Positions 1 to 32,733 of a stretch of 32,733 bases of DNA are shown here, piece after piece. The notes beneath the pieces are model-generated. The model saw only the letters and a list, made by a program, of their open reading frames with translations. It had not been told where the DNA came from and searched no databases. Source of the DNA: Dehalococcoidia bacterium (GTDB lineage: Bacteria > Chloroflexota > Dehalococcoidia > UBA2979); assembly GCA_029246995.1 (NCBI GenBank), contig JAQWMB010000022.1, positions 1-32,733 on the forward strand, given 5' to 3'. A program made the translations under genes and the position numbers. Positions within the stretch are counted from its first letter, which is position 1. Every line of letters starts with the position of its first letter.

Positions 1-2
1 GT

Positions 3-281
3 TTTATTATATTTTTTCTTGGTGCTACTGATTCAATTGGAATGACAACAAGGCAAACAATCGTACAACTCACAACCCCGGATAATATGCGCGGGCGTGC
101 AGTAAGTTTTCATTCTTTATCAGCAATGACTGCTAACAATATTGGTACACTAGAAGTAGGATTCTTTTCAGCATTAATTGGTGCTGATAACACAATGTTT
201 TTTGGTGGAATTATTGCACTTTTAGTGGTGATACTTATCTACATTTTTTCACAACAACTAAGAAGTTATCGCTATCCATAA
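3..281 (+). CDS. MFS transporter, C-terminal fragment (5' end outside window)
   Basis: The reading frame is open from the left edge to a TAA at 281, so this is the tail of a longer gene; the ATG at 42 is only an internal methionine. The visible residues carry the pattern of the MFS_3/enterobactin-exporter-like group: a TRxxxVQ segment, then TPDNMRGRAVS (the cytoplasmic loop motif), a glycine-rich helix, and a last hydrophobic segment of about 20 residues ending in LRSYRYP. It should be an inner-membrane secondary transporter, probably drug- or siderophore-type export, but the substrate cannot be read from this fragment. It converges on lpdA with a 10 bp gap. Confidence 0.75.
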   Translation, partial: FIIFFLGATDSIGMTTRQTIVQLTTPDNMRGRAVSFHSLSAMTANNIGTLEVGFFSALIGADNTMFFGGIIALLVVILIYIFSQQLRSYRYP

Positions 282-291
282 ATCAATGAAA

Positions 292-1710
292 TTATTTATT
301 TTTTTTAGGTGAATAGAAATGCGGGCTTGTATTATAAAACAATTCAGCTGATTCCATAAATGTTTCTGATAATGTAGGATGGGCATGAATAATTGATTTC
401 AAATCTTCCAACCTAGTTCCCATTTCAATGGCTAAAGTTGCTTCAGCAATCATCTCACCAGCACCATTTCCTACAATTCCAGCCCCAAGAATTCGATTTG
501 TAGAAGGCTCAGAAATAATTTTGGTCAATCCTTTTTTAATTCCCATTGTTGTTGCTCGACCAGATGCAGCCCAAGGGAACTTAGTAACTTTAATTTCCCA
601 GTTTTTTTGCCTAGCTTCTATTTCAGATAGACCTGTCCAAGCAAGTTCAGGCTCAGTAAAAACAACAGCAGGAATTGCAAGAGGATCAAAAGATTCAGGA
701 TGACCAGCAATTACCTCGACAGCAACATGAGCCTCTTTTGTTGCTTTGTGAGCTAACATTGGCTCTCCCGCAACATCGCCAATAGCAAAAATATGAGACT
801 CGTTAGTTCTACATTGTTTATCAATAATAATAAATCCTTTTTCATCTGTAACAATGGATGTATTTTCTAGACCTAAGTTTTTCGACATAGGCCTTCTTCC
901 AACAGCAATTAAAGCTTTATCAAAAGTCATATTTGAATTAACTTTTTCAAGATCAGATAATGTCACCCTTAATTTATTAGATTTTTGAACAATTTTTTCA
1001 ACTTTAGTATTTAATAAAATTTGCTCAAAACGAATATCTAAATCTGATTTTAATATATCTACTAAATCTCTATCTGCGCCTGGCAAAATACCTGCCGTCA
1101 TCTCAACTACGGTTACCTTGGAGCCTAAACTCGCATATACCGTACCTAATTCTAATCCAATGTATCCACCACCTACTACAAGTAAATTTTTTGGCACATC
1201 AGGAATTTCTAATGCTGATGTTGAATTCATAACTAATGATGTTTCGCCCTCCACGATTGGTGGCAAGACAGGTGAGGATCCGGTTGCAATGATTGCATGA
1301 TCGAAATCAACTATCTGTTCTCCTCCTTCTTGTAGTTGCACAACTAACTGATTTGGAGAGGAAAAAGAAGCTACACCTTGAACAAACTTCACTTTGCGTT
1401 GTTTCATCAACATTCCTAAACCACCAGTAAGCTTTCCTACAACTCCATCTTTCCAGTTACGTAATTTTTCAAGATCAATTTTTGGATCAGAAAATTGAAC
1501 ACCATACTCATGTGCATGGCTTGCTTCAGAAATTGTATTAGCTGCATGTAGTAGCGCTTTTGAAGGAATGCAACCAACATATAAACAAACACCTCCCGGT
1601 TTAGCAGCAGGATCAATTAGGGTTACATCCATCCCAAGATCGGCTGCACGAAAAGCTGCAGGATATCCTCCAGGACCAGCACCAATGACAACTATTTTTT
1701 TTTGACTCAT
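292..1710 (-). CDS. lpdA: Dihydrolipoamide dehydrogenase (E3 of pyruvate dehydrogenase)
   Basis: This FAD enzyme reoxidises the dihydrolipoyl arm of AceF and passes electrons to NAD+. The N-terminal Rossmann motif GAGPGG is at residues 10-15, and the redox-active pair C42/C47 lies in CLYVGCIPSK. A second dinucleotide motif, VVGGGYIGLE, binds NAD. FAIGDVAGEPMLAHKA is the FAD-contact segment, and HAHPTLSETFMES carries the C-terminal catalytic His-Glu. The length of about 472 aa is normal. I chose the ATG at 1710 because GGTGA lies 4 nt upstream; a GTG at 1725 would add five residues. It is the last gene of aceE-aceF-lpdA, 27 bp after aceF. Confidence 0.95.
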   Translation of the reverse strand: MSQKKIVVIGAGPGGYPAAFRAADLGMDVTLIDPAAKPGGVCLYVGCIPSKALLHAANTISEASHAHEYGVQFSDPKIDLEKLRNWKDGVVGKLTGGLGMLMKQRKVKFVQGVASFSSPNQLVVQLQEGGEQIVDFDHAIIATGSSPVLPPIVEGETSLVMNSTSALEIPDVPKNLLVVGGGYIGLELGTVYASLGSKVTVVEMTAGILPGADRDLVDILKSDLDIRFEQILLNTKVEKIVQKSNKLRVTLSDLEKVNSNMTFDKALIAVGRRPMSKNLGLENTSIVTDEKGFIIIDKQCRTNESHIFAIGDVAGEPMLAHKATKEAHVAVEVIAGHPESFDPLAIPAVVFTEPELAWTGLSEIEARQKNWEIKVTKFPWAASGRATTMGIKKGLTKIISEPSTNRILGAGIVGNGAGEMIAEATLAIEMGTRLEDLKSIIHAHPTLSETFMESAELFYNTSPHFYSPKKNK

Positions 1711-1737
1711 ATGTTCACCATTCACACTATATTCTTG

Positions 1738-3045
1738 CTATTTAAGCTTCAAAGACTTAGGATCTTCTAAAAACTTAACTAACCAGCTCAATAAAGAAGC
1801 CCCATCAGCTCCGTCAATAATTCTATGATCAAATGAAAGGGAAAGCGGCATCATTAAAGCAGGATTAAAAGCATCTTTCCCATTCCATAGAGGCTCAAAG
1901 ATTGCTCGTCCTACTCCTAAAATAGCAACTTCAGGAGGATTAATAATTGGAGTAAAGAACGATGTTCCAAGACCTCCTAAATTACTTATTGTAAAATTAC
2001 CACCTCGCATATCATCAAGTGATAATTTTTTATCTCTACTTTTAACCGAAATATCCGCCAATTCAATAGCAATTTCTGAAATGCTTTTATTAATAACATC
2101 TTTAATGACAGGAACTAACAAACCTCTTTCAGTGTCAACTGCAACACCAACATTAATATAATTTTTAGTAATAACGATACTTTTTTCTATATCTATACTT
2201 GTATTAAATTTTGGAAATTCTTGAATGCCTAATGCAGTTGCTTTAATAAGTACTGGCATCATTGTAAGATTGGCTCCAGCGAGACTTTTATCATTTTTTT
2301 TCTTTTTACGCTCAGCATCAAGTTCAGTGACATTAGCTTTTTGAAAAAGGGTAACATGAGGACTTTGCTCCCAAGACTGAGCAATATTATTTGAAGTTGT
2401 CTTTCTAACTCGAGACATCTTTTCTTCAGTAACATCTCCCCACTGACTAAAATTAGGTAGCTTAATTGGTGACTTTGTAGGCTGTTGTACCAAATTAGTT
2501 TGCTGGCCAGACACTCTAGAATATAACTTGACATCCTCTTCTGAAATTCTACCTGCTGGTCCACTACCCTGTACGCTTCGTATATTAACTCCAATTTCTC
2601 TTGCTAGTTTACGAACTGAAGGTGCGGCAAAAACCATTCGATTATTAACATTGCTATCTTCTTTCAGCTCAGGCAACGAGGAAAATTCAGCAGCTACATT
2701 CTGTAAAGAGTTATCCCTTGCAGTAGTTTGTGATACCTCAGCTACTGGAGCAGCTACTTCTTCTTGTATCGGAGGTGACTGCGTTTGAGTTGAAGTAGAG
2801 CCATCTCCGGAAGTTTCAATCGAAACAATATCTTGGCCGACCTTTATAGTGTCCCCAGCTGCGACTAAAACTTCTGTAATAGATCCTGCATGCGGAGCTG
2901 GTACTTCAACAGTTGCTTTTTCAGTCTCTATTTCAATTATAGGATCGTCAGTATTAATTGCATCACCAGGAGCAACTAAAACTTTTAATACATCAGCTTC
3001 TTCTATACCTTCACCAAGTTCAGGCAATGCAAAATTTGCTACCAT
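1738..3045 (-). CDS. aceF: Pyruvate dehydrogenase dihydrolipoyl acetyltransferase (E2), single lipoyl domain
   Basis: This is the core of the pyruvate dehydrogenase complex and transfers acetyl groups from lipoyl-lysine to CoA. One lipoyl domain occupies about residues 1-75, with the modified lysine K43 in ETEKATVEVP. A linker of about 60 residues, rich in Ser, Gln, Ala and Val, follows. A peripheral-subunit-binding domain (APSVRKLAREIGV to GRISEEDV) is at about 135-175, and the catalytic domain ends in SFDHRIIDGADGA with the HRxxDG active site. E. coli AceF has three lipoyl domains; this one has a single copy (435 aa). The ATG at 3045, with AAGG 6 nt upstream, is preferred to the TTG at 3051. 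It lies 41 bp after aceE in the same operon, and its lipoylation would need lipB/lipA across the divergent promoter region. Confidence 0.95.
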   Translation of the reverse strand: MVANFALPELGEGIEEADVLKVLVAPGDAINTDDPIIEIETEKATVEVPAPHAGSITEVLVAAGDTIKVGQDIVSIETSGDGSTSTQTQSPPIQEEVAAPVAEVSQTTARDNSLQNVAAEFSSLPELKEDSNVNNRMVFAAPSVRKLAREIGVNIRSVQGSGPAGRISEEDVKLYSRVSGQQTNLVQQPTKSPIKLPNFSQWGDVTEEKMSRVRKTTSNNIAQSWEQSPHVTLFQKANVTELDAERKKKKNDKSLAGANLTMMPVLIKATALGIQEFPKFNTSIDIEKSIVITKNYINVGVAVDTERGLLVPVIKDVINKSISEIAIELADISVKSRDKKLSLDDMRGGNFTISNLGGLGTSFFTPIINPPEVAILGVGRAIFEPLWNGKDAFNPALMMPLSLSFDHRIIDGADGASLLSWLVKFLEDPKSLKLK

Positions 3046-3086
3046 AATCAACCTTACCGAAATTATTATAACTCAATAACTATTTT

Positions 3087-5825
3087 CTAAGCTATCACTG
3101 GATTGACTTTAGATATATCAATTTCTAAATCATCAATAGCTTCTAAATATACAGATTCATCTACTTTCCCCTTAGTAAGCAATCCTGACAAAGCTGTAAC
3201 TACAATCCATCTAGCATCAACCTCAAAATGATTACGTAATTCCTCACGTGTATCACTTCTTCCAAAACCATCAGTACCTAAGCTCAATAAATCTACTGGT
3301 AACCACTTTGCAATCAAGTCAGGCAATGATTTCAGATAATCAGAACTTGCAACAACTAGATCTACATTGCTATCAATAACATTTGCAATATGTGATTTTT
3401 TTTGCTTCTTAGTTGGGTTCAAGATATTCCATCTTTCAATTTCTAAAGCTTCTCGGCGTAATTCTGTATAACTAGTCACTGACCATACTTCAGATGAAAC
3501 ATCGTATTTTTCAAGTAATTTTTGGGCTTTAACGACTTCTTTATGTATTGCCCCGCTACCAAACAATGCTACATGAGTGGAAGTATTTTTAATATTCCTT
3601 TCATTAAACAAGTACATACCTTTTAAAACATGTTCATCAAGTTTCTTGTTTGAAGATGGCATAGTTGGTTGCGTATAGTTTTCATTTCCTACTGCAATAT
3701 AATAATACTCTTCGTAGTTGTCATAAAACATTCTCTGCAAGCCTTCACGTACAATAATTGCAATTTCATATGCATATGCAGGATCGTAAGCTTTTACCTG
3801 CGGGACAACAGAAAATAGTAGATGACCATGGCCATCTTGGTGTTGCAAGCCTTCACCATTTAAAGTAGTTCTTCCTGCAGTACCTCCAATTAGAAATCCT
3901 CTTGATCTTGAATCAGCTGCAGCCCATGCCAAATCACCTGTTCGTGCAAAACCAAACATAGAGTAATAAATATAAAATGGAATCATTGTTAGAGAATTAT
4001 TTGCATAAGATGTAGCAGCGGCAATAAATGAGCTCATTGAACCAGATTCAGTAATACCTTCTTCTAAAATTTGCCCATCTGTTGATTCTTTATAATACAA
4101 TAAGCTTGCTTTATCTACCGGATCGTATAGTTGACCAACATGGGAATATATACCAAATTGACGGAAAAAAGCCTCCATTCCAAATGTTCTTGCTTCATCG
4201 GGTACAATAGGCACTATTCTTTTCCCTATATTTTCATCTCTCATTAATTTTGATAAAATTCGCACAAAAACCATTGTAGTCGATGCTACTCGATCTGCAG
4301 AACCTTCATAGAATTCATCGAAAAGCTTGACATCAAATTGTTCTAGATCATTAAAAATTGGATTTCTGCTTGGTAAAAAGCCTCCTAATCTATTTCTACG
4401 TTCTATTAGGTATTTCTGCTCTGGTGATTTATTTGAAAATGTATATAATGGACTATTACTAGCCTCTTCATCAGATAAGGGCACATCAAATCTATCACGA
4501 AACTCCAATAATTCTTTCTCATTTAATTTCTTTTGCTGGTGAGTCACATTTCTACCTTCGCCTGCTTCACCAAGACCATAACCTTTAATTGTTCTTGCTA
4601 AAATTACAGTTGGTTGGCCTGTATGTGATACAGCTGCCTGATAAGCAGCATGTACTTTCGCAGCATCATGCCCACCTAAACTCATATCCCATAATTCATC
4701 ATCACTTAAATGATCTACCATTTTTAATAATCTTGGATCAGTTCCAAAAAATAATTTTCTGATGTAGGCTCCACCTTCAACAACGGCTTTTTGAAATTCA
4801 CCATCAACAATTTCACCTAGACGTTGCACTAATAGACCTTGGGTATCATTTGCTAATATTTCATCCCACTCACTACCCCAAATCAACTTAATAACATTCC
4901 ATCCAGCACCTCTATAATGAGATTCAAGTTCTTGCATAATGCCACTATTACCTCTTACTGGTCCGTCAAGACGTTGTAAATTACAATTGATAACAAAAAT
5001 TAAATTATCTAATTTCTCTCTAGCCCCTACTTGAATTGCAGCAAGGCTTTCAGGTTCATCTTGTTCGCCATCACCAAGGAATGCCCATATTTTTCTTTTA
5101 GAATGGTCACCAAGATCTCTATCAGTAAGATAACGCAAAAATCTAGCTTGATAAGCTGCCATGAGTGGTCCTAGGCCCATAGAAACTGTAGGAAATTGCC
5201 AGAAATCAGGCATTAACCAAGGGTGCGGATAAGAAGATAAGCCATCTCCATTAATTTCTCTACGAAAATTTTTTAATTGATCTTTTGTTAATCTTCCTTC
5301 GAGAAAAGCTCGTGCATAAATTCCTGGTGATGCATGACCTTGAAAGTAGATTAAATCAGAACCATCAGGATGATTTTCTCCTTTGAAAAAATGCTGAAAA
5401 CCGACTTCATATAAAGTTGCTGCTGAAGCAAAAGTTGATATATGACCACCTATTCCATCAGAATGTTTATTAGCTTCAACAACCATGGCCATTGCATTCC
5501 ATCTTACGGCATTCTTAATTTTACGCTCAATAGCACGATTACCAGGATAATTAGGCTGTCTATCAACTGAAATCGTATTAACCCTTGGAGTGCGAGAGGT
5601 AGTTGGCAAAACAACACCTAGCTTTTGAGCCATAATTTGTAAATGAGAAAGCAAGTCAGAAATTCTTTTACTACCACGTGTATAAAATACATCCTTAAGT
5701 GAATCTGTCCAATCCTTATTTTCTAACGAGACAATTTCTGGAGGTAAAATAGGCACATTACTGTTGTTAGTAGAATGAAGATCATTAACATCATTTGTGT
5801 TTTCAGTTTTGTTCTTGTTGACCAT
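3087..5825 (-). CDS. aceE: Pyruvate dehydrogenase E1, homodimeric type
   Basis: This thiamine-diphosphate enzyme decarboxylates pyruvate and reductively acetylates the lipoyl group of AceF. The 912 aa length is typical of the homodimeric gamma/beta-proteobacterial E1, not the alpha2-beta2 form. The ThDP/Mg motif GDGEQDEPES followed by VINCNLQRLDGPV is clear, and GRNVTHQQKK and LNGEGLQHQDGHGH match conserved active-site loops of the family. The ATG at 5825 follows a GGA six bases upstream. It is the first gene of the operon and is divergent from lipB. The N-terminal 30 residues are Asn-rich and low-complexity. Confidence 0.96.
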   Translation of the reverse strand: MVNKNKTENTNDVNDLHSTNNSNVPILPPEIVSLENKDWTDSLKDVFYTRGSKRISDLLSHLQIMAQKLGVVLPTTSRTPRVNTISVDRQPNYPGNRAIERKIKNAVRWNAMAMVVEANKHSDGIGGHISTFASAATLYEVGFQHFFKGENHPDGSDLIYFQGHASPGIYARAFLEGRLTKDQLKNFRREINGDGLSSYPHPWLMPDFWQFPTVSMGLGPLMAAYQARFLRYLTDRDLGDHSKRKIWAFLGDGEQDEPESLAAIQVGAREKLDNLIFVINCNLQRLDGPVRGNSGIMQELESHYRGAGWNVIKLIWGSEWDEILANDTQGLLVQRLGEIVDGEFQKAVVEGGAYIRKLFFGTDPRLLKMVDHLSDDELWDMSLGGHDAAKVHAAYQAAVSHTGQPTVILARTIKGYGLGEAGEGRNVTHQQKKLNEKELLEFRDRFDVPLSDEEASNSPLYTFSNKSPEQKYLIERRNRLGGFLPSRNPIFNDLEQFDVKLFDEFYEGSADRVASTTMVFVRILSKLMRDENIGKRIVPIVPDEARTFGMEAFFRQFGIYSHVGQLYDPVDKASLLYYKESTDGQILEEGITESGSMSSFIAAATSYANNSLTMIPFYIYYSMFGFARTGDLAWAAADSRSRGFLIGGTAGRTTLNGEGLQHQDGHGHLLFSVVPQVKAYDPAYAYEIAIIVREGLQRMFYDNYEEYYYIAVGNENYTQPTMPSSNKKLDEHVLKGMYLFNERNIKNTSTHVALFGSGAIHKEVVKAQKLLEKYDVSSEVWSVTSYTELRREALEIERWNILNPTKKQKKSHIANVIDSNVDLVVASSDYLKSLPDLIAKWLPVDLLSLGTDGFGRSDTREELRNHFEVDARWIVVTALSGLLTKGKVDESVYLEAIDDLEIDISKVNPVIA

Positions 5826-5904
5826 ATTAATTCCATCTCAATCTACAGCATCAATAGTTTAATACATTACTCATTCAAAGGATATAATGAAAAAAAAATT
5901 ACAA

Positions 5905-5933
5905 ATTATCATATTCCTTTTAAAGACAATCAA
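5905..5933 (-). promoter_or_regulatory. Candidate sigma-70 promoter for aceE-aceF-lpdA
   Basis: On the minus strand TTGATT (5928-5933) and GATAAT (5905-5910) are separated by 17 nt, 80 nt upstream of the aceE start. The match to consensus is moderate. In AT-rich DNA such matches occur by chance, so this is a candidate only. Confidence 0.4.
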
Positions 5934-5942
5934 AAGAATAAA

Positions 5943-5970
5943 TTTACTGATAGAAGAAAAGTAGTATAAT
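5943..5970 (+). promoter_or_regulatory. Candidate sigma-70 promoter for lipB-lipA
   Basis: TTTACT (5943-5948) and a perfect TATAAT (5965-5970) have a 16-nt spacer. The -10 box ends 22 nt before the lipB ATG, leaving a short leader with GAGA as ribosome-binding site. It lies just outside the aceE candidate promoter, in the opposite direction. Confidence 0.5.
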
Positions 5971-5992
5971 TAATTTAGTAGAGAATAATAAA

Positions 5993-6700
5993 ATGAATCA
6001 AACAGTTTACTTTAATGACTTTGGAATAGTCGAATATTCACAAGCCTATGCATGGATGCATGAGGCTAGAATGCAATTAGCAGCCAATCAAATATGTGAA
6101 TCAATTAATTTATTCGAACATCCTGCTACTTATACCTTAGGTGCCCAGGCTCAAACGAATAACATACTTGCAGATAGCAACCAATTAAAACAATTAGGTA
6201 TCAAAACTTTTCAAGTTGATAGAGGTGGAGATGTCACATGCCACAATGAACAGCAGTTAGTTGTTTATCCAATCATAAATTTACGTAAACGAAAAATTAA
6301 ACCAGTTCAATATGTTAGATCCTTAGAAGAAATTATCATTGCAACATTAGCAAAATTTAATATTATTGGTGAACGAATTCCAGGAAAACCAGGCATATGG
6401 ACTGGGCAAAATAAAATAGGGTCAATTGGCATTAGCATAAAACAAGGAATTACGAGTCATGGTTTTTCAATAAATGTCAACAATGATTTAAGCTTCTTTG
6501 ACTATATAAATACATGCGGTATAAATAATTTATCTGTTACCTCAATAGAAAAAAAATTGGCAAAACAAGTTGATTTTGATCTGGTAAAGAAATTTGTTGT
6601 TAATGAATTTATGAAAAAATTTACAATATCCGATAAAACAATTCATTCGGTCAATATTGAAGAGATATATACTAACAACACAACCGTAAGGACTACCTAG
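5993..6700 (+). CDS. lipB: Lipoyl(octanoyl) transferase
   Basis: LipB moves octanoate from octanoyl-ACP to the lipoyl lysine of target domains such as AceF. The RGGDVTCH segment (residues 77-84), the lysine K141 in KIGSIGI and the catalytic cysteine C175 in INTCGI are all present. The 235 aa length is normal. One deviation: the usual H-GPGQ turn after the RGG motif reads H-NEQQ here, so proline and both glycines are gone while the following strand is kept. The stop is followed after 1 bp by the lipA ATG, so the two genes are co-transcribed and probably translationally coupled. Confidence 0.93.
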   Translation: MNQTVYFNDFGIVEYSQAYAWMHEARMQLAANQICESINLFEHPATYTLGAQAQTNNILADSNQLKQLGIKTFQVDRGGDVTCHNEQQLVVYPIINLRKRKIKPVQYVRSLEEIIIATLAKFNIIGERIPGKPGIWTGQNKIGSIGISIKQGITSHGFSINVNNDLSFFDYINTCGINNLSVTSIEKKLAKQVDFDLVKKFVVNEFMKKFTISDKTIHSVNIEEIYTNNTTVRTT

Positions 6701-6701
6701 C

Positions 6702-7595
6702 ATGACTCAAGTAGAAATCAAGTCTTTTGAGAAACAACCAAAGCCTAAATGGTTCAAGGCCAAATTTCCATCTGGAGAAAAGTTTACTGAAATAAAAGAT
6801 CTATTAAGGAACGAAACACTCCATACAGTATGTGAAGAAGCAAGATGCCCTAATATAGGTGAATGCTTCAACTCTGGAACAGCAACATTTATGATTTTAG
6901 GTGACACATGCACTAGGGCTTGTGGATTTTGTGCTGTGAATTCTGGAAAGCCAGGTGAATTAGATTTACTAGAACCAATTCGCCTCGCCAATACAGTTGC
7001 TAACCTCAAATTAGATTATGTAGTAATAACATCAGTCAATCGCGATGATGTAGAAGATGGTGGTTCAAGTATTTTTGCTGGCTGCATCTATTCAATACAT
7101 CAACAATTACCAAATTGTAATGTTGAAATTTTAATTCCTGATTTTTTAGGTAATTGGGCTGCTCTAGAAACAGTATTAAATGCAGGGCCTGCCGTATTAA
7201 ATCACAATACAGAAACAATACAGGAATTCTATAAATTTGTAAGACCAAAAGGAAACTATGAAAGAAGCCTAGAATTATTTCGAAAATCAAAAGAAATTAA
7301 TCCAAACATTCCTACAAAAACAGGACTCATGGTAGGGCTTGGAGAAAACATGGATCAATTAAAAAAAACAATAGAGGATATAAGAGAACAAGACACAAAT
7401 CTTTTAACTATTGGACAATATTTACAACCAACCAAAAAACATTTACCAATTAAAAAATTTTGGCATCCAGATGAATTTTTAGAGATTAAAGAATTTGCCA
7501 CTTCTCTTGGATTCCAGCATGTTGAGTCAGGACCTCTTGTAAGAAGTTCCTATCATGCAGCTGAACAATATGAAGCTTTTAAAAAAAATCAATAA
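6702..7595 (+). CDS. lipA: Lipoyl synthase (radical SAM)
   Basis: LipA inserts two sulfurs into the protein-bound octanoyl group made by LipB. The auxiliary 4Fe-4S cluster ligands are C44, C49 and C55 (CxxxxCxxxxxC), and the radical-SAM cluster ligands are C70, C74 and C77 (CxxxCxxC). The C-terminal SGPLVRSSYHAAEQY contains the conserved RSSY segment. The 297 aa length is typical. A TAAGGA ribosome-binding site inside the end of lipB sits about 9 nt before the ATG. The gene converges on the enoyl-CoA hydratase gene, 34 bp away, with no clear terminator hairpin between them. Confidence 0.96.
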   Translation: MTQVEIKSFEKQPKPKWFKAKFPSGEKFTEIKDLLRNETLHTVCEEARCPNIGECFNSGTATFMILGDTCTRACGFCAVNSGKPGELDLLEPIRLANTVANLKLDYVVITSVNRDDVEDGGSSIFAGCIYSIHQQLPNCNVEILIPDFLGNWAALETVLNAGPAVLNHNTETIQEFYKFVRPKGNYERSLELFRKSKEINPNIPTKTGLMVGLGENMDQLKKTIEDIREQDTNLLTIGQYLQPTKKHLPIKKFWHPDEFLEIKEFATSLGFQHVESGPLVRSSYHAAEQYEAFKKNQ

Positions 7596-7629
7596 TTTTT
7601 AATAAAATAGTAAATTAAGAATATGTATA

Positions 7630-8388
7630 TTACTTTTTATTACTGTTATTCAAAAAAGCTTTTTTAGCTTCAATCGCTTCATCTGAAGATTGTAAAATCT
7701 CAGTTTGTGTTTGTTCAAATTTATAGGCATTCTTCAAATCCATCCATTCGATTTGATTTAAAGTCGATTTAGCCATTCGTAATCCCATAGACATCTTTTT
7801 TGCAATTATCTCTGCATATGACATGGCAACATTTAATAAATTATCTACGGTTGTTACCTCAATAACGGCCCCATACTGCTTAGAATCTTCTGCAGAAAGC
7901 CTAGTTGCTGTAAAATTCATCATTCTAGTAACTGGTTGAGGAAAAATTCTTTGTAAATGTCCAGCTCCACCTAATAATCCAACATCAATTTCAGGTAAAC
8001 CAAAATTTGCATTATCACTAGCAACTAAAAAATCACAAGATGCTGCAATAGCTAATCCTGCACCTAATGCAGGACCATTAATTGCACCAATTACTGGAAC
8101 TGCGCATTCATAAATAGAGTTAAAGGTTTCACGAGCTCTGCGGTAATGAGCACTAGGATCATTTTGACTATTACCAGCTGGCAGCCTGGAATTAAGATCT
8201 ACTCCAGCACAAAAAGCCCTAGAACCAACAGCAGTTAAAATGACTACATTTACATCATTTTTTGTCTGAAAAGAGTCAAATGTTTTAATAATTTCATTAT
8301 TGCTGTCAGCAGTTAAAGCATTCACTGGAGGATAATCCATAGTGACAATTGCAACTTTATTTTTTATTTCAACGTTAAGCGGTGACAT
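7630..8388 (-). CDS. Enoyl-CoA hydratase/isomerase family protein
   Basis: This is a crotonase-fold protein of 252 aa that should act on an acyl-CoA thioester in the cytoplasm. Both oxyanion-hole segments are visible: FCAGVDL and NGPALGAGLAIAASCD. Of the two glutamates used by classical hydratases, the first (in GGGCE of the rat enzyme) is Ala here (GAGLA), while the second is kept in FGLPEIDVG. That pattern fits an isomerase-like or other crotonase reaction as well as hydration. The ATG is preceded by AAAGGG with 5 nt spacing. It is the last gene of a minus-strand set with the DUF35 and thiolase-like genes. Confidence 0.85.
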   Translation of the reverse strand: MSPLNVEIKNKVAIVTMDYPPVNALTADSNNEIIKTFDSFQTKNDVNVVILTAVGSRAFCAGVDLNSRLPAGNSQNDPSAHYRRARETFNSIYECAVPVIGAINGPALGAGLAIAASCDFLVASDNANFGLPEIDVGLLGGAGHLQRIFPQPVTRMMNFTATRLSAEDSKQYGAVIEVTTVDNLLNVAMSYAEIIAKKMSMGLRMAKSTLNQIEWMDLKNAYKFEQTQTEILQSSDEAIEAKKAFLNNSNKK

Positions 8389-8413
8389 GCTGACCCTTTA
8401 TTTTAACAATTTT

Positions 8414-8839
8414 CTATAATGGCTGAAACTTAGGTAAAGTTATATCCTCATTGATTTTTTCAAATATAATTCCAACAGACATTCCAACTTCAACATTATT
8501 CACATCTGCATTAATAAGATTAGTAATTAATTTAGGTCCTTCTTTTAATTCAACCAAGGCAAAAATATAAGGTCCTTGTGAAGCAATTTCTTGAAAATGT
8601 ACATCAGCTGCTCGATGAACAATTGTATATGAAAAAAGTTTACCTACTCCAGACACTTTCTCCCAATCTAAATTACTAGAAAAACAACCATTATTTGGAC
8701 AATATGCTTTAGGATACATAAACATATGACCGCAATCATTACATTTAGGTATTAATAACTCATTATTAGCAAGCCCATCCCAAAAAGGCTTTGCTTCTGT
8801 AGTTATTGTAGGTATAGGTAAATTGTATTCATCAGTCAT
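8414..8839 (-). CDS. DUF35 zinc-ribbon/OB-fold protein (acyl-CoA-associated)
   Basis: A small 141 aa protein with the two-part DUF35 layout. An N-terminal helix (KPFWDGLANNELLIPKC) leads into a rubredoxin-like zinc ribbon with ligands C33, C36, C47 and C52 (CxxC...CPxxxC). An OB-fold follows, with the GxGKLFSYTIVHRA strand typical of the family. Family knowledge: DUF35 proteins bind CoA thioesters and partner with thiolase-like proteins, for example the ChsH2 DUF35 domain with the steroid side-chain aldolase Ltp2. Its position directly downstream of a thiolase-like gene fits that partnership. The start is the ATG at 8839 with GGAG 6 nt upstream; a TTG at 8851 would add four residues. Confidence 0.85.
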   Translation of the reverse strand: MTDEYNLPIPTITTEAKPFWDGLANNELLIPKCNDCGHMFMYPKAYCPNNGCFSSNLDWEKVSGVGKLFSYTIVHRAADVHFQEIASQGPYIFALVELKEGPKLITNLINADVNNVEVGMSVGIIFEKINEDITLPKFQPL

Positions 8840-8864
8840 ACATTTCTCCAAATACTTTTATCAT

Positions 8865-8921
8865 TTAATTCGGTTCTAAGCCTAGAACCAGTGAACACAT
8901 TTCACTTAAAAAACCACCTCA
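8865..8921 (-). other. In-frame continuation of the thiolase-like gene past its TGA
   Basis: Directly after the TGA (8919-8921) the same frame reads GGFLSEMCSLVLGLEPN and then TAA (8865-8867). That segment looks like the last strand of thiolase-like proteins of this group, which typically end in a G-x-GG-x-LS...LVLG pattern. The TGA replaces one residue of the glycine-rich loop. Either a nonsense mutation or sequence error has clipped the protein, or the codon is read through. The downstream DUF35 start lies 25 bp past the TAA. Confidence 0.65.
8872..8906 (-). repeat. Two abutting perfect hairpins just after the TGA
   Basis: On the minus strand, positions 8906-8890 form AGTGAA / TTCACT with a 5-nt ATGTG loop. 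Positions 8889-8872, starting at the next base, form GGTTCTA / TAGAACC with a GGCT loop. Both stems are perfect (6 and 7 bp). They lie in the continuation reading frame, 12 and 29 nt after the TGA. No T-run follows, so they are not ordinary intrinsic terminators. Confidence 0.6.
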
Positions 8922-10022
8922 ACCATTAACAAAGCAATAATCAAGATTTTCAACTTGCCTGTCTCCTGCAAGGCCTTGCATTTGTCGAACAGATTCTGTA
9001 ACGTGAGACATCCCTCCTCCAACTTGAGGTTGACCATACGATAATTGCCCACCATGCGTATTAATTGGTAATGATCCCTTGTATGTAATGTCTGTAGACT
9101 CAACAAAGGCGCCAGCTTCTCCCTTAGGAACGAAACCAGCATCTTCCAGGCTTATTAAAACAGTTATTGTATAGCAATCGTACAATGAAACCATGCTAAT
9201 ATCAGTGGGCTTTAATTCAGCCATATCAAAAGCCTTTGCTGCAGAAATTGCAACTGGAGAAGTAGTCAGGGAAGTTGCATTTACAAGAGTTGATCTATCA
9301 ACTGCCATGCCAGCTCCCAATAAATAAACTGGCTTATTGTTTGCATCTTTTGCCCTATCAGCAGAAGTAACTATCACTGCTTCAGCTCCACCTGTAGGCA
9401 TAACACATTCCAAAAGTCTTAAGGGATTAGATATCATTCTAGAATTTACAACATCATCAACTGAAATAGAAGCACCATAAAAAATAGCATTTGGATTTGC
9501 TTGAGCATTAAATCTTTGCTGAACTGCTACTTGGGCACGTTGTGCATCTGTAACACCGTATTCATGCTTGTATCTATTTGCAATCAGAGCATAGTAGCCA
9601 GTTGCACCTGACGCAGGTCCAAATGGATTATCAAACTGAGGTCTGTGTAAGGGAGAAGAATCAGTAGCCATGTCACCACCCGGAGCTAATCCACCTATAA
9701 CACATAAAACTGTCTGTGCTAATCCTGCATTAATTGCCATAGCAGCCATTGTCACACTAGCAGCACCACTCGCACCCTCCATTGCTACACCAGAAGACCA
9801 TGTTGGCCTCATGCCAAGATACTCAGCTAACGCAGTAGGAGTTTCTCCAGTTACTTGAGTAATTAATCCATCAATATCATTCTGAGATAAAGCAGCATCT
9901 TTCATAGCATTTATTGCTGCTTCAGCAGCAACTCCAAGACCACTTCTGCCTGGCATTTTTCTTTCAGGTTTCACGGAACCTGTAGCAATAATTGCAGCCT
10001 TCCCTTTTAAACTACCCGACAT
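8919..10022 (-). CDS. Thiolase-like protein (SCP-x/Ltp2 type), ended by an in-frame TGA
   Basis: The protein has a thiolase fold of 367 aa up to the TGA. The nucleophile position of thiolases (C in CASG) is Gly83 in EGASGAASV, so Claisen chemistry is unlikely. YDCYTITVL (Y281, Y284) and NTHGGQLSYGQP (residues 321-332) match the lipid-transfer-protein thiolase group, whose member Ltp2 is an aldolase needing a DUF35 partner; a DUF35 gene lies just downstream. A retro-aldol or acyl-CoA-binding role is inferred. The TGA falls inside the conserved C-terminal loop and the family-like sequence resumes in frame until a TAA at 8865, giving a normal length of about 385 aa. The start at 10022 has GGAG 8 nt upstream. 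Confidence 0.8.
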   Translation of the reverse strand: MSGSLKGKAAIIATGSVKPERKMPGRSGLGVAAEAAINAMKDAALSQNDIDGLITQVTGETPTALAEYLGMRPTWSSGVAMEGASGAASVTMAAMAINAGLAQTVLCVIGGLAPGGDMATDSSPLHRPQFDNPFGPASGATGYYALIANRYKHEYGVTDAQRAQVAVQQRFNAQANPNAIFYGASISVDDVVNSRMISNPLRLLECVMPTGGAEAVIVTSADRAKDANNKPVYLLGAGMAVDRSTLVNATSLTTSPVAISAAKAFDMAELKPTDISMVSLYDCYTITVLISLEDAGFVPKGEAGAFVESTDITYKGSLPINTHGGQLSYGQPQVGGGMSHVTESVRQMQGLAGDRQVENLDYCFVNG

Positions 10023-10062
10023 CTATTATCTCCAAAGTAAATAATCATATACTCATATTAAG

Positions 10063-10091
10063 TTGAGTTAATTATACATTATTGTGATAAT
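10063..10091 (+). promoter_or_regulatory. Candidate sigma-70 promoter for the alpha/beta hydrolase gene
   Basis: TTGAGT (10063-10068) and GATAAT (10086-10091) are separated by 17 nt, 27 nt before the ATG at 10119. They lie in the divergent gap between the thiolase-like gene and this gene. GGAG in the leader is the ribosome-binding site. Confidence 0.4.
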
Positions 10092-10118
10092 AAATTATTA
10101 GGTCTATGGAGTGAAAAA

Positions 10119-10985
10119 ATGAAAGAAATTAAAAGAGGTTATGTGACAACTAATGAATGTCAGCTGCATTATTATGAGTCTGGCACTGGCAAACCAATGA
10201 TTCTTTTACATCCTACGCCTAATTCACAATTTTTTTTAAAAACAATGCCTTTTTTATCAAAGGATTATAAAGTTTTTTCTATAGATACTCCTGGGTATGG
10301 TAATTCAACAAGACCAAAAAAACCTTTTAAAACGCTACAAGAATATGGCAATCAAATAGTATCTTTCATGGATGCAAAGAAACTGAAATCAGTGATTTTA
10401 CTTGGTCATATGACAGGGGCTGTTACAGCATTAGATGTTGCCTTGCAAGGAGAAAAATACATTAAGACATTAATACTTGGAGAATTAATTGATTGGTCAA
10501 AAACTTCCGAACCACACAAACATCATGATAACCAATTTATTACACCAATAAATAATGGAAAGCACCTACTGAATATTTGGAATAAGTACTCTGACATGAT
10601 TGGAACCTTAGAAATTGCAGATGTACAAAGTCGATTTTTAACAGAATTTCTAGCAGAATATGGTTCTTCGCTCTATCCTCTCAACGATAATGACAAGGAA
10701 CAAACTCATATAGATTTTAATTGGCAAGATAGTACGCCAAAGACAATGTTTAAATACAATGTTACAAAATCCCTTAAGAAGTTAACTGTGCCTACATTAT
10801 TATTATGTGGTAATAGTGGTTCACTACGCTCAGGTGCGCAACCATTTGATGAACAACAATCTCTATTAAAATTAATTAAAAATGGCTATGCTGCAACCAT
10901 AAAAGATCACGATCATGCTGCACCTTTGTTAAATCCAGAACTGTATGCTTTTTCCATTTTGAGTTTTTTAAACAATTTGAAGTAA
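10119..10985 (+). CDS. Alpha/beta-hydrolase-fold protein with Met at the nucleophile position
   Basis: This 288 aa protein has the alpha/beta hydrolase order: a strand with the HPTP oxyanion turn (31-34), IDTPGYGNS (55-63), the nucleophile elbow at 96-100, a cap region from about 120 to 215, a late strand LLLCGNSGS (227-235) and the histidine loop DHDHAAP (263-269). The elbow reads G-H-M-T-G, so the usual Ser/Cys/Asp nucleophile is Met98. The protein may be non-hydrolytic or use a histidine-centred reaction; its substrate is unknown. It is probably first in the plus-strand set ahead of the molybdenum hydroxylase genes, 82 bp upstream of the FAD subunit. Confidence 0.8.
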   Translation: MKEIKRGYVTTNECQLHYYESGTGKPMILLHPTPNSQFFLKTMPFLSKDYKVFSIDTPGYGNSTRPKKPFKTLQEYGNQIVSFMDAKKLKSVILLGHMTGAVTALDVALQGEKYIKTLILGELIDWSKTSEPHKHHDNQFITPINNGKHLLNIWNKYSDMIGTLEIADVQSRFLTEFLAEYGSSLYPLNDNDKEQTHIDFNWQDSTPKTMFKYNVTKSLKKLTVPTLLLCGNSGSLRSGAQPFDEQQSLLKLIKNGYAATIKDHDHAAPLLNPELYAFSILSFLNNLK

Positions 10986-11015
10986 ATTTCCATGTCATTT
11001 GTAACCAAAAGTAAC

Positions 11016-11021
11016 TATAAT
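11016..11021 (+). promoter_or_regulatory. Candidate -10 box upstream of the molybdenum hydroxylase operon
   Basis: A perfect TATAAT lies 46 nt before the FAD-subunit ATG, between it and the hydrolase stop. The -35 position at 17 nt spacing reads TGTCAT, a poor match, so this is a weak or activator-dependent candidate. GGAG sits before the ATG as ribosome-binding site. Confidence 0.3.
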
Positions 11022-11067
11022 TTACATCATTGATTGTTTGAATTTAGAAAAATAGTTTGGAGCATTC

Positions 11068-11946
11068 ATGCAAGACGTATCATATTACAGGCCATCATCT
11101 ATTAAAGAGGCGATTAAGATTCTTTCAGAGCATGGGCCCACTGCAAAAGTATTAGCAGGTGGAACAGATGTCATTGTTCAAGCACGAGAAAGAACAAAGA
11201 AAATTACAGCTTTTGTCGATATTAAAAAAATCCCTGATGTAATGGGTCTCGGCATAGAAGGCCATAGAGGATTAACCATAGGGGCTGCAACTCCAATGTA
11301 TCAAATTTATAATCATTCAGGAGTTCAAGAGGAATATCCTGCAATTATAGATTCTGCAAATATAATTGGTGGGAAAGCAATCCAAGGCAGAGCAAGTCTT
11401 GGTGGTAATCTATGTAACGGCTCTCCAGCGGCAGATACAATTCCTACTTTAATCGTCCTAGAAGGCACCGCAAATATTATTGGACCAAATGGAGAACGAA
11501 AGATTGCAATAGAGGATTTTTGCACTGGTCCTGGTAAAACATTACTACAACATGATGAAATATTGATTTCTTTGCATTTTAAAAGACCAGCTCCTTTTTC
11601 AGGTTCTAGATTTATCCGTTTTATTCCTAGAAATGAAATGGATATCGCGGTTGTTAACGTTGCATCGCAAATTCAAATGGATGGCAATAAAATAGAATCT
11701 TCTAGAGTAGCAATAGGTGCATGCGCACCCACTCCTTTGCTTTTGAAAGAAATATCTAATTTTATTCAAGGCAAGGAACTTTCACAAGACCTTCTAGAGA
11801 ATGCGGCTGAGCTATTTAATAATCTCATCACGCCTATTGAAGACATGAGGGGTTCACCAGAACATCGCGTAGATTTAGCAAAAACACTTTTTAAAAGAAC
11901 TATGAATGATGCAGTAATTAGATCTAATGGAGAAAAGGTACAATAA
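11068..11946 (+). CDS. Molybdenum hydroxylase FAD-binding subunit (CoxM/XdhB-like)
   Basis: This is the medium subunit of a xanthine-dehydrogenase-family hydroxylase, passing electrons from the 2Fe-2S clusters to FAD and an acceptor. The two FAD pyrophosphate motifs are AGGTD (30-34) and TIGAAT (70-75). GRASLGGNLCNGSPAAD (107-123) is the second conserved FAD segment, and the C-terminal CO-dehydrogenase flavoprotein domain covers about 175-285. The 292 aa length is typical. One bp separates its stop from the 2Fe-2S subunit ATG. Only one such gene is present although the operon has two catalytic subunits. Confidence 0.92.
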   Translation: MQDVSYYRPSSIKEAIKILSEHGPTAKVLAGGTDVIVQARERTKKITAFVDIKKIPDVMGLGIEGHRGLTIGAATPMYQIYNHSGVQEEYPAIIDSANIIGGKAIQGRASLGGNLCNGSPAADTIPTLIVLEGTANIIGPNGERKIAIEDFCTGPGKTLLQHDEILISLHFKRPAPFSGSRFIRFIPRNEMDIAVVNVASQIQMDGNKIESSRVAIGACAPTPLLLKEISNFIQGKELSQDLLENAAELFNNLITPIEDMRGSPEHRVDLAKTLFKRTMNDAVIRSNGEKVQ

Positions 11947-11947
11947 A

Positions 11948-12427
11948 ATGAGTAAAAAAATAGTAATTTCAACAGATTTGAATGGTGACATAACGGAATT
12001 TATTGCTGATGAAAGAGATAGTCTTTTAGATGCATTAAGAGAAAGAATCGGCTTAACTGGAGTTAAGGAAGGTTGCAATAATGGTAATTGTGGCGCTTGC
12101 GCAGTTTTACTTGACGGAATATTAGTAAATTCATGCTGTGTTATGGCTGCTGAAGTCGATGGAGGCTCAGTTACTACAGTTGAGGGCATAGCACTAGAAA
12201 ATGAATTGCATCCGGTTCAACAAGCATTTTTAAATGAAGCTGCCCTACAATGTGGCATTTGTACACCAGGTTTCTTGGTTGCTGCAAAAGCATTACTTGA
12301 TACCAATCCTGAGCCTACAGAAGAGGAAATAAGATTCTGGCTAGCAGGTAATTTATGCAGATGTACAGGGTATGATAAAATTATTACTGCTGTCCAAGAG
12401 GCATCTAAAAGTATGCAAAAAAAGTAA
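11948..12427 (+). CDS. Molybdenum hydroxylase 2Fe-2S subunit (CoxS/XdhC-like small subunit)
   Basis: The small subunit carries two 2Fe-2S clusters linking the molybdenum site to FAD. Cluster one ligands are C43, C48, C51 and C63 in a plant-ferredoxin-like fold. Cluster two ligands are C102, C105, C137 and C139 (CGICTPG and NLCRCTGY). All eight cysteines are present and the 159 aa length is normal. The ATG at 11948, preceded by AAGG, was chosen; an in-frame ATG at 11927 would overlap the FAD gene. It is 12 bp upstream of catalytic subunit 1. Confidence 0.93.
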   Translation: MSKKIVISTDLNGDITEFIADERDSLLDALRERIGLTGVKEGCNNGNCGACAVLLDGILVNSCCVMAAEVDGGSVTTVEGIALENELHPVQQAFLNEAALQCGICTPGFLVAAKALLDTNPEPTEEEIRFWLAGNLCRCTGYDKIITAVQEASKSMQKK

Positions 12428-12439
12428 ACAGGAGTTACT

Positions 12440-14734
12440 ATGGTTAGCACACAAAAAAAAGCAGACAAAACATACAAGGTTATTGGAACGAGGCCAGTTC
12501 GGCCTGATGGGGTTGATAAAGTTACTGGCCGTGCAAAATATGGTGCAGATATCCAATTACCTGGGATGTTATTTGGTCGAGTATTACGAAGTCCTCATGC
12601 CCATGCAATTATAAAAAAAATTGATACATCAAAAGCATTAGCACTACCTGGCGTTAAGTCAGTGATTACTCATAAAGATTTACCAACTGCAGCAGATGCT
12701 GCTTTAAATCTAGGTGAAACTACCGACAATTTAAAATGGATATCGGATAAAGTACTTGCAGCTGAAGATGCATTATTCCATGGCCAGGCCCTTGCAGCTG
12801 TCGCTGCAGTTGACAAGCATATTGCAGAAGATGCCTTAGCATTAATTGACGTTGAATATGAAATTTTAGAACCTGTCCTTTCAGTACATACTGCAATGGA
12901 TAAAAAGACTCCTAGTATTCATGATAATATGAAAACTGTCGATATGATTGCTCGTTTTCAAGTTGGAGAAATCAGTGAAACTCAAATTAATAATGTTGCA
13001 AGCATACTTGACCTAGAGCTTGGCGACTTAGATGCAGGATTCAAAGAAGCTGATATCATAATTGAGCGCGAATTTGAAACAGGAACTTATCATCAAGGAT
13101 ATATCGAGTCTCATAATGGTACAGCACAGTGGAATGAAAACGATGAAGTAACAGTATGGCTCTCAACACAAGGTGCATTCAATGCAAGAGATCAGCTTGC
13201 AGCTTTACTACAAGTACCTATGTCAAAAATCAAAGTGATACCAATGGAGATTGGTGGTGGGTTTGGTGGCAAGATACCGATGTACATGGAGCCTCTTGCA
13301 GCTATTATGTCTAAGCAAACTGGTAAGCCAGTAAAAATGCATATGCAGCGTGATGAAGTTCTTCTTGCAACTGGTCCAACTTCAGCAACATACATAAAAG
13401 TAAAAGTTGGTGCAAAAAATGATGGCACAATTGTTGCTGCTGATGCTTATCTAGCTTACGAAGCAGGAGCATATCCTGGTTCACCAGTAAGCGGTGGGGG
13501 CGTATCAATGTTCATGCCTTATGCAATCCCAAATGTAAGGGCACTTTGCTTAGATGTCATCGTCAATAAAACAAAAACTGCTGCTTATAGAGCTCCGGGC
13601 GTTCCAGCTGCAGCTTTTGCCATTGAATCAATCATTGATGAACTTGCTGAAAAATTAGAAATTGACCCAATTGCTATCCGCATGCACAATGCTGCAGAAG
13701 AAGGCACGCGACGCCATGATGGAGTACTAGCACCATCAATGGCTGTGAAAGAGTTATTAGAAGAAGCGCAAGCAACTGAGCATTGGAATGCAGAGCTTAG
13801 CGATCCATCAATTGGTCGAGGTATTGCAATTGGTGCATGGGGTAATGGTGGCATGGAATCAAGTGCCTCTGCCTCAATAAATAGTGATGGAACAATCAAT
13901 CTGAATACTGGTTCCGTTGATATAGGTGGACAGAGAGCAAGCCTAGCTATGCAGCTCGCAGAAACACTTGGGGTAGAGTATGATTCCATTAAACCACAAG
14001 TCGTAGACACTGATTCTATTGGTTACACAGCAGTTAGTGCAGGCAGTAGAACAACATTTGCTACTGGGATAGCAGTAATTGAAGTTGGAAATAAAATTAA
14101 AAAACAAATTATTAATCGAGTAGCAACATTTTGGGAAATAGATGCAAATGCATTAAAATACAATGATGATGGAAGTGTTTCTAGTCCTGATAAAATCATA
14201 AACTTTAAAGAAATTGCTGCGATGCTTCCTAATACTGGAGGAAGAATCCAAGCTAGCATTGACATTCAAGCAACTACGCATGTTCCTACAATCGCTTGCC
14301 ATATCGTTGATGTAAAAGTTGATGAAGAGACTGGTAAAGTTGATATTTTACGTTCAACAGCGCTTCAAGATGTTGGAAAAGCAATTCATCCTGCATATGT
14401 AGAAGGACAAACTCAAGGTGGTATTTTACAAGGAATAGGAATGGCTTTATATGAAGAATATTATTACGATGATAAGGGAATATTAAAGAATGCAAGTTTA
14501 CTTGATTACAGAATGCCTACTTCATACGATGTGCCATTTACAGAAATAATCTTAGTAGAAAAACCAAATCCTGGTCATCCATTTGGCGTTAAAGGTGTAG
14601 GGGAAGTGCCGATTGTCCCTCCTTTAGCAGCAGTTGCAAATGCGATTTATGATGCAGTTGGTGTACGACCAAATATATTGCCGGTTAACCCAAGAAGACT
14701 CAGTGTTCTCTTAAAAGAAAAGAATAATAAGTAA
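12440..14734 (+). CDS. Molybdenum hydroxylase catalytic (molybdopterin) subunit, copy 1
   Basis: The 764 aa large subunit belongs to the xanthine dehydrogenase/aldehyde oxidase family. Molybdopterin motifs include GGGFGGKIPMYMEP (about 271-284), TAAYRAPG (380-387) and VDIGGQRAS, and the catalytic base Glu722 lies in GVGEVPIVPP. The active-site loop reads AYRA, not the AYRC of form I CO dehydrogenase or the AYRG common elsewhere, so CO oxidation is not supported. Hydroxylation of a heteroaromatic or acyl-CoA substrate is inferred. It has a strong AGGAG site. Copy 2 at 15052 is a close mosaic paralog that shares even the 14 nt upstream of the ATG. A MoaD-like gene follows after 6 bp. Confidence 0.92.
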   Translation: MVSTQKKADKTYKVIGTRPVRPDGVDKVTGRAKYGADIQLPGMLFGRVLRSPHAHAIIKKIDTSKALALPGVKSVITHKDLPTAADAALNLGETTDNLKWISDKVLAAEDALFHGQALAAVAAVDKHIAEDALALIDVEYEILEPVLSVHTAMDKKTPSIHDNMKTVDMIARFQVGEISETQINNVASILDLELGDLDAGFKEADIIIEREFETGTYHQGYIESHNGTAQWNENDEVTVWLSTQGAFNARDQLAALLQVPMSKIKVIPMEIGGGFGGKIPMYMEPLAAIMSKQTGKPVKMHMQRDEVLLATGPTSATYIKVKVGAKNDGTIVAADAYLAYEAGAYPGSPVSGGGVSMFMPYAIPNVRALCLDVIVNKTKTAAYRAPGVPAAAFAIESIIDELAEKLEIDPIAIRMHNAAEEGTRRHDGVLAPSMAVKELLEEAQATEHWNAELSDPSIGRGIAIGAWGNGGMESSASASINSDGTINLNTGSVDIGGQRASLAMQLAETLGVEYDSIKPQVVDTDSIGYTAVSAGSRTTFATGIAVIEVGNKIKKQIINRVATFWEIDANALKYNDDGSVSSPDKIINFKEIAAMLPNTGGRIQASIDIQATTHVPTIACHIVDVKVDEETGKVDILRSTALQDVGKAIHPAYVEGQTQGGILQGIGMALYEEYYYDDKGILKNASLLDYRMPTSYDVPFTEIILVEKPNPGHPFGVKGVGEVPIVPPLAAVANAIYDAVGVRPNILPVNPRRLSVLLKEKNNK

Positions 14735-14740
14735 GAATTG

Positions 14741-15004
14741 ATGGCTATAGTAATAATTCCTACAATGTTACGTAAAAAATGTACTGGAGAGCAGCAAGTA
14801 GAAGTATCTGGTGAAACCTTAAGACTGATCATTAATGAACTTGAAAATCATTGCCCTGGAATATCATTAATATTAATTCATGAAAGCTTAATTAATCCAA
14901 GTATACAAATTGCTATCAATGGCATTGCTACAACAACTGGATTATCAACAAAAGTACCTAAGGATGCAGAAATCAATATTATTCCTGCAATTGCAGGAGG
15001 ATAA
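14741..15004 (+). CDS. MoaD/ThiS-family ubiquitin-like sulfur carrier
   Basis: This 87 aa protein has a beta-grasp pattern: VIIPTMLRKKCTG, a GETLRLIINELENHCPG helix, an IQIAINGIATTT strand and a C-terminal INIIPAIAGG ending in the Gly-Gly used for adenylation and thiocarboxylation. MoaD-type proteins donate sulfur to molybdopterin. It lies between the two molybdenum-enzyme catalytic subunits, so a cofactor role dedicated to this enzyme is likely, but a separate sulfur-transfer role cannot be excluded. The ATG at 14741 is preferred to the TTG at 14738. No other cofactor-maturation gene (XdhC/CoxI, MobA, MoaE) is in the window. Confidence 0.85.
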   Translation: MAIVIIPTMLRKKCTGEQQVEVSGETLRLIINELENHCPGISLILIHESLINPSIQIAINGIATTTGLSTKVPKDAEINIIPAIAGG

Positions 15005-15051
15005 ATTGAAAATCTCAGTATATAATATTTAGTAAGCAAACAGGAGTTACT

Positions 15052-17352
15052 ATGGTTAGCACACAAAAAAAAGCAGACAAAACATACAAGGTTATTGGAA
15101 CGAGACCAGTTCGGCCGGATGGCTTAGATAAAGTTACTGGCCGTGCAAAATATGGTGCAGATATCCAATTACCTGGGATGTTATTTGGTCGAGTATTACG
15201 TAGTCCTCATGCCCATGCAATTATAAAAAAAATTGATACATCAAAAGCATTAGCACTACCTGGCGTTAAGTCAGTGATTACTCATAAAGATTTACCAACT
15301 GCAGCAGACATTGCTCTTGACTTAGGTGAAACAACCTCAAATATGAAATGGCTTTGCGACAAAGTCCTTGCAGCTGAAAAAGCATTATTCCATGGCCATG
15401 CCATTGCAGCTGTCGCTGCAGTTGACCCTCACATTGCAGAAGATGCCTTAGCATTAATTGACGTTGAATATGAAATTTTAGAACCTGTCCTTTCAGTACA
15501 TACTGCAATGGATAAAAAGACTCCTAATATACACCCAAATATGAAAACTGTCGATATGATTGCGCGTTTTCAAGCAGGGGAGCCAAGTAAGGTTCAAATT
15601 AATAATGTTGCAAGCATACTTGACTTAGAGCTTGGCGACTTAGATGCAGGATTCAAAGAAGCTGATATCATAATTGAGCGTGAATTTGAAACAGGCACTT
15701 ATCATCAAGGATATATTGAATCTCATAATGGTACTGCTCAGTGGAATGAAAATGATGAAGTAACAGTATGGCTCTCAACGCAAGGACATTTTAATGCAAG
15801 AGATGTGCTATCTAAACTTCTGCAAGTGCCTATGTCAAAAGTCAAAGTGATACCAATGGAAATTGGTGGTGGTTTTGGTGGCAAGATACCAATGTATATG
15901 GAGCCTCTTGCAGCTATTATGTCTAAGCAAACTGGTAAGCCAGTAAAAATGCATATGCAGCGTGATGAAGTACTTCTAGCAACTGGTCCAACTTCAGCAA
16001 CATACATAAAAGTAAAAGTTGGTGCAAAAAATGATGGCACAATTGTTGCTGCTGATGCTTATCTGGCTTATGAATCAGGAGCATATCCTGGTTCGCCAGT
16101 TGGTGCTGGTGCAGCTTCAATGTTTTTACCTTATAACATAGCTAATCTTAGAGCGCATTGCTTAGATGTTATCGTCAATAAACCTCACACAGCAGCATAT
16201 AGAGCTCCAGGAACACCCGCTGCAGCTTTTGCCATTGAATCAATCATTGATGAACTTGCTGAAAAATTAGAAATTGATCCAATTACTATTCGCATGCACA
16301 ATGCTGCAGAAGAAGGCACGCGAACTTCAGATGGTCGACTTGCTCCTGCATCATTGGCTGTAAAAGAGTTATTAGAAGAAGCTCAAGCAACTGAGCATTG
16401 GAATGCAGAGCTTAGCGATCCATCAATTGGTCGAGGTATTGCAATTGGTGCATGGGGGAATGCTGGCTTAGAATCAAATGCATATGCCTCAATAAATAGT
16501 GATGGAACAATCAATCTTAATACTGGTTCTGTTGATATAGGTGGTCAAAGAGCAAGCTTGGCTATGCAATTAGCAGAAACCCTTGGCGTAGATTATGATT
16601 CTATTAAACCACAAGTTAGTGACACAGATTCTATTGGTTACACAGCCGTCACAGGGGGAAGCCGCACTACTTTTGCAAGCGGAATAGCAGTTGTAGAAGT
16701 TGGTAATAAATTAAAAGAACAAATTATTGATCGAGTAGCAACATTTTGGGAAATAGATGCAAGTCAAGTACACTATGGCGATGATGGTACTCTCAATGGA
16801 CCAGAAGATAAATCTATAAAATTTAGTGGCATAGGTAAAATTTTATCAAGAACTGGTGGCACTATTCAAGCAAGTGCCACAGTAAAACCAAATACTCAAG
16901 TAGCAACATTTGGATGCCATATCGTTGATGTAAAAGTTGATGAAGAAACTGGTAAGGTTGATATTCTACGCTCAACAGCGCTTCAAGATGTTGGAAAAGC
17001 AATTCATCCTGCATATGTAGAAGGACAAATCCAAGGTGGTATTTTACAAGGGATTGGAATGGCTTTATATGAAGAATATTATTACGATGACAAGGGAATA
17101 TTAAAGAATGCGAGCTTACTTGATTACAGAATGCCTACTTCTTATGATGTGCCATTTACAGAAACTACCTTAATAGAAAAACCAAATCCTGGTCATCCAT
17201 TTGGCGTTAAAGGTGTAGGAGAAGTGCCGATTGTCCCTCCTCTAGCTGCAGTTGCAAATGCGATTTATAATGCAGTTGGTGTACGACCAAATATATTGCC
17301 GGTTAACCCAAGAAGACTCAGTGTTCTCTTAAAAGAAAAGAATAAAAAGTAA
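15052..17352 (+). CDS. Molybdenum hydroxylase catalytic (molybdopterin) subunit, copy 2
   Basis: This 766 aa paralog of the 12440 gene has the same family motifs: GGGFGGKIPMYMEP, TAAYRAPG, VDIGGQRAS and Glu724 in GVGEVPIVPP. The two genes alternate between near-identical blocks, including synonymous positions, and diverged patches. The first 260 nt differ at only about six sites. The stretch before the AYRA loop (SPVGAGAASMFLPYNIANLRAH here) and residues around 560-600 differ strongly. It has the same AGGAG site and upstream 14 nt as copy 1. It probably pairs with the single FAD and 2Fe-2S subunits as an alternative catalytic subunit. Its last codons form the left arm of the terminator palindrome. 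Confidence 0.92.
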   Translation: MVSTQKKADKTYKVIGTRPVRPDGLDKVTGRAKYGADIQLPGMLFGRVLRSPHAHAIIKKIDTSKALALPGVKSVITHKDLPTAADIALDLGETTSNMKWLCDKVLAAEKALFHGHAIAAVAAVDPHIAEDALALIDVEYEILEPVLSVHTAMDKKTPNIHPNMKTVDMIARFQAGEPSKVQINNVASILDLELGDLDAGFKEADIIIEREFETGTYHQGYIESHNGTAQWNENDEVTVWLSTQGHFNARDVLSKLLQVPMSKVKVIPMEIGGGFGGKIPMYMEPLAAIMSKQTGKPVKMHMQRDEVLLATGPTSATYIKVKVGAKNDGTIVAADAYLAYESGAYPGSPVGAGAASMFLPYNIANLRAHCLDVIVNKPHTAAYRAPGTPAAAFAIESIIDELAEKLEIDPITIRMHNAAEEGTRTSDGRLAPASLAVKELLEEAQATEHWNAELSDPSIGRGIAIGAWGNAGLESNAYASINSDGTINLNTGSVDIGGQRASLAMQLAETLGVDYDSIKPQVSDTDSIGYTAVTGGSRTTFASGIAVVEVGNKLKEQIIDRVATFWEIDASQVHYGDDGTLNGPEDKSIKFSGIGKILSRTGGTIQASATVKPNTQVATFGCHIVDVKVDEETGKVDILRSTALQDVGKAIHPAYVEGQIQGGILQGIGMALYEEYYYDDKGILKNASLLDYRMPTSYDVPFTETTLIEKPNPGHPFGVKGVGEVPIVPPLAAVANAIYNAVGVRPNILPVNPRRLSVLLKEKNKK

Positions 17353-17380
17353 GAATATTCTTACTTATTATTCTTTTCTT
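17333..17380. terminator. 48-nt near-perfect palindrome, likely bidirectional terminator
   Basis: The arms 17333-17356 and 17357-17380 are reverse complements over 24 nt with one mismatch and no spacer beyond the turn. The left arm includes the last seven codons and stop of catalytic subunit 2. The right arm ends in T-rich sequence (TTCTTTTCTT), and the opposite strand is equally A/T-tracted. It lies between convergent genes (stops at 17352 and 17411), so it can end transcripts from both sides. Confidence 0.7.
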
Positions 17381-17410
17381 AATAATATAAATATAAAAGA
17401 TAATAACTAT

Positions 17411-18382
17411 TTAAATATTACTAAAATCTACATTACTTAATACTTGCATTGCTGCACCATGGCATATTGCATCACGCTCTTCTTCAGTGAAATCAATGTT
17501 GTATTTCTTACCCCATTCTGGTAAGTTTTTAAAAATATCTACCCATTTTTCTGTTTGACCTCGTGCTCTACTACCAACCCCCGCTTGAGGTAAATCCGTA
17601 CCCCAAACAATTCTTTCAGCACCCATTGAATTAATAAAAATTCTAATCACTTTTAATAATTCTGGAATATTTTCATCAGTAACAGCACCTAATGCTTGCC
17701 AGTCACAAATATCAAGCCATATATTTCTCTTACCTCTTGCCGCTTGCAATCCTCTCCAAAATGCTTTTGTTTCAAAAGGAGCTTGGAGGTTTGTATGACC
17801 CATCATAATGCGAAGATCGGGAAGTTCCCTAGCTACCAATTCAACCCATTCAGGCCATGCCCAAACATTTCCGCCAGTATGTATTAAGACTGGTACGTCT
17901 AACTCAATAGCTTTTCTGTACATTGGAAAGCATCGCTCATCATTAGCTTGATATCCATTTGGTGGATAAACTTTTAATCCTACTGCTCCACGCTCTTTAA
18001 CAGCTCGTTCAAAGATAGCAGTTGCTTTAGGTCGACGAGGGTCAACTCCACAAAACCATGACAATTTATCTGTCTTATCAGATACTTCACCAGTTAAACG
18101 ATCAAATTCTTCATATTCAAGTTGATTGTCTTCCTCAGGCCCATAAGCCATTCCCCAGTCTAAAGCAAGAATGACAGAATGATCTATGCCATAATGATCC
18201 ATTTCATCTATAGCAATTTGTCCAGTTTCATCCATTGTTGGAGATTGTTTAATACGATCAAGAACTTGCTCAGTTGTACGTCCAGTTTTCTTAGCCAAAG
18301 CTTCAGCATTATTTCTTAAATGACTTGGTGGAAACCATTCAAATCCCCAAAGGTGTCTATGTACATCAATTAACTTAACCAT
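17411..18382 (-). CDS. Metal-dependent amidohydrolase (ACMSD-like, COG2159), copy A
   Basis: This 323 aa TIM-barrel protein belongs to the amidohydrolase-2/ACMSD-like family, whose members decarboxylate or hydrolyse aromatic acids. Metal ligands can be placed at H8 and H10 (DVHRHLW), H167 (LIHTGGN), H195 (MGHTN) and D262 (WGTDLPQAG). Non-oxidative decarboxylation or C-C hydrolysis of a ring-cleavage product is the best guess. The ATG has AGGA 8 nt upstream. It is the last gene of the long minus-strand catabolic set and faces the terminator palindrome. Copy B lies 38 bp upstream and is nearly identical in DNA over the 3' part. The middle (about residues 90-115) is the most diverged segment. 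Confidence 0.88.
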   Translation of the reverse strand: MVKLIDVHRHLWGFEWFPPSHLRNNAEALAKKTGRTTEQVLDRIKQSPTMDETGQIAIDEMDHYGIDHSVILALDWGMAYGPEEDNQLEYEEFDRLTGEVSDKTDKLSWFCGVDPRRPKATAIFERAVKERGAVGLKVYPPNGYQANDERCFPMYRKAIELDVPVLIHTGGNVWAWPEWVELVARELPDLRIMMGHTNLQAPFETKAFWRGLQAARGKRNIWLDICDWQALGAVTDENIPELLKVIRIFINSMGAERIVWGTDLPQAGVGSRARGQTEKWVDIFKNLPEWGKKYNIDFTEEERDAICHGAAMQVLSNVDFSNI

Positions 18383-18420
18383 TTTTAAATCCTAACTAAT
18401 AAATTGAACTAAATTATAAC

Positions 18421-19389
18421 CTAAAATTTGATATTACTAAAAGCAGCCTCAGCAGCTTTATAACACATGCCATCTCGCTCTTCTTCAGTAAAATCAATGT
18501 TGTATTTCTTACCCCATTCTGGTAAGTTTTTAAAAATATCTGTCCAAGTTTCAGTCTGCGCACGAGCACGACTACCTACTCCTGCTTGAGGTAAATCCGT
18601 ACCCCAAACAATTCTTTCTGGGCCTTTTGTGTTTAGAAATATTCTTAAAACTTTTAATAATTCTGGAATATTTTCTTCTTTAACAGCACCAAGAGCTTGC
18701 CAATCACATAGGTCCAGCCAAATATTATTATGCCTAGCACCAGCTTGCAAACCTTGCCAATATGCCTCTGTTTCAAAAGGAGCTTGCAAATTAGTGTGCC
18801 CCATAATTATTCTCAAGTCAGGAAATTGTCGTGCTACAAGTTCTACCCATTCTGGCCAAGCCCAAATATTACCTCCAGTGTGTATTAAAACTGGAACGTT
18901 AAGCTCTGCTGCTTTGGCATACATTGGCAAACATCTTTCATCATTTGCTTGATAACCATTAGGAGGATACATCTTTAAACCTACAGCACCCCATTCAGTT
19001 ACAGCTTGCTCAAATAGAGCAACTGCCTTTGGTCTACGTGGATCATAGCTTGCCATTGCATACAATTTGCCTGGGTATTTCTTGCAAACTTCTTGAGCAA
19101 GTCTATTAAATTCTTCAGCAGGTAATTGATTATCTTCGCCAGGACCATACGCTAAACCCCAATCAAGCACTTGAATAATTGATACATCAATGCCATAGTG
19201 ATCCATTTCATCAATAGCTACTTTACCAGTTGCATCCATTGTTGGAGATTGCTTAATTCGCTCAAGTACCTCATCTACAGTTCGCCCAGTTTTCTTTGCA
19301 ATTGGTTCTGCAGAAAACTTAGGTAAATGACTAGGAGGAAACCAGTCATAACCCCATAAATGTCTATGAATATCAATTATTTTTGTCAT
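18421..19389 (-). CDS. Metal-dependent amidohydrolase (ACMSD-like, COG2159), copy B
   Basis: This 322 aa paralog of copy A keeps all putative metal ligands: H8 and H10, H170, H198 and D265. It shares WFPPSHL near the N-terminus, YPPNGYQANDERC, the NLQAPFET segment and the FKNLPEWGKKYNIDFTEEERD tail. The start is the ATG at 19389 with AGGAG 5 nt upstream; a TTG at 19410 would add seven residues. The two copies next to a pair of hydratase paralogs suggest that parallel pathways handle two similar substrates. A hydrolase of a cyclic amide or lactone cannot be excluded. Confidence 0.88.
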   Translation of the reverse strand: MTKIIDIHRHLWGYDWFPPSHLPKFSAEPIAKKTGRTVDEVLERIKQSPTMDATGKVAIDEMDHYGIDVSIIQVLDWGLAYGPGEDNQLPAEEFNRLAQEVCKKYPGKLYAMASYDPRRPKAVALFEQAVTEWGAVGLKMYPPNGYQANDERCLPMYAKAAELNVPVLIHTGGNIWAWPEWVELVARQFPDLRIIMGHTNLQAPFETEAYWQGLQAGARHNNIWLDLCDWQALGAVKEENIPELLKVLRIFLNTKGPERIVWGTDLPQAGVGSRARAQTETWTDIFKNLPEWGKKYNIDFTEEERDGMCYKAAEAAFSNIKF

Positions 19390-19432
19390 TTGAACTCCTA
19401 AAAATTTCAAAAATTAAACGATGTAGCAAAAA

Positions 19433-20320
19433 CTAATAAGGCTTAAAATCTTCATCAGTTTTTACAGCTTTCTTATAATCTGATTTTCTTTTCTCAACAA
19501 AAGCTTCCATGCCTTCAAGCAAATCGTCATCAGATTTTACCTTTTCAATCATCTTCATTTGATTTGCTTTTCTTGTTTCATAATAATTTTCATATCGTAA
19601 ATTACCACTTTTTCTTTGCAAATCTATAGAGCCTTGTTTTAGTCTTTGGATAGAATCTGGTCCCATAAGTGCAGTAGCTTTTGCTAAATCAATAGCTTTT
19701 TCTAAAATTTGATCTTTTGGTAAAACGTAGTTAGCAAAACCATAACTTAGACATTCTTGTGCAGTTAAGCGTCTGTCAGTCATAGTTAATTCTCTCGCTA
19801 TCATTGCAGGGAGAAAAGTATTCATAGAATTCATGCCTCCTACATTAATTTTTGCATGCAAGTCAGCAATATAAGTATCATCAGACATTACTATCATGTC
19901 ACACATTATTGCAATTTCAAGACCACCTCCAACAGCTGCTCCATTCACCGCTCCAATAAGTGGCTTCCAAACATCATAATGATTACATTGTGTAGCAAAC
20001 ATTACATGATTTGGATCATCAATTGGCCTCAATGCATCTGAGTTTTTTTCTGCATACGTACCAACAAATTCTTTGATATCTCGTCCTGCACAAAAAAATC
20101 TACCACTTGCAGTAATAACTGCTGCTTTAATGTTGTCATTGTTATGTACCTCATCAAAGCAAGCAACGACATCTCTATGCATAGCAGTATTTAGTGAATT
20201 AGCTGCTTCAGGTCTATTCATCGTAATCACAGCTACATCATCAACAATCTCAAAAGTCGCAGCTTCAAGATTATTTAAATCTAAATTTAATTCTTTTGTT
20301 ATATCTTTACCAAATTGCAT
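19433..20320 (-). CDS. Enoyl-CoA hydratase/isomerase family protein, copy A
   Basis: This 295 aa crotonase-fold protein has oxyanion-hole segments FFCAGRDIKEF and GAAVGGGLEIAIMCD. The first catalytic Glu of hydratases is kept (GGGLE). The region of the second reads IADLHAKINVGG, with no Glu, so simple syn-hydration is doubtful. The ATG at 20320 has AAGGGGG 5 nt upstream and is preferred to a TTG at 20341. Its C-terminus (EAFVEKRKSDYKK) is typical of the fold. It is 36 bp downstream of copy B at 20357 and probably in the same transcript. An N-terminal extension of about 20 residues precedes the domain. Confidence 0.88.
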   Translation of the reverse strand: MQFGKDITKELNLDLNNLEAATFEIVDDVAVITMNRPEAANSLNTAMHRDVVACFDEVHNNDNIKAAVITASGRFFCAGRDIKEFVGTYAEKNSDALRPIDDPNHVMFATQCNHYDVWKPLIGAVNGAAVGGGLEIAIMCDMIVMSDDTYIADLHAKINVGGMNSMNTFLPAMIARELTMTDRRLTAQECLSYGFANYVLPKDQILEKAIDLAKATALMGPDSIQRLKQGSIDLQRKSGNLRYENYYETRKANQMKMIEKVKSDDDLLEGMEAFVEKRKSDYKKAVKTDEDFKPY

Positions 20321-20356
20321 ACAAACCCCCTTAAGATTCAAATGACTAAAAAGAAA

Positions 20357-21244
20357 TTAACCCTCGCGATTGTCTGAATCGTTAGATGTTACTGGCCTTT
20401 CATAGGCAGAATCTCTTTTTTCAACAAATGCCTTCATGCCTTCCATTCTGTCATGATCTCCAGCAGTTTCAGCCATTTGCGCACGTACAATTTTACGTCT
20501 TTCTTCATAGAATTCTTCACCATGCAGATTGCCGCTAGCAAGCTGTAAATCAATTGATCCCTGCTTTAATCTTTGAATAGAATCTGGTCCCATAAGTGCA
20601 GTTGCTTGAGCAACTTCTATTGCCTTTTCAAGAACTTGATCTTTTGAAAGCACGTAATTTGCAAAACCATACCTAAAACATTCTTCTGCAGTTAATCGAC
20701 GATCAGTCATTGTTAATTCTCTTGCAATATTTGGAGGCAGAAATGTATTCATGGAAACCATTCCACCAACATTAATTTTTGCATGAAGATCTGCAATATA
20801 AGCATCTTCTGCCATAACTATCATGTCACACATTATTGCAACTTCTAAGCCACCACCAACGGCAGAACCTTGCAAAGCACCAATTAAAGGCTTTTTAACA
20901 TGCCAGTGATTTGCGAGTCTTCCAAACATTTCGCCATCTGGATCGTCTATTTTACGAAGCTCTGCAGCTTCACCTTCACCATATGTGCCAACAAATTCTT
21001 TGATATCTCGTCCTGCACAAAAGAATCTACCTGAACCAACAACAACTGCTGCTTTAATATCGTCATTATTGTTGATTTCTTCCCAACATGCCCCAACATC
21101 TCTGTGGATTGCAGTGTTCAGCGAATTCAATGCTTCTGGGCGATTCAATGTAACTATTGCTACGCCATCCCGAATTTCAAAAATTGCTGATTCTAAATTA
21201 TTTAAATCGACCCCATAGGTCGCATTACTATTATATGAGCCCAT
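20357..21244 (-). CDS. Enoyl-CoA hydratase/isomerase family protein, copy B
   Basis: This 295 aa paralog of the 19433 protein has the same FFCAGRDIKEFVGTY and VGGGLEVAIMCDMIVM segments, the same IADLHAKINVGG without the second Glu, and the same long conserved stretch ARELTMTDRRLTA. The two copies diverge mainly at both ends and around residues 90-120, the area that lines the acyl pocket in this fold. It has AAGGAG 8 nt before the ATG. A candidate promoter lies within the end of the upstream LLM gene. The reaction is unknown; the substrate is presumably a CoA thioester from the CoA transferase in the same set. Confidence 0.88.
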   Translation of the reverse strand: MGSYNSNATYGVDLNNLESAIFEIRDGVAIVTLNRPEALNSLNTAIHRDVGACWEEINNNDDIKAAVVVGSGRFFCAGRDIKEFVGTYGEGEAAELRKIDDPDGEMFGRLANHWHVKKPLIGALQGSAVGGGLEVAIMCDMIVMAEDAYIADLHAKINVGGMVSMNTFLPPNIARELTMTDRRLTAEECFRYGFANYVLSKDQVLEKAIEVAQATALMGPDSIQRLKQGSIDLQLASGNLHGEEFYEERRKIVRAQMAETAGDHDRMEGMKAFVEKRDSAYERPVTSNDSDNREG

Positions 21245-21297
21245 ACTATACTCCTTCTTTAAAAGTCTATATCACGGAAAAAAAAGCCGCGAAGTAC

Positions 21298-21327
21298 ATT
21301 ATACATATTTATTGAGCAATTTTACAA
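21298..21327 (-). promoter_or_regulatory. Candidate internal promoter before the hydratase/amidohydrolase paralogs
   Basis: On the minus strand TTGTAA (21322-21327) and a perfect TATAAT (21298-21303) have an 18-nt spacer. This could start a shorter transcript covering the two hydratase and two amidohydrolase genes. The -35 box lies inside the last codons of the LLM gene. Confidence 0.4.
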
Positions 21328-22352
21328 GATATAATTGAGTCTATCGTTTGCATACGCTCTTCATAGCCAGTAATACCAGCAGATGCAACAACAACATGAT
21401 CTACTATTCCTTCATATCTTTTCTTCAATTCTTCAGCTACTTCATCTATAGGACCAGTTACAGCTATCCTATCAATCACCTCATTACCAATTAATGCAGA
21501 TGCGCGATCCATATCTCTATCAACAAGGCATGCTTGACGAATATCTTCGTAACGATCGCCAATACCATAGTACTGTAAAATACCTTGATAGCTTTTAGTA
21601 GATAGATAGTTTGCAATTGTTTGACCTGCCAGTCTTCTTGCTTCATTCTTATCTTTATGAACTACAGTTGTAGCCCAACATGCAAGCTCAAAAGGAGTTT
21701 TAAGCTCTCCATTGCTTCTACCTATTTCTATATTAGGTTTGACAACATCTCTCATATAGTCAGCACCAAATACTGGATGACCGCACATTCCGTCTGCTAC
21801 CTCACCCGCAAACTGTTGCATTTTTACATTAACTGCCGCAACCCATATTGGTATATTTGATTCCTTATCTTTGTTACCATTAGGATTTTGAATATGCTGC
21901 GCTCGTACTGGCCTTATTCCTTTAATTTTATAAAATTCATCATCCCATGTAAACAATTCACCTGTATTTGCTGCAGACCAAAAACTTCTTACTATTCCAA
22001 TTACTGATCTTAATTGAGAGATAGGCTTATTAATCTCAATGCCATATTGATAAAGATTTTGTCTTTTTGTACCAGTTCCAAAACCCAAAATGACATTTGT
22101 ATTTGATAATGCATTCATAGTCATAAAAGCAGATGCAATTGTAACAGGATTGCGCAAAAATGCTCTTAAGATACCTGAGCCTACCCTAATATCTGGAGCA
22201 GACTTAGCCATAGAAGCCATGTGTATAGAACCATCACTTCCGGGATTATCATCTGTCCAAGCTGAATTGTAACCCTCATCTTGTGCTTTTTTCGCATAAA
22301 CACCTTTTAATTCTGCGCCCGGAACTCCTGCTAGAGTTATACCATATTTCAT
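21309..22352 (-). CDS. LLM-class (luciferase-like) flavin-dependent oxidoreductase
   Basis: This 347 aa protein fits the bacterial-luciferase-like TIM barrel. It starts with KYGITLAGVPGAEL, and has AKKAQDEGYNSAWTDDN, VGSGILRAFLRNPVTIAS, LGFGTGTKR, IPIWVAAVNVKMQQFAGEVADGM and a C-terminal VDHVVVASAG. Members are flavin-dependent monooxygenases or F420-dependent dehydrogenases; the cofactor cannot be told from the sequence. In this cluster a monooxygenase or reductase step on the imported substrate is likely. The ATG at 22352 has AAGGAG 7 nt upstream. A 90 bp gap separates it from the CoA transferase gene. Confidence 0.88.
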   Translation of the reverse strand: MKYGITLAGVPGAELKGVYAKKAQDEGYNSAWTDDNPGSDGSIHMASMAKSAPDIRVGSGILRAFLRNPVTIASAFMTMNALSNTNVILGFGTGTKRQNLYQYGIEINKPISQLRSVIGIVRSFWSAANTGELFTWDDEFYKIKGIRPVRAQHIQNPNGNKDKESNIPIWVAAVNVKMQQFAGEVADGMCGHPVFGADYMRDVVKPNIEIGRSNGELKTPFELACWATTVVHKDKNEARRLAGQTIANYLSTKSYQGILQYYGIGDRYEDIRQACLVDRDMDRASALIGNEVIDRIAVTGPIDEVAEELKKRYEGIVDHVVVASAGITGYEERMQTIDSIISCKIAQ

Positions 22353-22442
22353 TATTAACTCCTTTACCTATTTCACATCCTAACATATTCATATTAAAAA
22401 ATAACAATAGTCTATTAGATATCAAATAATATAAGTTTAAAT

Positions 22443-24938
22443 TTATTTACTTGGCCTAAATCCCAGCTCTGCGCCAGTCATAGGAGCATCTCCAACTATG
22501 CCATCTTTCTTATATGAATCTATCTTTTCATGATCCATTTCTAGAACTTCATGAAATACATAATCATTGTGTTCTCCAAATCTAGCAGGCTGTTGTTCAA
22601 TTTCTGGCCTACGACCATTTACTGTCCATGGAGCATTATATACTGGATAAGTACCCAGATCATCTCTAAATTGCCAAGAGATAAATTGCCTAGAAGACAA
22701 AGAACCTTCAGAATCAAAATCTCTTCCTCTAAGAATTCTTTGACAAGGGACTCCTTTAGATTGAAGAACTTTTTCTATAGTTCTTGGTGCTGTTGACTTA
22801 CATATTGCTACTAATTCTTCTTCAATTTTATCTGGATCTGAAATTATATCTCTATCTAAATCAACTGGTTGCATGCTAGTCAATGTACCACTGTAATTAG
22901 CTATTTCCATTCCTGATTTTAATATGGCAATGCCATCTAGCAATCTATTTCTTTGTTCATCATTCGTACAAGTAATACTAATCCAGCCATCTCTTTCATT
23001 TGTGTCATAAATATTATAAGGATAAAAATCATCTTTATTCATACAGTCAACGCCTGCACCTTTGATTTCTGATTCGTTCAATTGTGATTCTACAAGGATT
23101 TCTTGAGAATAAGTAATACAAGTTTCTACACATGAAATATCTACATGCATGCTTGTCTTTTCATCACTTATTTTGTTCAATAATAATCCTTGAATCACAT
23201 GAAACGCTGTAGCAGTCCCATTCACTGGATCGCCATATGCACTCAATGGAATAGAGTCCTCGTTTTCATAACCTGTCCCAACAAAAAGACCTGCGAATGC
23301 AGCCTGTCCATCTCCAAATAATCTCCAACTACTCCTTGGTCCATTCTCGCCATATCCAGATAAAGTTGCAAAAATAATTTTTGGATTAATTACTTGAAGG
23401 GCTTTTATGTTTAAATCATATTTTTTTCTTGTGTCATAGGACATATTTGTGAGCACGATATCACTTTTTTTAACAAGATCTATCATTATTGACATGCCTT
23501 CTTCAGTACTTAATTCAATACCTGCAGATAATTTATTTCTTGCAAGACCTAACCACATAATATACCTATCCCATGGCTTGTCTCCAGGATCATTATCGGG
23601 GTATGAAGAACTGTTTTCTGGAGGAGTAGTCCATCCTCTCAGCATATCCATCCATTCGATCCCCTCAATTTTAATAATTTCAGCACCAAGATCTCCAAGT
23701 AAAGTTGCACCTTTTGGAGCAGCCCACGTATTTGTTAAATCTAAAACTCTAATGCCTTTTAATGGCTTAGTTATGTCAAATATAGAATGATCAATCATTG
23801 CAGGATTTTTATTAACTTTTAATTTATTTTCTAATATATATGCTCCTATAGCAGAATACTTTACGCCAGCATGAGTCCTTTGAATTGGAATAGACTCATG
23901 TCCTGAAAATCTCCCTACCCCAACAGGATACTTAACTGTTTTTGAGTTAATAGTTATTTCTTCAAAAGCATTACGTGAATCTAGTTGTGGGTCAGCTAAC
24001 ACTTCACTAGGTAGCCGTGTTGTAGAAATTGGCATTCCTGATTCTTGACCAAGCTCCACAATTTCCATAGCAGTTCTAGAAAAAAACCATGGAACAAGCA
24101 AGGCTTCAAGATCTTCCATATTTTGCGCTCTATTAAAGCGAGCCATAAATCTTTCATCTCTTTCTAAGTCTTCTCTACCAATCATTCTTGCAACTCTAGG
24201 CCATTCTCTATCATGAAATAACATATTTACACTTTTGCCATCTGCTGTCTGAAAACCAGATGACTGTGCTGTTGATGTTGCATTAAGTGTTTGCATTATT
24301 TCTACTTGATTAAAATGCCAATTAGAAGCACCTAATTCAGAATGCATATATAAAGATTCTTGTATTGAGATATCAATCAATACTCCAGATTCCAAATTAT
24401 GCACTTGATTTTGAAAGAGATATGCCGAGCTAGCAAGTGCTGCATGCCATGCTGCAGATACATATGCCTGCGGACCTTTCATTGGAAGAGGTGTCTTGCC
24501 TTTTTCTCCAATTCTTATCATGAATGGACCACTAGCTTGTGAAGTTAATTCACTACTAGGCACATCTGCATGAGAGCCATAAATTCCATAAGGAGTAATG
24601 CTACACCAATGTGCTTTATTGCCTTTAATCTTATATTGCGAACGTAAATCAATTCCTTTTTTCAGCCAAAATGAAGGTAAATGATCATCAATAATTAAAT
24701 CAGCTATAGATATTAATTCATCAATCAACTTCTTATCCACTGTTGATACGTTCAATGAATCTTTACCATATGCTAAGCAATTTTTTAATTCATCTAATCT
24801 TTCCCAAGGTACTTCTTCTAACTCAGTAGAATTCACTTTTAAGACTCTAGCGCCCATTCGTTGCAATAAAAGACTTGCTTGAGCAGATGCAACTGAGTGA
24901 CCTAACTCTATAACCAGATAAGGGCTACTTACTGTCAT
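22443..24938 (-). CDS. CaiB/BaiF family (type III) CoA transferase, two fused domains
   Basis: This 831 aa protein is about twice the usual 400 aa of the family. The N-terminal domain runs from ELGHSVASAQASLLLQRMGARVLKV to about residue 370. The second begins near residue 390 with KGIRVLDLTNTWAAPKGATLLGDLGAEIIKIE. The second domain keeps the GDPVNGTATAFHVIQGLL segment with the Asp expected to carry the CoA. The first half has weaker motif matches and may be structural. It should move CoA between acids and so activate the pathway substrate. The start at 24938 overlaps the preceding TGA as ATGA, typical of translational coupling; an ATG at 24950 is the alternative. Confidence 0.88.
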   Translation of the reverse strand: MTVSSPYLVIELGHSVASAQASLLLQRMGARVLKVNSTELEEVPWERLDELKNCLAYGKDSLNVSTVDKKLIDELISIADLIIDDHLPSFWLKKGIDLRSQYKIKGNKAHWCSITPYGIYGSHADVPSSELTSQASGPFMIRIGEKGKTPLPMKGPQAYVSAAWHAALASSAYLFQNQVHNLESGVLIDISIQESLYMHSELGASNWHFNQVEIMQTLNATSTAQSSGFQTADGKSVNMLFHDREWPRVARMIGREDLERDERFMARFNRAQNMEDLEALLVPWFFSRTAMEIVELGQESGMPISTTRLPSEVLADPQLDSRNAFEEITINSKTVKYPVGVGRFSGHESIPIQRTHAGVKYSAIGAYILENKLKVNKNPAMIDHSIFDITKPLKGIRVLDLTNTWAAPKGATLLGDLGAEIIKIEGIEWMDMLRGWTTPPENSSSYPDNDPGDKPWDRYIMWLGLARNKLSAGIELSTEEGMSIMIDLVKKSDIVLTNMSYDTRKKYDLNIKALQVINPKIIFATLSGYGENGPRSSWRLFGDGQAAFAGLFVGTGYENEDSIPLSAYGDPVNGTATAFHVIQGLLLNKISDEKTSMHVDISCVETCITYSQEILVESQLNESEIKGAGVDCMNKDDFYPYNIYDTNERDGWISITCTNDEQRNRLLDGIAILKSGMEIANYSGTLTSMQPVDLDRDIISDPDKIEEELVAICKSTAPRTIEKVLQSKGVPCQRILRGRDFDSEGSLSSRQFISWQFRDDLGTYPVYNAPWTVNGRRPEIEQQPARFGEHNDYVFHEVLEMDHEKIDSYKKDGIVGDAPMTGAELGFRPSK

Positions 24939-25759
24939 CTCGCTTTCCATTCTGGTTTTCTTTTTTCAACAAATGATCTTGGTCCTTCTTTATAATCTTC
25001 AGTATCACTCAAAGCATGCCCCAAATCATGTCCAAAATTACTACCCTCTGAGATGCCAATACCATGTTCACGTAAATTCCAAGCTCCTTCTAAAAATGCT
25101 CGTGTAGCTAAAGGAGAAACTTGTAAAACTTGTTTTGCAAGTTCCTTTGCACGTGTTTGCAAATCGTCTTTAGGAACAATTTCTGAAACAACACCTAATT
25201 GATGCATTCTTTCAGCATCTAATCTTTCACCAGTAGTACCTAACAATGCCATTCTTAAACCTACATTCCATGGCAACCCACCATTCGCAAGGCCATAAAT
25301 TTCACTTGCAGGTACTTGTCCTACAGATAAGTGTGGTTCAAGAAACTTAACATGCTCTGCAGCAATTACAATATGTGATTCCCACATAAAAATCAGACCT
25401 CCACCAGCGGTAAGTCCATTGAGCGCTAATATGATTGGCTTGAAGAATTTATATTGCCAAGGCAATCCAAATATTCTGCGTTGACCTAACCGACCTTCCG
25501 ATCCACTTGCTGCCTCGCGCATATCAGCCCCAGTACAAAAATGCCTGTCGCCGGCACCAGTTAAAATAACAGCCCATACAGCATCATCTTTACGAGCACC
25601 CTGCCAAAAATCTGCCAGTTCAGCATGCATCTGTGCATTTAAAGCATTCCCATTCTCAGGCCTATTCAGTGTGACTGTAGCAATTTTATCTTCTATAGAT
25701 ACTGAAATTGCTTGATATGATTCATTAGATTCATAGGATTTTTTTTCAAAATTACTCAT
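24935..25759 (-). CDS. Enoyl-CoA hydratase/isomerase family protein (divergent)
   Basis: This 274 aa crotonase-fold protein has oxyanion-hole segments FCTGADMRE and NGLTAGGGLIFMWES. Both hydratase glutamate positions are lost: the first is Ile (GGGLI) and the second His (FLEPHLSVG). It is therefore unlikely to be a plain hydratase; isomerase, hydrolase or lyase activity is possible. The ATG at 25759 with AAGGA upstream is preferred to a TTG at 25783. Its TGA stop overlaps the CoA transferase start, so the two proteins are probably made in fixed ratio. It is 31 bp past a candidate internal promoter region. Confidence 0.86.
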   Translation of the reverse strand: MSNFEKKSYESNESYQAISVSIEDKIATVTLNRPENGNALNAQMHAELADFWQGARKDDAVWAVILTGAGDRHFCTGADMREAASGSEGRLGQRRIFGLPWQYKFFKPIILALNGLTAGGGLIFMWESHIVIAAEHVKFLEPHLSVGQVPASEIYGLANGGLPWNVGLRMALLGTTGERLDAERMHQLGVVSEIVPKDDLQTRAKELAKQVLQVSPLATRAFLEGAWNLREHGIGISEGSNFGHDLGHALSDTEDYKEGPRSFVEKRKPEWKAR

Positions 25760-25853
25760 AATATATTCCTTAAAATAGTCCAAGTAAAAACTTTAACTAT
25801 TAATATTTTAACTAAGCGCTGGGTAATTACTTCAAATACATACCAAAGTTAGA

Positions 25854-25880
25854 TTGATAGTAAATAAAATTAGCTGTCAA
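25854..25880 (-). promoter_or_regulatory. Candidate promoter between the permease and CoA-transferase genes
   Basis: On the minus strand a perfect TTGACA (25875-25880) and TATCAA (25854-25859) are 15 nt apart, in the 121 bp between dppC-like and the hydratase start. The short spacer weakens the call. Confidence 0.3.
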
Positions 25881-26849
25881 CTACAAATATTGACGCTGGT
25901 CTATAACATCCCTCAATCTATCTCCGAGAGTATTAATTGACCAAACCATCATTGAGATTGCAGCTCCAGGCATCATAGCAAGCCAATAAGCTCTATGAAG
26001 ATACTGCCTGCCTTCAGCTAACATTGAACCCCAAGAAGCTGTTGGAGGAGGAATCCCTACTCCCAAGAAACTTAAAGATGCCTCAATAATAATCAAAATA
26101 GCACATGAGAAAGACCACAAAACTAAAAGTGGTGAAAACAAATGAGGTAAAACATGTCTGAACACAATCCTTCTTGGTGTAGCTCCTATTGAACGAGCAG
26201 CTTCAACAAATTCCCTATTTTTTAATGAAAGGGTGAGTCCTTCAGAAATTCTTGCATAAGGTCCCCAAAACCATAAAGAAAATAAGATTAACAATATATG
26301 TAATCCAGGACCAAAAACTGCTGCAACAGTCAATGCCATAAGCAAAAGAGGTAAAGCAATTTGTAAGTCAGCCCATCGCATAATAGTTGCACCTACAACT
26401 CCACGTTTCCATCCAGCAATTAATCCTAAAACTACTCCGATGGTTGCAGCTCCTGTTGCTCCAGTTACTCCTAATAAAATAGACACTCTACCACCCATAA
26501 GTATTCTAACGAATATATCTCTACCTACAGTATCAGTACCTAAAGAATGGACTGAATTAAAGGCAAAAGACCATACTGGTGGTTGCAGTGTATCAGAAAG
26601 AACTGGCTTATTAGGATCCCATGAAACAATTAGTGGTGCAGTAAAAGCAAAGAACAAAAAGAAACTTGCAATAATTAATGCAACAAATGCTGGTGGATAT
26701 CTTACAAATCCTAACACCATTCTGTGATTCCATATTTTTTCTCGCATTGAACGTTGAGCGGCAATAATTGCCATTTCAGATACACCAAACTCAGTTGATG
26801 CTGCAGATTTTTTATTATCTTCTATATTATCGTTATCATTATCTGACAT
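25881..26849 (-). CDS. ABC transporter permease, DppC/OppC-like
   Basis: This 322 aa inner-membrane permease belongs to the peptide/nickel/opine family. The N-terminal 40 residues are charged and Asn/Asp-rich. An OppC-type segment follows (APLIVSWDPNKP, then HSLGTDTVGRDIFVRILMGGRVSILLGV), with about six hydrophobic helices. The ATPase-contact EAA loop reads EAARSIGATPRRIVFRHVLPH. Three bp separate its ATG from the stop of the DppB-like gene, with AGGGGAA overlapping that stop. No ATPase or substrate-binding protein gene is in the window, so its partners must lie elsewhere. Confidence 0.92.
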   Translation of the reverse strand: MSDNDNDNIEDNKKSAASTEFGVSEMAIIAAQRSMREKIWNHRMVLGFVRYPPAFVALIIASFFLFFAFTAPLIVSWDPNKPVLSDTLQPPVWSFAFNSVHSLGTDTVGRDIFVRILMGGRVSILLGVTGATGAATIGVVLGLIAGWKRGVVGATIMRWADLQIALPLLLMALTVAAVFGPGLHILLILFSLWFWGPYARISEGLTLSLKNREFVEAARSIGATPRRIVFRHVLPHLFSPLLVLWSFSCAILIIIEASLSFLGVGIPPPTASWGSMLAEGRQYLHRAYWLAMMPGAAISMMVWSINTLGDRLRDVIDQRQYL

Positions 26850-26852
26850 AAG

Positions 26853-27773
26853 TTATTCCCCTCTTCTGATTCTTGGGTCAATTAGACCATAAGCAAAGTC
26901 AGCGATAATACTACCAGTTAAGACAAGGAAACCAATAAGTAAGCCGCATGTTTGAATTATAGGATAGTCTCGAGTTTTTGCTGCTTCTACAACTAATGTA
27001 CCAAAGCCAGGCCATGCAAAAATAGCTTCTACAATAAGAGCGCTACCAATTAATGTCCCGACATCTACACCCATTGTAGTGATAACAGGCAATAAAGCGT
27101 TTCTTAATACGTGCCTTCTAATTACATTTACTTCGTGTAAACCTTTTGCGCGTGCCGTTCTAACAAACTCCATTGTAAGGGTTTCAGATACTTGAGCTCT
27201 GACTAATCTTGTATATTTTGCTAAAGGATAACCACATAAAGTTGCTACTGGAAGCACGTAGTGAGTCCAATCACCGCTACCGAAAACAGGCAACCATCTT
27301 AGTGTCACTGCAAAAAAGTATATATATAAAATACCCAAAAAGAATGATGGTACTGATTGACCAACGAGCGAAACAACCATAGCAAATGCGCCAATTGCAC
27401 CCCTCTTAACAGCTGCCAAACAGCCAATAGGTATTGATAAGAAAATATAAACTAAAAATGCTGGTACAACCATTTTAATGGAAATCCCGACTCTCGATTT
27501 TACCATGTCTGTAGCAGGCTCAAAAGTCCTGACAGAATTTCCAAAATCACCTCTAAAAATTTCACCTATAAAAGAGAAAAACTGAACAATAAGAGGTCTA
27601 TCAAACCCATATGCTACACGAAGTTTTTCAATCTCTTCTGGTTCAATCGCTCCCTCAGTTAACATGAGGACTGGATCACCAGACATTCTAGAAATAAAAA
27701 ATAATATAGTTACTAAAAGGAATAAAACAATTGCTGACTGAAACACCCTTTTTGCCATGACTGGACCAATCAT
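26853..27773 (-). CDS. ABC transporter permease, DppB/OppB-like
   Basis: This 306 aa permease has the DppB layout: an N-terminal helix, the periplasmic segment GDPVLMLTEGA to LRVAYGFDRPLIVQF, GDFGNSVRT, then five further helices. The EAA loop reads RTARAKGLHEVNVIRRHVLRNALLPV. It pairs with the next gene to form the channel for a peptide-like or other small organic solute. The ATG at 27773 has AGGAG 7 nt upstream. As first gene of the minus-strand catabolic set, it points to an imported substrate for the pathway. The family also transports opines, nickel and oligosaccharides, so the substrate is open. Confidence 0.92.
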   Translation of the reverse strand: MIGPVMAKRVFQSAIVLFLLVTILFFISRMSGDPVLMLTEGAIEPEEIEKLRVAYGFDRPLIVQFFSFIGEIFRGDFGNSVRTFEPATDMVKSRVGISIKMVVPAFLVYIFLSIPIGCLAAVKRGAIGAFAMVVSLVGQSVPSFFLGILYIYFFAVTLRWLPVFGSGDWTHYVLPVATLCGYPLAKYTRLVRAQVSETLTMEFVRTARAKGLHEVNVIRRHVLRNALLPVITTMGVDVGTLIGSALIVEAIFAWPGFGTLVVEAAKTRDYPIIQTCGLLIGFLVLTGSIIADFAYGLIDPRIRRGE

Positions 27774-27861
27774 ATTAATCTCCTATCAAAACAAAAGCCA
27801 CAAAAACATTTATCAATGACATTTATTTATAGCATATTGAAATAAAAAAATGTAAAGTTTC

Positions 27862-27901
27862 TTAATTTAATTTATTTGATTTAAAAAATAAATTAAATTA
27901 A
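27862..27901. repeat. 16-bp A/T-only inverted repeat upstream of surf1
   Basis: Arms 27862-27877 and 27886-27901 are perfect reverse complements around an 8-nt loop, made entirely of A and T. They sit in the 159 bp divergent gap between the DppB-like gene and surf1. The block could be a cruciform-prone element, a promoter-region operator or a low-complexity accident; no function is claimed. Confidence 0.5.
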
Positions 27902-27932
27902 ATTAAACATGATTTAAAGTTAAGATATCCAA

Positions 27933-28649
27933 ATGCAAACAAAAATTAAATTAAGAAAAAAAATATATACTACAATACTACTAATACTTGCATTCCTTTT
28001 TTTTATTATTCTTGGTACTTGGCAAATTGATAAATACTCAAATCAAAAAACAAATAAAGACTTACTAATAAGTATTAACAATAAACCCCAAGTCAAAATA
28101 AAAGATGTAGAAAGAAACCTTTACCAACATCTCTATAGAGAAATTACATTACAAGGATATTGGGATTATGAGAATATTCAATTCAGTACAAATATAGTCA
28201 GGTATGGCGTTTTAGGAAAAGATATTCTTGTCCCATTCAATGTTGTTAATGATATGAATATTCTAGTTAATCGAGGATGGGCTCCAGTACAACTTATACC
28301 AAATGCTGTATTAAATTTAAAGATGAAAAAGACTAACACAGTTGAAGGAAGAATATATATCCCACCCAAAAAACAAGTTAGAGCGTTAAATAATAATGAA
28401 TGGTTAGGTTTTTCAATAGAATCTATTTCGCAATCAGTTGGTTACAATATGTCTAATTGGATGATTATTGAAAATGCAAAAATAAAGATTGGAGATGAAT
28501 ATACCAGATATTCAATATTACCTAAAGAATTTCCTGTGAATCAAAATATCCTAGTCAATAATGACATTTTTCATCTTGGATATGCTTTTACATGGTATAG
28601 CTTTAGCATCCTCACAATTTTTGGAATGATACACGTATATAAAAATTAA
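27933..28649 (+). CDS. SURF1 family cytochrome c oxidase assembly protein
   Basis: This 238 aa protein helps insert heme a during cytochrome oxidase assembly. It has the SURF1 architecture: an N-terminal membrane helix at about 12-30 ending in LGTWQIDKY, a periplasmic domain with LYREITLQGYWD, ILVPFNV, ILVNRGWAP and VEGRIYIP, and a C-terminal helix at about 213-233 after LGYAFTWYSFS. The family motifs GxWQ and the near-terminal YAxTWY are kept. It stands alone without cox genes and converges on acnA with a 9 bp gap. It is notably A/T-rich (Lys, Asn, Ile). Confidence 0.9.
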   Translation: MQTKIKLRKKIYTTILLILAFLFFIILGTWQIDKYSNQKTNKDLLISINNKPQVKIKDVERNLYQHLYREITLQGYWDYENIQFSTNIVRYGVLGKDILVPFNVVNDMNILVNRGWAPVQLIPNAVLNLKMKKTNTVEGRIYIPPKKQVRALNNNEWLGFSIESISQSVGYNMSNWMIIENAKIKIGDEYTRYSILPKEFPVNQNILVNNDIFHLGYAFTWYSFSILTIFGMIHVYKN

Positions 28650-28658
28650 TCTAACTAG

Positions 28659-31331
28659 TTAATTCTGTTTTCGCATCAGTTCTAAGACAACATAATTTAA
28701 AATGCCACCACTTTTATAATATTCAATTTCGATTGGTGTATCTATTCTAACTAAAACAGCAAAAGAAACTTCTGTCCCGTCTTCCCTAGTAGCAATAACA
28801 GTAACTTCTTGTTTTGTCTGTAAGTTATCATCAATGCCTAGAATAGATATAGTTTCAGAGCCATCAAGTTCAAGGCTACTAGCGTCATTGCCATTTAAAA
28901 ATTCCAATGGCAGTACGCCCATACCTACAAGGTTACTTCTATGAATTCTTTCATAACTCTTGGCAATTACAGCTTTTACCCCTAATAAAAAAGGGCCTTT
29001 CGCAGCCCAATCTCTTGAACTGCCTGAACCATACTCGCTACCTGCTAAAATTACTAACGGAGTTGAATGTAAAGCATACTCCTCTGCTGCATCAAAAATA
29101 GTCATCTCTGTTTTTGAAGGAAAATGGATAGTCCAGCCGCCTTCACGCTCTACAAGAGCGTTATTAAGACGGATATTACCAAAAGTACCCCGCATCATTA
29201 CCTCGTGATTACCTCGGCGCGAACCATAAGTATTAAAATCAGCATAATCAATTTTATTATCTGTGAGATATTGACCAGCAGGACTTTCTAACGCAATTGC
29301 GCCTGCAGGAGAAATATGATCAGTAGTTACAGAATCACCAAGAATAGCTAAAATTCTACTATTGTTTATATTCTTAAGGTTATTAGTATTATTTGATAAA
29401 TTATCAAAAAATGATGGTTGCCTGATATAAGTTGAGTCATTGTCCCAATCAAATAGTTCACTGTTTGATTGCTGCAAAGAACGCCAATTATCATCACCAC
29501 TAAAAACTGTAGAGTATTTTTCTTGAAAAAGACTAATGTTAAGTTCTTTCTCTATAATTGCATTTACTTCTTCTTTAGATGGCCAGATATCTTTTAAGAA
29601 AACATCCTCACCCAATTTTGAAGTACCAAGCGGCTCAGTAGATAAATCTAAATCCATTGTCCCTGCAATTGCATAAGCCACAACTAATGGTGGAGACGCA
29701 AGGTAATTAGCTTGTATTGCATTATGTATTCTTGCTTCAAAGTTTCGATTTCCCGACAACACTGAAGTTAATAAAAGATCTTCTTCAGATGCCATGCTAG
29801 AAATCTCTGGTATTAAAGGACCTGAATTACCAATACAAGGTGTCCAGCCATAACCAACAAGATTAAAACCTAACTTCTCCAATGGATCTAATAATTTAGA
29901 TGAATCTAAATATCCAGTCACAACTGTAGAACCAGGAGCCAAACTCGTTTTGACCCATGCTTTTTTTTCTAAACCTAAATCAATAGCTTTTTTTGCAAGT
30001 AGGCCTGCTGCTACCATCACTTCTGGATTTGAAGTATTGGTACAACTTGTAATTGATGCGATAGCAATTGCACCATTATTTAAATTAAATTCATTTCCAT
30101 CAATAGTGATGTTACTTTTTTTAAGTTCTTGATTACTTTGTGCAAATTCATTAAGTACATTTTGAAATGACTGTTTGCCAGCACTTAATGCAATTCTATC
30201 TTGTGGTCTTTTTGGTCCAGCAATACTAGGTTCCACATCTCTTAAATTAATTTCAACAAGATCAGAGTAAGTTGGATCATTGTGAGAGTCATTGAACAAT
30301 AAGCCCTGCTCAGATGTATATTGTTGAACCAACGCTACTAACTCATCACTTTTGCCAGTTAAAGATAAATAATCTAAAGTAGTTTGATCGATCGGTGAAA
30401 AACCTACCGTTGCTCCATATTCAGGTGACATGTTAGCTAATGTTGCGCGAGCAGCTAGCGGTAATGCAAACAGACCATCACCAAAATATTCAATAAACTT
30501 ACCGACAACTTTTTTCTCTCTTAGAACTTCTGTAACTGTTAATACTAAATCTGTTGCAGTTACTCCAGGTTTCAACTGCCCAGTTAGCTTAACGCCTATC
30601 ACTTCAGGTACTAACATAGAAATAGGCTGCCCTAACATTGCTGCTTCAGCCTCTATCCCTCCAACTCCCCATCCAACAACACCTAACCCATTAATCATAG
30701 TTGTATGGGAGTCAGTGCCGACTAAAGAGTCTGGATAAATTTCATTATCTGAAAAAGCAATTGCATTCGATAGATATTCCAAATTGACTTGGTGTATAAT
30801 TCCTGTACCAGGAGGAACAACCCTAAATTTTTCTAGAGATTCTTGTCCCCATTTCATAAATTTATAACGTTCTTTATTTCTCTTAAACTCTAGCTTAACA
30901 TTATTTTCATATGCTTTCTCATGACCGTACTCATCAACTTGTACAGAATGATCGATAACAAGATCTACAGGTTGTATTGGATTGATAATGCCTGGATCAC
31001 CACCCATTGAATGCACTGCATCACGCATTGCTGCTAAATCAACAACACATGGCACCCCAGTAAAATCTTGCAATAAAACTCTAGAAGGGCGAAAAAAAAT
31101 AGAATAATTTTGTTGTGCGACATTAGGCCAATCAAAGATAGCAAGAATATCTGCCTTCTTGATTAATTTATCATCATAATTTCTGATGAGATTTTCTAAT
31201 AAATTACGAATTGAATAAGGCAAAATTGATAAATCTTTACCTAAAATAGATGCTAATTCTTTAATATTATAATATTTATATTCCTTGCCATCATAGGCAA
31301 GATTCATTTGGACTTGTTCTTTAATATTCAT
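28659..31331 (-). CDS. acnA: Aconitate hydratase A, with one cluster cysteine replaced
   Basis: This 890 aa protein of the AcnA/IRP1 group should interconvert citrate and isocitrate in the TCA cycle. VGTDSHTTM, SCTNTSNPEV, CIGNSGPL, TDHISPAG and YGSGSSRDWAAKG mark the active-site segments. The 4Fe-4S cluster normally uses three cysteines. C430 and C499 are present at the right 69-residue spacing, but the middle one, in GYGCxxC, is Trp496 (GYGWTPCIGNSG). Either the cluster is altered, or the base reflects a sequence error or variant (TGC to TGG is one change). The ATG at 31331 has AAAGG upstream. Confidence 0.93.
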   Translation of the reverse strand: MNIKEQVQMNLAYDGKEYKYYNIKELASILGKDLSILPYSIRNLLENLIRNYDDKLIKKADILAIFDWPNVAQQNYSIFFRPSRVLLQDFTGVPCVVDLAAMRDAVHSMGGDPGIINPIQPVDLVIDHSVQVDEYGHEKAYENNVKLEFKRNKERYKFMKWGQESLEKFRVVPPGTGIIHQVNLEYLSNAIAFSDNEIYPDSLVGTDSHTTMINGLGVVGWGVGGIEAEAAMLGQPISMLVPEVIGVKLTGQLKPGVTATDLVLTVTEVLREKKVVGKFIEYFGDGLFALPLAARATLANMSPEYGATVGFSPIDQTTLDYLSLTGKSDELVALVQQYTSEQGLLFNDSHNDPTYSDLVEINLRDVEPSIAGPKRPQDRIALSAGKQSFQNVLNEFAQSNQELKKSNITIDGNEFNLNNGAIAIASITSCTNTSNPEVMVAAGLLAKKAIDLGLEKKAWVKTSLAPGSTVVTGYLDSSKLLDPLEKLGFNLVGYGWTPCIGNSGPLIPEISSMASEEDLLLTSVLSGNRNFEARIHNAIQANYLASPPLVVAYAIAGTMDLDLSTEPLGTSKLGEDVFLKDIWPSKEEVNAIIEKELNISLFQEKYSTVFSGDDNWRSLQQSNSELFDWDNDSTYIRQPSFFDNLSNNTNNLKNINNSRILAILGDSVTTDHISPAGAIALESPAGQYLTDNKIDYADFNTYGSRRGNHEVMMRGTFGNIRLNNALVEREGGWTIHFPSKTEMTIFDAAEEYALHSTPLVILAGSEYGSGSSRDWAAKGPFLLGVKAVIAKSYERIHRSNLVGMGVLPLEFLNGNDASSLELDGSETISILGIDDNLQTKQEVTVIATREDGTEVSFAVLVRIDTPIEIEYYKSGGILNYVVLELMRKQN

Positions 31332-31476
31332 AATAAAACCTTTTGATTTGAATTTCGAATTTTTATGATAGCTTAATTTTTATCATTAATACAATACCAT
31401 ATGATGAACCAAAATAATTTTTTCTCATAAAGTAACGAATACAAATCAATTTATTAGATCGTAATCAAAGAGCTGT

Positions 31477-31482
31477 TATAAT
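31477..31482 (+). promoter_or_regulatory. -10 box of the tRNA-Arg gene
   Basis: A perfect TATAAT ends 9 nt before the mature tRNA 5' end, the usual placement for a tRNA promoter with a very short leader. The -35 region at 17 nt spacing (TTAGAT) is weak. Confidence 0.4.
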
Positions 31483-31491
31483 TACTTCACT

Positions 31492-31567
31492 GCACCCGTA
31501 GCTCAGTGGATAGAGCGCAGCCCTGCGGAGGCTGAGGCCCCAGGTTCGAATCCTGGTGGGTGCACCA
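31492..31567 (+). tRNA. tRNA-Arg (anticodon GCG)
   Basis: The 76-nt cloverleaf closes fully. The acceptor stem GCACCCG pairs with TGGGTGC (one G-U). The D-arm is GCTC/GAGC with an 8-nt loop, and the anticodon stem is CAGCC/GGCTG with loop CTGCGGA. A 5-nt variable loop follows, then the T-arm CCAGG/CCTGG with TTCGAAT, and an encoded CCA end. The anticodon at 31525-31527 is GCG, reading CGC/CGU. Arginine identity fits A20, C35 and discriminator A73. Bacteria usually read these codons with an ACG (inosine) tRNA, so GCG is unusual; the body resembles the CCG isoacceptor. Confidence 0.93.
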
Positions 31568-31580
31568 TAAAAATAAAGGA

Positions 31581-32732
31581 CTACCTTCTTGGAGGAGGTC
31601 TGCCACCTGGAGGTCTGCCACCTGGTCCCATTCCCTGTCCTGCAGAAAAATTAGATTCATCTGGCACTCCATGATAGCAATGAATAAAATATGGAAATCC
31701 CATATCTGCCGAACCACTCTTGATAGTTGAGTGATAATGATATTCTCCATTTGGAAAATCTGGAGTTACACCAAAATGACCGTTACATTTATCTAAATCA
31801 CCAAGTCCTTCCACGTAAGTGTAATCATCACTCCCATTATATCCATTCGCACCAGCATTGAGCTTGTAACTACTTGTCATTTCACGTATATCTCCATTAT
31901 TATCAAATCCAAAAAATCCGTAAATTGGATATCCGTCAAAAGCAAAACCAATCACAGGAGAATGATCTGATTTATCTAATTTATCTATGTTGTAATCTTT
32001 AAAATCTTCTCCACTACTTGTATCTGGATGCCAATGTATACAATTTGCATCATAGTGATAGTGATACTCTCCTCCTGGACCAGAATGGCCTCCACAAATT
32101 CCAAGTTCGATTGGTTGGCGATCTTCTTCAAATTTACCGTAATGCAGCGCAACTGCATCTCCTCCTGGTCCTTCCTCTGGGCCATATATAGCAGCTCCAT
32201 TAATTGCTACGGCAACTGGACCTCTTTCAGGCGCCATGGTGTAGTTATCATTCTCTACCGGAATAGGATTAAGTGGTAACGACCACTCTCTAGATTGTTC
32301 CGATGCACAGCAACCTATTCCAGATTCTAAATCATGATTTGGTATTCCTGAGGTTTTAACTACTAATTTATCACTATTGAAATCAATTATTACTGAGCAT
32401 TTTATATTATCTATATAATCGGTTTCGAGATCTTGTACTAAAACCTCATGGCCTGCTGTACATTGCCAGACATTAATTAAAGACCCCGCAATAGAATGTT
32501 GAGCATACTCAGGAACCTTAAGCATATTTTTCATTACTTTACTTGGACTTGTTTCTGGACTTGTTTCTGGACTTGTTGCTGGACTTGTTGCTGGACTTTT
32601 TTCCATAATTACTGCTGAAGTATTTTGACTAACAATAGTTTCTGAATTAGAGGTACTGCAGCTTATTAAAAAAAGGACTAAAAAAAAAGGAGATACAACA
32701 TATGCTAATTTATTTTTTAATTTTTGTAATTT
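31581..32732 (-). CDS. YHYH-domain lipoprotein, 5' end outside window
   Basis: A secreted protein with a YHYH domain: GGEYHYHYDANCIHWHPD and GEYHYHSTI give the signature Tyr-His repeats, with DGYPIYGFFG and LDKCNGHFG around them. The first in-window ATG (32606) is not the start. The frame stays open to the right edge and encodes a lipoprotein signal: a Lys-rich stretch, a hydrophobic core (AYVVSPFFLVLFL) and the lipobox LISC followed by STSNSE. The mature protein is thus probably anchored in a membrane facing the periplasm or outside. A Ser/Thr/Pro/Glu tandem-repeat linker follows. The C-terminus is Gly/Pro/Arg-rich (GGRPPGGRPPPRR). Function is unknown; metal binding by the His-rich motifs is plausible. 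Confidence 0.85.
   Translation of the reverse strand, partial: KLQKLKNKLAYVVSPFFLVLFLISCSTSNSETIVSQNTSAVIMEKSPATSPATSPETSPETSPSKVMKNMLKVPEYAQHSIAGSLINVWQCTAGHEVLVQDLETDYIDNIKCSVIIDFNSDKLVVKTSGIPNHDLESGIGCCASEQSREWSLPLNPIPVENDNYTMAPERGPVAVAINGAAIYGPEEGPGGDAVALHYGKFEEDRQPIELGICGGHSGPGGEYHYHYDANCIHWHPDTSSGEDFKDYNIDKLDKSDHSPVIGFAFDGYPIYGFFGFDNNGDIREMTSSYKLNAGANGYNGSDDYTYVEGLGDLDKCNGHFGVTPDFPNGEYHYHSTIKSGSADMGFPYFIHCYHGVPDESNFSAGQGMGPGGRPPGGRPPPRR
32545..32598 (-). repeat. 12-nt tandem repeat encoding (A/E)TSP units
   Basis: Four and a half copies of a 12-nt unit (plus-strand GGACTTGTTTCT or GGACTTGTTGCT) start at 32545. They encode repeats ATSP, ATSP, ETSP, ETSP in the linker after the lipoprotein signal. 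In-frame unit length means copy number can change without breaking the gene. Confidence 0.85.
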
Positions 32733-32733
32733 A

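Follow-up and report, generated by a model that had tools for sequence, protein, structure and literature searches.

An in-frame UGA predicted to encode selenocysteine in a thiolase-fold enzyme of Dehalococcoidia with a probable DUF35 partner

How is a UGA codon to be read when the gene that it interrupts continues, in the same frame, directly beyond it? This question is raised by a thiolase-like gene in a stretch of 32,733 nucleotides from a Dehalococcoidia bacterium (contig JAQWMB010000022.1 of assembly GCA_029246995.1; the whole stretch is called the window here). The initial annotation of the window had considered a nonsense mutation, a sequence error or a recoded codon, with selenocysteine (Sec) regarded as possible but unproven. 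The answer matters beyond this locus, as standard annotation would truncate such genes.

Results

The UGA codon and its conservation

The predicted thiolase-fold selenoprotein gene occupies positions 8865–10022 of the minus strand and comprises 385 codons, TGA included, plus a TAA. The open reading frame starts with the ATG at 10022 and encodes 367 amino acids ending in DYCFVNG, at which point it meets the TGA (8919–8921, minus strand; codon 368), predicted to be read as Sec. Beyond the TGA the frame continues as GGFLSEMCSLVLGLEPN to the TAA at 8865–8867, for a total of 385 amino acids. The initial annotation had described a TGA after YCFVNG in a protein of about 385 residues, and both translation and homologues of the same length bear this out; the Thiolase_C_1 profile (PF22691) matches the product at 1.9e-48. 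It was also right that only one other gene ends in TGA. The 26 genes of the window end in TAA (17), TAG (8) and TGA (1), the last being the gene at 24935–25783, which overlaps the next start and indicates that TGA does act as a stop in the source genome. When the 16 codons after the in-frame TGA are compared with those of relative L006 (76% identical), 12 synonymous and 2 amino-acid changes are found, indicating that the tail is under selection as protein.

Homologue searches covered 60 relatives, 393 genomes of the class, 400 genomes of the phylum and two named loci, and the 94 distinct homologues extracted are a sample of best matches, not a census. An alignment of close homologues had been suggested as a check; in ours, column 368 carries TGA in 49 of the 94 genes and a sense codon in the other 45 (Asn 29, Ser 7, Gln 4, Thr 3, Trp 1 and Met 1). 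The 49 TGA genes are spread over 28 genomes and 8 families, a distribution that excludes a sequencing error or private mutation and leaves the recoded codon standing among the three options listed at the outset. None of the 94 homologues has Cys at this column; Cys counterparts are common for selenoproteins but are not obligatory. The initial annotation was thus correct that relatives lack Cys here, but its use of this absence as an argument against Sec does not hold, because neighbouring lineages carry Asn or Ser at codon 368 and the missing Cys is therefore a feature of the family.

The source genome is a 1.185 Mb draft, 89% complete, in which the window is contig 12. A search of this genome for Sec genes, also suggested earlier, found all four components: selA (7.5e-134), selB (316 bits, cut-off 242), tRNA-Sec with a UCA anticodon (65.7 bits, cut-off 47) and selD (365 bits). 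The selD gene carries its own in-frame TGA (L049:1531–1533, on contig 27 of genome G000) in the context NCAG-TGA-GG, so that SelD is probably itself a selenoprotein. Among the 28 genomes with TGA homologues, 25 have selA, and the remaining three (G028, G126 and G160) have tRNA-Sec. Since selA is present in 256 of the 393 genomes of the class, its co-occurrence with TGA is a consistency check and weak evidence. With the same codon conserved in 49 genes, a complete machinery and the conserved hairpin described below, Sec moves from a possible to a well-supported reading: the UGA at codon 368 is almost certainly decoded as Sec, and on these comparisons we regard the predicted recoding as very secure.

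A maximum-likelihood tree places all 49 Sec genes in one clade (support 95/81) together with three Asn genes (L094, L095 and L025), and the adjoining clades carry Ser or Asn at column 368. Given the three Asn genes, at least two losses of Sec appear to have occurred in selA-bearing genomes. In the simplest history, Sec would have replaced a non-Cys residue once and then changed to Asn twice. The nearest named relative, L003 (a Dehalococcoidia draft, 46% identity), groups inside the sampled class. One Sec subgroup (L075, L082 and L083) reads NT-U-RG in place of NG-U-GG.

A conserved hairpin downstream of the UGA

A candidate SECIS hairpin, AGUGAA-AUGUG-UUCACU, follows the UGA at 8890–8906 (minus strand), supported by folding, a synonymous-codon null, a sliding control and covariation of its pairs. 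It has six pairs, and the distance from the first base of the UGA to its stem is 15 nt. The hairpin that the initial annotation had noted behind the TGA is thus present. Taken alone, its energy is ordinary (z −0.03 relative to dinucleotide shuffles), and it is the comparison among relatives that makes it significant. The two arms co-vary, as in AGCGAG/CUCGCU, AGCGUG/CACGCU, AGCGUC/GACGCU and AGCGAC/GUCGCU. Compared with synonymous codons drawn at random according to the codon usage of each gene, the folds of Sec genes are more stable, with a mean z of −2.09 (Wilcoxon p=7e-15, ignoring relatedness). Asn genes, in which this hairpin is present but weaker, average −0.68, and other homologues 0.0. 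Arm pairing of 72% falls to 18–50% once the arms are slid. As the compared genes are related to one another, the p-values given for the hairpin are indicative.

Pair 19–27 of the hairpin couples residues 374 and 377, such that Glu or Asp occurs mostly with Ser, and Val or Ile with Thr. This coupling is significant in Sec genes (Fisher p=1.3e-5) and not in Asn genes (p=0.32), and the covariation of the two residues preserves an RNA pair. The hairpin loop contains the codon of residue 375, which is Met (AUG) in 46 of the 49 Sec genes; most others have Gln. Some Sec subgroups (L013, L064, L065 and L090–L092) use a different register of the hairpin.

A second predicted Sec site

The YDCYT motif of the window protein contains Cys283 (9174–9176, minus strand), the equivalent of the essential Cys304 of CtSal, the bile-acid side-chain aldolase of Comamonas testosteroni (PMC12329534). 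Among the 49 Sec members, this column holds a further TGA in 13 and Cys in 36. Column 283 is therefore a classical Cys/Sec pair and gives further support for Sec in this thiolase-fold family. A hairpin lies downstream of this TGA too, for example GAGGC-CGUGU-GCCUC, with a mean of −11.6 kcal/mol compared with about −7 in the Cys genes (synonymous-codon z −0.72, p=0.03).

Protein identity and active site

The best solved relatives of the window protein are CtSal (9MYR, 4e-89), 4U4E and Ltp2 (6OK1), followed by archaeal-type thiolases. NCBIfam 20.0 returned ordinary thiolase or lipid-transfer models only, all below their cut-offs. CtSal is a retro-aldolase that forms a complex with a DUF35 protein; Tyr302 and Cys304 of its YDCY motif are catalytic, the Cys being possibly activated by Gln347 and Gln352, the oxyanion hole consists of Gly391 and Gln161, and the thiolase nucleophile is replaced by Gly (PMC12329534). 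Numbering was carried over to the window protein by a fixed alignment offset, which gives Tyr281, Cys283, Gln326, Gln331, Gly370 and Gly83 as the equivalent residues; for the oxyanion Gln161, the alignment gives no clear equivalent. Tyr281, Gln326 and Gln331 are each present in 49/49 Sec members, and position 283 is Cys or Sec in every one of them. Tests for the classical thiolase motifs found Gly83 for Cys89 (CxS), GQP for the His of GHP, and YDCY for NEAF. Gly83 (9774–9776, minus strand), in the place of the thiolase nucleophile Cys89, is Gly in all homologues with an aligned residue, and it aligns to the Cys of CASG in 7yvy and 6esq.

Where, then, does Sec368 lie? A published structure-based alignment equates the NGG of MsTLP1 with the CXG motif (378–380) of the Zoogloea thiolase (PMC3406046). 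In classical thiolases, Cys378 of this motif acts as the base, accepting the proton of the substrate, and is not the nucleophile (PMC12329534, PMC3406046). Sec368-Gly-Gly370 corresponds to the NGG of MsTLP1, and the Asn paralogues read NGG at exactly that place; the alignment of Gly370 with Gly391 of CtSal agrees with U-G-G at the CxG position. Profile alignment to E. coli AtoB puts Cys363, and not Sec368, on the Cys of CxG. As this comparison sets a profile against one remote sequence, at the very end of the alignment, we prefer the mapping given by the structure-based MsTLP1 alignment and the CtSal oxyanion Gly. An AlphaFold model built from three sequences yielded no usable fold (pLDDT 36). 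From these alignments, Sec368 is likely at an active-site position and probably fills once more the position held by the catalytic Cys in classical thiolases; we hold its equivalence to the base Cys378 with good confidence.

Gene neighbourhood

Directly after the Sec gene lies a gene for a DUF35 partner with zf-ChsH2 and OB_ChsH2_C domains (Pfam; 8414–8851, minus strand; possible alternative ATG start at 8839). A DUF35 gene adjoins the Sec gene in nearly all loci. None was found beside it in L075, L082 and L083, and the L112 locus ends with its contig. An enoyl-CoA hydratase/isomerase gene follows (7630–8388, minus strand; ECH_1, 8e-44), in the same order in genomes G014 and G028, and its product could possibly supply a β-hydroxyacyl-CoA. 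The order shared by the window and both of these genomes is lipB/lipA, hydratase–DUF35–Sec gene, hydrolase and coxM/S/L.

Several loci (L074, L077, L080, L081, L092 and L117) contain tandem pairs of Sec genes with one or two DUF35 genes. Both copies have two TGAs at several of these loci; at L077 the copies differ, with two TGAs in one and a single TGA in the other. The tandem Sec genes could possibly give rise to heteromeric enzymes.

Repeated genes are found elsewhere in the window. Two tandem coxL-like genes for molybdenum-hydroxylase large subunits (12440–14734 and 15052–17352) are 88% identical in DNA and flank a small ThiS-like gene, and the regions 17411–19410 and 19433–21244 hold tandem pairs of amidohydrolase and of enoyl-CoA hydratase genes, each pair about 75% identical in DNA. 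A double-length CaiB-type CoA-transferase of 835 aa (22443–24950) contains two matched stretches within one protein. The CaiB, luciferase-like and cox/xanthine-dehydrogenase genes match features reported for SAR202 (PMC5395668; PMC10444878). With the placement of L003, this points to Chloroflexota and probably to Dehalococcoidia in a broad sense.

Discussion

Taken together, we consider it very probable that the UGA at 8919–8921 encodes Sec and that the product is a DUF35-partnered thiolase-fold aldolase or Claisen-type CoA enzyme in which Sec would be an active-site acid/base. The cell's own SelA, SelB, tRNA-Sec and SelD would decode the UGA, directed by the hairpin just downstream, and the full-length thiolase-fold product would work with the DUF35 protein of the neighbouring gene, as in Sal, Ltp2 and the archaeal-type thiolases. 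Tyr281 and Cys283 may act as they do in CtSal. Sec368, likely ionised at neutral pH, would provide a second active-site chalcogen and act as acid/base at the α carbon of an acyl-CoA in an aldol, retro-aldol or Claisen-type C–C step, its partner being Cys283 or, in some relatives, a second Sec. The computation shows the conserved codon, the Sec machinery, the hairpin and the place of Sec368 in the alignment; selenium incorporation, side-chain geometry, reaction and substrate are what we infer from these, and the aldolase role would follow by analogy with relatives at about 46% identity or less.

A redox role for Sec deserves weight as a minority reading. A selenenylsulfide or diselenide between Sec368 and Cys283 (or Sec283) could act as a switch on the enzyme or reduce a substrate, which would place Sec outside the C–C chemistry. 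The retention of Cys or Sec at 283 throughout the Sec members is what such a pair would predict, and a redox function is assumed for many selenoproteins (PMC13188914). Yet no CxxU or UxxC motif, redox domain or redox neighbour was seen, and the aldolase residues are conserved, so we judge this role unlikely. We are more doubtful still of a covalent role. Sec is a strong nucleophile, and in a thiolase fold that has Gly at the place of Cys89, Sec368 could in principle make up for the absent nucleophile by forming an acyl-selenide, which would make the enzyme a thiolase or acyl transferase. The relatives with Gly at that place, CtSal and Ltp2, are however aldolases, and the CxG position is that of the base rather than of the nucleophile.

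Both of these readings accept Sec. That the TGA is a true stop, through nonsense mutation or assembly error or as the end of a functional 367-aa form, is very improbable: TGA does terminate one other gene of the window, but this codon is TGA in 49 genes of 28 genomes, selected coding sequence lies beyond it, the Sec machinery and the hairpin are present, and the fold would presumably suffer without its last strand. The faintest prospect is that reassignment or readthrough of UGA inserts a different residue, for example Gly or Trp. The NG-UGA-GG context might accept Gly. Against this reading stand the Sec machinery of the genome and the 45 homologues without TGA, which include no Gly and a single Trp at this codon. 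In L012 and L014 the homologous gene has one UGA at the codon-368 position and a second at its expected C-terminal end, where UGA apparently terminates it. The meaning of UGA is therefore set by context, which, together with the other TGA stop of the window, argues against genome-wide reassignment. For codon 368 we accordingly rejected a nonsense mutation, a sequencing error and a reassigned code, on conservation across the 49 genes, context-dependent UGA and machinery.

Returning to Sec as an active-site acid/base, we lean, somewhat beyond an even chance, towards a new selenoenzyme class: a thiolase-fold C–C bond enzyme that would have lost the classical Cys and rebuilt its active site with Sec at the CxG base position, with two active-site Sec (283 and 368) in some relatives, with acid/base or covalent acyl-CoA chemistry in place of redox, and with Sec gained once from a non-Cys residue. 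An inventory of May 2026 lists 119 prokaryotic selenoprotein families and subfamilies, among which a thiolase-fold member is absent; its review table cites the families of Haft and Tolstoy 2025 (PMC13188914). Searches of full-text literature, mostly of papers available without subscription, found no thiolase-fold selenoprotein, so that a report elsewhere may exist. For deep-Sep, its authors point out that selenoproteins lacking Cys homologues may escape the method (PMC12013277). As no relative with Cys at the Sec position was found, screens that pair Cys with Sec would miss this family. The case suggests that a position need not hold Cys to acquire Sec, and that carbon–carbon bond chemistry on CoA esters may be one of the uses of Sec. 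The Sec gene group is widespread in a class that probably belongs to the Chloroflexota and that, for its large catabolic repertoire, has attracted interest in studies of the ocean carbon cycle.

Among known systems, CtSal (PDB 9MYR, PMC12329534) shares the thiolase fold, the DUF35 partner, the Tyr and Cys of YDCY, both activating Gln residues, the oxyanion Gly and the Gly at the nucleophile place, but carries Thr at the position of Sec368, and its DUF35 protein is fused to a MaoC hydratase. Ltp2 (PDB 6OK1), a cholesterol side-chain aldolase that works with the DUF35 protein ChsH2, shares the fold, the DUF35 partner, the catalytic Tyr of YDxF/Y and the Gly at the nucleophile place; it differs in having His for Cys (YDHF) and Tyr344 for Gln331, and it is without Sec. 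The biosynthetic thiolases of Zoogloea ramigera and E. coli (AtoB) have in common with the window protein the fold and a chalcogen at CxG (Cys378 there, probably Sec368 here), whereas the window protein lacks the nucleophile Cys89 and has Gln for the GHP His and YDCY for NEAF. With the known bacterial selenoproteins (119 families, PMC13188914) the family shares the in-frame UGA, the downstream hairpin and SelA, SelB, tRNA-Sec and SelD; unlike the usual selenoproteins, its main Sec site is without a Cys homologue, while its second Sec site has one.
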